Shown one piece after another: positions 1-64,000 of a DNA stretch of 64,000 nt. A program made the position numbers and the translations under genes. The stretch comes from Bacteroidaceae bacterium (GTDB lineage Bacteria; Bacteroidota; Bacteroidia; Bacteroidales; Bacteroidaceae). The notes under the pieces were generated by a model. That model searched no databases. It was not told where the DNA came from and saw nothing but the letters and a program-made list of their open reading frames with translations. Position 1 is the stretch's first letter. Every line of letters begins with the position of its first letter. The DNA lies in the NCBI GenBank assembly GCA_016280445.1, contig JAEEGS010000048.1, positions 1 through 64,000 of the forward strand, in the 5' to 3' direction.

Positions 1-138
1 AAGGTAAAAAGTAAAAGTGATAAGTGAAAAATTTGCTACCGCGTGAAAGGTAAAAAGTAAAAGTGATAAGTGAAAAATTTGCTACCGCGTGAAAGGTAAA
101 AAGTAAAAGTGATAAGTGAAAAATTTGCTACCGCACTT
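1..138. repeat. 46-bp tandem repeat, 3 copies (1-46, 47-92, 93-138; third copy diverges at its end)
   Basis: Unit aaggtaaaaagtaaaagtgataagtgaaaaatttgctaccgcgtga repeats at exactly 46 bp. Confidence 0.95.
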
Positions 139-183
139 GCAAGCTACCTGTGGGACAAACACGTGCGGTAGCAAATTTTTCAC
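116..183. repeat. 21-bp perfect inverted repeat (116-136 / 163-183) followed by tttcacttttcat repeats
   Basis: gtgaaaaatttgctaccgcac versus gtgcggtagcaaatttttcac; 26-nt loop. Confidence 0.9.
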
Positions 184-238
184 TTTTCATTTTTCACTTT
201 TCATTTTTCACTTTTCATTTTTCACTTTTACCTTTCAT

Positions 239-1186
239 TCATGAGTTTGCCCATGATACTCGCTTCTGAGCTCCAATGATATCTTGCACTTCCTTCACCA
301 ACTCCCAGTCAGGTTCCTCGTTCGCCCACTCAATGTTGCGCTTCACGTTGGCAGGGTTGGCTGATGAGAAGAGCGTACCAGCGATGCGTGGGTTGTTCAC
401 CGAATACTGGATGGCCAGACGTTCAATGGCATAGCCCTTGTCGGCACAATGCTGTGCGGCCTTGGCGCAGGCTTCCACCAATGGTTTGGGAGCAGGATGC
501 CAGTCGGGCACACCACGCACGGACAGCAGACCCATGCTCAGCGGCGAGGCATTGATGACACCGATGCCCTTCTGCTCGAAGAAGTCGAGGAAATCCACCA
601 GTTTGTCGTCGTTCAGGCAGTAGTGGCAGAAGTTCAGCACACTCTCCACGGTGCCCTCCTCCGAGTGGTCAATCACCCACTTCAGGTTCTCCAACTGCAG
701 GTCCGTGATGCCCACATGCCCCACCACACCTTTCTTCTTCAACTCCACCAGCGCAGGCAGTGTCTCGTCCACCACCTTCTGCAATCCGCCCTCCAATGCT
801 GCCTGAAACTCGATGTCGTGCACGTTGATGAGGTCGATGAAGTCCACATTCAGACGCTCCATGCTCTCATACACACTCTCCGTGGCACGCTTGCCAGAGT
901 AATCCCATGTGTTCACACCGTCCTTGCCGTAGCGTCCCACCTTCGTGCTCAAGAAGTATTTCTCTCTGGGGATGCGCTTGAGCGCCTTGCCCAACACCGT
1001 TTCAGCCTTGTAGTGTCCGTAATAGGGACTCACGTCGATGAAGTTGATGCCGCCCTCCACAGCCGTTTCCACCGCCTCGATGCTCTCAGCCTCTTTTGTC
1101 TCGTGAAACACGCTGCCCAACGACGATGCGCCGAAACACAAATGGGAAATCTTCATTCCCGTCTTGCCTAATTCTCTGTACTGCAT
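239..1186 (-). CDS. Aldo/keto reductase
   Basis: MQYRELGKTGMKISHLCFGASSLG...; FIDVSPYYGHYKAETVLGKAL active-site region. Start placed at the Met of MQYREL rather than the upstream ATG of the ORF track. Confidence 0.9.
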   Translation of the reverse strand: MQYRELGKTGMKISHLCFGASSLGSVFHETKEAESIEAVETAVEGGINFIDVSPYYGHYKAETVLGKALKRIPREKYFLSTKVGRYGKDGVNTWDYSGKRATESVYESMERLNVDFIDLINVHDIEFQAALEGGLQKVVDETLPALVELKKKGVVGHVGITDLQLENLKWVIDHSEEGTVESVLNFCHYCLNDDKLVDFLDFFEQKGIGVINASPLSMGLLSVRGVPDWHPAPKPLVEACAKAAQHCADKGYAIERLAIQYSVNNPRIAGTLFSSANPANVKRNIEWANEEPDWELVKEVQDIIGAQKRVSWANS

Positions 1187-1227
1187 ATTGTTATTTGTAT
1201 AGTTTAAAGTTGAGAGTTTAGAGTTTA

Positions 1228-1307
1228 CAGAGGGCTGACGCGATGCAAGCCGCATGGTCTTTAACCCTTAGACTTTAAACGCTAAACGTTATTCGTGTGC
1301 AAAGGTA
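1228..1307 (-). repeat. Promoter/leader repeat, copy A (minus-strand sense; TACCTTTGC at 1299-1307)
   Basis: About 80 nt nearly identical, in opposite orientation, to 10450-10528. Confidence 0.85.
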
Positions 1308-1359
1308 GCTGAAACAGCCAACAGACGATGGGAGAAAATAAAGAAATGATAGGACAAAA

Positions 1360-2229
1360 TTAAGAATTGCACATCTGTCGATATTCCATCGGTGTCCTGC
1401 CCGTTATTTTCTTGAACAGACGGATGAAGTACGAGTGGTCGTTGAATCCCAACGAATAAGCCACCTCCTTCACCGCCATATTCTCCGTCAGCAGCAGCAA
1501 CTGCGCCTTCTCCACCTTCTTGTGGTTGACATACTGCAGCGGCGACAAGCCCAGTTCGTGCTTGAACACCCTGATGAGATAAGGCTTCGTCACACATGCC
1601 ACCTGTGCCAGCGTTTCGATGTCGATGTCCTCGCAGATGTTCTGGTGGATATGCGCCAGCACCCTCACCATCCTTTCGTCGCGCGTCCACAACTTCTCCT
1701 TCGCATGCTCCATGAACCGCGAGAACAGCATCAGCGTTGCTCCCCTCAACTGCATCTTCTCGTGCAGCGGAAGCCGTCCGTAGCGACGCACATAATCGGC
1801 AAACCGTCCCGTGTTGTCATACGACATCGGGTTGCTCTCGGGCAGACGCGCCTCCGGATGCCGCCTGCACATCTCCGCCATCAGCTCCTCATCGCCCGCC
1901 TGCGCCTCCACCTCTGTGGGCAAGTCATAACGCTCCATCACACCCGTCTCCTTCTTGAAACCCTCATACACGTGCAGGTAGTAATGGCAGAACACCCCAT
2001 GACACTCATACGAGTGCGTCGTGTAGGCAGGAATGATGTACAGATGATGGGGGCGAAGATTGACGACATCAGAAAAAGGACTCTCGATGTGCAGCCTCGC
2101 CTCCCCCTCCGTCACACAATAGATGCGCGTGAAGGGCGAGTTCACCTGCTGCCAGTTCCAGTCGTTGTCATGTCGGGCGAACCCCACATTCAGCATCAGC
2201 AGGTTCAGCGATTCAATCGGCATTTGCAT
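1360..2229 (-). CDS. AraC family transcriptional regulator
   Basis: N-terminal cupin-like region; C-terminal two-HTH AraC domain (IETLAQVACVTKPYLIRVFKHELGLSPLQYVNHKKVEKAQLLL...GFNDHSYFIRLFKKITGRTPMEYR). Confidence 0.93.
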   Translation of the reverse strand: MQMPIESLNLLMLNVGFARHDNDWNWQQVNSPFTRIYCVTEGEARLHIESPFSDVVNLRPHHLYIIPAYTTHSYECHGVFCHYYLHVYEGFKKETGVMERYDLPTEVEAQAGDEELMAEMCRRHPEARLPESNPMSYDNTGRFADYVRRYGRLPLHEKMQLRGATLMLFSRFMEHAKEKLWTRDERMVRVLAHIHQNICEDIDIETLAQVACVTKPYLIRVFKHELGLSPLQYVNHKKVEKAQLLLLTENMAVKEVAYSLGFNDHSYFIRLFKKITGRTPMEYRQMCNS

Positions 2230-2241
2230 GGTTCCGCGGTT

Positions 2242-2877
2242 TTAGGGTTGCACAGGCACTCTCTTCACAAACACCAGTTGATTGCCACGCCCCGTTTTGC
2301 GGATGCCGCTCGTGGGGTCGTCGGCAAAACTGTGCAGTTCCTTACGGGCTGCCGGCCAGCTCAACCCTGTGATGAAAGCATAGTCGCCGATGCGTATCAT
2401 GGGCTGCCCTTCCAGATAGTCGAGCGCCATCCGTAGCCGTTCCTCGCGTGTGGACTTCACCTTGTGGAGTTTCTTCACATCCCCCACCTTGTTCAGTTCC
2501 GTCGTTCTGCGCAACCGTTCCACCCAACGCGGGTCGGGCAGGAAATTGATGCTTCTGATGTACACCCCATTGGTGTCATACCGCTCACCCTTCTCCTTCA
2601 CCTCCTCAGCCTCCTCGCGGCCCTTCATGCCGAGAGCGATGCTGAAAGTGCCCAGTCCCTCCACCTTCACGGAGTGTCCCAACTTCAGATAAATGTCCAT
2701 TGCTTCCGTCATGGTGCTGACCAGCGCCTCAATCGCCCCAGCCGCATACGCCGTCTGTCCCGCCACGTCCTTCATGAAGAAATCAGTCGCCACCCGTCCG
2801 CAGTGGAACGGCTTCGGATAGACCTTGCGCTTGCCCGTCCCGTGCACATCGGGCATTTCTTGAAAAGTATATTCCAT
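2242..2877 (-). CDS. HU-like DNA-binding protein (Bacteroidetes HU domain family)
   Basis: MEYTFQEMPDVHGTGKRKVYPKPFHCGRVATDFF...LKLGHSVKVEGLGTFSIALGMKG. Confidence 0.8.
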   Translation of the reverse strand: MEYTFQEMPDVHGTGKRKVYPKPFHCGRVATDFFMKDVAGQTAYAAGAIEALVSTMTEAMDIYLKLGHSVKVEGLGTFSIALGMKGREEAEEVKEKGERYDTNGVYIRSINFLPDPRWVERLRRTTELNKVGDVKKLHKVKSTREERLRMALDYLEGQPMIRIGDYAFITGLSWPAARKELHSFADDPTSGIRKTGRGNQLVFVKRVPVQP

Positions 2878-2962
2878 TGTTCTTTCGTTTGATAAAGGTA
2901 TTCAGACTTCAAAAAAATCGCGCATAAGGAGAAAAACACTTGACAAAGACGAGAAAAATCCG

Positions 2963-2971
2963 TATCTTTGC
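2963..2971 (+). promoter_or_regulatory. Bacteroidetes -7 promoter element TATCTTTGC with TTG about 20 bp upstream
   Basis: cttgacaaagacgagaaaaatccgtatctttgcactgg. Confidence 0.65.
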
Positions 2972-3057
2972 ACTGGCAATTTGGAAGTTCCCAAGCCCCT
3001 TCCCCTTTTCACCGCGAAGGTAGCACTTTTTCACTTCACTTCCAAATTCTTTTCATA

Positions 3058-3126
3058 AATTCCTTCTATGAATTGATCAATTCCTTCTACTTATTCATCA
3101 ATTCCTTCTACGAATTGATCAATTCC
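3058..3126. repeat. 21-nt tandem repeat x3 plus partial, containing the 14-bp palindrome GAATTGATCAATTC twice
   Basis: aattccttctatgaattgatc / aattccttctacttattcatc / aattccttctacgaattgatc / aattcc. Confidence 0.9.
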
Positions 3127-3317
3127 AACAAGGAATCGAGTTTATCACTTACACTACCTTGATGGAGACTCTTACACTGAGTCAGTGGAGGTTTCCCCAC
3201 TGCCTCCGTTGAACATATTCCAGTCATTCGGCAAAGCAACTTACACGCGCCCAACAACGCATATTACACCACCACAAAAGAGACTGTTCCAACAGTTCTT
3301 TCTAACACCATACAATC

Positions 3318-3347
3318 AAGGTGAGGAAAAAATCCTCACCTTTTTTT
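3318..3347 (+). terminator. Intrinsic terminator
   Basis: aaggtgaggaaaaaatcctcacctttttttg: 10-bp stem followed by a T-tract. Confidence 0.85.
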
Positions 3348-3368
3348 GTTGTGTAAAAAAGAATGTTG

Positions 3369-3377
3369 TACCTTTGC
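3369..3377 (+). promoter_or_regulatory. -7 promoter element TACCTTTGC upstream of the structured leader and hsdM
   Basis: TTTG at 3345-3348, 20-bp spacer, TACCTTTGC. Confidence 0.7.
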
Positions 3378-3383
3378 ACTCAA

Positions 3384-3650
3384 TCACCAGTACATAACTT
3401 CAGCGGAGGGCTGGTGTGACATATTGAAAAATAATAACACAGCATTAATGTTGTTGGTAATATCTGGGAACCTGACAAATTCATAGATATTTATATAACC
3501 AAAGACAAGATTGATGCCTATGCGATAGCGTAGGCACAACTTATCAGGTTATATAGGCTTTGTCAGGGCCTCCAGATATGGGTAAGTAGCGTGTTCTACG
3601 CTATTTCCATGTCTGGAGGTCTTGATGGCAAAAGCCTATATGCAATCCGA
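3384..3650 (+). ncRNA. Candidate structured ncRNA or 5' leader of hsdM with two mutually exclusive long folds
   Basis: Nested helices 3460-3467/3572-3579, 3471-3479/3559-3567, 3493-3500/3547-3554, 3515-3523/3528-3536; alternative helices 3569-3581/3607-3619 and 3551-3562/3628-3641 use the same 3' strands. Confidence 0.6.
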
Positions 3651-3677
3651 TAACGTTTGCTGCCTAAAACTACGTGT

Positions 3678-5126
3678 ATGCAATACGAACAGACCTTTAA
3701 TGCCATCGACAACATCTTGCGCAACGAGGCAGGATGCAGCACTGAATTGGATTATATCGAACAGACTTCTTGGCTGCTGTTTCTGAAGTATCTGAATGAT
3801 TTGGAGCAGGAACAGGAGATGAAGGCGATGCTCAGCGGCAAAGAGTACAAACCCATCATCACAGGTTATCTGCGATGGAGCCAGTGGGCTGCGCCTAAAA
3901 AGCAAGACGGCTCGCTCGACACGGTGAACGCGATGACGGGCCCCGACTTGACTCAGTTTGTCGATACGAAACTCTTCCCCACCTTGCGCGAGTTTCAGAA
4001 GACTGCCACGAGTGCCAAGACCTTGGAGTATAAGATTGGCGAGATATTTGCCGAACTGCGCAACAAAATCACCTCTGGCTACAACCTGCGCGAAGTCATC
4101 AACCTGATTGACCAGCTTCATTTCCAGACAGCCGAGGACAAGCACGAAATGACGGTGCTCTACGAATCGAAGATTGCCAAGATGGGCAATGCGGGCAGAA
4201 ATGGTGGCGAGTACTACACGCCCCGTCCGCTCATCCGCACCATCGTCAAGGTGGTTGACCCTCAGATTGGTGAGACGGTGTACGACCCTGCCTGCGGGTC
4301 GGCGGGCTTCCTTTGCGAGGCATTCGCCTACATGAACGAGAAGGTGAAGAGCACAGCCGACAACAAGACTTTGCAGGAAGATACTTTCTTCGGCAAGGAG
4401 AAGAAGCCCCTGCCTTACATCATCGCCACCATGAACATGATTTTCCACGGCGTGGCAGCACCCAACATCATCCGTGGCAATACGTTGGCAGAAAACCTCT
4501 CGCAGATTCAGGAGAAAGACCGCAAGAACGTGATTCTTGCCAACCCTCCCTTTGGTGGCAGCGAACGAGGCGAGGTGAAGCAGAACTTCGACATCAACAC
4601 CAGCGAAACGGCCTATATGTTCATGCAGCACTTCATCAAGATGCTGAAAGTGGGCGGTCGTGCTGGCATCGTCATCAAGAACACCTTCCTTTCGAATAGT
4701 GATGCTGCCCAGCTCCGCAAGGTGCTGACGGAACAATGCAACCTTCACACCATTCTCGACCTGCCAAGCGGTGTGTTCCAAGGGGCAGGCGTGAAGACCG
4801 TTGTGCTATTCTTCGACAAGGGCACTCCCACCAAGAAGATTTGGTACTACCAACTCAATCCAGGGCGCAACCTCGGCAAGACCAATGCCCTCAACGAAGA
4901 CGACTTGGCAGACTTCCTCGCTCTACAAAAGACCAAAGCCGACAGCGAAAATTCGTGGACACTTGACGTGAGCACCTTGGGCAGCGACTACGACCTGAGT
5001 GTGAAGAACCCCAACAAGGTGGAAGAGGTGGATGAACGCACATCTGCCGAGATTGTTGCGTCTCTGCTCAAACTACAAAGTGAATCGCAGTCTTTGTTGA
5101 ATGATATAAAGGAGATGGTAGGATGA
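3678..5126 (+). CDS. hsdM: Type I restriction-modification system methyltransferase subunit (HsdM)
   Basis: Motifs YYTPRPLIRTIVKVVDPQIGETVYDPACGSAGFL and NPPFGGSERGEV; start at MQYEQTFNAID. Confidence 0.95.
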   Translation: MQYEQTFNAIDNILRNEAGCSTELDYIEQTSWLLFLKYLNDLEQEQEMKAMLSGKEYKPIITGYLRWSQWAAPKKQDGSLDTVNAMTGPDLTQFVDTKLFPTLREFQKTATSAKTLEYKIGEIFAELRNKITSGYNLREVINLIDQLHFQTAEDKHEMTVLYESKIAKMGNAGRNGGEYYTPRPLIRTIVKVVDPQIGETVYDPACGSAGFLCEAFAYMNEKVKSTADNKTLQEDTFFGKEKKPLPYIIATMNMIFHGVAAPNIIRGNTLAENLSQIQEKDRKNVILANPPFGGSERGEVKQNFDINTSETAYMFMQHFIKMLKVGGRAGIVIKNTFLSNSDAAQLRKVLTEQCNLHTILDLPSGVFQGAGVKTVVLFFDKGTPTKKIWYYQLNPGRNLGKTNALNEDDLADFLALQKTKADSENSWTLDVSTLGSDYDLSVKNPNKVEEVDERTSAEIVASLLKLQSESQSLLNDIKEMVG

Positions 5127-6235
5127 AGGAGGGTTGGAGTTATAAGAAGTTGGGAGAGGTTGCAAGAGTCATTCATGGCAAAAACCAAAAAGAAGTTCTT
5201 TCTGAGAATGGGCAGTATCCTATTTATGGGAGTGGCGGAACTGTTATGGGTTATGCCAATGATTTCTTATGTGAAGCAAGAACAACGATTCTTGGTAGAA
5301 AGGGAAGCATAAATAATCCACAATTTATAGAAAAACGCTTTTGGAACGTGGATACAGCGTTTGGGATAACAGCTCTGCCTGGAAATGACAGCAAGTTCAT
5401 CTATTATTTTGTTAAAAGTATAGATTGGTCTAAAAAGAATACTGGTACAACTTTGCCAAGTTTGACACAGCAAGTGGTGACATCTGTGGAAATCCCTGTT
5501 CCCACTCTTCCCGAACAGCGTTCTATCGTTACCCGTTTAGATGCAGCCTTTTCCCATATCGATGCTCTAAAAGCCAATGCCGAAAAGCATGTCAACGAAG
5601 CCCGCAAACTCTTCCAAGCAGAACTTACGGAATGTATGAAACCCAAAGAGGGATGGGAAGAGAAAAAGTTGGGAGAGGTTGGAACATTCTCACGTGGAAT
5701 AAACTTTGCAAAGAATGATTTCGTGAAAGATGGATACCCCTGTATCCATTATGGGCAAATTCATACAACATTTGGTCCTGTGACATATGAACATTTAACC
5801 TCAATTCCTAATGGAATGGTAAGACATGACAAACTCGCTTCCAAAGGAAATCTCATCATAGCAATTACAAGTGAAGATGTTGCAGGTTCGTGTAAATGTA
5901 CAGCATGGATGGGTGATTATGATATCTCAGTAGGAGCTCATGCTGCAATATACAAGCATGAACTAAATCCAATTTTTATGTCATATTACTTTAAGTCTTC
6001 AATATTTCAACAAGAAAAAGAACCATATGTTCATGGATTTAAAGTGATGGAGATAAAGCCTTCAGATATTGCCAAGATACCGATAGTATTTCCCTCAAAG
6101 GAAGACCAACAAATCATCGTCTCCCATCTCGACTCCCTTTCCTCCAATATCCGTAAGTTAGAGGAGTTGCAGCAGAAGACCATCGCCGAGTGCGATGCCC
6201 TCAAACAAGCAATGTTAAGAGAAGTATTTGAATAA
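5123..6235 (+). CDS. hsdS: Type I restriction-modification specificity subunit (HsdS)
   Basis: Two target-recognition halves: MKEGWSYKKLGEVARVIHG... and EGWEEKKLGEVGTFSRG...; 4-nt overlap with hsdM. Confidence 0.93.
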   Translation: MKEGWSYKKLGEVARVIHGKNQKEVLSENGQYPIYGSGGTVMGYANDFLCEARTTILGRKGSINNPQFIEKRFWNVDTAFGITALPGNDSKFIYYFVKSIDWSKKNTGTTLPSLTQQVVTSVEIPVPTLPEQRSIVTRLDAAFSHIDALKANAEKHVNEARKLFQAELTECMKPKEGWEEKKLGEVGTFSRGINFAKNDFVKDGYPCIHYGQIHTTFGPVTYEHLTSIPNGMVRHDKLASKGNLIIAITSEDVAGSCKCTAWMGDYDISVGAHAAIYKHELNPIFMSYYFKSSIFQQEKEPYVHGFKVMEIKPSDIAKIPIVFPSKEDQQIIVSHLDSLSSNIRKLEELQQKTIAECDALKQAMLREVFE

Positions 6236-6316
6236 AAAGACAAAACTATATCATCGCTCTTTGACATCATGGCACAGAATTAGTGGAATAAATTTGGAGG
6301 TTTCTGTATTGCATTG

Positions 6317-6325
6317 TATCTTTGT
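6317..6325 (+). promoter_or_regulatory. -7-like promoter element TATCTTTGT upstream of the TA pair
   Basis: gcattgtatctttgtggcg, 18 nt before ATG 6343. Confidence 0.5.
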
Positions 6326-6342
6326 GGCGAAATTAGATTACG

Positions 6343-6588
6343 ATGAAAGAAAGCAAACCTTATCCACTGATAGAAGAAGACGGCAATAGCCAGATGGTGC
6401 AAGAACCTGCGATGGCTGCCTATGCTTACGAAAATGTGTGCATTCCCAACGATATGCCATTTGCCCATGTGGTGGAGGGCGTGTTGCAGGTCACTCCCGA
6501 CATAGAAGAGGAAATCGCAGAGGTGGAGCGCGGTGAGGTCGTTTCAATGGGTGAATTTAAAAGCTTGTTTTCGAGATGGCTCGATTGA
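6343..6588 (+). CDS. Putative antitoxin-like small protein
   Basis: 81 aa, acidic C-terminus, overlaps the downstream RelE/ParE-like ORF by 13 nt. Confidence 0.6.
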   Translation: MKESKPYPLIEEDGNSQMVQEPAMAAYAYENVCIPNDMPFAHVVEGVLQVTPDIEEEIAEVERGEVVSMGEFKSLFSRWLD

Positions 6589-6875
6589 TTGCATTCAGTC
6601 GCCGTTCCACTGTGCAGTTGCAGAAGATATTGACTTTCTACGACAAGCGCAACGGAACGGATGAATATAGCCGACGTTTGCTGAGTAATCTGATGGCAGA
6701 CCTTGAACAATTGGCACTAATGCCCACTGCTAGCAGCCCATCCACTCGTGCGGATGTGCGTTTCTTTTATCTAATGGGCTTCACCATTATTTTCCACTAT
6801 GACTCACGCAGTTTGACGGTGCTCAGCATCCGTTCCACTTTGCGCCAGCCATTGAAGATGTACCAGAAAAAGTAG
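6576..6875 (+). CDS. RelE/ParE-like type II toxin
   Basis: 99 aa; N-terminal helices (QKILTFYDKRNGTDEYSRRLLSNLMADLEQLALMP), C-terminal strands (DVRFFYLMGFTIIFHYDSRSLTVLSIRSTLRQP). Confidence 0.7.
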   Translation: MARLIAFSRRSTVQLQKILTFYDKRNGTDEYSRRLLSNLMADLEQLALMPTASSPSTRADVRFFYLMGFTIIFHYDSRSLTVLSIRSTLRQPLKMYQKK

Positions 6876-6932
6876 GTACACACTTCCATGTTTCTGTGCC
6901 ATGTATGAAGAAGACCATAAAGGAACAGAAAC

Positions 6933-9452
6933 ATGGACGAAACAGCAACCAGACGAAAGAAGATTGACCCTGCCCTGTATGGTGTGGGTTGGGAGCAAGT
7001 GCCCGAAAGTGAGATACTGACTGAGCAGCGTGCCTATCAGATTGCCCCTGGTCAAGTGAGTGCTCTGCCTCAGAATCGTCACCCCAAGAAGGCTGACTAT
7101 ATCTTGGAGTACAAGAAAAAGAAGTTGGCGGTGATTGAAGCGAAGGCAGACACGTTGGATGTGAGCGTGGGCATCCCACAAGCCAAACGCTACGCAGAGT
7201 TGCTGCATATCCGTTTCGCCTATGCCACCAATGGCGATGAGATTTGGGGCATTGACATGGGCGTGAAAGACGAGGAAGGCAAATACATCATCCCCTCGAA
7301 GGAAGGGCCTGTGCAGAAGTTCCCAAGTCCGCAAGAACTATGGGCAATGACCTACACGGAGGTGAACCCACAACGTGACAGATTCAACCTGTGTCCTCTG
7401 AATCGAGGTGGCGGGCGTGAACCTCGCTACTATCAGGAAATCGCCATTGATGCTGTGCTGAGTGCTGTGGCCAAAGGGCAAAATCGCATCCTACTCACAA
7501 TGGCAACAGGTACAGGAAAGACCTACACGGCCTTCCAAATCTGTTGGAAACTCTACGAGACGAATTGGAACACAAGGGGAACAGACAAGAAGCCTCGCAT
7601 CCTCTTTATTTCGGACAGAAACATCTTGGCAAACCAAGCGAAGAACGACTTTGAGCAGTTCCCTGAGGATGCGATGGAGCGTGTGACACCCGAACTGATT
7701 CACGACAAAAAGCATAACAATCGCCTGCCTACTGCACGACACTTGTACTTCACTATCTTCCAAACAGTAATGGGAAGCCCTGAAGAGGGAGGCGCGCCCT
7801 ATTACCAGCAATGGCCAAGAGATTTCTTCGACTTCATCATCATCGACGAGTGCCATCGTGGTGGTGCAAATGATGAAAGTGAGTGGCGCGAACTGATGAA
7901 CTGGTTTGAGCCTGCCGTGCAGTTAGGTATGACTGCCACACCTCGACGAAAGGTGAATGCCAACACCTACGAATATTTTGGTGCCCCCGTCTATACCTAC
8001 TCGCTGAAACAAGGCATCGAGGACGGTTTCTTGACTCCCTTCCGTGTACAAGTGGCAACCAGCAATATTGACACTTATCAGTATAACCCCAACGATGATG
8101 TGGAAGGTGACATCGATAAGAAGAAGGTATATACGGAAAACGATTTCTATTCTGGCAACATCCAACTGAAGGAACGTGACGAGCATCGTGTGAGGGAACT
8201 GCTGGGCAAGATAGACCCCAATGAAAAGACATTGGTGTTCTGCGCCACCCAGTCGCATGCCTATCAGATTATGGCGATGATTAACAAGTGGAAGCGTGTG
8301 CCCGACTCGAACTATTGCGAACGAGTGACTGCCGATGATGGCGATAAGGGAGAAAAGCAACTGAAACTTTTCCAAAACAATGACTTGCTGCGACCCACCA
8401 TCCTGACCACCTCGCAAAAACTCTCAACAGGTGTGGATGCAAGAAACGTGAGAAACATCGTGTTGCTGAGACCTGTGAACAATATGGTGGAGTTCAAGCA
8501 GATTTTGGGTCGTGGAACCCGTTTGTTTGAAGGTAAGTATTTCTTTACACTCTATGATTTTGTGGGGGCATCGGCGAATTTCCAAGATCCAGAATGGGAT
8601 GGCGACCCATTCTGCCCGTTGTGTGGGAATTATCCTTGTACTTGTAACAAGAAACCGAAGGGAATCTGTCCTAAGTGTGGACAAGATCCATGTGTGTGTC
8701 CTCCCAATATTCCAGAACCTTGTCCTGTATGTGGACATTTGCCTTGTACTTGTAGTGGAGGAAGACCTAAGAAGCAAGTGGTGGTGAAACTATCAAAACT
8801 GCGCTCCCTCATGCTGCACACCGATTGGGAAGAACGCATTCAGTTTGGCGACGAATTGCTGACGCTGGATGAATATATCAAAAGGCTGTTTGGCGCGTTG
8901 CCTGAATTCCTGGATGGAGAGGAAGACTTGCGTGAAAAATGGAGTCAGCCAGACACCAGAGAACAGTTGTTGGATGTGCTGGAGCGTTCAGGCTTCCAAG
9001 AAGACAAACTGGAGGTGGTACGCAGATTGTTACAAATGGAGAAGTGCGACATGCTGGATGTGTTGGCATATCTTGCTTACAACACCACTCCGATGGAACG
9101 TGAAAAACGAGCAGAAATCTTGCGTGAGGACATGAAGAAGAAGGTGACGAAGCAACAGCAGGAGTTTGCCAACTTCATTCTCGACCTGTATGTGCGCAAT
9201 GGCTTCAAGGAGTTGGGTATGGACAAACTGCCTACACTCATCGACATGAAGTATCATTCCACAATGGACGCATTAGCGAAGTTACAGATGACTCCGTTAG
9301 GCTTGCGTGACTTCTACCTCACCATGCAGAAGGATTTGTACAATGGAAGAAGTGTGACGCATCAGAACAACCAGCACTTTTATCCAATTTTCACTGAAGA
9401 CCTTTATTCCAGCAAGGCAGCAGAAGAAGGTGAAAATAGGAAAATTCGCTAA
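6933..9452 (+). CDS. hsdR: Type I restriction endonuclease R subunit / DEAD-DEAH helicase (HsdR), with three internal CPxCGxxPCxC motifs
   Basis: IEAKA nuclease motif; Walker A MATGTGKTYTAF; DECH box (IIIDECHRGG); QILGRGTRLFEGK helicase motif VI. Confidence 0.95.
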   Translation: MDETATRRKKIDPALYGVGWEQVPESEILTEQRAYQIAPGQVSALPQNRHPKKADYILEYKKKKLAVIEAKADTLDVSVGIPQAKRYAELLHIRFAYATNGDEIWGIDMGVKDEEGKYIIPSKEGPVQKFPSPQELWAMTYTEVNPQRDRFNLCPLNRGGGREPRYYQEIAIDAVLSAVAKGQNRILLTMATGTGKTYTAFQICWKLYETNWNTRGTDKKPRILFISDRNILANQAKNDFEQFPEDAMERVTPELIHDKKHNNRLPTARHLYFTIFQTVMGSPEEGGAPYYQQWPRDFFDFIIIDECHRGGANDESEWRELMNWFEPAVQLGMTATPRRKVNANTYEYFGAPVYTYSLKQGIEDGFLTPFRVQVATSNIDTYQYNPNDDVEGDIDKKKVYTENDFYSGNIQLKERDEHRVRELLGKIDPNEKTLVFCATQSHAYQIMAMINKWKRVPDSNYCERVTADDGDKGEKQLKLFQNNDLLRPTILTTSQKLSTGVDARNVRNIVLLRPVNNMVEFKQILGRGTRLFEGKYFFTLYDFVGASANFQDPEWDGDPFCPLCGNYPCTCNKKPKGICPKCGQDPCVCPPNIPEPCPVCGHLPCTCSGGRPKKQVVVKLSKLRSLMLHTDWEERIQFGDELLTLDEYIKRLFGALPEFLDGEEDLREKWSQPDTREQLLDVLERSGFQEDKLEVVRRLLQMEKCDMLDVLAYLAYNTTPMEREKRAEILREDMKKKVTKQQQEFANFILDLYVRNGFKELGMDKLPTLIDMKYHSTMDALAKLQMTPLGLRDFYLTMQKDLYNGRSVTHQNNQHFYPIFTEDLYSSKAAEEGENRKIR

Positions 9453-9493
9453 GAAAAATGCATTAAAGTGATAGTTTTTCGTTGGGAAAAGTG

Positions 9494-9502
9494 TATCTTT
9501 GC
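9494..9502 (+). promoter_or_regulatory. -7 promoter element TATCTTTGC
   Basis: gttgggaaaagtgtatctttgcagc upstream of the ORF at 9519. Confidence 0.55.
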
Positions 9503-9518
9503 AGCAGATTAATCAAGA

Positions 9519-10301
9519 TTGATGATGAGATTAGAACATATATTTGGAATTATAGCCAACGAAGGCTTTACCGATATAACGTTACAAGAAATAGATAATT
9601 ACATAAACGATATACAAAATGGGACAGAAGATTTTCCTAGATTCAATTTATCAGAGCATGCAGGACTCTGCACGGCAGGTGCGCCTCTCATTGGGGCGTC
9701 CGTCATCGCATGCTACGCGACAGCAAGCCTTACAGCAGGTGGCAATGCTGAAGGCGGCGAAGGAAGCCTCGCAAACTGGCAAATAGACGAATGTCAGGAG
9801 AAACTAATAGAGCAATGGGCCAAGGCTGCCAATCTGTGGGAAGACGACTCAGAACAGATTCTGACACAGGAATTTGGCTCAAAGATTGCACAAGGTGCCG
9901 AGGCTAAGGTTTACTATAAAGAAGGAAACACGTCGGTAGTTAAAGAAAGAACTTCCATCTATTCCACTTGGCAAAAGGCTCTTGATGCCATTGTGCTACA
10001 CAACGTCCTGTTTCCTGAAACAGCGATGAAGGTAATTGGATTCACCCGCGATAGCGACAACCTGATGCGCATTGTATTGACTCAGCCATACGTAAACTGC
10101 CTACGATTAGCGACGAAAGGTGAAATTGACAATATGGTTGCCACAAAGGGCTTTCGTGACAATTGGAACGGACAGGGTGTAAACTATATTTCTGAACGCT
10201 TGGCTCTTGAAGACATGCATCCAGCTAATGTCTTTGTTGATACGATTACTGAGAAACCGATATGTATTGACTGCATTGTGAAATTTTTGCCTAAGAAATA
10301 G
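9519..10301 (+). CDS. Protein-kinase-fold protein resembling polyvalent-protein kinase domains
   Basis: GSKIAQGAEAKVYYKEGNTSVVKER (G-loop plus Lys), LALEDMHPANVFVD (HPxN catalytic-loop-like), KPICIDCIV (DFG-like Asp). Confidence 0.65.
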   Translation: MMMRLEHIFGIIANEGFTDITLQEIDNYINDIQNGTEDFPRFNLSEHAGLCTAGAPLIGASVIACYATASLTAGGNAEGGEGSLANWQIDECQEKLIEQWAKAANLWEDDSEQILTQEFGSKIAQGAEAKVYYKEGNTSVVKERTSIYSTWQKALDAIVLHNVLFPETAMKVIGFTRDSDNLMRIVLTQPYVNCLRLATKGEIDNMVATKGFRDNWNGQGVNYISERLALEDMHPANVFVDTITEKPICIDCIVKFLPKK

Positions 10302-10401
10302 GAGGTTATCACAGTTTCGTTTTTGCCATAGAACACCCATACTGTACCCCAATCGTCTGCACCGTGTCTTATGCCAGGAAAAATGGCATAAGGGTAATTT
10401 T

Positions 10402-10447
10402 ATCCTATTGCAGCATAAAATAATGCTATTGCAATAGGATTTTTCGT
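10402..10447 (+). terminator. Intrinsic terminator after the kinase-like gene
   Basis: ATCCTATTGC-AGCAT-aaaata-ATGCT-att-GCAATAGGATttttc. Confidence 0.75.
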
Positions 10448-10449
10448 CA

Positions 10450-10528
10450 TACCTTTGCACACGAATAAAGTTTAGAGTTTAAAGTTTAAGGGTTAAAGAC
10501 CCCTGCGACTTGCATCGCGCCAGCCCTC
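10450..10528 (+). repeat. Promoter/leader repeat, copy B (TACCTTTGC at 10450-10458, then heptad-like tttagag/tttaaag repeats)
   Basis: Near-identical to 1307-1228 on the opposite strand. Confidence 0.85.
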
Positions 10529-10609
10529 TATGATATCACAGGCCGACGGGTCAACCGTCCTACAAAGGGCTTGTATATCGTAGGTGGACAGAAAGTGTTC
10601 AGCAAGTAA
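10529..10609 (+). pseudogene. Remnant of a secreted-protein C-terminal sorting-like tail
   Basis: Translates as YDITGRRVNRPTKGLYIVGGQKVFSK*, matching the tails of secreted proteins elsewhere in the window; no upstream coding sequence. Confidence 0.7.
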
Positions 10610-10615
10610 CACCCA

Positions 10616-11623
10616 TCAGGTTGTCAACCTTATGAAGCACCATCTCACCAACCAAGGGCTGGTGCGGCACAAGAAGCGCAGAATCCCCAAGCCTGTCTTA
10701 CTATAGAAAAAGCGGGCAACACGCTCCTCTGTGCGTTTGCGGACGAAGGTGCGGCGGCAGACCTCAGCAAAGGGACGTCCCGTGCTGATGGCTTCGGCTG
10801 CATGGCTGGCTGTGAGGAAGGCATAATAGATGCCCTCGAAGGTGAGGCGATTGGCATAACCACCTGCATCGCCAATCAAGAGGATGCGCTCGTGGAGAGG
10901 ATAGTCGGTGGATTGGGGAATGTAGGCACCCATCGGTTTGAGGTCGGGGCACCCCATCTCGCGAAGCACTTGACGGAAGGACTGGAGGGTGGTGTTCTTG
11001 TCGCCAAAGCCCTGCACATCGCAGGCCGCATTGGGAAAACTGTAGTAGTATCCTATCTGATAGGATGCCGAGAGATTGATTTGGATGGCGTTCTCTGGCG
11101 ACTTGGGGCCATATTGCTCCAGAATGAACGAACCACGGTCGCAATGAGGATTGAGATACTTTCTCACACGGCTGTTGGCACCATCGGCTCCCACCAGATA
11201 GTCGCATGACATCTGCCTGCCCGACTTGAGCGTAGCAATCACCTCGCCGTCCTTCTCCTCTATGTCCATCAGCGAATCGTTGAGGAAGGCTCCCCCACTC
11301 TTCTGATAGGTTTCCAGCAACTGAGCGTCGAACTGGCGTCGTTTCACGATGCGCAGTTCCTCTTTCATCTGGATGTCAATCACCTCCCTGCCCTCTATCG
11401 ACAGTTTGAGCCGCTTCACGTTGTTGTAGTCGTAGCGGAACTCGGGGAGGAGTTGGCTGAGGAAGCGGTAAGAACGTGGAGGGAGTCCACCACCACAAAT
11501 CTTGTCACGAGGAAACTCTGCCTGGTCTATGACCAGACACTCCACTTTCTTTTTCAGCAGCAGCAGTCCGCACGTGCATCCTGCAGGGCCAGCCCCCACA
11601 ATCAACACCTTCACTTTTTCCAT
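10616..11623 (-). CDS. FAD-dependent oxidoreductase, geranylgeranyl reductase-like
   Basis: MEKVKVLIVGAGPAGCTCGLLLLKKKVECLVIDQAEFPRDKICGGGL; GDAGGYANRLTFEGIYYAF. Confidence 0.88.
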   Translation of the reverse strand: MEKVKVLIVGAGPAGCTCGLLLLKKKVECLVIDQAEFPRDKICGGGLPPRSYRFLSQLLPEFRYDYNNVKRLKLSIEGREVIDIQMKEELRIVKRRQFDAQLLETYQKSGGAFLNDSLMDIEEKDGEVIATLKSGRQMSCDYLVGADGANSRVRKYLNPHCDRGSFILEQYGPKSPENAIQINLSASYQIGYYYSFPNAACDVQGFGDKNTTLQSFRQVLREMGCPDLKPMGAYIPQSTDYPLHERILLIGDAGGYANRLTFEGIYYAFLTASHAAEAISTGRPFAEVCRRTFVRKRTEERVARFFYSKTGLGILRFLCRTSPWLVRWCFIRLTT

Positions 11624-11656
11624 ATCTTTACAATTAACTGATTTTATTGCAGTTTC

Positions 11657-14011
11657 TTACCATCCAGGCTGGTTGCCACCTCCGCTACTATAGGTGGTGA
11701 GCGTGGCATCAGTACCACCACTCATGCCGCTGGTAGCGCCCATGCCGCTCCAAATGGTGTCGCTCGTGACAGACACACCCGACTTGAGGGTGACGGTGCC
11801 TGCCGTTGACACAACGAGTGCAGCGCCACCACTGGATGGGGTCTTGAAGGCAAGGACAGGTGTGCCGTTGGAATAGAGGGCATACCATGTGTTGGCTGTC
11901 CATGCCTGGGTGCCAGTGTTACCACCGCCACCAGGGCCACCACCGCCAGGACCACCACCAGGACGGCCCCCTGTGTTTCCACCGCCTGTGTTGGTGCCAG
12001 AACTACCCAGTTGGTAGCAGGCTTGCGTGAGGCTGGCTCCACTTTCAAGTCCACCAATGCCCACGAGTGTTCCACTCTGCACGTAGAGTTTCTTCTGACC
12101 TTCAGAGTTAGCATCGAATGCCACGTCGGGAGACCCGTGCGCGATAGCATAGACTGTGGCTCCCTGCACGTAGAGGTTACCATTAGCATCAATGCCGTCG
12201 GCTCCTGTGGCGGTTCCTGTAGAATGTGCAAAGATATAACCACCTTTCAGGTACATGTCGCTGCTGGAGTTGATGGCATCGTTGTTTGCACTTGCATAGA
12301 TATTGCCACCGCTAATGGTGAGAATGTTTTTACTCTCGATGGCTTCATGACTGCTAGAGGAAGCGGTGATGCTGCCTCCGCTGATGGTCATGGCACCTGT
12401 GCTCTTGATGGCTTTCGCCGAGGCGGTGTAACTGCCCGATGTGAACTTAGAACCAGCAGCGGTGGAGGTGATAGTGCCGTCGCTGATAGTGAGCACACCA
12501 TCGCATTTCATGCCTTTACCACCAGTACCCGTGCTTTTCAGTGTGATGGTGCCACCACTGATGGTCATGTTGCCGTCAGCGTTGAGTCCGGAACAGCCCT
12601 TGCCGTCTTTCTCGGTATAGTCAACAGCGCCTGCACCGCTCATGGTGACGGTGATGGTGCCGCCCGTGATGGTGAGATTTCCGTCATCGGCTTTGATGCC
12701 TTTGCTGGCCGCGCCACTGGAGGTGACAGTGATGGCACCTCCATGAATGAAGACCTGAGTGGCCTTCAGTCCTTTGGCTGTACAGAAATACGCAGAAGTG
12801 CTGGCTGTGCCGGAACTGCTGGCCTTGGTGGCTGCGGTGCTGGTCACCTTCAGCGCGCTGCCTTCATTCACTGTTAGCGTGTTTTCGGCTGCCACGCCAC
12901 GACCTGCTGTTCCTTTCACATTGACGGTGATGTCGCCGCCATTCTGTACAAAGTCTGTGGCTTTGATGCCTGCCGTGTAGGAGGGGTCGATATAGCCGTT
13001 TGTATCGATGCCTGTGAGATCAATGTCACCATTGGCATTGAGGATGTAGGTGCCATCACTGACATTCACGGTTCCATCGGCCTTGATGCCTTTGCTGGCT
13101 GTAGCCATAGCGGTGATGGTGAGCATTCCACCTTCCAAATACACGTTGCCACCATCCTCGTCTTCGTGAGCATCCACCTCGTCGGTCGCCACAATCTCGC
13201 CCGTTTGTTCTTCGTCAATGTCACACTGTATGCCGTCGTCGCCCACACCGTTGATAGTCACGGTGCCACTCTTCATCTGGAAATATTCTTCGCAACTGAT
13301 GCCATCGGCAACAGCCGAGGTGATGTTGAGCGTGAGATTCTTCACCGAGATGTAAGATGCGCTCTTGATGGCATGCTTCGTGTTGCCCACCACGTTGAGC
13401 GTTCCGTTGCCTTGCAACTGTATCTGTCCTCGGCTGTAAATGCAGGCTTTCTGTTCGCCATCGGCACTATCGGCAAACGTATTCTCGGTGCCCCTCTTGG
13501 CACTGATTTGGATGCGTTTCTTGTTCGCAATGTTGATGGCCGAACCATTGGGATTGGTCAGCGTCACGCCTGCCAACGAAACGGTGCACTTATACGAACC
13601 CGAGAGGTCGAACTCGCCATCGGAAGAGGAGCCTGTCAGCACATAGGTTATCTCGTCATCGTCCACTGCATCGGTGTTGCTTTGTGCAATGCTGACATGT
13701 GCACCTGAGACGGTGGGAGTGACGTATTGCGCCACATTGCCAGCCACGGTCACCTGCGCACTGGCACCGCTATAGGAAACAGCCACTTCGTTGCTGGTCA
13801 CAGCGGCATTGTCCACATAGATATTGGTGATGTCGCTGATGACAAACGTCCGATTGCAGATGGTCAGCGATGTGCCATCGGTGTAGGTCATGTCGCCGGC
13901 CTGTGCGGCAGGGAACTGGTAGGTGACGTCGCCCACCACCACATTGAGTGTCTGTGCCGATGCTGCCCATGTGAGCATCATGGCCAAAAGGAAGGTGATG
14001 AACTTTTTCAT
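11657..14011 (-). CDS. Secreted carbohydrate-binding beta-helix protein (Cthe_2159-like)
   Basis: Signal peptide; repeated GDDGIQCD / ASKGIKADG / ISGGTIT beta-helix repeats; Gly-rich linker GGRPGGGPGGGGPGGGG near the C-terminus. Confidence 0.8.
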   Translation of the reverse strand: MKKFITFLLAMMLTWAASAQTLNVVVGDVTYQFPAAQAGDMTYTDGTSLTICNRTFVISDITNIYVDNAAVTSNEVAVSYSGASAQVTVAGNVAQYVTPTVSGAHVSIAQSNTDAVDDDEITYVLTGSSSDGEFDLSGSYKCTVSLAGVTLTNPNGSAINIANKKRIQISAKRGTENTFADSADGEQKACIYSRGQIQLQGNGTLNVVGNTKHAIKSASYISVKNLTLNITSAVADGISCEEYFQMKSGTVTINGVGDDGIQCDIDEEQTGEIVATDEVDAHEDEDGGNVYLEGGMLTITAMATASKGIKADGTVNVSDGTYILNANGDIDLTGIDTNGYIDPSYTAGIKATDFVQNGGDITVNVKGTAGRGVAAENTLTVNEGSALKVTSTAATKASSSGTASTSAYFCTAKGLKATQVFIHGGAITVTSSGAASKGIKADDGNLTITGGTITVTMSGAGAVDYTEKDGKGCSGLNADGNMTISGGTITLKSTGTGGKGMKCDGVLTISDGTITSTAAGSKFTSGSYTASAKAIKSTGAMTISGGSITASSSSHEAIESKNILTISGGNIYASANNDAINSSSDMYLKGGYIFAHSTGTATGADGIDANGNLYVQGATVYAIAHGSPDVAFDANSEGQKKLYVQSGTLVGIGGLESGASLTQACYQLGSSGTNTGGGNTGGRPGGGPGGGGPGGGGNTGTQAWTANTWYALYSNGTPVLAFKTPSSGGAALVVSTAGTVTLKSGVSVTSDTIWSGMGATSGMSGGTDATLTTYSSGGGNQPGW

Positions 14012-14427
14012 TTGACCGCGATTTTAGAGGTTAAGTTATCGGACTTGATGATATACACTCCCTTCTGCAAGGCAGCACGGGCAGCATTGAAGTTCTCATA
14101 CTGTCCCTGCTTGACGCCTGCCACGGTGTACACCTCGACGGGCACATTGGAAGCCGCTATTTTAGCAATAGCATCGGCCTCTCCCTCTGTGGTAGTGAAG
14201 TACATCTTACTCAGGTCGGCAAGTGTCAGGTTGAGTACAGTGCCGTTACTGGTGGCCACCAGTTTCCCATCGGTAAAGGTGATGGTGAGCGACTCCACAG
14301 CCACGGTCTGAACGGTACCGTCAGCAGCCTGGAATGCCAGATATGGGTATTCATAGCCCTCATCGGCAGCATGTGCCGTGACCATTCCCAGCGCAACGAT
14401 AACTGCCGCTAAAAATTTTCTTCTCAT
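14008..14427 (-). CDS. Small secreted protein coupled to the beta-helix gene
   Basis: Signal peptide MRRKFLAAVIVALGMVTAHA; 4-nt overlap with the downstream gene; tail VEVYTVAGVKQ...KGVYIIKSDNLTSKIAVK. Confidence 0.75.
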   Translation of the reverse strand: MRRKFLAAVIVALGMVTAHAADEGYEYPYLAFQAADGTVQTVAVESLTITFTDGKLVATSNGTVLNLTLADLSKMYFTTTEGEADAIAKIAASNVPVEVYTVAGVKQGQYENFNAARAALQKGVYIIKSDNLTSKIAVK

Positions 14428-14481
14428 AAAGGTCTTCTTTTTGTAAGCAATTGTTATTAGTTAGTCATCAATGTTTCGGCT

Positions 14482-14490
14482 GCAAAGGTA
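14482..14490 (-). promoter_or_regulatory. -7 promoter element (TACCTTTGC on minus strand) for 14427-11657
   Basis: gctgcaaaggtacgg. Confidence 0.6.
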
Positions 14491-14578
14491 CGGCTTTTCA
14501 CTTAGACATGTAATGACCATAAGAGGGATTTTTTTTGCAAAAGGTCGAATTTTGTTTGGAAGATTGTTAAATAAACTT

Positions 14579-14587
14579 TATCTTTGC
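14579..14587 (+). promoter_or_regulatory. -7 promoter element TATCTTTGC for the AraC-GH30 operon
   Basis: aaactttatctttgccgcac; divergent from 14482-14490. Confidence 0.6.
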
Positions 14588-14618
14588 CGCACTTAATCCC
14601 CTTGAAGCAGAAACATCT

Positions 14619-15488
14619 ATGGGAAAAGAACTGCATCCGATGGAATTGCACGATGGCCTCATCAAGCATCAAGGCGTCGTGGTCATTGACAACGTGACCT
14701 CTCTCCCCACCCATGGCGAGCCGTATGTTTCGCCTCATTTGGTGATTGGGCTTGCGCAAAAAGGATGGACGAAACTTGAATACGACATGAAACCTGTGGA
14801 ATTTCATGCCCACGAGATTTCGGTGCTTTATCCCAACCATATCCTGATGGCAGGAGAATCATCAGACGATTACTCTGCCACGCTTCTGGTCGTTTCAAGC
14901 CTTTTCTTTGAACAGCAGCGTTACCGTTGCACTCACCGCAACTATCTGGAATACTTGAAAGACCCTGCTTTCATGCTCAACGAGGAACAGTACGAGACCA
15001 CAACAAAGTTGATAGACACGATGAGAACGGTCAGCCAGATGGATGTGCCTGAACGCGCCAATATGCTAGTTAACCTGCTGGAAACACTGTCGCAACTGCT
15101 GGATGTCTATCGGTTTGCCATCACTGAGAAAGGGAAAGAGGGGAAGGACGAAGACCTGCTCTTTACACGCTTTTATGATGCCCTTGTGGCTCACTACAGC
15201 GAGTCCCGCGAAGTACACTTCTATGCGGAACTGTTGCACCTTTCGCCCAAATATTTTGCCACCCTCATCAAAAGAAATACGGGGACGAGTGCCAGCGACT
15301 GGATTGCCAACCACGTCATCATCCAAGCCAAATCGTTGCTCAACAGCCGAAAGGATTTGAACATCTTGCAAGTGTCGAACAAACTGGGATTCCCTGACCA
15401 AGCCGCATTCAGCCGCTTCTTCAAGACCCACACTAACCAGACCCCAATGGAATACAGAAAAGATACACAAACAACAGAAACACAATGA
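14619..15488 (+). CDS. AraC family transcriptional regulator
   Basis: C-terminal HTH: FYAELLHLSPKYFATLIKRNTGTSASDWI...LGFPDQAAFSRFFKTHTNQTPMEYRKD. Confidence 0.92.
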   Translation: MGKELHPMELHDGLIKHQGVVVIDNVTSLPTHGEPYVSPHLVIGLAQKGWTKLEYDMKPVEFHAHEISVLYPNHILMAGESSDDYSATLLVVSSLFFEQQRYRCTHRNYLEYLKDPAFMLNEEQYETTTKLIDTMRTVSQMDVPERANMLVNLLETLSQLLDVYRFAITEKGKEGKDEDLLFTRFYDALVAHYSESREVHFYAELLHLSPKYFATLIKRNTGTSASDWIANHVIIQAKSLLNSRKDLNILQVSNKLGFPDQAAFSRFFKTHTNQTPMEYRKDTQTTETQ

Positions 15489-17014
15489 AAGGCTTTACAC
15501 AATTACTATTCAGTGCTGCCTTGTTCTGCGCAGCGGGACAAGTGACAGCCCAGAAAGTGACAAAGTTCACAGTGACCAACCATGAGCAGCAAACCATCGA
15601 CGGATTTGGTGCCAGCGATGCGTGGAGCATGTGGAGAATCGGCACATGGCATGACTCCCTCCAAAGCAAGGTGGCCGACTGGCTCTTCTCGTCTGACACC
15701 TTCGACGATGGCTCTCCCAAGGGCATCGCCCTCTCCATCTGGCGATTCAATGCCGGAACTGGCAGTGCCTCACAAGGGGATTCGGCTCACATCAATCTCG
15801 ACACCCGCACCGAACACTTTGCCCAGCAGACGGGGCAACGGCGGTTCCTTCGTCTGGCAAAGGAACGCGGCGTGCCTACCTTCTTAGCGTTCTACAACTC
15901 GCCCCCTGTTCACCTCACCCAGAACGGGCTGGCCACCAACACAGGGCGTGGTGGCACCTTCAATCTAAAAGAAGATGCCTACGACGATTTCGCCGCCTAC
16001 ATTGCCGACATGCTCCAAACAGCCGAACGAGAGGATGACATCCACTTCAACTACGTGTGCCCTGTGAACGAGCCTGACGGACACTGGAACTGGCTTGGTC
16101 CCAAGCAGGAAGGTAGTCCTGCCACGAATCGGGAAATAGCACACATCGCCCGCGAGATGAGCCGTGAGTTTCAACAGCGTGGTATCACCACAAAGATTCT
16201 GGTGAACGAATCGAGCGACTTCCGCTGCATGTGGGCCACCCACCAGACGGACTGGCAGCGCGGATATGAAATCCAGAGTTTCTGGAATCCCGACTCTACC
16301 GATACCTACGTTGGCAACTTGCCCAACATAGCCCACGTGATGGCTGGACATTCCTACTGGACCAATACCCCGATACTGAAACCCTCCGACCCCAACTACG
16401 AACGCAGGGGACTCTATGGCTACCGCAAACGTCTGAAGGAGGCTTTCGACCAGGTAGATGCTGACTTCTGGATGACCGAACTCTGCATCATGTCGAACGA
16501 TGAAGAGATACATGGCGGAGGAGGTTTCGACTTCACCATGGAAGTTGCGCTCTATGTGGCACGAGTGATGCACTATGACCTCACAGTGGCCAATGCCCGT
16601 TCATGGCAGTGGTGGCGAGCAGTAGGAGGCAACTACAAGGATGGACTCATCCGTATGTACAGCAGACAACCAGCCCAAGGCTCCCGTGTACGCGACAGCA
16701 AATTGATGTGGACACTCGGCAACTTCTCCCGCTTTGTCCGTCCCGGTGCCGTTCGGCTCGACATGGAAGGGCAGATGGGAGTGGACGGGCTCATGCTCTC
16801 TGCCTATCGGAATGAGGACGGAAGCACCGTCATCGTGGCCATCAATTACGGGAAGAAAGACCAACTCGTCAGCATCAAGGCTAATGCCACGAACGCCACC
16901 GCCTATCGTACTTCCGACACGAAAGGCGAGAACCTCAAATGCCTCGGCACAGAGAACCTCCAACGCACCACCCTGCCTGCACGTTCTGTCACCACATTTG
17001 TCATCAAGAAGTAA
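15485..17014 (+). CDS. Glycoside hydrolase family 30-like
   Basis: Signal peptide; QTIDGFGASDAWSMW; YVCPVNEPDGHWNW acid/base region; DADFWMTELCIMS nucleophile region. Confidence 0.85.
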   Translation: MKGFTQLLFSAALFCAAGQVTAQKVTKFTVTNHEQQTIDGFGASDAWSMWRIGTWHDSLQSKVADWLFSSDTFDDGSPKGIALSIWRFNAGTGSASQGDSAHINLDTRTEHFAQQTGQRRFLRLAKERGVPTFLAFYNSPPVHLTQNGLATNTGRGGTFNLKEDAYDDFAAYIADMLQTAEREDDIHFNYVCPVNEPDGHWNWLGPKQEGSPATNREIAHIAREMSREFQQRGITTKILVNESSDFRCMWATHQTDWQRGYEIQSFWNPDSTDTYVGNLPNIAHVMAGHSYWTNTPILKPSDPNYERRGLYGYRKRLKEAFDQVDADFWMTELCIMSNDEEIHGGGGFDFTMEVALYVARVMHYDLTVANARSWQWWRAVGGNYKDGLIRMYSRQPAQGSRVRDSKLMWTLGNFSRFVRPGAVRLDMEGQMGVDGLMLSAYRNEDGSTVIVAINYGKKDQLVSIKANATNATAYRTSDTKGENLKCLGTENLQRTTLPARSVTTFVIKK

Positions 17015-17054
17015 AAAAAGGAGGATTTCATTTTGTATTATTGCTGGTTTTCGC

Positions 17055-17093
17055 TACCTTTGCAGTCTCAAAAACCTCAAAAACCTCAAAAAC
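17055..17093 (+). promoter_or_regulatory. -7 element TACCTTTGC followed by 9-nt repeat (ctcaaaaac)x3 in the leader
   Basis: tacctttgcagtctcaaaaacctcaaaaacctcaaaaacc. Confidence 0.65.
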
Positions 17094-17101
17094 CTTTATC
17101 G

Positions 17102-17299
17102 ATGACAAAGAAAAAACAATTTGACGAACTCCAACGACTTGTGCACCTTATCTCAGACGACAACGAACTGCTGAACCGTGCCAACACATTTATGCAGAAT
17201 CTTGTAGATAGCAAACTTGCCGTACGAGGCAAGCAAGATATCAGCACGCAACTTGCAGAAAAGAATCGACAAATCGGAGCGGGTGAAAAGCATCAATAG
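17102..17299 (+). CDS. Small conserved-looking hypothetical protein
   Basis: MTKKKQFDELQRLVHLISDDNELLNRANTFMQNLVDSKLAVRGKQDISTQLAEKNRQIGAGEKHQ; promoter upstream and DUF1460 gene 6 nt downstream. Confidence 0.55.
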   Translation: MTKKKQFDELQRLVHLISDDNELLNRANTFMQNLVDSKLAVRGKQDISTQLAEKNRQIGAGEKHQ

Positions 17300-17304
17300 A
17301 CGTA

Positions 17305-18201
17305 ATGACATCCGAAAAGAAACAAACGATGAGCATCATCTGGAGAAGATTCTGTACAGCACTGATGATTGTTGGTGCTTGCGGGAGCATGCAGGCTCAG
17401 CAGGTGGAATACACCAAGGAGGACAGCATTAAAGTGGTGAAACTGCTGCAAGAAGCCCAAAAGAAACGTGGCACAGAGAACCGCATCTTCTACTTCGGCA
17501 AGAAATTTCTGGGACTCCCCTACGTGGCACACACACTGGAACTGGGCGATACAGAACACCTCATCGTGAACCTGCACGGACTCGACTGCACCACTTTCGT
17601 AGAGACGGTGGTGGCACTCTCCATGTGCGACCAACAGAACCAGCGCACGTTCGATGACTTCTGCAAGAATCTGACGAAGATACGGTTCAGAGAGGGGAAA
17701 ATGACTGACTACACCTCACGTCTCCACTACTTCACTTGGTGGGCTGAGGACAACGAGCGGATGGGTATCGTGAAAGACATTAGCGTTGAAGATGCACCCT
17801 TCACCGCCACGCAGACCATCCACATCAACTATATGTCGGAGCACCCCACACTGTACAAGCAATTGAAGAATCACCCGCCGTTCGTGCCAGTCATCAAGCA
17901 GATGGAAGAAGCAAGCGAGGGACAGCAGTTCCGATACATTCCCAAGAAAAACCTTAGATGGCTACAAAACACTGTACTGGGTATGGTGAGAGATGGTGAC
18001 ATCGTAGCAATGCTGACTGACAGCGACGGACTGGACACACGTCACATCGGCATCGCCTTTTGGCAGAAGGGACGGCTGCACCTCTTGCATGCCTCAAGTC
18101 TCCACAAGAAAGTGCTGATGAGCCAAGAGACTTTCTACGACTATGAGATGAAACAGCCCAAGCATACAGGCATCCGTGTATTTAGATTTGTTGAAAAGTG
18201 A
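17305..18201 (+). CDS. DUF1460 family protein (amidase/peptidase-like, secreted)
   Basis: NLHGLDCTTFVETVVALS; DGDIVAMLTDSDGLDTRHIGIAF...LHLLHASS. Confidence 0.85.
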   Translation: MTSEKKQTMSIIWRRFCTALMIVGACGSMQAQQVEYTKEDSIKVVKLLQEAQKKRGTENRIFYFGKKFLGLPYVAHTLELGDTEHLIVNLHGLDCTTFVETVVALSMCDQQNQRTFDDFCKNLTKIRFREGKMTDYTSRLHYFTWWAEDNERMGIVKDISVEDAPFTATQTIHINYMSEHPTLYKQLKNHPPFVPVIKQMEEASEGQQFRYIPKKNLRWLQNTVLGMVRDGDIVAMLTDSDGLDTRHIGIAFWQKGRLHLLHASSLHKKVLMSQETFYDYEMKQPKHTGIRVFRFVEK

Positions 18202-18237
18202 AGGTAACAAGCATAGCAACAACTTCTATTATTATAT

Positions 18238-18942
18238 ATGTATTGTTTTTCAGGAACAGGTAACAGCCAGTGGGTGGCCGACAAGCTGAAGGGGTTGATG
18301 AAAGAAGAGGAAGGCGTGTTCGGCATGGTCTTCCCTGTCTATGGATGGGGCATCCCGAAAGTGGTGGAGGAATATTTGAAGGAACATCTGGAAGAAATCA
18401 AGGCAGCCCAATACGTGTGGGCAGTCATGACGTGCGGCGATGACATCGGCTATGCAGACAGGATTCTCAGTGAGGTGGTGGAAAGGGAACTAGACGCGGT
18501 TTTCTCTGTACACATGCCCAACACGTACGTCTGTCTGCCAGGCTTCGATGTGGACAACGCCGATGTTGCCGCAGCCAAGGTGAGGGAAACCCTGCAACGG
18601 TTGCCCGACATCGCCAAGAGCATCCAAAACCGAGAACAGAAGACGGATGTGTGTCGTGGCAAGATGGCTTGGTTCAAGACTTATGTGCTGAGACCGCCGT
18701 TCAACCGTTTCCTCGTGACTGACAAATACTTCCATGTCATCAGCAAACAGTGCATCCGCTGCAAACGTTGCGTTCGTGGCTGTCCGCTGAACAACATCAC
18801 CACTGACGAGGAAGGTAACATTGTGTGGAAGCATGAACATTGCACCGGTTGTCTACGTTGCTACCACCGTTGCCCCAACCATGCCATACGCTTTGGCAAG
18901 TTCACCAAAAACAAAGGACAAAAGATTCATGATTTCGATTGA
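18238..18942 (+). CDS. EFR1 family ferredoxin (flavodoxin-like plus 2x 4Fe-4S)
   Basis: YCFSGTGNSQWVADKL flavodoxin motif; CIRCKRCVRGCP and CTGCLRCYHRCP clusters. Confidence 0.9.
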   Translation: MYCFSGTGNSQWVADKLKGLMKEEEGVFGMVFPVYGWGIPKVVEEYLKEHLEEIKAAQYVWAVMTCGDDIGYADRILSEVVERELDAVFSVHMPNTYVCLPGFDVDNADVAAAKVRETLQRLPDIAKSIQNREQKTDVCRGKMAWFKTYVLRPPFNRFLVTDKYFHVISKQCIRCKRCVRGCPLNNITTDEEGNIVWKHEHCTGCLRCYHRCPNHAIRFGKFTKNKGQKIHDFD

Positions 18943-20893
18943 TAAATTAGGGGTGGAGTTCTCTGCCACCCCACTTTTTTTAGATGCCAGTTTCGTGGTC
19001 AATTCCAAAGACCGCATTGCCTTGGTGGGCAAGAATGGAGCGGGCAAGAGCACGATGCTGAAGATTATTGCGGGCATACAGGAGCCGACGCACGGACAGG
19101 TGTCGCGTCAGAAGGACATCACCATCGGTTACTTGCCACAGGTGATGAAACTGACCGACAGCCGCACCGTGATGGAAGAAGCCGAAACGGCCTTTGCCCA
19201 CATCAGCGAGATGCAGGAGCGGCTGGACAAGATGAACGAAGAGATTGCCCGACGCACCGACTATGAGAGCGAGTCCTACATGGCACTCATCGAGAAATTC
19301 ACCCACGAGAACGACCGCTTCACCATGATGGGCGGCACCAACTACCATGCCGAACTGGAACGCACCCTGCAAGGCTTGGGCTTCCAACGCACCGACTTCC
19401 ATCGCCCCACCTCCGAGTTCTCGGGTGGCTGGCGCATGCGCATCGAACTGGCCAAACTCCTGTTGCAAAACCCCGACCTCCTGTTGCTCGACGAGCCGAC
19501 TAACCACCTCGACATTGGTTCCATCCAATGGCTGGAGCAATTCCTGGCCCAACGTGCCAATGCGGTCATCCTGGTGAGCCACGACCGTGCGTTCATCAAC
19601 AACGTGACAAATCGCACCATCGAAATCACCTGCCATCGCATCAATGACTACAAGGTGAAGTATGACGAATACGTGAAACTGCGTGACGAACGCCGCGAAC
19701 AACAAATCCGTGCCTACGAGAATCAACAGAAGGAGATTGCTGACATCAAGCAATTCATCGAAACCTTCCGATACAAACCCACCAAGTCGAACCAAGTACA
19801 ATCGCGCATCAAAATGTTGGAAAAGATTGTACCTATCGAGATTGACGAGGTGGACACCAGCAGCCTTCACCTCAAGTTTCCACCCTGCCTCCGAAGCGGC
19901 GACTATCCCATCATCTGTGAAGACGTGGCGAAAAGCTATGGTGCCCATCAGGTTTTCGGTGATGTCAATCTGACCATCAAGCGCGGTGAGAAAGTGGCGT
20001 TTGTCGGCAACAACGGTGAGGGAAAGTCAACACTGGTCAAGTGCATCATGGGAGAAATCCCCTTCGACGGGAACCTGAAGATTGGGCACAACGTGCAGAT
20101 TGGCTACTTCGCCCAGAACCAAGCACAACTGCTCGACGAGAACATTACCGTGTTCGACACCATCGACCGTGTGGCGACAGGCGACATCCGACTAAAAATA
20201 CGCGACATTCTCGGAGCCTTTATGTTCGGTGGCGAGGCTTCGGACAAGTATGTGAAGGTGCTCTCAGGCGGTGAGAGAAGCCGTCTCGCCATGATACGTC
20301 TCTTGCTCGAGCCCGTCAACCTGCTCATTCTCGACGAGCCCACGAACCACCTGGACATGCAGTCGAAGGATGTGCTGAAACAGGCCATCAAGGACTTTGA
20401 CGGCACTGCCATCATTGTCTCCCACGACCGAGACTTCCTCGACGGGCTGGTGGAGAAAGTCTATGAGTTTGGTGGCGGAAAAGTGCGCGAGCACCTCGGC
20501 GGCATCTACGACTTCCTGCGAAGCCAGCCCGTGCAAGGGACAGACACCTTAACGTTCAGTCCTAAACCCTCAGCGCCAAGCGTCAAGTCCTCCCCAAAAG
20601 CAGACAAGGACTTGGGTAACAAAGTGCAGTCGCTCCTTTCTTATGCCGAGATGAAAGAGCGTAACAAAACTGTCAAGAAAGCAGAAAAAGCAGTGGAAAT
20701 GGCAGAACAGAAAGTGACGAAACTGGAAGAACAGATTGCCGAGATAGAAGAAAAACTCGCCACGCCCGAAGGAGCCAGCGACACCACCCTCTTCACCCGT
20801 TACGGGGAACTGAAGGCACAACTCGCCGCTGCCGAAGACGAATGGACCGAAGCCAGCATGAATCTGGAGGAAATATCAAGAGACGAGCCATAA
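18929..20893 (+). CDS. ABC-F family ATP-binding cassette protein
   Basis: Two Walker A (GKNGAGKST, GNNGEGKST), two signature motifs (SGGWRMR, SGGERSR), DEPTNHLD twice. Start at MISIDKLGVEF. Confidence 0.95.
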   Translation: MISIDKLGVEFSATPLFLDASFVVNSKDRIALVGKNGAGKSTMLKIIAGIQEPTHGQVSRQKDITIGYLPQVMKLTDSRTVMEEAETAFAHISEMQERLDKMNEEIARRTDYESESYMALIEKFTHENDRFTMMGGTNYHAELERTLQGLGFQRTDFHRPTSEFSGGWRMRIELAKLLLQNPDLLLLDEPTNHLDIGSIQWLEQFLAQRANAVILVSHDRAFINNVTNRTIEITCHRINDYKVKYDEYVKLRDERREQQIRAYENQQKEIADIKQFIETFRYKPTKSNQVQSRIKMLEKIVPIEIDEVDTSSLHLKFPPCLRSGDYPIICEDVAKSYGAHQVFGDVNLTIKRGEKVAFVGNNGEGKSTLVKCIMGEIPFDGNLKIGHNVQIGYFAQNQAQLLDENITVFDTIDRVATGDIRLKIRDILGAFMFGGEASDKYVKVLSGGERSRLAMIRLLLEPVNLLILDEPTNHLDMQSKDVLKQAIKDFDGTAIIVSHDRDFLDGLVEKVYEFGGGKVREHLGGIYDFLRSQPVQGTDTLTFSPKPSAPSVKSSPKADKDLGNKVQSLLSYAEMKERNKTVKKAEKAVEMAEQKVTKLEEQIAEIEEKLATPEGASDTTLFTRYGELKAQLAAAEDEWTEASMNLEEISRDEP

Positions 20894-20936
20894 CACGCCC
20901 AGAAACTTGAAACAACGGGGTTCAATACCCTTTCTT

Positions 20937-21533
20937 TTATTTTTTCACTTGCACCTTGTCCTTTTCCACCCACAGTTCCACAGGAACCACACCCGACCTC
21001 AACATGCCAATCACCTCGGCAGCCTTATTGCTCAAGTCCACCACTCTCCCCCTTCCATAAGGACCACGGTCTTTCACGGACACAACGACTTCCTTTCCGT
21101 TCCTCTTGTTCACGACACGGATATTCGTGCCAAAAGGCAGCGTCTTGTGTGCGCACATCAGCGCATTCTTGTCATATCGCTCACCCGACGCCATCTTTTT
21201 ACCATGTATGCGAGCTGCATAGTATGAAGCGGTGCCCGTCTCATAAAGCACCCACTTTGTTGTATCAACCACCTCCTCGCTCTCTAGCTCCTTCTGATCT
21301 GACGGAAAGGCAGGTTCCTTCAGGTTGCTGCCAGCATGCTGAAGACTGTCCTTCCGACTGACGGGACGGCCCGACACCCATGCTTCAGGATTGGTGGAGG
21401 AACGAATACCATCCCCAGACTGACGTGCCACCTGTTTGGGGTTCTGCGACGAATGCAACTCCTGTCCACAACCAACGGTGGTGACAGACAACAAAAGCAA
21501 GAGGGACAAAATTCTGAAATACATTTTACACAT
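20937..21533 (-). CDS. rlpA: RlpA-like septal ring lytic transglycosylase / double-psi beta-barrel lipoprotein
   Basis: GTASYYAARIHGKKMASGERYDKNALMCAHKTLPFGTNIRVVNKRNGKEVVVSVKDRGPYGRGRVVDLS. Confidence 0.9.
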   Translation of the reverse strand: MCKMYFRILSLLLLLSVTTVGCGQELHSSQNPKQVARQSGDGIRSSTNPEAWVSGRPVSRKDSLQHAGSNLKEPAFPSDQKELESEEVVDTTKWVLYETGTASYYAARIHGKKMASGERYDKNALMCAHKTLPFGTNIRVVNKRNGKEVVVSVKDRGPYGRGRVVDLSNKAAEVIGMLRSGVVPVELWVEKDKVQVKK

Positions 21534-21754
21534 ATAGGGGTAAGGGGTAGTTTGACAAAATGAAACAAAAAATTAGCGATGAAGTTTGCAAAGTAACGCT
21601 TTTTTATCCATATCTACAATTTTTCCGAGAAAAAACTTCCACTTTGTACTCTCACACCCCTTAAAAGGAGGGTGTTCAAGGCGAAAAAGCCGCAATTTAG
21701 CAGCAAACACCAAAAAAATCCTCCTTTTTATTTTGCACTCTCCCCAAATTGTAC

Positions 21755-21763
21755 TACCTTTGC
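21755..21763 (+). promoter_or_regulatory. -7 promoter element TACCTTTGC for the tRNAs
   Basis: ttgtactacctttgcactcgc about 50 nt upstream of tRNA-Met. Confidence 0.65.
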
Positions 21764-21811
21764 ACTCGCAATCGCAAAAAGGGTATCCTAAAACGGTTGC
21801 AAACATCACAT

Positions 21812-21887
21812 CGCGGGGTGGAGCAGTTGGTAGCTCGCCAGGCTCATAACCTGGAGGTCGCATGTTCGAGTCCTGCCCCCGCAACCA
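21812..21887 (+). tRNA. tRNA-Met (CAT), probable initiator; CCA encoded
   Basis: cgcgggg...ctCATaa...ccccgcAACCA; C1-A72 mismatch typical of initiator tRNA. Confidence 0.92.
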
Positions 21888-21999
21888 ATTCAATTGATAA
21901 TTGACAATTGATAATGACTAATTGGGTTGCGTGATGCACCCAAGCCATCTGGCAAGATTATCAATTCTCAATTATCAATTTTCGATTAAAACCCATCGT

Positions 22000-22083
22000 G
22001 CCGGAATGGTGGAATGGTAGACACGAGGGACTTAAAATCCCTTGGGCATTGCGCCCGTGCGGGTTCGAGCCCCGCTTCCGGTA
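22000..22083 (+). tRNA. tRNA-Leu (TAA)
   Basis: gccggaa/ttccggt acceptor, anticodon loop cTTAAaa, long variable arm, T-loop ttcgagc. Confidence 0.93.
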
Positions 22084-22101
22084 CTTCACAAACATTTTCC
22101 A

Positions 22102-22142
22102 ATCCCCTGCGAACAATCGTTTGTAGGGGATTTCTTTTTTTC
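22102..22142 (+). terminator. Intrinsic terminator after tRNA-Leu
   Basis: atcccct gcgaacaatcgtttgt aggggat ttctttttttt. Confidence 0.8.
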
Positions 22143-22306
22143 CGTGCGCACTGGAAACATACACGCATCTTCCTTAATACATTATAGGTGTTTTATGTAT
22201 GATACATCCGTTTTCTTCTATGTTACACAGTTGGAGAAGGGGCGAAAGTGGTCAGAATACGAAAGTAAATGAAACACAGAGAAAAAGCGTTCCGCGAAAA
22301 AGTACG

Positions 22307-22422
22307 TAACTTTGCACCAGAAAACAAAAAAGAAAAGTTAGTAAAGCATAAATAGGTTAATAATTAGTTAGTTAGTTAATTAGTCGAGAAAGAAGCTCTT
22401 CGTGAGAAGGGCTTCTTTTTTT
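22307..22422 (+). ncRNA. Candidate ~100-nt sRNA: TAACTTTGC promoter (22307-22315) and strong terminator (22391-22422)
   Basis: AGAAGC-t-CTTC-gtga-GAAG-g-GCTTCT followed by T7; no ORF between promoter and terminator. Confidence 0.5.
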
Positions 22423-22619
22423 GTTTTATCCTAATCTTCCTTAGAGGAATGAGGTTCCATAGAGAGAAAGAGGAAGGGAAAGAGGAAGAGAGGGAGTCCG
22501 TTCCGCGCGTAGGACAAAAAGCCTCCGTAGAAAAAATTCCACGGAGGTAAGCGATATAGAAAAGAACGGGGAGAAGATGAAGCACGGAAAAGAACGGGAA
22601 GGGGGCAGGGCAAGAAACC

Positions 22620-25600
22620 TTATTTGCCCTCTTGCTGCTTCACCCACTCTGTCGGTGAGAGTCCGTACAGTGATTTGAAGTTTGTAGAGAATGCGGAGAG
22701 AGACTTGAAGCCCGTAGCAATGCTCACACCCGTGATGTCGTAATGTTTCTCGGAAAGCAAGCGGGCTGCCTCTTTCAGACGTACATACTTCACGAAGTCG
22801 CGTGGAGCCTGTCCTGTCAAGTCCTTCATCTTGCGGTAAAAGTGCACACGGCTGATACCCACCTTGTCGGCTATCAATTCCACCGACAGTTCTGGGTTGT
22901 CCATATTTTCGTTGATGACCTTCATCACACGGCGCATCAAGTGCTCGTCGGGTGATTCCATCTCCACCTTGTCAATATTTTCCTCCTGCTGCTTGTCGCC
23001 ATGATACTTTCCTTGCAGCAACTGGCGCGTCTTCATCAGTTGGAGGATGGTCGTGCGCAGCACATCGATGTTGAACGGCTTCGACACATACGCGTCGGCA
23101 CCGTTGGTGATGCCAGCAATGCGGTCGGCATCGCTGCCCAGAGCCGTCATCAGCACGATGGGGATATGGTTGGTCGTAAAGTTTGCTTTCAGTTTCTGGC
23201 AGAGCGTCATGCCATCCATCACCGGCATCATGATGTCGCTGATGACCATGTCCACCTTGCCCGGATGTGCCACGATGTAGTCCCAGGCCTCTTGGCCGTT
23301 CGCGCAAGAGTGAATGACCAAGTCCTTCGATAATTCACTATGCACATACTGACGGATGGCCTCGTCGTCCTCCACTAGCAGCGCATTCCGTCGGTGCGTG
23401 TCGTTCGGCTTTTCGATGGTCAGCAGTTCAGCCGTATCCTCTTCGATGGTGGTCATGCCATCCACCTCCGTCACCATCTCCACCTTGTCAGGCTTGATGT
23501 TGCGCAGGGTCTCGTCACCCATCGGCATCGTCACCGTGAAGAGCGTACCCTTCCCTTCTGGATTATCCTCCACCGTGATGCTGCCCTTGTGCAGTTTCAC
23601 CAGCATAGAAGTCAAGTTCAGACCGATGCCCGTGCCGATGTAGCCATTCTGATGCTGACCCGAATAGAAGCGGTCAAACACCTTCGTCTTATCCTCCATC
23701 TTGATGCCCACACCTGTGTCGGCCACACTCACCTGGAACGACTCACCTTCCTTCTTCAGCTGCAAGATGACCTTGCCACCGTCGGGCGTGAACTTGAAGG
23801 CATTCGACAGGAGGTTCATCACAATCTTGTCCATGTTGTCAGGGTCTACATACACTTGCAGGGTGTCCACATCGTGCTGGAAGTCGTAGGTGATATTGCG
23901 GCTCTGCGCATTCGTGACAAACACATCGAAAATATTCTGCATGAAGCTCACCAGCTCCACCTGCTGATAGTCGAGCAAGAACTTGCCCTGCTCAATCTTC
24001 CTCACGTCCATCATCTGGTTGATGAGTCGGAGGATGCGCTTCGAGTTCTGCTTCATCAGCTGATAGTTGCGTTGGCGCTCCTCATTCTTGTCCGAACTCA
24101 TCAGCTTCTCCAACGGAGCCAGAATCAGCGTCATAGGCGTACGGATTTCATGACTGATGTTCATGAAGAACTGCACACGTGCATCGTTCAGTTCACGCTG
24201 CTGACGGGTACGTTCCATCACACGGCGCAGACGAATCTGACGCATCACATATTCATACACCAACCAAGCCACCAAGAGGAACAGCAGGAAGTAAATCACT
24301 TTAGCCCACGCCGACGCATACCAGGCAGGGTGAACCACAGCCACAAACTCACGCTCTTCGCTCACGGCACCCATCACATGAGCACGCACCCTGATGTGAT
24401 AGGTGCCAGGCTTCAAGTTGTCAAACACCAGCCGGCTGTCGCTGATGCTCTGACGCTGCCACTTACCACCATTCACACTGAACTCGTAGACAACAAACTG
24501 ACTGTTTAGCCCCTCCACACACATTTCCAACGTGAAGTGACCATTCTCATGGCTCAAATCCATCTGGGCACAGTCGTCCACCAGCCCTGTCAGCACCTCA
24601 TAGCCATCCAGTTCCTCACCTGCATGCACCTTACGCTCACCCACATACACATCGACAAAACGCACACGGTAACCTTTGGCTCGGCTCTGCCAGTCCTTCA
24701 TGCCCTTGACATCGAAGTAGGTAATGCCGTCTATGCCACCGAAGTAGATCTTTCCATCTTGCAACAACGCAGCCCCTCGGGAAAACTCATTGGCTTGCAG
24801 ACCGTCGCCCGAGAAGAAGTTTGTAAAAGTTTCCTTCTCCACATCCATGCACGAAAGGCCATAGTCAGTACCCACCCACAGGTTCTCCCCGTCCAGACAA
24901 AGCGAAGCGATATTGTTGTTCGGCAGTCCATCCTCTGTGGTGTAGGTGCGCTGTTCAAAGGTCATGCAGTTCAGTTTCACCAATCCCATGTTGGTAGCAA
25001 TCCAAGCTGTCCGCTTATCTTTCGTCACCGCAAAACACCGGACCGTATGTCGGCCCAGCAATTTACGGCAATCCAGCGGAATCGTTCCGTCAGCCTCTGG
25101 GAAGCAGACAGACATACCATCCGCCGTTCCCACCAGCAACATATCATCCACTTGCAGAACAGCATACACATAGCCATTGATCATGATGCGTGTCCCCCCC
25201 TCCTTCCGATGGTCAGGACGGTGGTTCAGCCATTTGCCTGTAGGCAAGTGATAATAGTAGATGCCCTCGCCCATCGTGGCAATCCAGCAGTAGTCAGGCT
25301 CCGTGGCCGGCACAATGTCGAAGATATGAGTGATGTCGGTGGTCAGTTGAGAGAAACGTCCATTCTGCATCTTCCAAAGACCATCGGTGAAAGTGCCCAG
25401 CAACATGGTCGACGGTGCAGTGTTCAGCACCGTCGTGAAGTTCTTGGGCATGCCTGGCGTATTGGTACTGCTCCAATGGTGGGAACTGCTACCGTCACTT
25501 GCCATTAGGTAGAGTCCATCGTTGTCGGTAGTCACCCACAGGCCGTCTGGATAGGTGGTCGAACCCACCGCCTTCGCGAGGCTGAAGACCGCGTTGTCGC

Positions 25601-26645
25601 CAATGCTGTTCTTTGTCATGGAGTTCCTTCCCACATACTCAAAAGACGACTGGTTCATCGGCTTCATCATCACACCCTTCATATAGATGGCCACCCACAC
25701 ATTGCCATAGGCATCTCGAATGGCGTCATTCACATTGGCCGACTCAAAATCGAAGTCCTTCACCGAGATGGTACTGCGCGTCACCAACCCTGTCTTTTCA
25801 TCGTAGATGCGCAAGCCACCCCCATCGGTTCCTATGAACATGCGACCATTCCACCATGAGTTGAATCCCGACACCACTCCTCCCATCTCCTCAGCCGTGG
25901 CAACCTGACGGAAGTGGTCAGTCTGGCTGTCATACACATAAATGCCCGATCGGACAGTGGCGGCATACATCTGACCCGACGAACTAAAGGCCAGTTTCCT
26001 CACGCCTTTCAGTTCCTCATAGGCATGAAACTTCCCGTCACCCGTCTTACGGAGCACACCACCACCCGAGTTCACCACCCATAGACGGTTTTGTTTGTCA
26101 TCCAACAGCTGCACAGGATTCCATTGCTGCTCGCCAGTCAGCAAGTCCACGCTCTGCTTCACATAGAGCTTTCCCTCCTTGTCCCTCACCACTTCACCAT
26201 GTCCATAGCCTGCAAAGCACACCATCATACGGTTGGGATGGATACGGCAGAAGTTAACCACACGTGTGGTGAGGGTGTCGCCTCTCGATGTCACCATAGG
26301 CACCACAGTGAAGCGGTCGGTGGCATAGTCAAACAACTGCACACCACTACCTGTGCCCACCAATAGCTTTCCCTGCTCATAGTCGGTCACACAGGTTGCC
26401 TCGTCGTGCATCAGCGAGGTCGGGTCACCTATCACATGGCGATATACATTCCACTTCACACCGTCGTAACGGTTCAGTCCATTCTGTGTCGACAACCATA
26501 TATTGTGGCGCTTGTCTTCATAGAGACTACGTACACGTGAATTGGACAAGCCCTGCTTCGAACCGAAGAAGAGCACATTCTGTGCACACACATTCAACAC
26601 GCTCAGCCCGAAGGCCAGCACCATAAGTCCTATACGAGATTTCAT
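22620..26645 (-). CDS. Hybrid two-component system regulator (HTCS)
   Basis: N-terminal beta-propeller repeats, YYY-type domain, TM, HisKA NISHEIRTPMTLILAPLEKL, HATPase, receiver (VISDIMMPVMDGM), C-terminal AraC HTH. Confidence 0.95.
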   Translation of the reverse strand: MKSRIGLMVLAFGLSVLNVCAQNVLFFGSKQGLSNSRVRSLYEDKRHNIWLSTQNGLNRYDGVKWNVYRHVIGDPTSLMHDEATCVTDYEQGKLLVGTGSGVQLFDYATDRFTVVPMVTSRGDTLTTRVVNFCRIHPNRMMVCFAGYGHGEVVRDKEGKLYVKQSVDLLTGEQQWNPVQLLDDKQNRLWVVNSGGGVLRKTGDGKFHAYEELKGVRKLAFSSSGQMYAATVRSGIYVYDSQTDHFRQVATAEEMGGVVSGFNSWWNGRMFIGTDGGGLRIYDEKTGLVTRSTISVKDFDFESANVNDAIRDAYGNVWVAIYMKGVMMKPMNQSSFEYVGRNSMTKNSIGDNAVFSLAKAVGSTTYPDGLWVTTDNDGLYLMASDGSSSHHWSSTNTPGMPKNFTTVLNTAPSTMLLGTFTDGLWKMQNGRFSQLTTDITHIFDIVPATEPDYCWIATMGEGIYYYHLPTGKWLNHRPDHRKEGGTRIMINGYVYAVLQVDDMLLVGTADGMSVCFPEADGTIPLDCRKLLGRHTVRCFAVTKDKRTAWIATNMGLVKLNCMTFEQRTYTTEDGLPNNNIASLCLDGENLWVGTDYGLSCMDVEKETFTNFFSGDGLQANEFSRGAALLQDGKIYFGGIDGITYFDVKGMKDWQSRAKGYRVRFVDVYVGERKVHAGEELDGYEVLTGLVDDCAQMDLSHENGHFTLEMCVEGLNSQFVVYEFSVNGGKWQRQSISDSRLVFDNLKPGTYHIRVRAHVMGAVSEEREFVAVVHPAWYASAWAKVIYFLLFLLVAWLVYEYVMRQIRLRRVMERTRQQRELNDARVQFFMNISHEIRTPMTLILAPLEKLMSSDKNEERQRNYQLMKQNSKRILRLINQMMDVRKIEQGKFLLDYQQVELVSFMQNIFDVFVTNAQSRNITYDFQHDVDTLQVYVDPDNMDKIVMNLLSNAFKFTPDGGKVILQLKKEGESFQVSVADTGVGIKMEDKTKVFDRFYSGQHQNGYIGTGIGLNLTSMLVKLHKGSITVEDNPEGKGTLFTVTMPMGDETLRNIKPDKVEMVTEVDGMTTIEEDTAELLTIEKPNDTHRRNALLVEDDEAIRQYVHSELSKDLVIHSCANGQEAWDYIVAHPGKVDMVISDIMMPVMDGMTLCQKLKANFTTNHIPIVLMTALGSDADRIAGITNGADAYVSKPFNIDVLRTTILQLMKTRQLLQGKYHGDKQQEENIDKVEMESPDEHLMRRVMKVINENMDNPELSVELIADKVGISRVHFYRKMKDLTGQAPRDFVKYVRLKEAARLLSEKHYDITGVSIATGFKSLSAFSTNFKSLYGLSPTEWVKQQEGK

Positions 26646-26888
26646 ATGATTAGTTAGTCAGCAGCTATCGATTAGTTAGTCAAGTAGTCAAATTTGGGCA
26701 CAAAGATAAGGAAAAAGATTGTAACAATACAAGAAAGAAAGAAAAAATCTTATGAATCTCACACAGAAAGAAATGTTATCTTGCACAGAAAGCACAGAAA
26801 ACACAGAAAAGAAGAGCTCCGCTTAATCTGTTTAATCCAGCCCGCAGGGCGATGTTTCTTAACAAAGATACAAAAGATTTTTTTCTCA

Positions 26889-27110
26889 ACATATCCCTTC
26901 GGGATGATTACGCGGATTCAGCAGATTTGTCTGAACGCGAATCTCTCGAATCTTCCAAATCTGCCAAATCTGCCGTGAAACGGCGTAGTTGTTTTTACTA
27001 CACCGCTAAAGCGGTAGATTATAAAGATTAGGAGGATTTTTATTTCACACAGAACTCACAGAAAGGAGAGTTCCGTTTAATCTGCTTAATCCAGCCCGTA
27101 GGGCGATGTT
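26889..27110. repeat. ~220-230-bp mosaic intergenic repeat, copy A
   Basis: Collinear with 38041-38272: cccttcggga, cgtgaaacg, ccgctaaagcgg and gcccgtagggc short hairpins in the same order. Confidence 0.85.
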
Positions 27111-27124
27111 TCCCTTTTTCCGTG

Positions 27125-27160
27125 AAAAAAGCGGGGCGGCCATGATGGTCGCCCCGCTTT
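27125..27160 (-). terminator. Intrinsic terminator of the 27195-30764 gene
   Basis: Minus strand aaagcggggcgaccatcatggccgccccgctttttt. Confidence 0.8.
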
Positions 27161-27194
27161 CGTTATATGTTCACTCTTTCGAGTGCGTTCGTGA

Positions 27195-30100
27195 TTACTT
27201 CTGATACTTCTTTGTGCCGTCAGCCTTGATCACGATGCCCTTGTAGTTTTCATCTACAAGCTGACCTGCAACGTTGAAGGTAGCACCGCCCTTGGCAGCC
27301 TTGATAGCCTCAACAATTTCGATGCCATTAGCGTATTCCTCAGCAGCCTTTGGATAGTCGTAACCAGGCATTGGAGCTACGAGGAAGATGCGAACATCGT
27401 CACACTGAGTTGTACCAGTCCAGAAGTCCTGAGGAGTATTATCCTCGTGCTTCTCAGCCTTGTTAGAAACGTAGTGCTCACGAGCACCAATCAGAATTGT
27501 ACCCTCTTCACCAACTTCAACATTCATGAGGTAAGTGTTGTTGGCATCGCCACTTCCGTAGTAAGATGGGCCACCCTTATAAGGTTCAACAACATCATCG
27601 TTGCCGGCATAGATATACTTATCCCAAACACCAGTCTCTTCGTTCTGAGCGTTGTAGTAGAATATCTTACCATAGTCAGCAGTCTTGTCAACCAGAGGAG
27701 TACGAGTAGAGAACTTGATGTTGTAGATACCTACAGGCAAATACTCGATGAGCTGGCAGATGTTGTAATCTGCATTACCATAAATGTTGATGAATTGGTC
27801 AGTTACAGGATTCTCCTCAGTTGGAGCATCACCACCGTAACCAATGTTCAGAGAAGACTCTGTAGAACCTGCTTCAATTGTCCATCCAGGAATGCCATCG
27901 ACATTCAGCTGACGATAGAACTTAGGATTCTGGATGCAACCTGTCAGTTCGATACCAGAGAAATCGTCATTCACGTTTGTGAGATATTGCTCTGGAATCT
28001 TACCCTCCTCAAGTTCGTTACCAAGAAGTTCAAGTACACGGAGTTTGTTAGCAGCATTGATGTTGGCAGCCACTTCGCGGTCGTCAGTTACAGCTGCTAC
28101 GGCATCATTGAGAGCGGAAGGACAATCAGTATGAATTGTGTTGTAAGTCATGATAGCCTTTGTGATACCCCAAGTGAGGGTGCCAGCAGAAGCAATCAGG
28201 CCCTTCAACTGTGTAGCAGCGAGGACAATCTTTGGAGAAGCCTCAGCGAGAGCTGCGTCAGAGAGAGTGGTAGGATCAACCTCTGCATAAGTGTCAATCA
28301 CAGCCTTTGCAGACTTAGCGATTTCTGTCTCAGCATACTTCGTACCATCGATAGGCTGAGTGGTCCATTCGCCTGGATTATTAGGATCTTCCTCACCATA
28401 GTAAGCAATCAGAGCCTCCTCGATGTTCTGGTTGAAGTCGTCGATGTTCTTGATACGAGCACGCATTGCTGTAGCAGCAACCTTCATCTCCTCAATGGCT
28501 TCCTCAATCTCAGAAGGAGAAGTGAAGTGACCTTTCTCGGCGTTGTTGATAGCAGTTTCCAATGCAGTCTTGGTGTCGCCATCATACATTTCGCCATAAG
28601 CCTCGTCTTCGAGCACTGGCTTGTAGAGTTCAACAGCTTGAGCAAGTTGCTGTTTCCAGTAAGCAGCCTTAGAAGGCATAGTGATAAGATCTACACCACC
28701 AAGGAGGTACTCACCGTTTGGCTGCGTAGTAGAGAACTTCAGCATATAATAGCCTGCCTTTTCTACTGTAAAGTCTGCTTGTGACCTGGTAACACCTGTA
28801 ACGGAGATTCCTGTAGCACCATTTACGTTTGGCATAGCCATCACATCGTCGAAACGAGCATATACGTTTCCATCCAGATCTTCAAGTGTAAAGTTGTACT
28901 TAGGAGCATTCTCTTCACTTCTTTCGTCCTTATTACCGTTCAGGTTCTTCCATGCACACATGCGGATAGTAATCTGATACTTCTTGGGATCGAGATAGAG
29001 AGAAATTTCCTCAGGCATCTCGGGGTCAAGATTACCTTCTGCATCAATATAGTCCTTCACCTGCTCACCGAAAGTAAGAGTACCCAGTTTATTGTCACCA
29101 TTCATACAACGCCAGTAGATGGCACCACCATTGAGGTCACCACTGTAACCAGTCATGGTACGAGTACCACCACCTGCATTATTCAATGGATTATGACCAC
29201 CCCAGTTATAATTATAGATTGTACCATCATCTTCATTGATTCCATACTCATGGATTGTACCATTATCGTTAGCCACCCAACCTATTGGGAATGTACCGTT
29301 AGCTGTATTAGCAAATGTCTCATTGGTACTATATACAGACTCAGAAATGGTCTGGTCGTTATCTGGACCTACGGCAAATGTGAGATTTACATCTGGAGCA
29401 TCAATACCCATTTCATTCGTCACCTGATTCAGGATGAAGCTGTACTCACCATCAGCAAGGTTAGACACAGCAATGTTGACAGTCTTTCCATCCTCTGAAA
29501 GCGACATACCGTCAGTAAGGTCTGTCTGTACACCATTCTTAATAAGAGTGGCTGAAGCTGTAGACAAATCAACAGGCTTGTTGAAAGTCACAGCAATATT
29601 ATTGAAAGAAGCGCTTTCAATCTCGAAACTTTCATGTTCTGGCACTGACTTCACAAACTTAGGAGCAATCCACTCGTTTGACATTGCATCCAATGCTTCA
29701 TCGTAGTAAGCAATTTCGCCTGAGAAAGGCAGAACTGCCATCTCTGTCTCATAGTCAGCACTTGGACGCTTGTCACCATCGTAAAGGATGGTAGCCTCAC
29801 CCTTGAAGCCAACCACAATCTGGCTCTCTTCAGTCAATTCCACTTCGTCATCCAAGAAGATGTAGAGGAAACCATCAGTATGACCTTCCACATACTTAAT
29901 CTTGTCATTAGAAGCAACACCGTCAATGCTGATTTCCACGCATGAAGCATCAAACAGTGCAATACCGTCTTCAGTGGCCTTGGCCAGCTTAGCGATATTG
30001 GTATTATAACCAAAGTCAAGCTTCACAGCGTTCACATCAGCGTTGAAAGTAGCCTGATTGAATGTCACGCCCTTCTCAATCTTGATATCATCAAGAATGT

Positions 30101-30764
30101 AAACAGCATTATTGCTGAACATATTGGCAATGAAGAAGAACTCCTCAGGAAGCTTATCCTCGAACTGAGCTTTGTATTTCTTCTCACCATCACCGCCCAA
30201 TTCATCTGGAATGACGGCATCACCACGCCAGCTTTCATTTGCAGCAATGTAATCATTCATCGTCTGCGCATCTTTATAGAAGGTGACGAAAGAAAGATGC
30301 TGCCAGCCACCAGCCAGCTGGATGTCGTTAATACCGAAATTCTGACCAGAGCCCGTACAGATGCTCTTGTCAAAGTTCTCAATGCCCTTGGAAATCCAAG
30401 AAGTGAAACGGTTGCCCGATTCGCCCTTTACCCACATGCTCACACGGTAAGCAGTGTTCTCTTCAATGTTGAGGCCGGCAATCTTGAAACCACGGTTGTA
30501 AGATTGTTCCGTACCTTCACCATTAACAGCCTGCAACGCAGCATTGCCAGAGTGAACCTCCTCTGTGTACTGCTCATCCCATTGGTCTTCTTCCACATTG
30601 ACGTTCACCCAGTCACCGAAGAGACTCAAACCAGGGGTGATAGCCCATTGAGAGGACTGTCCCGTCGCATCGCTGTCTTCGAAACCGAATGAAAGCACTG
30701 TCTGTGCCTGCATAGAAGCAGAAGCCATCAGACCGGCTGCAATCAGTAAGTTAATTTTTTTCAT
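27195..30764 (-). CDS. Large secreted protein of unknown function, with Ig-like and FIVAR-like helical regions
   Basis: 1189 aa; signal peptide MKKINLLIAAGLMASASMQAQ; C-terminal FNVAGQLVDENYKGIVIKADGTKKYQK. Confidence 0.8.
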   Translation of the reverse strand: MKKINLLIAAGLMASASMQAQTVLSFGFEDSDATGQSSQWAITPGLSLFGDWVNVNVEEDQWDEQYTEEVHSGNAALQAVNGEGTEQSYNRGFKIAGLNIEENTAYRVSMWVKGESGNRFTSWISKGIENFDKSICTGSGQNFGINDIQLAGGWQHLSFVTFYKDAQTMNDYIAANESWRGDAVIPDELGGDGEKKYKAQFEDKLPEEFFFIANMFSNNAVYILDDIKIEKGVTFNQATFNADVNAVKLDFGYNTNIAKLAKATEDGIALFDASCVEISIDGVASNDKIKYVEGHTDGFLYIFLDDEVELTEESQIVVGFKGEATILYDGDKRPSADYETEMAVLPFSGEIAYYDEALDAMSNEWIAPKFVKSVPEHESFEIESASFNNIAVTFNKPVDLSTASATLIKNGVQTDLTDGMSLSEDGKTVNIAVSNLADGEYSFILNQVTNEMGIDAPDVNLTFAVGPDNDQTISESVYSTNETFANTANGTFPIGWVANDNGTIHEYGINEDDGTIYNYNWGGHNPLNNAGGGTRTMTGYSGDLNGGAIYWRCMNGDNKLGTLTFGEQVKDYIDAEGNLDPEMPEEISLYLDPKKYQITIRMCAWKNLNGNKDERSEENAPKYNFTLEDLDGNVYARFDDVMAMPNVNGATGISVTGVTRSQADFTVEKAGYYMLKFSTTQPNGEYLLGGVDLITMPSKAAYWKQQLAQAVELYKPVLEDEAYGEMYDGDTKTALETAINNAEKGHFTSPSEIEEAIEEMKVAATAMRARIKNIDDFNQNIEEALIAYYGEEDPNNPGEWTTQPIDGTKYAETEIAKSAKAVIDTYAEVDPTTLSDAALAEASPKIVLAATQLKGLIASAGTLTWGITKAIMTYNTIHTDCPSALNDAVAAVTDDREVAANINAANKLRVLELLGNELEEGKIPEQYLTNVNDDFSGIELTGCIQNPKFYRQLNVDGIPGWTIEAGSTESSLNIGYGGDAPTEENPVTDQFINIYGNADYNICQLIEYLPVGIYNIKFSTRTPLVDKTADYGKIFYYNAQNEETGVWDKYIYAGNDDVVEPYKGGPSYYGSGDANNTYLMNVEVGEEGTILIGAREHYVSNKAEKHEDNTPQDFWTGTTQCDDVRIFLVAPMPGYDYPKAAEEYANGIEIVEAIKAAKGGATFNVAGQLVDENYKGIVIKADGTKKYQK

Positions 30765-30863
30765 AAGCGAAAAGTTTTTTTGGTTAGATAATGTTGATTA
30801 AAAAATTGGTTTTGTATTCTCTTTCTCAGGCGAAAGAAACGCTCATCGTGCTTCATCGCCGTT

Positions 30864-30872
30864 GCAAAGTTA
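30864..30872 (-). promoter_or_regulatory. -7 promoter element TAACTTTGC (minus strand)
   Basis: gttgcaaagttacgg, about 100 nt upstream of ATG 30764. Confidence 0.6.
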
Positions 30873-30990
30873 CGGAAGCCTGAAAAAATACGTGTTTCAA
30901 CTTGTTGCAAGGATTTTCAAATAGGTTACAAGATACAAAAATGGGGGATTTTATGTACAAAACGGGAAATTTTCATCTCAGACAATCGTG

Positions 30991-31337
30991 TTCTGCGAGC
31001 TTTGGACGGCTCTTGTATAGCCCACACAGAAAGCGCAGAAATTCGCAGAAAGAAGAAGGAAAGAGACATGCCCCGTTGGGGCAAATTAAACGAATTCAAC
31101 GAAAAAGCAAATTGAGCTGTAGGCTCTTAATATGTTTAATTGACTCCGTCGAGCTAAAGGTTCGTTTAATCATCCCGAAAGGGTATGTTTTTCATTCCTT
31201 CATTTCTGTGTTTTCTGTGATTTCCGCGTGAGATAATAACACTTTTTTTCTGCGAACCGCGGACGGCTCTTGTATAGCTCACACAGAAAGCACAGAAATT
31301 CACAGAAAGAAGAGGGAAAGAGACATCGCCCCGTTGG
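30991..31337. repeat. Two ~88-bp direct repeats (30991-31079 and 31249-31337)
   Basis: tctgcga....ggacggctcttgtatagc.cacacagaaagc.cagaaattc.cagaaagaaga.ggaaagagacat. Confidence 0.85.
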
Positions 31338-31396
31338 AGGGAAAAATTGCAGCGGGCTTGCCTATGAATTGAAAAGCTCGCTGCCTATTAATTCAG

Positions 31397-31428
31397 AACG
31401 GGCTTGCCAATTAACTGGCAAGCCCGTT
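31397..31428. repeat. 13-bp perfect inverted repeat downstream of the GH10-CE1 gene
   Basis: aacgggcttgcca / tggcaagcccgtt, 6-nt loop. Confidence 0.85.
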
Positions 31429-31453
31429 GCTGTTTAAGGGGTATTTATGATAC

Positions 31454-33616
<2,163 letters not shown>

Positions 33617-33723
33617 CTATGCAATGTTAAAGAGGTTTAATGAAAGATTACTTTTTTCTGTGTTTTCACAAACAAATGCCAGCACTCTTTCCTTTATTCC
33701 TAAATTCCTTAGACAAAGCCTCC

Positions 33724-35382
33724 TTAGAGTGAGAGCACGATTTGTCCGCCCACTTCCTTCGTCGGATAATAGAACGCAGCGTAACGCGAACCCATGAAGA
33801 GGCGACGATAGTCGAAGCGCATCTTGTAGTCCTTCGTGCCGATGGCTGTGAAGGTCTTGCCATCCAGACTGTAGTAGAAGTTCGCGGTATCGCGGCCAGG
33901 GTTGAAGTCGCCGTCGATGCGCAGATAAATCTTGCTCACCTTGCCCTTTGGCAACTTGACGGTCTCCACGCTCTTCACATCCACGCCGGTGATTTCCTTC
34001 TTGGCATCGGACAGGCGCACATTCTCCTCACTCATGACGAGGGTGTACTGTCCTTTCTCCTTCTTGATGGTCAAGAGGCCAGAGTCACCATTGAATGCTG
34101 CAAGACCTGCACAATCGCCGTCTTTCATCTTGCGGGCATCGATGCAGATGGTGTCGGAACAGGTGGGGCCCCATGTGCGCCATGTGAGGGTGTTGCGGGC
34201 ATCGTAGATGGATTGAGCGAGTACGGAAGTCTTCAGCACGAAGCCGTTCACGGGCTGGGTCATGCGGAATGTGGCATCGTCACGCAGGTTCTCGCCAAAG
34301 CGGACACTCTCTCCCTTCTGGGGCAGACGGGCCATGTCGGCCTTGATGTAGTTGTGGTTCCACTGGTAGTCTTTCTCAATCTTCGCATAGTCGGGCTGCT
34401 GGTGGCAGTCGCACTGGCCGTCGAGGGTGACGGTAGTTGGAATCTTGCCATCGCCGTAGGTGCCGAGGATGGGCCAGCCGTCAATCCACGAGCAGGGTTC
34501 AACGGTGAGCACACGGCCCACACCGCCACGGTCTTGGAACATCACACCATACCACTCGCCGTGCTTGCCGTCCACGATGGTGCCCTGGCCAGCCAATGGG
34601 AAACCGCCGAAGTCGCTCTTCAGGATGACCTTCGAGTCGTAAGGGCCTTCGATGTTCTTGCTGCGGTAGGCAATCTCCTGGCGACCCGTACGAGGCCATG
34701 CGATGCAGAGCAGGTAGTACATGCCGTCGTGCTTCACCACACGGCTACCCTCGTGCAGGCCTTCGGGCTTGCCGTTCAGTTGCAGGGTCTTGTGGACACC
34801 ACCGGGCTTCTCTGCCGTGAGGTCGGCTGTCAACTCCACGAGGTGGATGTTGCCGCTGCCAGAGAAGACATACACACGGTCGTCATCGTCGAAGAAGAGG
34901 GACGAATCGTGATAGGCCGGCAGACGGCTGTGGAGTTTCCACCCCTTGGCAGGGTCGTCTGTCTTGAACACCATCGACTTGTGGGGGTCGTCGTTGGCCA
35001 CGAAGAGTGCCCAGAAGGTGCCTTTGTGGTAGCGGAGCGAAGTGGCCCACTGTCCACGTCCGTAGATGGTGCCTTCCTTCAGGTCGTAACGGGGTGTGTC
35101 CTTGATTTCATCAAAGAGATAAGAGATGGTCTCCCAATGCACGAGGTCGGTGGAGCGCATGATGGGTGCTCCGGGAAAGAGGTGCATGGTGGTGGTGACG
35201 AGGTAGTAGTAATCGCCCACACGGATGATGTCCGGGTCGGGCGCATCAGCCCAGATGAATGGGTTCTTCACTTGGATGGTGGGTTGTGTGGTCACCGTCT
35301 TCAACTCAGAAGACGGAGCATTCTGTGCACTGCCCATCGCCACTGCGCCCAGAATCAGCATCGTAGTAAACAGTTTTCTCAT
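33724..35382 (-). CDS. GH43 family beta-xylosidase/arabinofuranosidase with C-terminal concanavalin-like domain
   Basis: IWADAPDPDIIRVGDYYYLVTTTMHLFPGAPIMRSTDLVHWE. Start at MRKLFTTMLILGAVAMGSAQ. Confidence 0.92.
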   Translation of the reverse strand: MRKLFTTMLILGAVAMGSAQNAPSSELKTVTTQPTIQVKNPFIWADAPDPDIIRVGDYYYLVTTTMHLFPGAPIMRSTDLVHWETISYLFDEIKDTPRYDLKEGTIYGRGQWATSLRYHKGTFWALFVANDDPHKSMVFKTDDPAKGWKLHSRLPAYHDSSLFFDDDDRVYVFSGSGNIHLVELTADLTAEKPGGVHKTLQLNGKPEGLHEGSRVVKHDGMYYLLCIAWPRTGRQEIAYRSKNIEGPYDSKVILKSDFGGFPLAGQGTIVDGKHGEWYGVMFQDRGGVGRVLTVEPCSWIDGWPILGTYGDGKIPTTVTLDGQCDCHQQPDYAKIEKDYQWNHNYIKADMARLPQKGESVRFGENLRDDATFRMTQPVNGFVLKTSVLAQSIYDARNTLTWRTWGPTCSDTICIDARKMKDGDCAGLAAFNGDSGLLTIKKEKGQYTLVMSEENVRLSDAKKEITGVDVKSVETVKLPKGKVSKIYLRIDGDFNPGRDTANFYYSLDGKTFTAIGTKDYKMRFDYRRLFMGSRYAAFYYPTKEVGGQIVLSL

Positions 35383-35415
35383 TTTGTTCTCTATTTTACA
35401 GGTTTGGTTTCGTCG

Positions 35416-35424
35416 ACAAAGGTA
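35416..35424 (-). promoter_or_regulatory. -7-like promoter element TACCTTTGT (minus strand) for GH43
   Basis: Minus strand ttttttgtacctttgtcgacg, directly after a terminator. Confidence 0.55.
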
Positions 35425-35460
35425 CAAAAAAAGCAACGCCAGCATTTTTGCTGGCGTTGC
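35425..35460 (-). terminator. Intrinsic terminator after the 61-aa ORF
   Basis: gcaacgccagcatttttgctggcgttgc; T-tract on minus strand. Confidence 0.85.
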
Positions 35461-35495
35461 ATAAGATTGTGCCTTTGATACAAGCACGTGGGTGA

Positions 35496-35681
35496 TTACC
35501 AGAGACTCTCCTCGGCTCCTTCCGTCTGGATATCCTCAACGAAATGCTCCTTGGAAAGAACTTCCTTCTCTGGATTAGCAGCGCCGCCGGGCACATTGGT
35601 ACCAATAGGGCTCACGCTAATCATCTGCTCCAACTCAGTTTTTACCATCTCCGCTTTGGGAGTCATATATATCTTTTTCAT
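35496..35681 (-). CDS. 61-aa small peptide (Bacteroidetes MKKxYxxPxxxxVxxxxxxM-type)
   Basis: MKKIYMTPKAEMVKTELEQMISVSPIGTNVPGGAANPEKEVLSKEHFVEDIQTEGAEESLW; 35 nt after the 35717-37831 gene, before a terminator. Confidence 0.65.
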   Translation of the reverse strand: MKKIYMTPKAEMVKTELEQMISVSPIGTNVPGGAANPEKEVLSKEHFVEDIQTEGAEESLW

Positions 35682-35716
35682 CTTTCAGTCTTTTTTATGA
35701 TGTTATCAATTACACA

Positions 35717-37831
35717 TTACTTAGCATAATAAGTCTTGCCATCCTGGAGGTAGAAGCCCTTGGTTGGCTTAGCCACACGCTGGCCAGCCACAGTGTAGAT
35801 AGCACCATCCTTAGCAGCAGCAGGAGCCTCCTTGCCTGTAATGCCAGTAGCCTCACCGTCAGCATTGATGACACGAATCTTAGCATTGTTAGACAGTGCA
35901 GTCATGTAAGCACGGAATGGCTTTGCCCAGATGGCAGCAGTAGGTTCAACTACATAGAAACCAATACCGTCATCACCATTCTGCAGTACGTAGCTGCCGT
36001 CTGGCACTTGTGTTCTGGCGAACACACCAGTCAAAGCCTCGAATGTGTTGTCTGCATCAGCATCAACATCAGCATCTTCAGCAAAGAAGGTGGCATCACC
36101 GGCACCGTTCAGCAATACTGGAGTGTTAGCAGGGATGGTTCCAGTCACTTCTGTCGCTTCGGCGGCATTCTCACCACTGACATATTTCAAAGTGTAAGCG
36201 GTCACACCCACTGGAATGTCAGCTTCAAATGGCAAGCAGAGTGTACCTGCCTTAGCATCAGCATTGATGGTGGTGCTGTAAGAAGCAGTGGTAGCCTTGA
36301 AGTCAGCAGGAGCCTCGAAGGGATAACCATCAGCCAAAACGAGGTTGTCGCAAACGCCTTCAACAATCACGTTGTTAGCGTTAGCAAGAACACCTTCGTT
36401 AGCAATGAAGAGTGCGTTAGGGTTAGCAGGAGTGAGTTCGATACCTGTACCTGTTGTTACACCTGTAGCATCGTAAACAGTGGCAGAAGCATCAGCAAGG
36501 GCTGCTGTAGCAGAAGCAGACAGCGTACCTGCACCAGAAAGGACATAATCAATCTTTGTAGGCTGAAGCACCACCATCTTTGTGACAGATGAAGTCTGAC
36601 CAGATTGTGGGCGGATAGAAATGAGTTTCAGATTGCCCACAGCAGCCTCTACAGTGGCTAAATCGAGTTCGTAATAACCTGCAGCATTCCATGTAAAGTT
36701 AAATTGCTGTTGATAATCTCCGGCAGCATTGAAGAAGAATGCACGAACGGTTGGTGTGGATGCTGCTTGATATACGCGAATGCTTGAGCAACCAGACACA
36801 TCAGTATAATTCTGCAAATTCTCGCCATTCCAATCAACGCCGAAGTAAGCAGCATTTGTTGCTTCATTGATACGATAATTAGGCGTATAACCTGTTGTCA
36901 CATAAGTGTCGCCCGACTTATGATAAGAAGTCATCTTATTGATGGCAACCTCATTACCAGGAGTCGCCTCTATCTCGCTAATTTCTTTATAAAAATAAAC
37001 CTCTGAAATCTTGATGGGGTCAGGATTTGCATCCATATTGAAAATAGTGAAGTCACTAATAGCTGTACCATCTAAAGCAAATTCAATTTCTGTTTTCCCA
37101 GCAAGACCTGTTAAGCCGCTATTATTATTCAGATTCCATCCACCTGTAGCAGGAACCGCCTCAGCAAACTTGATGACAATCTTCTGGTAATCTCCAACGG
37201 CAAAGTTTTCCAGCTGGAACACATTGGTAAAAGCATCCGTTGCACTAAACGTTCCACTATAGCCACCAAAAACTTGTGCCTTTCCCCAGTCAACACCATC
37301 ATTCTGCTGAATATTCATGGGCTGTCCACAAATGGTACCACCCCTCACTTGGTATTCAAAAAGATCGTCAGTTCCAAAGTTATCAACTGTTACTTTCGTA
37401 ATTTTCAATGATTTCTTGCTTTCGAACTGATTACCAAGACCTTTCTTCAACCAAAAAGTGGAATTATCAAAATCATGTCCATATGGCGTGCTTGTATCAT
37501 CTGCAGAAGTGCCGATACCTAAACACCACCAGCACTGCTGAGTTGTCTCATCGCTGAAAGTAAATGTGACACGAACACTACCATTTGCTACTGGCTCAAC
37601 CATATCAAACACCATTGTCGAATTCTCATCAAAGGCTACTCCTTCTTCGCTTTTGTATGCAATAAAGCTACGCCAGCTTTGCATTTGAATACCATAAGTA
37701 CCAGGAGTAAAACATTCATTGAATTTTCCGCCTGTGAGGATAATCGGCGTTTTCGTAATAATCGATTGAGCATTAACTTTTGTTCCACCCACTACAAGCA
37801 GAGCAAACATCAAAAGTAAAATTTTTTTCAT
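35717..37831 (-). CDS. Secreted protein of unknown function with C-terminal sorting-like tail
   Basis: Signal peptide MKKILLLMFALLVVGGTKVNAQ; tail AIYTVAGQRVAKPTKGFYLQDGKTYYAK. Confidence 0.8.
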   Translation of the reverse strand: MKKILLLMFALLVVGGTKVNAQSIITKTPIILTGGKFNECFTPGTYGIQMQSWRSFIAYKSEEGVAFDENSTMVFDMVEPVANGSVRVTFTFSDETTQQCWWCLGIGTSADDTSTPYGHDFDNSTFWLKKGLGNQFESKKSLKITKVTVDNFGTDDLFEYQVRGGTICGQPMNIQQNDGVDWGKAQVFGGYSGTFSATDAFTNVFQLENFAVGDYQKIVIKFAEAVPATGGWNLNNNSGLTGLAGKTEIEFALDGTAISDFTIFNMDANPDPIKISEVYFYKEISEIEATPGNEVAINKMTSYHKSGDTYVTTGYTPNYRINEATNAAYFGVDWNGENLQNYTDVSGCSSIRVYQAASTPTVRAFFFNAAGDYQQQFNFTWNAAGYYELDLATVEAAVGNLKLISIRPQSGQTSSVTKMVVLQPTKIDYVLSGAGTLSASATAALADASATVYDATGVTTGTGIELTPANPNALFIANEGVLANANNVIVEGVCDNLVLADGYPFEAPADFKATTASYSTTINADAKAGTLCLPFEADIPVGVTAYTLKYVSGENAAEATEVTGTIPANTPVLLNGAGDATFFAEDADVDADADNTFEALTGVFARTQVPDGSYVLQNGDDGIGFYVVEPTAAIWAKPFRAYMTALSNNAKIRVINADGEATGITGKEAPAAAKDGAIYTVAGQRVAKPTKGFYLQDGKTYYAK

Positions 37832-38040
37832 TTTTCGATTTGTTAGATTATTTGAGTTATTTAAAATTATATTTTACATGCAAAGTTCGGAAAAATCACG
37901 CTTTCCCACTTGTCGCTATGTTACATACAGTTGTTGATATATTCCATGGAGCACCTTTTTCTGTCTAAGGAATCAAGGAAACGAGGAAAGCGTCTTGCGA
38001 GACGCTGATAAATTTTCCTTTATTCCTCAATTCGTTAGAA

Positions 38041-38272
38041 AAACATATCCCTTCGGGATGATTACACGGATTCAGCGGATTTGTTTGAACACGAATGACA
38101 CGAATCTCTCGAATCTTCCCAATCCATCAAATCTGCCGTGAAACGGCGTAGTTTGTTTCACTACACCGCCAAAGCGGTAGATTATAAAGATTAGGAGGAT
38201 TTTTTTCTCACACAGAAAACACAGAAATAGGAACTCCGTTTAATCTGTTTAATCCAGCCCGCAGGGCGATGT
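38041..38272. repeat. ~230-bp mosaic intergenic repeat, copy B (further partial copy at 38532-38609)
   Basis: aacatatcccttcgggatgattac.cggattcagcggatttg... collinear with 26889-27110. Confidence 0.85.
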
Positions 38273-38662
38273 CCTCTTATTTCTGTGAATTTCAGTGTTT
38301 TCCGTGTGAGCTACTAAAAAGCCGTCCACGGCTCACAGAAACAATTGTTTCACACGGACAGAAAGTTTTATTTCACACAGAAATCACAGAAAACACAGAA
38401 AGAAGATATCCGTTCAATCTGTTTAATCTAGCCCGCAGGACGATGTTTCTTAACAAAGATATAAAAGATGTAAAAGATATTCGTGATATCCGTGCAATTG
38501 GCATACGCCAAGCCAAAGGTTCGTGTTCGAAAAAACATATCCCTTCGGGATGATTACGCGGATTCAGCGGATTTGTTTGAACACGAATGACACGAATCTC
38601 TCGAATCTTTTATATCCTTTCCATCCAGCACAAAGTGCGATGTTTTTTCCTGTGTAACAACC

Positions 38663-38858
38663 GTAATTACGGCAACGGCGTAAGGGTAATTACGGTAACG
38701 GCATAGACGTAATTACGGTAACGACGCTTCCGTAAAGGTGGCTGTGGAATTGCTTCCGCAGAGGCTGTGGAAGAGAGTCACAAGGGGCAGTGGAAGAGAG
38801 TCATGTGACTCAGTGGAAGAGAGTCGTGCGAGGCAGTGGAAGTGCCTCCCTGGAAGGA
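38663..38858. repeat. Degenerate 23-bp-period tandem array (3 units, 12-nt spacer, 5 units)
   Basis: Units start at 38663, 38686, 38709; then 38744, 38767, 38790, 38813, 38836. Confidence 0.85.
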
Positions 38859-38863
38859 GTGAC

Positions 38864-38902
38864 AAAAAAGGGGCGGTCGTGGTGTACGACCGCCCCTGCT
38901 GT
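38864..38902 (-). terminator. Intrinsic terminator of the GH43 gene 38918-40957
   Basis: ggggcggtcgtggtgtacgaccgcccc; T6 on minus strand. Confidence 0.85.
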
Positions 38903-38917
38903 GTATGGGGTTCTGTC

Positions 38918-40957
38918 TTAGTTGATCAGATATGTCTTAGTTTTACCCTGGTAGGTGCACTTCACGGTGGCACGACCATCGACGATGTTGCCCACTTCAA
39001 TCTTCACGGCTGGGTCGGAGGCTGTTGCCTTGATGACCGAGTTAGCCTTGAGAGGTGCATAGGCTTGGTAGTTGCTGGCTTCCATGTAGCCATTGTTGTT
39101 GGTGGCATACATCGGAGTGGCAGGAAGGATGATGGGCTTGTCATCGACGGTGATGGTGACTTGTGGCACCACAGGAACCTTTGTGCTCGCAGCACCCTTG
39201 CCGAAACTGATTCCGTGGAGGTCGAAGAGACCCTGTGGACGCTGTGGCTGCTGTGGACGCTGTCCCCACTGACCACGCTGATTCTGTTCGGGCTGCTGCA
39301 CCTCATCGCCTTCCACCACAAGATAGATGGCGTGCTTGCCTGTGAGGCCTTCCACTGCTGGCACATCGACACCATAGGTGCGCTTATTATTGACGCTGGA
39401 AGGAACGCTGATAAGGCCGATTTCCTGACCCTTCCAAGGATCATCCAGCTTGATGTGAATCTTGAAGTTACCCTTTCCGCTTGGGGTCATGGTCAACTCC
39501 AACGTGGTGTTGTCACCCTTCTTGGTTCCCTCAAAGGCTTTCACACCCTTCGTGTCCTTGGCCAAACCGCCAAAGCCGAAGTATTTGAAGCCGACGATGC
39601 CACCGTTCTGAATGCCAGCAAGATCCATCGAGTTGTTCCAAACGTCGTGGTTGTCCTGCATCCAGTTGTTGCTGTTGGGACCGTACATGAAGCAGGCGAT
39701 ACCTGCTGAGTAGTAGGCGTAAGGAGGAAGGCCAAAAATCTGGAAACCTTCGGAAGTCACCTCGGCACCTGTATAGGAATCGCCATTGGTGGCCTTAGCC
39801 GTCCATTCGTTACCCTTCACATAAGGGTCGTAACCGGTAATCTTCACGACACCACCCTGAGCCACGGGCTTCTTGTCCCATGTAATCTTCACAGGTGCCA
39901 CCATTGCCTGACGGGCATTGCCGAAACCACGGGGTGGACGGTGATAGAACACGTACCACTGGCCATTAATCTCCTGCAGAGAGCCGTGGGTATTGTGGCC
40001 TGCGTTGGTCGTAATCAGTTTAGAACCATCCTCATTCAGCACCACGCCACGCGAATCAACGAGCACACCACCTGAACGCCAAGGGCCGAGAGGTGAGTCA
40101 CCGAAGGCATAACGCAGAGCGGAGTTGGTGGCGCCCACGCCGTATTCCTGGCCAGAGTAGCCAGAGAACACCATCACGTACTTGTTACCCACCTGACGGA
40201 TGCTGGATGCCTCGAAGAAGTTGAAGTCGAGCGGGTTCTGACCCTTGTAGAGCGCCTTATATTCGCTGCCCGCTCTGTCGAGCAGTTTGCCGTCGCGGCT
40301 GCTGGCAGGAATGAATGGGTCGATGAGTTCTGTACCAGGACGCTTTGAGAACATCGTGTTCTGGTCGAGCTCACAAGCCGTAGAGTGCTGGAAACCGTAG
40401 AAGACATAAGCACGATAGCCCTTGTCAAAGTCGCGGTCCTTCTTGTCTGTGATGTTCTCGATGAACACAGAGGGGTCGAAGTCGATGAGTGAGCCATCCA
40501 CACAGGCACGGCCATCGGGAGTGAGGTTGACAGGCGTGAAGGGGCCATCAGGACGGTCACCCTTGCACACCATTGCCACACGACGCCATCCACGAGAGTG
40601 GGGATAGAGCCAATAGGTCTTCTTGCCGGTAGCCTTGTCCTTCACCTCAACGAGGTCGGGAGCATACATGGTGTCCCACTTGCCATCTACATACCAACTG
40701 AAGATGGGGCCTTCGTCGCGCCACTGGCTGAGGTCTTCAACAGGTGCCGACCACATGCGGATATCATTGCCGCAATAGGCGGTGTAGGTCACATCGTGCG
40801 AACCGATGATGTAGGCACGATACTTGCCTGGATTGTCAGGGTCTTCAAACACACGGGGTTCTCCGTCGGGAAGGTGTTCCCAGAGCGGGAGATAGGGGTT
40901 CTGTGCCGACGCTGTGAGGGCACAAAAGGAGAAGAGAATCGATAGTAGTTTCTTCAT
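38918..40957 (-). CDS. GH43 family glycoside hydrolase with C-terminal CBM-like region
   Basis: EDPDNPGKYRAYIIGSHD; MYAPDLVEVKDKATGKKTYWLYPHS; FFEASSIRQVGNKYVMVFSG. Confidence 0.88.
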   Translation of the reverse strand: MKKLLSILFSFCALTASAQNPYLPLWEHLPDGEPRVFEDPDNPGKYRAYIIGSHDVTYTAYCGNDIRMWSAPVEDLSQWRDEGPIFSWYVDGKWDTMYAPDLVEVKDKATGKKTYWLYPHSRGWRRVAMVCKGDRPDGPFTPVNLTPDGRACVDGSLIDFDPSVFIENITDKKDRDFDKGYRAYVFYGFQHSTACELDQNTMFSKRPGTELIDPFIPASSRDGKLLDRAGSEYKALYKGQNPLDFNFFEASSIRQVGNKYVMVFSGYSGQEYGVGATNSALRYAFGDSPLGPWRSGGVLVDSRGVVLNEDGSKLITTNAGHNTHGSLQEINGQWYVFYHRPPRGFGNARQAMVAPVKITWDKKPVAQGGVVKITGYDPYVKGNEWTAKATNGDSYTGAEVTSEGFQIFGLPPYAYYSAGIACFMYGPNSNNWMQDNHDVWNNSMDLAGIQNGGIVGFKYFGFGGLAKDTKGVKAFEGTKKGDNTTLELTMTPSGKGNFKIHIKLDDPWKGQEIGLISVPSSVNNKRTYGVDVPAVEGLTGKHAIYLVVEGDEVQQPEQNQRGQWGQRPQQPQRPQGLFDLHGISFGKGAASTKVPVVPQVTITVDDKPIILPATPMYATNNNGYMEASNYQAYAPLKANSVIKATASDPAVKIEVGNIVDGRATVKCTYQGKTKTYLIN

Positions 40958-41012
40958 TGGAGTTATTGTTAAAATTTTATCGGATTATTCGGAGTAATCA
41001 GAGCACTCTGAT

Positions 41013-43385
41013 TTAGTGGCTGAGGGTAAGAGGTTGATGGGCTTTGACTGCTACCTCATACTCGTGGATGCCATCGTGTGTGGCAACCAACTGAAGACCC
41101 TTGGCGGTGAGGGTGTCCTTACTGCGCAGACGGAGGGTGCCGTCCACCTGAGGAACGAGTGTTGCCCGAGTGAGGGTGCCTTTTGCCCAAGAGAGGCTCA
41201 CTTCATAGCCACCACGGGCTTTGAGGCCACTGACACTGCCTTCGCTCCACACATCGGGCAGAGCAGGCAAGAGGTGGATGGCTGGGTGTTCGGCGGTGAT
41301 GGGGTCGCTCTGCATGAGCATCTCGGCGATACCGGCCGTGACACCAAAGTTACCGTCAATCTGGAAGGGTGGATGGGCGTCGAAGAGATTGGGGAAGGTG
41401 CGTCCATCGGGGTACTCACGCTCCCTACCCTCGTTGGGAAGGAGGCGCAGCATATTGCTGATAATCTTGAAGGCATGGTTGCCGTCGAGCATCCGTGCCC
41501 AGAAGTTGGTCTTCCAACCAAGGCTCCAGCCTGTGGCCTGGTCGCCGCGCTGCTGAAGGGTCACACCTGCAGCTTTCCAGAGGTCGGGAGTGGTGTATGG
41601 AGATATCTGGTTGGAGGGATAAAGTCCGTAGAGATGGGAGATATGGCGGTGTTCGTCACGTGGGTCGTCCAAGTCCTCACGCCACTCCTGCAACTGGCCG
41701 TACTGCCCCACTTTCATCGGCGGCAGTTTGGAGATGGCCTTGGAAAGTTTCTGCTGATAAGCCTCATCCTCACCCAGAATCTTAGAAGCCTCCAAAGCCT
41801 GAGTGAGCACGTCGCGTACAATCTGGTTGTCCATCGTACAGCCGGCACAAACAGTGGACTGCTTGCCTCGGCCACCATGCTCGGGCGACACGCTAGGCAC
41901 GACGAGAAGTTCACCATCGTGTTCCACCATGAAGTCGAGGTAGAAGTCGGCCGCACCCTTCATGATGGGGTAATAGGTACGGAGGAAATCCTTGTCGAGC
42001 GTGTATTGGTAGTGCTCCCACAGGTGGGTGGTGAGCCATCCGCCACCATTGGGGAACATACCCCATGTGGCACCATCGATAGGACCAGCAATGCGCCAGA
42101 GGTCGGTGTTGTGGTGTGCCACCCAACCCCGACAACCGTACATGACACGGGCGGTCTCGGCACCTGTCTCGCTGAGGTCTTTCGTCATGGAGAAGAGCGG
42201 TTCGGCAGTCTCGGAGAGGTTGCACACCTCAGCAGGCCAGTAATTCATCTCGGCATTGATGTTGATGGTGTATTTGGAATCCCACGGTGCATTGCGCTTG
42301 TCGTTCCACACGCCCTGCAAGTTGGCTGCCTGTCCACCCTTCTGAGAAGAAGAAATGAGCAGGTAACGGCCATAGTTGAAGAGGAGAGCCACCATACCCA
42401 TGTCGGTGCTGCCATAGAACTTGTCGAGGCGCTGGTCTGTGGGAAGTTGGGCGTTGCCAGACGATGGCAACGAAAGTTTGACACGGTTATATTGTTTCTG
42501 ATACTCAGCCAGATGACGTTTCAAGAGTTGATCAAACTTCATGGTCTCAGCCGCAGCAAGGAACTGTTCGTTCTTTTGTGCCGCATTGCCGCTCACGTCG
42601 TGGTAGTTCACGAAGTTGGTGGCGGCAGAGATATAGAGGGTGGCCTCGGTGGCACCTTCCACCTTCAGGGTTTCACCATCGTCTTTCACCATACCATCAG
42701 CCTTCACATCGGTGCGGCACTGAGCGGTGAGGGCTGCCTTGATGCCTTCTTGCTCCACGCCCTCGATAGTGGCCACCAAGGTCTTGCCCGTGGCATTCAC
42801 CGTCAGCGGAAACTGACACTTGTGGGAAAGCGTGAAGTTCAAGGCACCCTTCTTGCTTGCCTTCACCTGCACCACCACGACGCCATCGGCCAAAGAGGCG
42901 ATGACACGACGTGTGTACTTTACATTATTATATAGGTAAGAAGTAGTGTTTGTGGCGGTCTGTAAGTTGAGTTCACGCACATAGTCCTTCACGTCCTTGT
43001 GTCCGAACTGAAGGCTGAGGCTACCCAACGTGAGGAAACGCATGCCATGAGGACCTTTGATAAACTCACGGTTGATGATGCCTTCGGCTTCCCGCTCCTT
43101 GCCATCGAAGATGAGGTTGCGCACCTCGGTGAGATGCTGCAGCGAAGTGGTGCTGTTGTTGTTGTGAGGGCCTCCGCTCCAGAAGGTCTCCTCGTTCAAT
43201 TGAATCTCTTCCACATCGGTACCGCCATACACCATGGCACCCATGCGCGAGTTGCCCAACGGCAAAGCCTCCAACCACACTGTAGCAGGATGGTCATACC
43301 ACAAACGGTTTGTGTTGTCGTCTGGTTCGGCCCAAATCGCCACAGCCCACAAGGCCACGGCTATCATCGTAAAAACTCTTTTCAT
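41013..43385 (-). CDS. GH95 family (alpha-L-fucosidase/galactosidase-type)
   Basis: LWYDHPATVWLEALPLGNSRMGAMVYGGTDVEEIQLNEETFWSGGPHNNN; WEHYQYTLDKDFLRTYYPIMKGAADFYLDFM. Confidence 0.93.
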   Translation of the reverse strand: MKRVFTMIAVALWAVAIWAEPDDNTNRLWYDHPATVWLEALPLGNSRMGAMVYGGTDVEEIQLNEETFWSGGPHNNNSTTSLQHLTEVRNLIFDGKEREAEGIINREFIKGPHGMRFLTLGSLSLQFGHKDVKDYVRELNLQTATNTTSYLYNNVKYTRRVIASLADGVVVVQVKASKKGALNFTLSHKCQFPLTVNATGKTLVATIEGVEQEGIKAALTAQCRTDVKADGMVKDDGETLKVEGATEATLYISAATNFVNYHDVSGNAAQKNEQFLAAAETMKFDQLLKRHLAEYQKQYNRVKLSLPSSGNAQLPTDQRLDKFYGSTDMGMVALLFNYGRYLLISSSQKGGQAANLQGVWNDKRNAPWDSKYTININAEMNYWPAEVCNLSETAEPLFSMTKDLSETGAETARVMYGCRGWVAHHNTDLWRIAGPIDGATWGMFPNGGGWLTTHLWEHYQYTLDKDFLRTYYPIMKGAADFYLDFMVEHDGELLVVPSVSPEHGGRGKQSTVCAGCTMDNQIVRDVLTQALEASKILGEDEAYQQKLSKAISKLPPMKVGQYGQLQEWREDLDDPRDEHRHISHLYGLYPSNQISPYTTPDLWKAAGVTLQQRGDQATGWSLGWKTNFWARMLDGNHAFKIISNMLRLLPNEGREREYPDGRTFPNLFDAHPPFQIDGNFGVTAGIAEMLMQSDPITAEHPAIHLLPALPDVWSEGSVSGLKARGGYEVSLSWAKGTLTRATLVPQVDGTLRLRSKDTLTAKGLQLVATHDGIHEYEVAVKAHQPLTLSH

Positions 43386-43403
43386 ACAGATTTCAGTATC
43401 AGT

Positions 43404-43466
43404 AAAAGAAACATGCCACAAAGTTCGCCCTTTTTGCCTAAACGAACTTTGTGGCATGTTTCTTTT
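43404..43466. repeat. 24-bp perfect inverted repeat, 15-nt loop
   Basis: aaaagaaacatgccacaaagttcg / cgaactttgtggcatgtttctttt. Confidence 0.95.
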
Positions 43467-43489
43467 CGTTGTCTGTTTGTTACATCAGG

Positions 43490-44632
43490 TCACCAATTGC
43501 CATTCACGTATTTCCACTCACGTTTCGTAAAGTCGCTGGTGTCTTGCTTCCAAGACGGGTCGGGCATATACCACCAGAACTTGTTGAAGTAGGCCTGCAA
43601 GCCCTTGTCCTTGAACACGTAACCACGGTGAGCGTAAGGAAGGTTTCGCATGATACGTTTCTGTTCGGCAGAAGCAGTCTCGCTGTCGAGCATGGGCCAA
43701 AAGGTATCGCTGCGGTCGTAGTACCAGCCTAAAGGCTTTTCGCCTTCCTCAAGATACTGATAATTGTCAACCGATACGATATTCAGGTTTTCTGAAGGAC
43801 GGAAAGCTGTCTTGTGCCACTCCACCATACCATTTCTCAACGTCACCTCCACGTAGGAGTTCTCGTCATCAAACCTTCTGGTACGAACCTTGCCAACACC
43901 TTCCTTCACCACCCAGTTGGCACCTTGGAACAGCGATGAACTGACTCCAAAATACTTGGCGGTCTTGTCTGCTCTGATGCGCAGGGTGAAGTCATCAATC
44001 TGGCTGTTCGCCCATCGCATGGCAGGCTTCAGCCAATAAGGTACCTCGAACGTGCGCATCACTCCGTAGGACATCGTGTAGCGATAGGTGTGATGGACGG
44101 TGTTCTTTCCCTCCTTGAAAAATGCCTGGAAATAGTAAACATAAGAGAAGTTGACAGACTCTTTGGTGTTCTTGTTGATAAGGGTGCATCCGTAGTCCTC
44201 AATATCTTCATTCGGATTCGGCACACGCCACACATTCAGGTCGAGCGGAGCCAAGTCGCTTTCACCCTCTTCGCCAGAAGCCGTCACGCCAGTCTTATAG
44301 GGCAACACCTGACCATTCATCTCCACGGTGAAGTTGAAGATGTAGGGATGTCCCTTGGTAGGTTGGAACGTGCCTTCGTCCGCATTGTAGGGAGCAGCAG
44401 CCTCAAAGCCCATGTCCACCGTCTTTGCCTTGCCACGGTTCGTGAACTCATACTGTACATCCACTAGTGCCGTGCCATCGTCACAAAGACTAATGGTCAG
44501 CACTTCTTTTGTCACAGCCACATCCGTCTCCTTCAGCGGCACCAACTGGTTGCCATTCACGAAGAAGACACCATCGTTGGCCATTACCATGGCTGTCACC
44601 AGCCATAAAAGCATGAATGTCATTTTTTTCAT
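43490..44632 (-). CDS. YARHG domain-containing secreted protein
   Basis: MRNLPYAHRGYVFKDKGLQAYFNKFWWYMPDPSWKQDTSDFTKREWKYV at the C-terminus; start MKKMTFMLLWLVTAMVMA. Confidence 0.8.
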   Translation of the reverse strand: MKKMTFMLLWLVTAMVMANDGVFFVNGNQLVPLKETDVAVTKEVLTISLCDDGTALVDVQYEFTNRGKAKTVDMGFEAAAPYNADEGTFQPTKGHPYIFNFTVEMNGQVLPYKTGVTASGEEGESDLAPLDLNVWRVPNPNEDIEDYGCTLINKNTKESVNFSYVYYFQAFFKEGKNTVHHTYRYTMSYGVMRTFEVPYWLKPAMRWANSQIDDFTLRIRADKTAKYFGVSSSLFQGANWVVKEGVGKVRTRRFDDENSYVEVTLRNGMVEWHKTAFRPSENLNIVSVDNYQYLEEGEKPLGWYYDRSDTFWPMLDSETASAEQKRIMRNLPYAHRGYVFKDKGLQAYFNKFWWYMPDPSWKQDTSDFTKREWKYVNGNW

Positions 44633-44708
44633 ATCCAGCATGTTTTTTGCGTTTAACGTGGCGAAGGTAAGGCAAAAACTCGACACAAGCAAGAATTTGC
44701 CTCCTTTT

Positions 44709-47258
44709 TTACTTCACAAACACCTTTTTGCCCTCGCGGATGTATATGCCACGGGTGGGGTGTGCCACTTGCTGACCATTGAGGTTAAACCACTTACCCG
44801 TCGGTTTGCCATCGGCTGGCGTTGCCGTAATGCCCGTGGCGGTGAAGGAGATGGGCAAGAAGTCGTCCGTCATTTCAGGCTGTGCATATACGCCGAAGGG
44901 AGCAAGGCTACTGGTTTGAGTCAACCGTTGCAGTCCCCACAGACCTTCACTCTGGGCCAGCACGTAGTCGCCAGCATTCAGCGAAGTTTGGGCATAAGTT
45001 CCACGCAACAGGTCAGTCAACGGACTGGCAGCCCACGACACGTCGCCAGAACCGACGAACGTAAAGGTGCCTTCGCCCTGAACCAGCACCGGCTGATGAG
45101 CCTGAATAGTTTCCGCTGATTCAGCCTCCAGATTGGCATTCAACGTATAAGCGGTGACACCCTCCGGAACAGCGGCATCAAATGGCAGCATCAGCAGACG
45201 CATGCCATTCAACGTGAAGGTGGCACTGGCCGATTCGGCCGTGAAGGCTGTAGCAGGACGGAAGTCACCACCCTCTTCGCTCAACTGCAAGGTCTGACAT
45301 GTAGAACCTGTCACGACGTTGGCGCCTGCAAGTGTGGTGCCATCGGCAACATAGACAACTTTGTTGGTACCCTCCAGCCAAGGGAACGTCTCAGGCAAGT
45401 TGGTGACACCCTTGAAGTCGAGACTGGTGCAGGTTGGATCGGTGGTATAGTCAAGCACATAACTGTCGTCGGCCACGTATGCTCCTGTGAGCGTGGCGGA
45501 ATAGTTCGTGCCAAGATACACATTGCCAAACGTGATGCTCAATGTGGAACTCCAGTTATTGTTGGTCAGCGAAATCAGTCCGATGCAGCCGTCTGTCAGC
45601 GTGGCTGGCGAGAGGTCGAGAACCAACGAGAAGTTCTCACGGCGATTGAGGTCAAGTTCGCCATAATCATGCGTGGACACCTTCCCATTCTTATTCACAT
45701 AGGTCAGCGTCGTCAAGGCACTGGTGTAGTTGAGAGTGGAAGACACTTTCTTCACCTCCATCACCAACTGGTTGTAGCGGTCGCCAAGAGCGACATAGCC
45801 GTACGAGGCAGTGGTGCGGGATGAGATGAGCGGATTCGAATGGTCGAACGTCTTGGTCTTATTGCTGATTTTATAAGCTGTACCGAAGCCAGTCTTCGTC
45901 ACACTTTGGTCGTCCAAACGGTCGAAACGGGTAGAAGTTCCCTTCATGTCACTCTGCTGACGGTCTTTGCTGCGCACGAAAAGGACTGTATTCACACTCT
46001 GGGCCACGATTCTGACAACAGGACGGCAAACATCCTCGTCATATCTCAGCGTCGTATTGGTCAAGCTACTGGTTTTAGATGTCCTGCACATTTTTCCCCC
46101 CTTCGTGTAGAAAGGCAAGTCCATGGTCAAATCGACCGCCTCTGTACCCGTATTGGCCATCACAGCCACCACGGTGTCGCCTGTCTGGGAGAGATAAGCA
46201 GACCCTTCCAAGGAGCCTCCTGAGAACGTGGCATCAATGCGGGTCATGCCTGTCACGAAACGGGCAAAGTGAGCCATCACATATCCACGCTTCGTCACGA
46301 CACCAGAAGAGGTGCCATACTCCCCATCACCCAACGGACCGTAGAACCGCTTGCCTGCATAGTGAATCCAAGCATTGAAGTCGCCCACCATACAGGTGTT
46401 GATGGCACGGAAGAAGTTAAAGAAATCTGAAGAAAAGTTGAAGTTACGCTTGGTCGCCGCATTCTCATTCCAGTTAATCAGGTATTCAGTCATCCAGATC
46501 TCCTTCCCCTTCTTGGCCAAGTTTTTATAAGCAGACTGGATGCCACCGTACTGGTGTCCTCCGTAGATGTCAAAGCAGTTGATAACATCATCGGTATTGA
46601 GCGCATTGACATAGCCATCGCTAACGGCCAATGTCTCAGGAGCCATAATCTTGCAACTGATGGAACGACCATACAGTTTGACAAACTCTGCAATCTCACC
46701 TGCAGACCAGAGACATCCTGCATATTTGGCATTCCAGTCGGGTTCATTCTGGATAGAGATGGCATCGAGTTCCACCCCGTTCTGACGCAGATATTGTACA
46801 TAGTCCTCCAAATATTGTGCATAGTCAGGCCAATTCTCGCGCTTGAGGCTACCCTTGACGCCCGCACTGGTTTCTGCATCAATGCTGTTATTGGTTTTCC
46901 ACTCGGCAGGCTGTCCCCACGGAGAGGCGAAGACTATAAGCCCCATCTGCTTGGCTTTCTTGGCCGTCTCCAATGACTGATACCACGATGACCTTCCGAT
47001 AGGAATGTAGATACGCATAATGTTGCAACCCACGGTGCTCGACTTTCCCCACACCTTCTGGATGTCGGTCGTGGACATGTGGTTATACTGGAACTGAGGA
47101 GAGCAGACAAACGCTCCAAAGCCCGTGATGCGCTGATGGGTGACCCCTGCATCGAAACGGGCTGTAGCACTTTGCTGTGCTTCAGCCATCGAAGCCATTC
47201 CCACCATCAAAGCCAAAAATATCTTGCGAAGCATACCATTTCTTTTCATCTGATTCAT
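44709..47258 (-). CDS. GH30 family glucuronoxylanase-like with C-terminal sorting-like tail
   Basis: QRITGFGAFVCSPQF; LDAISIQNEPDWNAKY; IWMTEYLINWNE; tail KWFNLNGQQVAHPTRGIYIREGKKVFVK. Confidence 0.9.
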   Translation of the reverse strand: MNQMKRNGMLRKIFLALMVGMASMAEAQQSATARFDAGVTHQRITGFGAFVCSPQFQYNHMSTTDIQKVWGKSSTVGCNIMRIYIPIGRSSWYQSLETAKKAKQMGLIVFASPWGQPAEWKTNNSIDAETSAGVKGSLKRENWPDYAQYLEDYVQYLRQNGVELDAISIQNEPDWNAKYAGCLWSAGEIAEFVKLYGRSISCKIMAPETLAVSDGYVNALNTDDVINCFDIYGGHQYGGIQSAYKNLAKKGKEIWMTEYLINWNENAATKRNFNFSSDFFNFFRAINTCMVGDFNAWIHYAGKRFYGPLGDGEYGTSSGVVTKRGYVMAHFARFVTGMTRIDATFSGGSLEGSAYLSQTGDTVVAVMANTGTEAVDLTMDLPFYTKGGKMCRTSKTSSLTNTTLRYDEDVCRPVVRIVAQSVNTVLFVRSKDRQQSDMKGTSTRFDRLDDQSVTKTGFGTAYKISNKTKTFDHSNPLISSRTTASYGYVALGDRYNQLVMEVKKVSSTLNYTSALTTLTYVNKNGKVSTHDYGELDLNRRENFSLVLDLSPATLTDGCIGLISLTNNNWSSTLSITFGNVYLGTNYSATLTGAYVADDSYVLDYTTDPTCTSLDFKGVTNLPETFPWLEGTNKVVYVADGTTLAGANVVTGSTCQTLQLSEEGGDFRPATAFTAESASATFTLNGMRLLMLPFDAAVPEGVTAYTLNANLEAESAETIQAHQPVLVQGEGTFTFVGSGDVSWAASPLTDLLRGTYAQTSLNAGDYVLAQSEGLWGLQRLTQTSSLAPFGVYAQPEMTDDFLPISFTATGITATPADGKPTGKWFNLNGQQVAHPTRGIYIREGKKVFVK

Positions 47259-47280
47259 GTTATTTCTCTATGATACAAAT

Positions 47281-49071
47281 TTACTTGACAAACACTTTCT
47301 TACCATCATGGATATAAAAACCATGAGTGGGGTGTTCCACCTGTTGACCATTGAGGTTGAACCACTTACCTTTCCGCTTCTCATCGACTGCCACCGTTGT
47401 GACACCCGTGGCGGTATACCCTTTTTGGTAGAGAGACAAGTAACCTATCACGGCATCACTCCACGCAGAATCAGCAGAATAGATGGCAATCACGTATTCG
47501 TCCTCCTCTTCAATCTCAAAGTCGAAGTTCTTCTGTACCACCGTACTAAAATCGTTGGCCGCATTATTACCAATGTTGACGCTGGGTTTGTAGGTCTGCG
47601 AAGCCACCTCCTGACCGTTTTTCTTCTCTATGCAGATGGTGACAGGAGTAAACCCGGGCTGGTTCCAATTGCAAATCTTATACTTCAACTGATAATTACC
47701 AGGAGCCAGTTTCAACGTGGCGTTCGTTGCGTTCAAGCCATATTTGGCATAGCCAGAACGCGTTCCACCGTCCTTGTTGCGGAAGTAAAGTCCGTAGTTG
47801 AACGCATGCTTCGAACCCGTGAACTGCAAAATACGGCAGCCCATGGAATAGCCATTACTATATCCTGTGCGCTTTTCATCGCCATCATAAGTTGTCCATC
47901 CTGCAGGAATGCTCGCATTTTCCGTGAAGAAAGTCGAAAAAGTATAATTGGATACCGGTGCACCAAAAGTCACCTCCACCGTGGCCGTTGATGTCTCGCC
48001 ATCATTGTCGGTGGCCACCGCCTGCAACTTGTGCTTACCAGCCGGTGCATCCACCAACGTGGCGGTGTAAGGCTGTCCTGTACACGTGGCTATCAACGTG
48101 CTGCCATCGTAGAACTCCACCTTCTCAATGGTGCCGTTCGGGTCGGAAGCCGTAGCGGTGATGGTCACAGATGGGAAGGTGGCCTCGCCTGTTGGGGCAA
48201 AACATGTGTAAACAAGCCCTGCCTTCGGAGCGGTGATAGATACATTCGGAGCGGTCTTGTTGAGAGAGTAATTCTTGCAGAAGTTCCACATCTCCTTACC
48301 CGTGTACACAGCAGGTTCCTTGCACACCCAGTGGCCTTTGTCTGCCAACTCCAACAACTTGACTTCGACGCCGTCGTTGCCTGGTGCCCAAGTATACATC
48401 TTGGCATTGAACCCGTTGTAATTATTCACCACCTTGGCTGTTGTAGGACAGCCGTTGTGGTTAATCCATACGTTCAATGCAGGCTGCGCACCACTGTACC
48501 CACACACATCGTCACCTGTACCATGGATATGCAGGATAGGTAGCGGACGCACATTAGCATTGGCCGTTGCGCCGCCCATCGGATAACCGCTGACAGGAAC
48601 GAAAGCGGCAATGAGGTCGGGAATCTTGTTCATGGCATGGTAGGTAAACATACCACCCATGGAGAAGCCACCGAGATAGACGCGGTTGGTGTCAATCTTG
48701 TATTTCTTCACCATCTCGTCAATCAGCGCCTTCACAAAGTTGATGTCGCGGTCGCCAGAAATATCCCACTGATTGCTAATGCCGTTTGGGAAAACAATGA
48801 CGAACTTGGCGGTGTCGCAAACGTTTTCTATGCTAATCTTCCTTTCAGGATTTTGAGTATCCCTGAACTGCGTGTTCAACATGTAGTTGGCATCCTGACC
48901 CGAACCATGACAGAAGATGAACAGCGGGCGGTTCTCTCCCAGATTCTGTGGAGCATACGAGATGTAAGTACGGTTCGTGCCACCGACATTCAACGTGCTG
49001 GTCTGTGCCACAACGGGCAACGAAGCAAGGCTCAACAGGGCCACAATGGCCATTACGATAAACTTTTTCAT
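47281..49071 (-). CDS. CE1-like esterase (PHB depolymerase/feruloyl esterase-like) with sorting-like tail
   Basis: RPLFIFCHGSGQDANY; VYLGGFSMGGMFTY; tail KWFNLNGQQVEHPTHGFYIHDGKKVFVK. Confidence 0.88.
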   Translation of the reverse strand: MKKFIVMAIVALLSLASLPVVAQTSTLNVGGTNRTYISYAPQNLGENRPLFIFCHGSGQDANYMLNTQFRDTQNPERKISIENVCDTAKFVIVFPNGISNQWDISGDRDINFVKALIDEMVKKYKIDTNRVYLGGFSMGGMFTYHAMNKIPDLIAAFVPVSGYPMGGATANANVRPLPILHIHGTGDDVCGYSGAQPALNVWINHNGCPTTAKVVNNYNGFNAKMYTWAPGNDGVEVKLLELADKGHWVCKEPAVYTGKEMWNFCKNYSLNKTAPNVSITAPKAGLVYTCFAPTGEATFPSVTITATASDPNGTIEKVEFYDGSTLIATCTGQPYTATLVDAPAGKHKLQAVATDNDGETSTATVEVTFGAPVSNYTFSTFFTENASIPAGWTTYDGDEKRTGYSNGYSMGCRILQFTGSKHAFNYGLYFRNKDGGTRSGYAKYGLNATNATLKLAPGNYQLKYKICNWNQPGFTPVTICIEKKNGQEVASQTYKPSVNIGNNAANDFSTVVQKNFDFEIEEEDEYVIAIYSADSAWSDAVIGYLSLYQKGYTATGVTTVAVDEKRKGKWFNLNGQQVEHPTHGFYIHDGKKVFVK

Positions 49072-49080
49072 ATAGAAATC

Positions 49081-51525
49081 TTATTTGACATATAGTTTCT
49101 TACCATTATAAATATAAATGCCACGTGTGGGGTGTGCCACAGCCTGACCATTCAAGTTGTAGTAGGTTCCCTTGGCTGGCAGGTGTTGAATCGTGGCAAT
49201 CTCGGTCGTTTCCTCCGATGGAATGAGATAAGCTCCCTGCAAATTAATGGAATTGTTCCAGTCCACTTTCAGGGCATTCAGATGCACAAACTCATCTATA
49301 CGGTTCTTTCCATCGTTGGTGGTCGGGATGGTCTTCAGGTCTTCCAACGGAACGACAATGGCCTGATAGTCAGCATCCCAGTATGGGTCGTTCTCGTTGA
49401 AGGAGACCACAATCTGCTTCCACGGGCCATGTGCCACCAAGCGATTGGCAAGGATTCGGAGTCCACTGCCCGTGCCCCTCAGTACGAGATGCGTATAAGG
49501 AGTGAGGTCAGCATAATGGTTTTCTTCCACACCCACAAATCCTGCCACAGCAGTTCCACCTCCCGCATTTTGGCGCATGTGCCAATCCACTTCCACAGCC
49601 TTGTCCAAAGGCTCAGCATCAGCACCCGTGCCATCCCACTCGTGGAACATGGAAGCGGTCATGCGTTCCCATCCTTCGGGCAGTTCGAAATCATCCACAT
49701 TAACATAGCCCATGATGTTGTTCAGCACCAAAGAAGAACGTACGGGGAAATATTGGTTGAGCAGGCGGTTCCGTTCCTTCATGTAGGTGCCATCGACCGT
49801 GTAGAGATTCATGGTCGAACAATCCACATCGCGACGGTAGTCGCCCCATCTTGCCGACTCGGCGTAGAGGGCTGTGGCAATAACGTTGTAGAGGCTGTCC
49901 CACACCTCCACAGCACTCTCAGGACCTAAGAATCCGTCGTCAGCCAACACTTCCTTGGCACGGCGCAGATAACGTCGCGAGAAGTCTTCGTTTTGCAACA
50001 AGTTATGGAAAATGCCCGTCGGGTAACTCTGACCATTGTTCTTGCTCAACACGTTCTCGTTGAGGTTGACCATAATTAATTCAGAATCCCAGCAAAGGAA
50101 GCGGAAACCCTGGCTACCTTCTCCACGACGACGAATGGCATACCAGTTGTGGTGGTCCCAGTCGGTGTTACCACCATACTGGTTGATGAGCATGTAGTCG
50201 ATGAAGGCGTCAATATCCAACAGCGGTTCCAGTTCCGGGTCGAGATGACCTTTGGCATCCTTACCCTGCAACAGATTGTAATACGTATCGTCACCTGCCT
50301 GAGCGGCCACCTGCACCATCTGATTGTAGGCATCCATGTCACCCTCTGCAGCCTCCAGATGGTTGCCGCCAGCCTCTTCCACCTTGATGACATCGATATC
50401 CGTTTTCGCGCCACCCAGATGGTCTTTGCCAAACTGTTCGTCCACACGCTCTGCCAGATTGTAGAGTCCCCAATACATGCCGTTCAGGAACAGATGCACA
50501 TAGAGTGCATTCACACTCGTCCGACCCATCTTCCGTTGTATGCGTCGTGCCCACACGTCGCGAGTGTACTGTGCCTTCTCACGGTTCGATTCCATCCAAT
50601 GCTGCCACGCGTTGCCGAAATGGCAACGCAACACAAGTTGGTCAAATTTCGCTGGTTCGTTCTCTCCAAAGAGCGGATACTTCAAAGATTTCTCCCCATA
50701 CTCCTTCTTGAAGACCAAACGGAACGAGTGCTTGGGGTTCTTCTCTGCCAAACGGCCATGACCACCATGCAGACGAAGTCCACACGTGACCGAGAATCCC
50801 TCTCCCGGCTCCTCATCCGTCGGAGCGTTCCAGAATTCCACGTTCGCAAAGCGAGTCCATCCATGTCCTGTGGCATCTCCCACTGGAGGTCCTGTAAAAA
50901 TGTAGATACCACCACGGTCAGGGTCATTCTCATGGCTAAACAGATTATCTTTGTCCGTCACAATGCTCACCACTGGCAGGCTTTTCAAGCCCTCCACCAT
51001 CCGTGCCCGCAACACTGGGTCAGCCACCATCTCCTCGTCCATGGCATAGTCAGCGATGGCCGTACCAACCGACTGGGTGAAGGCACCCCATTCCGATGGA
51101 TAACCTTCTGGGTCAGCAGGTTGTGCCAGCACATCATCGATGAACAAATAAGTGGCGGTACAGATCTCCGACACACGCTCCTCATCTCGAAAAGCCGCCG
51201 CACGCACCACCGTATTGCCTTTCACCTCAATCGCATCACCATACACAGCGCTGCTGGCGACAGGCTCACTACAGTCAAGCGTGTAGCGGATAACGGTTCC
51301 TTCCGTCATCACATCGTCTGGAGCCGTCACTTCCAGCGAGAAAGGTGCATCGCAAAATCCATGCGGATGGCTGAACGAGAGTTTCTGGGCAACCATCGGC
51401 ATCGAACAAGCCAACAAGGCCACGACCATCAGCAGCCGAACACTTTTCCCAAACGTCAGTTGAACAATATCATTTCTTTGTAGCATAGTCGTAAAAGTAA
51501 ATATCTTTAGGTATTTGTGTATCAA
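49081..51525 (-). CDS. CotH kinase family secreted protein with sorting-like tail
   Basis: GLRLHGGHGRLAEKNPKHSFRLVFKKEYGEKSLKYPLF; YVHLFLNGMYWGLYNLAERVDEQF; QYGGNTDWDHHNWYAIRR; tail TYYNLNGQAVAHPTRGIYIYNGKKLYVK. Confidence 0.9.
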   Translation of the reverse strand: MIHKYLKIFTFTTMLQRNDIVQLTFGKSVRLLMVVALLACSMPMVAQKLSFSHPHGFCDAPFSLEVTAPDDVMTEGTVIRYTLDCSEPVASSAVYGDAIEVKGNTVVRAAAFRDEERVSEICTATYLFIDDVLAQPADPEGYPSEWGAFTQSVGTAIADYAMDEEMVADPVLRARMVEGLKSLPVVSIVTDKDNLFSHENDPDRGGIYIFTGPPVGDATGHGWTRFANVEFWNAPTDEEPGEGFSVTCGLRLHGGHGRLAEKNPKHSFRLVFKKEYGEKSLKYPLFGENEPAKFDQLVLRCHFGNAWQHWMESNREKAQYTRDVWARRIQRKMGRTSVNALYVHLFLNGMYWGLYNLAERVDEQFGKDHLGGAKTDIDVIKVEEAGGNHLEAAEGDMDAYNQMVQVAAQAGDDTYYNLLQGKDAKGHLDPELEPLLDIDAFIDYMLINQYGGNTDWDHHNWYAIRRRGEGSQGFRFLCWDSELIMVNLNENVLSKNNGQSYPTGIFHNLLQNEDFSRRYLRRAKEVLADDGFLGPESAVEVWDSLYNVIATALYAESARWGDYRRDVDCSTMNLYTVDGTYMKERNRLLNQYFPVRSSLVLNNIMGYVNVDDFELPEGWERMTASMFHEWDGTGADAEPLDKAVEVDWHMRQNAGGGTAVAGFVGVEENHYADLTPYTHLVLRGTGSGLRILANRLVAHGPWKQIVVSFNENDPYWDADYQAIVVPLEDLKTIPTTNDGKNRIDEFVHLNALKVDWNNSINLQGAYLIPSEETTEIATIQHLPAKGTYYNLNGQAVAHPTRGIYIYNGKKLYVK

Positions 51526-51554
51526 TTCAAAACATCTTGTTTCATATTAACAAA

Positions 51555-51603
51555 ACGTGCTGCAAAGTTATCCTTTTCGACAAGGAATCACTTTACAGCA
51601 CGT
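51555..51603. promoter_or_regulatory. Imperfect inverted repeat overlapping a minus-strand TAACTTTGC element (51562-51570)
   Basis: acgtgctgcaaagttatcc / ggaatcactttacagcacgt. Confidence 0.65.
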
Positions 51604-51638
51604 ATCTTTTTCTTTGCATTTTGTTTCGGCAAAGACGC

Positions 51639-54341
51639 TCACCTCTTCTTTCTCACCTTCTTCACGGCTCCCTGCTCGTCTCTGACAATATTGATGCCCT
51701 GCTGCGGAGTGGGCAACTGAACACCCGAAAGCGAATAGACAGCAGCCGGTGCACTACCGTTTGCCGAAGGTTGCTCAATGGCCGTGGCCTCCTCATCAGA
51801 AACAGCATAAAGAGCCAGTTGAGAGATGTTGATGACATCTGAGGTTGACGTTCGGGTGAGCGTGAGTTTACATTCGCCCCAATCTTCGTTCATATGGAAG
51901 AGGAACGACGCATCTCCTCCTACTGGAACTGATTTGTTCAGCAAGAAAGTCTTCTTGCCCGTCACCAGTTGCAGTTTCAGCATCATGAGCTTTCCTGCTT
52001 CACCTTCAGAATGGAAGCACAGCCGATAATAGCCCTTGGTCAACTGCAAGGAGTGATAGACGTTTTGATTACTACTTGTGTTTTGGTCACCTCCAAACCT
52101 CAGGAGTGTTGTGCTTGAGTTCACCGTCCAGCCATGCTTCTTCGGTTCATAGCCATCTGTCTCGATACGAGGCATCCATCGGAAAGTTTCGTCGCGTGGA
52201 GCATCGAACGTGTATTGGTTGAAGAAGTTCCACATGGTCTGCGAAGAGTTGCCCTCTGGCGTATTTGCGCTGAAAGCAAGATGTCCCATGCCATCCATCT
52301 CATAGTAAATGTATGGAAAACTGCCCTCCCCCGCTTCATACACGCTCTTGTCATATTTACCAGCCACCGAGGTCTTCTCAGGCACAGGATTCGCACCCAG
52401 ACGTGCCACCATCTCATCAACAATCGTTGGCATGAGTGAATACTTCACAAAATCATCGCTCTTACCATGAATGTGGAGGAATGGAACGGGTCGCACACCT
52501 GTGTGATGCAGGTGGAACTCGTTCAACGGGAAACCGCTAATGGAGGCATAGGAGGCAAACAAGTTGTTGCACGTATTGGTCAAAGCATAGGTCATCATGC
52601 CACCATTGGAGAAGCCGCAACAATAGATGCGGTTGCGGTCAATAGGATAGTTTGTTGCCACGTCCTCTACTATAGCGCGAATGAAGTCAACATCTGCATT
52701 TTCTTCGCCCGAGGCATCCCAACCTGTCACAGTTCCGCCAAACACAGGGAAGAAGATTTCCTTGCCTTGGGGATAGACCACGATGAAACCCTCCTTGTCA
52801 GCAATGTCTGTACCCATCGGAGACTTGTCCGTCATGTGGCCACTTGCACCATGCAAGGACACCACCAGAGGAACGGATGACTTGCACGATTGGGGCACAT
52901 AGAGCCAGTAGGAACGCTCCTCGCCATTCACATTGATAGAAACCGACTTGTCGGCAGGTTCCACCTTCTCCGCAAACTGCCAGCTGTCGAAGTCGAACAA
53001 CGATTGGCCCGTACCAGAGAACGTGAAGAAAATGTCACAAACACCCTTAATGGTAGGAGCCAAGGCACATTCCACGTCCACCCATTCGCCGTCAGTTGCC
53101 ACTATTGGCACCCTGGCCCTGGCGGCGCTTGACTTACTGCCGACACGCACCAGAAGTGTGCCCTTACCCGCAGAGCGAACCCTCACCTTGATGGAAGCAG
53201 CTCCTTTCGAGCCAAAGTCCACGTTGCGCACCTTCACATAGTCGCCCGAACTAATATTGGTCACATAGCACCCGTTGTAATCACCCTCACACTTCACACC
53301 AGAGCATTGGTTGATGGTCTCAGCCTCTTGGCGCTCATAGGGGTTCAGCGTCTGCAAAGGCGCCACGCCCTCGCTCGTAAACGAGATAAAGGGGATGGAG
53401 CCATCTTCATTCGGCGTAAACTCTTCCACACAAGTGGAACGCTTGTAACCGCCACCGCCTGGCAGTTTGCCATTGTGATAGAACATATAATGATGTCCCT
53501 TGTACTCTACGCTACCGCCATGAATGGTGAAACTTCCATCAGCCTCTCCCATCACTTTGCCTTGATACGTCCAAGGACCTTTAATATTGTCGGCTGTAGA
53601 ATAAGCCCAATGCTCAGGCACACCACCAGCGGCATACTCCAAATAGTATTTGCCATTCTTCTTGTAAATCCACGATGCCTCCTCAAAGTTCGTCTTCGGA
53701 TTATTATTATCATCATAGCCTTTGTAGGGTCCGAAAGCGGACTCGCTCTTCGTCGTCACCTCCTTCTCGCCACCCGTGATGGCCGTCATCGTTTTGGTCA
53801 GTTTGGTATACCACAGCATGTTGTTGCCGTAGAACAGGTAGGCCTGTCCATCGTCGTCAATCATCACCGTCGGGTCAATCTTGAACCATCCTTTCACCAG
53901 CGGTTTCCTGATGGGGTCCTTATAAGGTCCTGCGGGCGAGTTGGCCACAGCCACACCAATACCCGGGTAGGCCTCTCCCTTGATGGTGGCTGTCACATAC
54001 CAATACCACTTGCCGTTGCGTTCAATGCACTGGCTGGCCCAGCAGTCATTGTCCTGCTTAGCCCACGATGAGAACGTGGCTGAAGTCAACGGGGTGCCAC
54101 GATACGTCCAGTTCACCATGTCCACCGTGCTGTAGAGCAGCCAGTCCTTCATGGTGAAATAACCATTTTCCGTCACGTCTTCGTCGTGGTCAACGAAGAG
54201 ATAGAGCGTGTCACCATGCACATAAGGTGCCGGGTCGGCCGTATAACGGTCACAGATAATCGGGTTTTGAGCCCACATGACCACGACCGTCATCCATGCC
54301 GCGCCGCATGACATCACATGCTTCCATACATTTTTCAACAT
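51639..54341 (-). CDS. GH43 - CBM6-like - CE1 esterase fusion, secreted
   Basis: RYTADPAPYVHGDTLYLFVDHDE; YERQEAETINQCSGVKCE (CBM6); VPLVVSLHGASGHMTD and YCCGFSNGGMMTYA (esterase); start MLKNVWKHVM. Confidence 0.92.
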   Translation of the reverse strand: MLKNVWKHVMSCGAAWMTVVVMWAQNPIICDRYTADPAPYVHGDTLYLFVDHDEDVTENGYFTMKDWLLYSTVDMVNWTYRGTPLTSATFSSWAKQDNDCWASQCIERNGKWYWYVTATIKGEAYPGIGVAVANSPAGPYKDPIRKPLVKGWFKIDPTVMIDDDGQAYLFYGNNMLWYTKLTKTMTAITGGEKEVTTKSESAFGPYKGYDDNNNPKTNFEEASWIYKKNGKYYLEYAAGGVPEHWAYSTADNIKGPWTYQGKVMGEADGSFTIHGGSVEYKGHHYMFYHNGKLPGGGGYKRSTCVEEFTPNEDGSIPFISFTSEGVAPLQTLNPYERQEAETINQCSGVKCEGDYNGCYVTNISSGDYVKVRNVDFGSKGAASIKVRVRSAGKGTLLVRVGSKSSAARARVPIVATDGEWVDVECALAPTIKGVCDIFFTFSGTGQSLFDFDSWQFAEKVEPADKSVSINVNGEERSYWLYVPQSCKSSVPLVVSLHGASGHMTDKSPMGTDIADKEGFIVVYPQGKEIFFPVFGGTVTGWDASGEENADVDFIRAIVEDVATNYPIDRNRIYCCGFSNGGMMTYALTNTCNNLFASYASISGFPLNEFHLHHTGVRPVPFLHIHGKSDDFVKYSLMPTIVDEMVARLGANPVPEKTSVAGKYDKSVYEAGEGSFPYIYYEMDGMGHLAFSANTPEGNSSQTMWNFFNQYTFDAPRDETFRWMPRIETDGYEPKKHGWTVNSSTTLLRFGGDQNTSSNQNVYHSLQLTKGYYRLCFHSEGEAGKLMMLKLQLVTGKKTFLLNKSVPVGGDASFLFHMNEDWGECKLTLTRTSTSDVINISQLALYAVSDEEATAIEQPSANGSAPAAVYSLSGVQLPTPQQGINIVRDEQGAVKKVRKKR

Positions 54342-54362
54342 ATATCGTTCGTTTTGATTAAA

Positions 54363-54405
54363 AACTTTGCAAGGCAGAAGCCTTCGACTTCTGCCTTGCA
54401 AAGTT
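54363..54405. promoter_or_regulatory. 18-bp perfect inverted repeat overlapping a minus-strand TAACTTTGC element (54398-54406)
   Basis: aactttgcaaggcagaag ccttcga cttctgccttgcaaagtt. Confidence 0.75.
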
Positions 54406-54459
54406 ACACATTATATATAAATGCCATTTGCGGCCATGTTGCATAAATGGCCATTCATG

Positions 54460-56862
54460 TTACATACGATACGTGATTTTCTGCACCACCTGTCCTGGGT
54501 CGCCAATGACCAGCGTGAGGGTATGACGGCGACGGGTACGGTCGATGGGCAATGTGAGCACGAAATCCTTGCGGTTTTCAAGCACTTGGAGTTTCCAGGG
54601 GAAGGACCATTCTTCGAATTTGTTTTCACACACCACAGGGGTGCCGCCGTCGAGGCTAACCCCCAAACGGTTGCTGCGGTCGAGAGTGACCGGCCAGAAG
54701 GGGACCACCGACACACAAATCTGGATGCTGTCACCCTGTACATCTTCCACCACAAAAGGCAAGTCAATGTGCTGGGAAGTGAGGCTGGCAGGGTCTTGCA
54801 CCGGGTCGAGGGGCTGTCCCATCTGAAGTGCGAGCCAATCGGTGCCGATGCCTTCGAGGAGACGGAAGGGAGATTTGGCAGCCACCTTAGCAAAGTCCAG
54901 CTTGTGAGAGAAGTTCGTGTACCGCTGACTCTCTGGAAGTTGATGCTCCGTCATAGGAGCCGTGACGAGTTCAGGCATGAGTTGGTATTTGGCACAAAAG
55001 CCTGGAGGTATCTCCGAAATCATCTGGTTCCACTTGCCATCGAGTTGGGTGTTGTAGGCGGTAAGCAGCGTTTGGATGCTGTCGAAAGCCTGCGTGGCTT
55101 CCCGTGCCGCCTCGGCGCCGCCTGTCTCGTGATTGCGTTGTGCCATGAGGAACTTGCGGTTCATCTGATAGGCAGACTTCACGCTATAGGCGATGATTTC
55201 GAAGAATGAGGGTCGGTAGGCCTGTGGCAGTTGCTGCATGATGGCATCGATGCGGTCGGAGATGGCCTGATAGTCTGCCAAACGCTTCTGTGCCGTGCCT
55301 GTCTCGAACGAGAAATCCGTATCGTGCAGCAGATTGTTCTCCTGACTGTCCCACTCCATCTCGTATCCCATGAACTCGGGCTTTCTGTCCCATGCCAGAC
55401 GATAGTAGGTGTCGAGTATCTGTTGGAAGTCACGTTCGTATTTCTTACCATAGATGGAAGCGAGCCACTGAGCCTGATAGCGGTTCACATTCTCGTAGGA
55501 GAAGGCCGAGAAGTCCCATGCCATATCGAAGAAATGCTGCACCTCCATCTCCAAGGGCTTGATGTCGCCTACATTGAGCAGCCAGTAGCGGTCGGCACCT
55601 GCATCGTAGGCCTTCTTCAATTCCTCGTACATGAGCATGGGTGCCGTGGTGGCTATCCAGAGATTGTCGTGAGGAGTGCCCAAATAACTCAGGTGATAAT
55701 AAACACCGCTGCCACCCGAGCGTTGACGTTCAGCATCGTTCGAGACCCTCTTCATGTAGCCGTAGTTATCATCTGGCCACACGAGGGTGATGTCATCGGG
55801 CACTCGCAGCCCTGCATCGTAGATGTCAAGCGTTTCCTTGTAGGGAACAAATATCTGGGGAATGTCGGTGGCCACCCTGCCCTTGTGGGTTTCCAAAATC
55901 TGTCGTTGGTCGGCAAACACCTGTTCGAGCGTACGGGCACGCACCTTGGGGTCTTTAGAGCCCCTCATGGCCTCATCGTGCAGACCACGCATACCCGTTG
56001 TATAGATATTGTCATATTGAGCCGTCTCGCGCAGACGGGCATCAAACTTCTTCCAGATGGTCTCCTTGTTGGTCAGGTAGTTCCATTCGCCATCACGCTC
56101 CTTGTCCCACTCCGAATGAGCCGCATTGTTGAAAAGCATCGGCTCACAATGGCTCGTGGTAATCATAATGCCCCACTCGGCTGCCACTTTCTGGCTCTCC
56201 GGATGGCTGTAGAAAGCACCTGTGCAGGAATGCATGGCTGGAGCCAGCATATTGCCCTTCAGACGCAGTATCAGTTCACACACCTTGTCGTAGGTCTTGG
56301 GGCCGATATCCTTCAAGTCCTTCTCGAAGGTATGCGCCGACCAAGTCTTCAATCCCCAGTCTTCGTCGTTGATGAAGAAACCGCGATACTTGACCGATGG
56401 CGACTTTGAGGTGAAGTTCTCCTTGTAGTCGAGAGTAGTCCTTTTCTGAACAGGCACATCGGCAAACCAATACCACGGCGACACGCCGATGCGCTCACTC
56501 ACATGCAGCACTCCGTAGGCCAAGCCACGAGGGTCACTTCCGATGATGATGAGACGATTGCCACGCGTCACAATCCTGTAACGCTCCCAACCGCGCAAAT
56601 CAGCCACATCCACCCCACTCTCCAGTTCTGCCGCATGGTCGGCTGTGGCCAACACGACGGAAGCCCCTTCTGGAACACGGTTCGTGACTGCCGGCCGCAC
56701 ACCTGTCACCCGTTCGATGTCTTCACTCAGCACCGATGCCATCTTCTTCACCAAAGCAGCATCAGCCTCCGAAGTCACAATCTGACAGCGCTTCAGGTCA
56801 ACCGCCTTCACACACATCACCGCACACCACGCGGCCACCAGCAATAATACCTTTCTTTTCAT
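54460..56862 (-). CDS. GH115 family alpha-glucuronidase
   Basis: DWGLKTWSAHTFEKDLKDIGPKTYDKVCELILRLKGNMLAPAMHSC; TLVWPDDNYGYMKR; YYHLSYLGTPHDNLWIATTAP. Confidence 0.93.
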   Translation of the reverse strand: MKRKVLLLVAAWCAVMCVKAVDLKRCQIVTSEADAALVKKMASVLSEDIERVTGVRPAVTNRVPEGASVVLATADHAAELESGVDVADLRGWERYRIVTRGNRLIIIGSDPRGLAYGVLHVSERIGVSPWYWFADVPVQKRTTLDYKENFTSKSPSVKYRGFFINDEDWGLKTWSAHTFEKDLKDIGPKTYDKVCELILRLKGNMLAPAMHSCTGAFYSHPESQKVAAEWGIMITTSHCEPMLFNNAAHSEWDKERDGEWNYLTNKETIWKKFDARLRETAQYDNIYTTGMRGLHDEAMRGSKDPKVRARTLEQVFADQRQILETHKGRVATDIPQIFVPYKETLDIYDAGLRVPDDITLVWPDDNYGYMKRVSNDAERQRSGGSGVYYHLSYLGTPHDNLWIATTAPMLMYEELKKAYDAGADRYWLLNVGDIKPLEMEVQHFFDMAWDFSAFSYENVNRYQAQWLASIYGKKYERDFQQILDTYYRLAWDRKPEFMGYEMEWDSQENNLLHDTDFSFETGTAQKRLADYQAISDRIDAIMQQLPQAYRPSFFEIIAYSVKSAYQMNRKFLMAQRNHETGGAEAAREATQAFDSIQTLLTAYNTQLDGKWNQMISEIPPGFCAKYQLMPELVTAPMTEHQLPESQRYTNFSHKLDFAKVAAKSPFRLLEGIGTDWLALQMGQPLDPVQDPASLTSQHIDLPFVVEDVQGDSIQICVSVVPFWPVTLDRSNRLGVSLDGGTPVVCENKFEEWSFPWKLQVLENRKDFVLTLPIDRTRRRHTLTLVIGDPGQVVQKITYRM

Positions 56863-57010
56863 ACTTCAATGGTCAATTTTTGACAAAGGTACGAACATCA
56901 TACCACACAGTCCACTTGGGTATGTATCATTTTCTTGCCCTTTTGTTGCAAACAAACACCTTCCAGCCCAAGGATGCCCTTCGACACACATCATGGATGT
57001 CTGGGGTGCG

Positions 57011-58806
57011 TTATGGCAATGGTGTTAATGGATATACGAGATTCACGATCAGGATATTGGCAGCAAGGATGATGATGTTCATCAGCAAGCCGATGCGGAC
57101 GAAATCGCTGAAGCGGTAGCCACCTGGGCCGTACACCAACATGTGGGTGGGCGAACCGATAGGCGTAGCAAAACTGCTGCTGACACTCACCATCAAGGCT
57201 ATGAGGAAGGGGAATGGATCGTAACCCAACTTCTCGGCGGCCTCGTACATGATGGGGAAGAACATGGCACCAGCCGCTGTATTTGAGATGAACTCGGTGA
57301 CGAAGGTGCCGACAAGACAGACAGCGGTCATCACCACAATCGGGTTAGTGCCGCAGACGTTGAGGATGCCGTTGGCCAGACACTCTGCAATGCCCGTTTT
57401 CTGGATAGCAAGGCCGAGGACGGCGCTACCGGCAAAGACCATGAGAATCTCCCAGTTGACGGCCCGCATGGCCTGCTCCATGTTACAGCAACGGAAGATA
57501 AGCATGGCTGCAGCTGCCAAGAAGGCACATTGCAAAAGTGGTATGACGTCAAGAGCCGAGAGCACCACCATGGTAATCATGATGGCAGTAGAGATGAGCG
57601 TACCGTACCCGATGTTAGGCACGTCTTCGGAATCAAAGAAGTGGAGATCATTCTTCAAAGTAGAAGTGTTGAGGTTGATTTTCCTCGGACACACCAACAG
57701 CAGCGTGTCGCCAGCCTGCAGCACCACGTTTCGTGGTGCCTGATTGATACGTTCACCACGTCGGGCAACAGCCGCCAGCGTCACATTGTTATCCTTCTCA
57801 AACGAACCGCCGCCGATAGTCTGCCCTATCAGACGGCTGCCGAAGGTGATGTATGCCGTTCGCAATTGACAACGATCGTCTATCTCGTTGATGGAAAAGA
57901 TATGGTGGTCGGCGCTCACCAACTGGTGGGTGTATGCCATCTCAATCAATTCGTCTATCTGGCCGGCATAAACCAGATGGTCACCACCCATGATGGGCTC
58001 ATCCTCCGAGATGGGCAACGAAGACTCGTCGAAGTGATGCATCTCGATTAGGCTGCCGCCTTTGACGTGGAAAAGGCCAGCCTCGCCCAACGTCTTTCCG
58101 ATATAAGGATTATCCGACGGAACCTGCAACTCCACAGTATAGTCGCTCGTCGACTCGAAAGCACTCTCAGGGACCTTGCGGTCGGGCAACAGGCGACGCA
58201 TGGCAATGACCGACAGCACGCCAATGCCCAGACAGAACAATCCAGGGATAGTCGTGGCCAGAATATTCATGGCCTCACCCGTCTTCTCCTCGTAGAGTCC
58301 GCTGATAATCAGGTTCGGCGGCGTACCGATCAAGGACAGACACCACCCATTCCCGAGGCATAACTCAGGGGAATGAGCAATTTCGAGGGCGAAATGCCCA
58401 GTTTCTTGGCCCACATCTTGACGATGCCGACAAAAAGCGTCACCACGGTCGTGTTGCTGAGAAACGCACTAAGCGCAGCCACTGGCAGCATCAGTCGCAT
58501 CACCGCCTTCGAATAACTGCTGGGTGTTCCGAGCAGATACCTCACGATACATTGCAGCACACCCGTGTGCATCAGTCCTGCGACAACCACGAAGAGCACG
58601 CCGACGGTAATGACCGACGTACCACTAAAACCCGAAAACGCATCTTTCGCATCGAGCACACCCGTGACAAAGAGCACACCGATGGCTCCGAGGAACACCA
58701 AATCGCTGCGCCACTTGGTAAACAACAGAATACTGAACATGCCCAGCACCGTCACGATGGTGATCCAGGCATCAAGGCCGAAGCCTAAAAACATGATTGA
58801 GTCCAT
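57011..58806 (-). pseudogene. SLC13/DASS-type permease with TrkA-C domains, disrupted by a -1 frameshift near 58334-58345
   Basis: ORF 58806-58330 ends ...IPLSYASGMGGVCP*; the other frame continues with LIGTPPNLIISGLYEEKTGEAMN.... One missing base restores ...GVCxLIGTPPNL. Confidence 0.85.
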
Positions 58807-59328
58807 ACATTAGTTCATCTCTCTACAAAGGTACTCACTTTTTTCCAAAGAAGTACGCAATCCCCCATTTTTGTTAACAATATGATAACTTTTTTCGGCG
58901 ATGGGAACAAATTCACAGGTACAAAGTCCACCTTCGGCTTTGTGCCTTTTTTGCCTTGCGGTGTACAAATATCATCGTGAGGGGACATTCCTAGCGACGT
59001 TTCAGTTGTTTCAGTTTCAGTTAGTTTTTTGAGGGTCTGTCATGTATCAAATCTCCTATATTATACTTTATAACTAATTAATATTTAATAAGATATGTAA
59101 TAAATAGAAGAAAGTTGTACCCTTCGAAAAATAACTGAAACAACTGAAACTGAAACGCCGCATAAATAATATCATATCTTAAAAAGCTGTAAATCAACAC
59201 AATATAACATCGGTAAGACTACAGCATCTATAACAGCGAAGCTCAGTAAAGGCACAGAATGCATCAAAATCCTACTCTCAAAGGGCTGAAAAAGACCCCA
59301 TCGTCGGGATTTCGTGACTGGGGTTACC

Positions 59329-59374
59329 GTAATTACGGGAATGTCAGTATCGTAATTATGGGAACGACGTGGCG
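59329..59374. repeat. Second location of the 23-bp repeat (gtaattacgggaatgtcagtatc / gtaattatgggaacgacgtggcg)
   Basis: Same GTAATTACGG unit starts, 23 bp apart, as at 38663-38731. Confidence 0.8.
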
Positions 59375-59625
59375 ATAAATGAGGTTGTTTCATACGAAAA
59401 AACATAGATAACGCAGAAATGGCAATAATAACCCCCGTTCCCAATTAATAGGTAACGGGGGTTTTATTGTATTGGTAACGGAAGTGTCAATTCACAGGCA
59501 AGCCCGTTGTCGTTTTGACCACAAATGACAAAAAAAATTGCACGGATTAGGCGGATGTATAACCTGTTGATTGTCTAAACAGGTAAAGAATCCGTTTAAT
59601 CCGTGTAATCTGTTGTTAGAGGTGC

Positions 59626-61341
59626 TTACTCAAGTGGCAAGTACCAGTTCTTCTTTTCCTTGAGGAATTGGAAGAGGTCTTCGTCTTTAGTACCCTTGCG
59701 GCGAGCCACCTTGTCTGCCAAGAAGGATGGGTCGTTACGGTGCTGGGAGAGACGCATGAGGTCGTAGAAACGGATACCTTCGGTTGCTGTTTCCAATGCC
59801 ATCTCGTCGCAAATCTTGTCTTCGACAAAGAGGATGCTGTCTGCCTTGGTGGAGAGTTCGGGGATGGCGTAGGTGCTGTCGCACTCCACGTTGCCACAAC
59901 CGCGGGAATGGAGTCCTACGGTGTTCTCACGTGTGAAGGTGTACTCGCTGAAGGAGATGAGGTCGCCTGCGGCTGTACGCTCCTCCTCGGAGATGTACTT
60001 CTCAATGTTGTCTTTCCAAAGACCATACTTCAGCACGGCAAAGGCAGCCTGAGGATAGCCTGCACGGTTGAGTGCCTCGGCATAGCGGAGGTAAACATGA
60101 GAGAGACGGTAGATGACGACAGGAGCGTGGCTTTGGGAGTATTTACGGCAATTCTGACTGAGTTTGGAGAAGTTGCCTGACATTGACAGGTAGGGGTCGG
60201 AGGTCTTGGTGGTAGTCAATGCCGGATAGATGCTGGACATACGCAGGTCGCCACGCTGAGCCTCATTCTCAAGCACGGTGTCAGGATTCATGTAGAGTGT
60301 GTCGCGAAGAAGCGTGACAGGGTCGGTGAACAATGCCGTGTAGGTCTGCGAACGAGAGATCTCCTCGTAAGCAGCAGAGCGAGTGGCCTGATAGTAGTAG
60401 TTGTTTTCGCTGGTAGATGAGAACACATCTTGCAGATAGGATATCGTTCCGTTGTACTCTTCGGTCTCCATCGGGATGAAGGTGAGCACTTGGGAGGATG
60501 AAAAAGATGAGAACAGGTTGGCATAATCATCATCTACACGTTCGAACACTGGACCATTCAAGCGCCATGAGATGGAAGATGTGCCGAGGGGCTGGGTGTT
60601 GCCCTGCTTGGTAAGGAAGTCGTGGTAGAACTTGGCTGCCTCGTCGTAGCGTTCTGCCCAAAGGCACAGGTCGCCCAACAGGACGTAGATGGGGATGTAG
60701 AATTGTCTGGAGTTGAAGGTGTTGATGCTACCGTAATCTGGGTAGGCGATGTCCTTGTAAGGTGTCAGGTCATCGATGAAGTAGTTGGCTATCCACTTCA
60801 CATCACGATGCTCATACTTGGAGGGGTCGGCATCCTTCTCGGCCAAGATGGGTTGTGTGAAGAATGGTACCTCACCGTAGTTGATGGCCAACTGGAGATA
60901 AGTCCAGGCGCGGTAAGCCTTCACCACTGCATATTCCTTCTCAAACACCCTGTAGCCGCGCTTGGTCAGTTCGAGGTCGGCATTGGCAAGGAAGTAGTTG
61001 CAGTTCTGGATGATGGCATAGTAGTCACGTGCATTGTTGTAGGGGTTGGATGCTGTGGCTGTGAAATTGGCTACTTGCTGCATGTCGAGTGTGGCCTGGT
61101 CGGTGAGCGAAGTGAGGTCACCACGCAGTTCACCCAACAGGACGGTGCGGTCGGCCACCTTCTGCATTTTGCCGACGATGCCCATCAAGGAATAGAGCGT
61201 ATCGTTGGGTGTGTTGAGGGGGTTGTCCTCAACGAAGGAAACCAATTCGCTGTCGGCCTCGGAGCAGCTGGTCAAGCCCCCCACTCCAAAGAGGGGAAGG
61301 GCTATGGCTGCCATAATGCTATATATATTCTTGAGTTTCAT
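59626..61341 (-). CDS. RagB/SusD family nutrient-binding lipoprotein
   Basis: Lipobox LTSCSEAD; AVVKAYRAWTYLQLAINYGEVPFFTQPI; C-terminal IRFYDLMRLSQH...NWYLPL. Confidence 0.93.
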   Translation of the reverse strand: MKLKNIYSIMAAIALPLFGVGGLTSCSEADSELVSFVEDNPLNTPNDTLYSLMGIVGKMQKVADRTVLLGELRGDLTSLTDQATLDMQQVANFTATASNPYNNARDYYAIIQNCNYFLANADLELTKRGYRVFEKEYAVVKAYRAWTYLQLAINYGEVPFFTQPILAEKDADPSKYEHRDVKWIANYFIDDLTPYKDIAYPDYGSINTFNSRQFYIPIYVLLGDLCLWAERYDEAAKFYHDFLTKQGNTQPLGTSSISWRLNGPVFERVDDDYANLFSSFSSSQVLTFIPMETEEYNGTISYLQDVFSSTSENNYYYQATRSAAYEEISRSQTYTALFTDPVTLLRDTLYMNPDTVLENEAQRGDLRMSSIYPALTTTKTSDPYLSMSGNFSKLSQNCRKYSQSHAPVVIYRLSHVYLRYAEALNRAGYPQAAFAVLKYGLWKDNIEKYISEEERTAAGDLISFSEYTFTRENTVGLHSRGCGNVECDSTYAIPELSTKADSILFVEDKICDEMALETATEGIRFYDLMRLSQHRNDPSFLADKVARRKGTKDEDLFQFLKEKKNWYLPLE

Positions 61342-61381
61342 ACTTCGAATCATGAATTATCAATTATCAATTATCCATTCA

Positions 61382-64000
61382 TTAGAGGTTTATCTTTACA
61401 CCGAAAGAGAAACTGCGGCCAGGAGCGAGGAGTCCGCGGTCGATGCCCATGCCGAGCACGGCATTAGACTGTGCGAACTCTGGATCGGAACCGAGATACT
61501 TGGTGATGGTGAAGAGGTTGTTGGCTGCTCCCCAGAAGGTGATGCCCTGCAGATAGGTGCTGCGTACTGGCAGACGATAGCTGAGGGTAACGTTCTTGAG
61601 TTTGAGGTAGGAGCCATTCTCTATCCAGCGGTCGGAGAAGCGGCTGTTGCCCATTTCGTCGAGGAATGAAGCACGTGGCACTTCTGTCTGCTGACCGTCG
61701 TGTGTCCAACGTGAAAGCATGTTGGTGGTCTGGTTGTAGAAGTAAGAACCTGACTCCAGAATGCTGCGCTGGTAGTTGTAGAGGTCACCTCCAACGGAGT
61801 AGTTGAACGATGCAGAGAGTGTAAATCTCTTCCATGAAAGTTGAGTGGAGAAGTTACCATAGATATCGGGGTTGGGGTCGCCAATCACTTGCATATCTTC
61901 AGAACCGATGCGGCCTTCGTAACCAACTTCGTCCTTCACATTCACGAAGTGCATGTCACCTGCCTGGAAGTATTGTCTGGCACCAGTTTGGGTGGTCTGA
62001 TAGAGGCCTGCCCTATCGGCATCGTCCTGTGTGGAGAACACACCTGCGGTCTTGTAGCCATAGAAGAGACCTGCTGCCTTACCTACCTGATTGAGGACGG
62101 TGGCGCCATAGAGTTCCTGAGTCATGGATGACTGACCGCCAGGCAGACGCTTGATGCGGTTCTTGTAGTGACCCATCGATGCTGCCACAGACCACTGCCA
62201 GTCTTTCGTGTTCAGAATCTTCACATTGGCACTAATGTCGAAGCCATCGTTGGTGACACGTCCATCGTTAATCCAGTTGGTCGAGAGACCTGAGATGTAG
62301 GACAGGGTGCCGAGCGAAAGCAGGTTGTAGGTGTTGCTGTGGAAGTAGTTGGCTGAGAGATAGAGGCGGTTGTCGAAGAAAGAGCCTTGCACACCTGCTG
62401 TGAAGCGGGCTGTGGTCTCCCATTGCAACTTCGTGTTACCGATATTGGACATGCTGATGCCTGTGAGCGAGTTGAACAGACGCCCAGAGGTGAAGTAGGT
62501 GCGCGATGCAATACTGTTAATGTCGTCGTTACCAAGCAGGTCGAAACCACCATTCAGTTTCAGGTAGTTCACCTGACGGTTTGGACGGAACCAACTTTCA
62601 TTGGTGAGCACCCAAGCAGCCTCTACTGAGGGGAAGAAGCCAAAGGCATATTTACCTATCTTCACACCTTCGTTGGCATCCACACCAAACTTGCTAGAGC
62701 CGTCCATCGCTATCGTGGAAGAAAGGTAGTAACGCTCCTTATAGTTGTAGCCAGCGGTGAGATAGTAGGTCAAATCGACGTCGCGGTTATCAACACCATC
62801 GGTCTGCTTATATTCCAGAGAAGAAGACATGTTTGGAGTCTTATCGTTACCTGTGTTGTAACCAATCTGGGTGTTCAGACGGTAAGTGTCGCGCAAATAG
62901 CGGAAACCAGCCTTACCTGTCAGATAGTGACCGCCAAAGCGATGCTTATAACTCATGGAGAGGTCGTTCATGATGGTAATCTGACGGCCTGCCAAAGCAC
63001 TTGCACAGTTCTGCACCTTACCAATGCCTTCCACCTTGTACTCAGGTACACCGGTAGTGGGCAGATAGTAGTTCTCGTCGGTGTTGACCAACTGGAAAGC
63101 GAAGTGGTTAGCCAGTGTCCAATCCTTATTGATGTTCCAAGATGGCGTGATGGCCAATGACACCATACGGTTGCCGAAGTAGTTCTTGTTGCGGCCCTCG
63201 CCATTCTGAAGGATTGAGAGCGGGTTGGCCAACGATGTGGTGTAGTCGTTAGAAACCACCAGGTCGGAGAGATACTCATCAGCTTCAGCCAAATAGCCGG
63301 ACAGATGTCCACTGGTATCGTAAGCGTAAGGCGAAAGGAATGGTGACTTGATGAGTGAGAGGAATGCGGGAGCGGTGATGAGTCCATCGGTCACGTTATC
63401 CTTCACACCGTCGTCACGCATGTTGCGAGTCACGTCGGAGTAGGCTGCATCAAAGCGCACATAGATGTCCTTGGTCAGCGAGATGTCTGAATTCAGACGC
63501 AGATTGAAACGAGAGAAGGAGAAGTCCTTCAATGTACCATTAGAACCAGCATAACCTACCGACAGGTTGTAGTTGGCCACGTCGTCACCACCCTGCACGT
63601 TGATGCTGTAGTTCTGTGTGTAAGCGGTGCGCTGGATCTTGTCGCTCCAGTCGGTTGAGTTGTGATACCATGGGTAGTAATAGTAGTTGGGATCGGTCTG
63701 GAGGAACTTGAACGAGTTCTTCTTTGTGCCGGTCGTACCAATCAACTCTGAGGCGTATACGCGGAACTGCTCGGCGTTCATCATATCAACTGTCTTGGGA
63801 GCAGTCTCGAAACTGCCACCAATGCTCACGTCAATTTTCGTGGCCATCGACTTGTTGCGCTTCGTCTCGATAATGACAACACCATTGGCGCCTTTCGCAC
63901 CATAGATGGCTGTTCCGTTCTTGAGAACTGACACTTTTTCGATGTCTTCCACCATGATGCCGGAGAGGATGTTGTTGAAGAATCCATCATGCAGAGAAGG
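61382..64000 (-). CDS. SusC/RagA family TonB-linked outer membrane protein (5' end beyond window)
   Basis: VEDIEKVSVLKNGTAIYGAKGANGVVIIETKR plug motif; C-terminal GRSFSFGVKINL; the frame stays open to 64000. Confidence 0.95.
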   Translation of the reverse strand, partial: PSLHDGFFNNILSGIMVEDIEKVSVLKNGTAIYGAKGANGVVIIETKRNKSMATKIDVSIGGSFETAPKTVDMMNAEQFRVYASELIGTTGTKKNSFKFLQTDPNYYYYPWYHNSTDWSDKIQRTAYTQNYSINVQGGDDVANYNLSVGYAGSNGTLKDFSFSRFNLRLNSDISLTKDIYVRFDAAYSDVTRNMRDDGVKDNVTDGLITAPAFLSLIKSPFLSPYAYDTSGHLSGYLAEADEYLSDLVVSNDYTTSLANPLSILQNGEGRNKNYFGNRMVSLAITPSWNINKDWTLANHFAFQLVNTDENYYLPTTGVPEYKVEGIGKVQNCASALAGRQITIMNDLSMSYKHRFGGHYLTGKAGFRYLRDTYRLNTQIGYNTGNDKTPNMSSSLEYKQTDGVDNRDVDLTYYLTAGYNYKERYYLSSTIAMDGSSKFGVDANEGVKIGKYAFGFFPSVEAAWVLTNESWFRPNRQVNYLKLNGGFDLLGNDDINSIASRTYFTSGRLFNSLTGISMSNIGNTKLQWETTARFTAGVQGSFFDNRLYLSANYFHSNTYNLLSLGTLSYISGLSTNWINDGRVTNDGFDISANVKILNTKDWQWSVAASMGHYKNRIKRLPGGQSSMTQELYGATVLNQVGKAAGLFYGYKTAGVFSTQDDADRAGLYQTTQTGARQYFQAGDMHFVNVKDEVGYEGRIGSEDMQVIGDPNPDIYGNFSTQLSWKRFTLSASFNYSVGGDLYNYQRSILESGSYFYNQTTNMLSRWTHDGQQTEVPRASFLDEMGNSRFSDRWIENGSYLKLKNVTLSYRLPVRSTYLQGITFWGAANNLFTITKYLGSDPEFAQSNAVLGMGIDRGLLAPGRSFSFGVKINL

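Follow-up and report, generated by a model that had tools for sequence, protein, structure and literature searches.

A probable family of bistable leader RNAs in front of restriction-modification genes of Bacteroidales

Transcriptional riboswitches that exchange a strand between their P1 helix and their expression platform include the purine riboswitch yxjA (PMC9756952) and the ZTP riboswitch pfl (PMC10085676). Among the regulators of restriction-modification (R-M) systems, RptR is a DNA-binding protein that acts on R-M and defence islands (PMC12255303), and the same article cites the C proteins of type II R-M systems and BrxR/CapW as DNA-binding regulators. A computational search for candidate structured RNAs in human microbiomes (PMC8040213) could in principle contain the leaders described here; its main text names no association with R-M systems or methyltransferases.

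We analyzed a window of 64,000 nucleotides, the whole stretch from position 1 to 64,000 of contig JAEEGS010000048.1 (assembly GCA_016280445.1, Bacteroidaceae bacterium). Positions 3384-3677 of the forward strand probably constitute the 5' untranslated leader of an hsdM-hsdS-hsdR operon and belong to an undescribed family of cis-acting bistable Bacteroidota RNAs with programmed refolding. The leader resembles the yxjA and pfl riboswitches in its 5' UTR position, in an early domain whose closing helix loses a strand to a later hairpin, and in a predicted order of folding that is timed by transcription. Unlike them, it comes without a known ligand, a clear terminator (in the window) or an Rfam match, it would undergo several exchanges instead of one, and the genes behind it do not form one metabolic pathway. 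Like RptR, it would represent one type of regulator serving R-M systems in different bacteria; in contrast to RptR, the C proteins and BrxR/CapW, it would be a cis-acting RNA and it precedes many R-M types.

The putative leader measures about 290 bases, and we infer its start from a promoter, which the sequence-only reading of this DNA had also named. The promoter is situated behind a terminator (table 1), and in it TACCTTTG (3369-3376) follows TTTG (3345-3348) after 20 nt. We take this TTTG-20 nt-TACCTTTG arrangement to be of the Bacteroidota type, and TAnnTTTGC precedes nearly all homologous leaders. The terminator isolates the leader from upstream transcription. Further upstream, tandem imperfect repeats of AATTGATCAATTCCTTCTA occupy positions 3064-3131, with weak, sub-threshold Rfam matches only. 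At the other end, the proposed hsdM start (ATG, 3678) agrees with the relatives, in which the protein read from that ATG is conserved.

Table 1. Features of the leader region and of the operon behind it (positions in the window).
Feature	Position	Strand	Evidence or remark
Intrinsic terminator, strong	3318..3346 (3318-3342)	+	10-bp stem and T run
Promoter: TTTG 3345-3348, 20 nt, TACCTTTGC 3369-3377	3345..3377	+	Sequence
Putative bistable leader RNA	3384..3677	+	Fold z -9.4, homologues, covariation
H1, 5' hairpin CACCAG...CTGGTG	3385..3416	+	MFE fold; visible in homologues; covariation not counted
H2, hairpin CAGCAT-TA-ATGTTG	3440..3453	+	Conserved in aligned leaders; 3' half also pairs with the tail (P8)
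P1 5' strand, early; partner 3572-3579, 8 bp	3460..3467	+	Covariation, z 35
P2 5' loop, early; partner 3559-3567, 9 bp	3471..3479	+	Covariation; helix in covariance model
P3 5' strand, early; partner 3547-3555	3492..3500	+	z 25 own versus cross, 89/89 members
P4 hairpin; 3' strand doubles as P7 5' strand	3515..3536	+	98.5% of cells paired
P7 5' strand, alternative in the late state; pairs with 3595-3603 in the tip, ahead of a T run	3526..3534	+	96.9% paired, z 10
P6 5' strand, late; 3' strand 3631..3641	3551..3561	+	z 13 own versus cross
Hairpin AGGC...GCCT presenting the P2 3' loop	3555..3571	+	94.8% paired
P5 hairpin, late; arms 3571-3581/3607-3617	3571..3617	+	Covariation; excludes P1; in covariance model
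P8 3' strand, partner 3447-3457	3647..3657	+	z 11.9, 75/89 members above shuffled tails; ends about 20 nt before the hsdM start
hsdM, type I methyltransferase	3678..5126	+	N6_Mtase 6.6e-61, HsdM_N 1.4e-8
hsdS	5123..6235	+	Methylase_S 1.1e-30
hsdR	6933..9452	+	ResIII 1.2e-39, EcoEI_R_C 5.1e-18, HSDR_N 2.6e-6

The leader has a minimum free energy of -115.8 kcal/mol, far below that of 200 dinucleotide shuffles (-71.3 ± 4.7 kcal/mol; z = -9.4), none of which is as stable (0/200). The sequence-only reading had suggested that this region can adopt two mutually exclusive folds, and every helix it named is present where it was placed. Its third helix is 9 bp long (3492-3500/3547-3555), one more than the 8 bp first given; the 9-bp helix 3515-3523/3528-3536 includes one G-U, and both alternative pairings are found, namely 3569-3581 with 3607-3619 (13 bp, with TAGCGT/ACGCTA inside) and 3551-3561 with 3631-3641. 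The predicted pairing scheme is richer than first described, with a kissing contact for P2 and with P7 and P8 as additional alternatives. We distinguish an early set (H2, P1, P2, P3 and P4) from a late set (P5, P6, P8 and possibly P7). Almost all early helices compete with a late one; P1 and P5, in particular, both need the strand 3572-3579 and thus cannot coexist in one molecule.

To compare leaders we used a covariance model, R1, built from P2, P4 and P5 only, and two alignments: A3, of 17 leaders, and A4, of 86 members from fetched loci aligned by R1. P1, P3, P6, P7 and P8 lie outside the model and thus did not shape the alignment. In A3, 96.1% of the cells of P1, P2 and P4 are paired and 18 of 24 pairs change on both sides (shuffled mean, 8.9); sliding the pairs by 1-3 columns lowers the paired fraction to 25-52%. 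For P5 the figures are 88.5% of cells and 9/11 pairs. In A4, P5 is paired in 84% of cells and all 11 of its pairs change on both sides. The same holds for 8/8 pairs of P1 (82 sequences), even though P1 is absent from the aligning model. The 8-bp core of P7 is paired in 96.9% of cells and shows compensatory changes (e.g., G-C to A-U in 11 sequences). P4 reaches 98.5% and P2 100%; the seven pairs of P2 all change on both sides, and all of its 574 cells are Watson-Crick, without any G-U. The 3' side of P2 lies in the loop of the AGGC...GCCT hairpin (94.8% paired; C-G to U-A in 30 of 82 sequences) and its 5' side in the loop of a GAAA...TTTC hairpin, making P2 an apparent loop-loop kissing contact between two hairpins. 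The lack of G-U in P2, when the other helices have many, fits such a contact, and its strictness goes beyond that.

We also used an alignment-free test, in which the pairing of each strand to its own partner was set against its pairing to those of other members (89 non-redundant members). Own-versus-cross z was 35 for P1, 28 for P2, 25 for P3, 11 for P4, 17 for P5, 13 for P6 and 10 for P7, and ranged from -2.7 to 2.7 (|z| < 3) for six control segment pairs; relatedness inflates these values and is shared by the control pairs. P8, in which the 3' half of H2 pairs with the tail just before the start codon, gave 11.9. By these comparisons both folds covary, the early one through P1-P4 and the late one through P5-P8. 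Over P1, P2, P4, P5 and P7, G-U is found in 466 cells and A-C in 49; such an excess of G-U indicates that the folding strand is the gene-sense RNA, as expected of an mRNA leader. Homologues keep the paired segments, and the comparative evidence supports the claim of a bistable structured leader of an R-M operon.

Folding the window leader at rising length suggests when the folds would alternate. P1 and P2 have a probability of about 1 from 3578 to 3614; P5 takes over from P1 at 3620, and at 3638 P6 appears and P2 is lost. Just before the P5 3' strand, P1 exceeds 0.5 in 124 of 128 members, and in 94 of those it falls below 0.2 in the full leader. It still exceeds 0.5 in the full leader of 27 of the 128 members, showing that the equilibrium differs between members. 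The switch from P1 to P5 occurs at the same anatomical point across members in these growing-transcript calculations, which are equilibrium predictions that leave out pseudoknots, ligands and kinetics. On this prediction, the order in the cell would run from early to late.

Leader copies share architecture and not sequence, and most stand directly before a start codon. A blastn search over 101 related genomes returned close copies and many weak ones. R1, whose E-values are rough because of a short calibration, identified five strong copies in the source genome, one of them on the source contig. Within the genus it matched 38 of 45 genomes, and at family level (E < 1e-4) 159 of 349 genomes from 21 of 30 genera; an order sample gave matches in 54 of 207 genera and a phylum sample in 8 of 172 genera (E < 1e-5). 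Scanning one 19-base motif over named genomes yielded seven contigs, all seven confirmed by R1, from Prevotella, Alloprevotella, Paludibacteraceae and other Bacteroidales, mostly of ruminant origin. The family is spread in gut and rumen Bacteroidales. Rfam 15, which includes T-box, EAR and known riboswitches, gave no relevant match at permissive thresholds for the window leader, in line with the earlier remark that it was not recognised as a named RNA class, nor for 14 other members and 15 distant loci. Neither scanning viral contigs for exact motifs nor searching phage and plasmid records with blastn gave a match, and we found no description of the leader family in the open literature (supplementary tables and subscription journals lay outside its reach). 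Within the limits of these searches, the family, its many strand exchanges in their number and its association with R-M genes are new; mutually exclusive leader folds are already known as a kind.

Several individual copies have unusual layouts. One leader (L017, G006:C66, ~1139-1600) is truncated after the P1 5' strand, and another (L021, G035:C6, ~1460-1921) abruptly loses homology after P4, both with promoter, H1 and H2 intact; the points of loss may be recombination break points within the leader. Two leader copies stand in direct tandem before one gene at L198 (271-649) and at L200 (2984-3358), loci of two distant Bacteroidales genomes. Many of the order-level matches in G443, G537, G076 and G434 are at most a few hundred bases away from a contig end, a pattern that looks like assemblies broken by closely repeated leaders, and the copies of G443 have common upstream DNA and different genes. 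The locus of one distant member (L209) also contains an Acido-Lenti-1 RNA at 3187-3232, which passes the gathering threshold with 46.6 bits, and a second, weak match in inverted orientation at 3332-3377.

The window leader ends at a complete type I operon, hsdM-hsdS-hsdR. Two small overlapping ORFs of 81 and 99 aa, in a toxin-antitoxin-like arrangement and with no Pfam match, lie between hsdS and hsdR (6343-6875), and a Kinase-PolyVal domain protein (1.3e-33) is encoded directly 3' of hsdR (9519-10301). For 86 leaders, nearly all from the genus, we classed the first long downstream ORF by BLAST cluster and by Pfam/PADLOC of representatives. R-M or PLD/SNF2 helicase genes (types I, II, IIG and III) follow 69 of these 86 leaders, a share that is partly ascertainment, since R1 was trained mostly on R-M leaders, and that describes a subfamily and not the whole superfamily. 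They comprise MmeI-type IIG and type II methyltransferases (30), HsdM (14), PLD/SNF2 helicases (11), EcoRI-type methyltransferases (8), D12 (2), N6_N4 type II/III (2), C5 (1) and a ResIII helicase (1). One group of small methyltransferases (L070 type) is weakly recognised: its Pfam score of 25.4 bits falls short of the cut-off of 27, and PADLOC type II gives 3e-10. The exceptions outside R-M include acyltransferases (L085, L111, L121, L124), an MBOAT protein (L091), a DprA-like protein (L082), a BspA repeat protein (L142) and further proteins without assignment. The leaders of the seven loci found by the motif scan stand before three EcoRI-type methyltransferases, one Eco57I-type methyltransferase, one GIY-YIG protein, one PEGA protein and one unassigned fragment. 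Leaders in other families of the order also precede methyltransferase, type IIG, type III and helicase genes, and the most distant members (50-65 bits) precede secreted and lipoprotein-like genes. The median distance from the end of P5 to the ORF start is 47 nt.

The comparison of leaders with their genes indicates that the two are exchanged independently. Loci L010-L012 encode hsdM with 90-97% protein identity to that of the window and carry similar leaders; at L086 and L110, hsdM is 93-94% identical and the leaders lack detectable nucleotide similarity (R1, 115 and 89 bits). Two further loci, L028 (hsdM 95%) and L023 (94% over a truncated 103-aa frame), have no similar sequence at that place and no R1 match among the matches listed. 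Conversely, the leaders of L013, L014 and L015 are 82-85% identical to the window leader and have unrelated genes behind them, two of these leaders being located behind rplT. The leader may control the R-M operon that it precedes, but regulation specific to hsdM was rejected: many unrelated genes carry the leader, and some near-identical hsdM genes are without it. In the genus, a leader was detected for 8-9 of about 27 EcoRI-type genes and for 6 of 16 MmeI-type genes. With only about one-third of these genes carrying a detected leader, an obligate R-M element was also rejected; the remaining two-thirds imply that the leader is not required for R-M expression. Two other candidates were discarded. 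The element only appeared inverted in L010-L012, whose loci are stored on the other strand, and a possible leader peptide, opened in the window by an SD-like GGAGG and ATG 3625 as a short frame, is not kept in homologues.

The leader presumably regulates expression, and several mechanisms may be considered. In a strict riboswitch, the early domain would be a small-molecule aptamer and P1/P5 its expression platform. The covarying domain contains conserved unpaired nucleotides, its 5' UTR position follows from the promoter and its placement, and P1 and P5 share a strand while each covaries, so that the pair has the mutually exclusive elements typical of a riboswitch platform. However, the downstream genes, which include R-M genes, acyltransferases, a DprA-like gene and secreted proteins, have no common metabolic pathway and share no single ligand's metabolism or transport, and we consider this mechanism possible but rather unlikely. 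A transcription attenuator, in which P7 before a conserved T run would stop transcription and the early fold would let the polymerase through, is suggested by the pairing and compensatory changes of P7 directly before T runs (at least four T in 75 of 128 members). Yet no terminator-like site was called at the tip or elsewhere in the window leader, 60 nt separate the two arms of P7, many members have only short T runs, and the P5 3' strand still covaries after the T run. We consider attenuation unlikely. A put- or EAR-like RNA, which by processive antitermination would carry RNA polymerase across long operons gained by horizontal transfer, would also be structured, pseudoknotted and directly downstream of the promoters of acquired operons; it would leave the mutually exclusive folds unexplained and finds no Rfam match to EAR or others, and appears very unlikely.

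The leader is compact, highly structured and has its own promoter, as would a small RNA, stand-alone or processed, that acts in trans and lies before its downstream gene only incidentally. Such a role is nevertheless most improbable given the short conserved distance to the start codon, the reach of P8 close to it, and the different genes that all follow in the same orientation. The independent exchange of leaders and genes, with similar leaders before unrelated genes at one site, could also point to a recombination site acting as DNA through single-stranded hairpins and exchanging defence genes behind a common leader. Integron attC sites are long imperfect hairpins by exchangeable genes; they are located 3' of each gene, form arrays with an integrase and are recombined as single-stranded DNA. 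The leader shares with them the long imperfect hairpins that adjoin exchangeable genes, but it lies 5' of the genes, behind a promoter, in the same orientation and as a single copy per locus, without arrays and with one copy on the source contig. Moreover, G-U far exceeds A-C on the gene-sense strand, the helices and their alternatives exceed the needs of a recombination site, and homologous recombination suffices for the exchange; a DNA-level site is therefore extremely unlikely. Finally, the RNA could require both folds to reach a stable tertiary structure or to be processed, and not to switch.

We favour a cis-acting leader that refolds during transcription. The comparison shows the existence of the family, both folds, their mutual exclusivity, the position before genes and the exchangeability between genes. 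According to the proposed mechanism, the 5' part of the nascent leader would fold compactly, with P1 closing, P2 kissing and P3 and P4 forming. The emerging 3' strands, which mimic early 5' strands, would then displace these one after another: P5 would displace P1, P7 could displace P4, P6 would displace P3 and the P2 hairpin, and P8 would displace H2, so that refolding would reach to within about 20 nt of the start codon. The formation of the late fold, and with it the level of gene expression, would depend on what stabilises the early domain (a ligand, a protein, or the timing of transcription or ribosomes). Because P6 and P8 pair the sequence that extends to about 20 nt from the start codon, our guess is that the late fold corresponds to low expression and the early fold to open or raised expression. 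The presence of distant members before unrelated genes suggests that the signal is probably not restriction-specific; a general signal, such as a metabolite, the growth or translation state or a common protein, has a higher probability than one tied to R-M.

Tentatively, and with less assurance than for the leader itself, we suggest that one RNA switch family may serve as an interchangeable control module for many R-M types across Bacteroidales, such that several defence systems of a genome would answer one cellular or infection signal. What is known of R-M control concerns mainly DNA-binding proteins such as the C proteins and RptR, and a common leader would add control of defence at the RNA level. 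With unusually many strand exchanges, all supported by comparison, these leaders would also be a good natural model of programmed RNA refolding, and with a covariance model built from the members, hundreds of leaders could be annotated at once in gut and rumen Bacteroidales.
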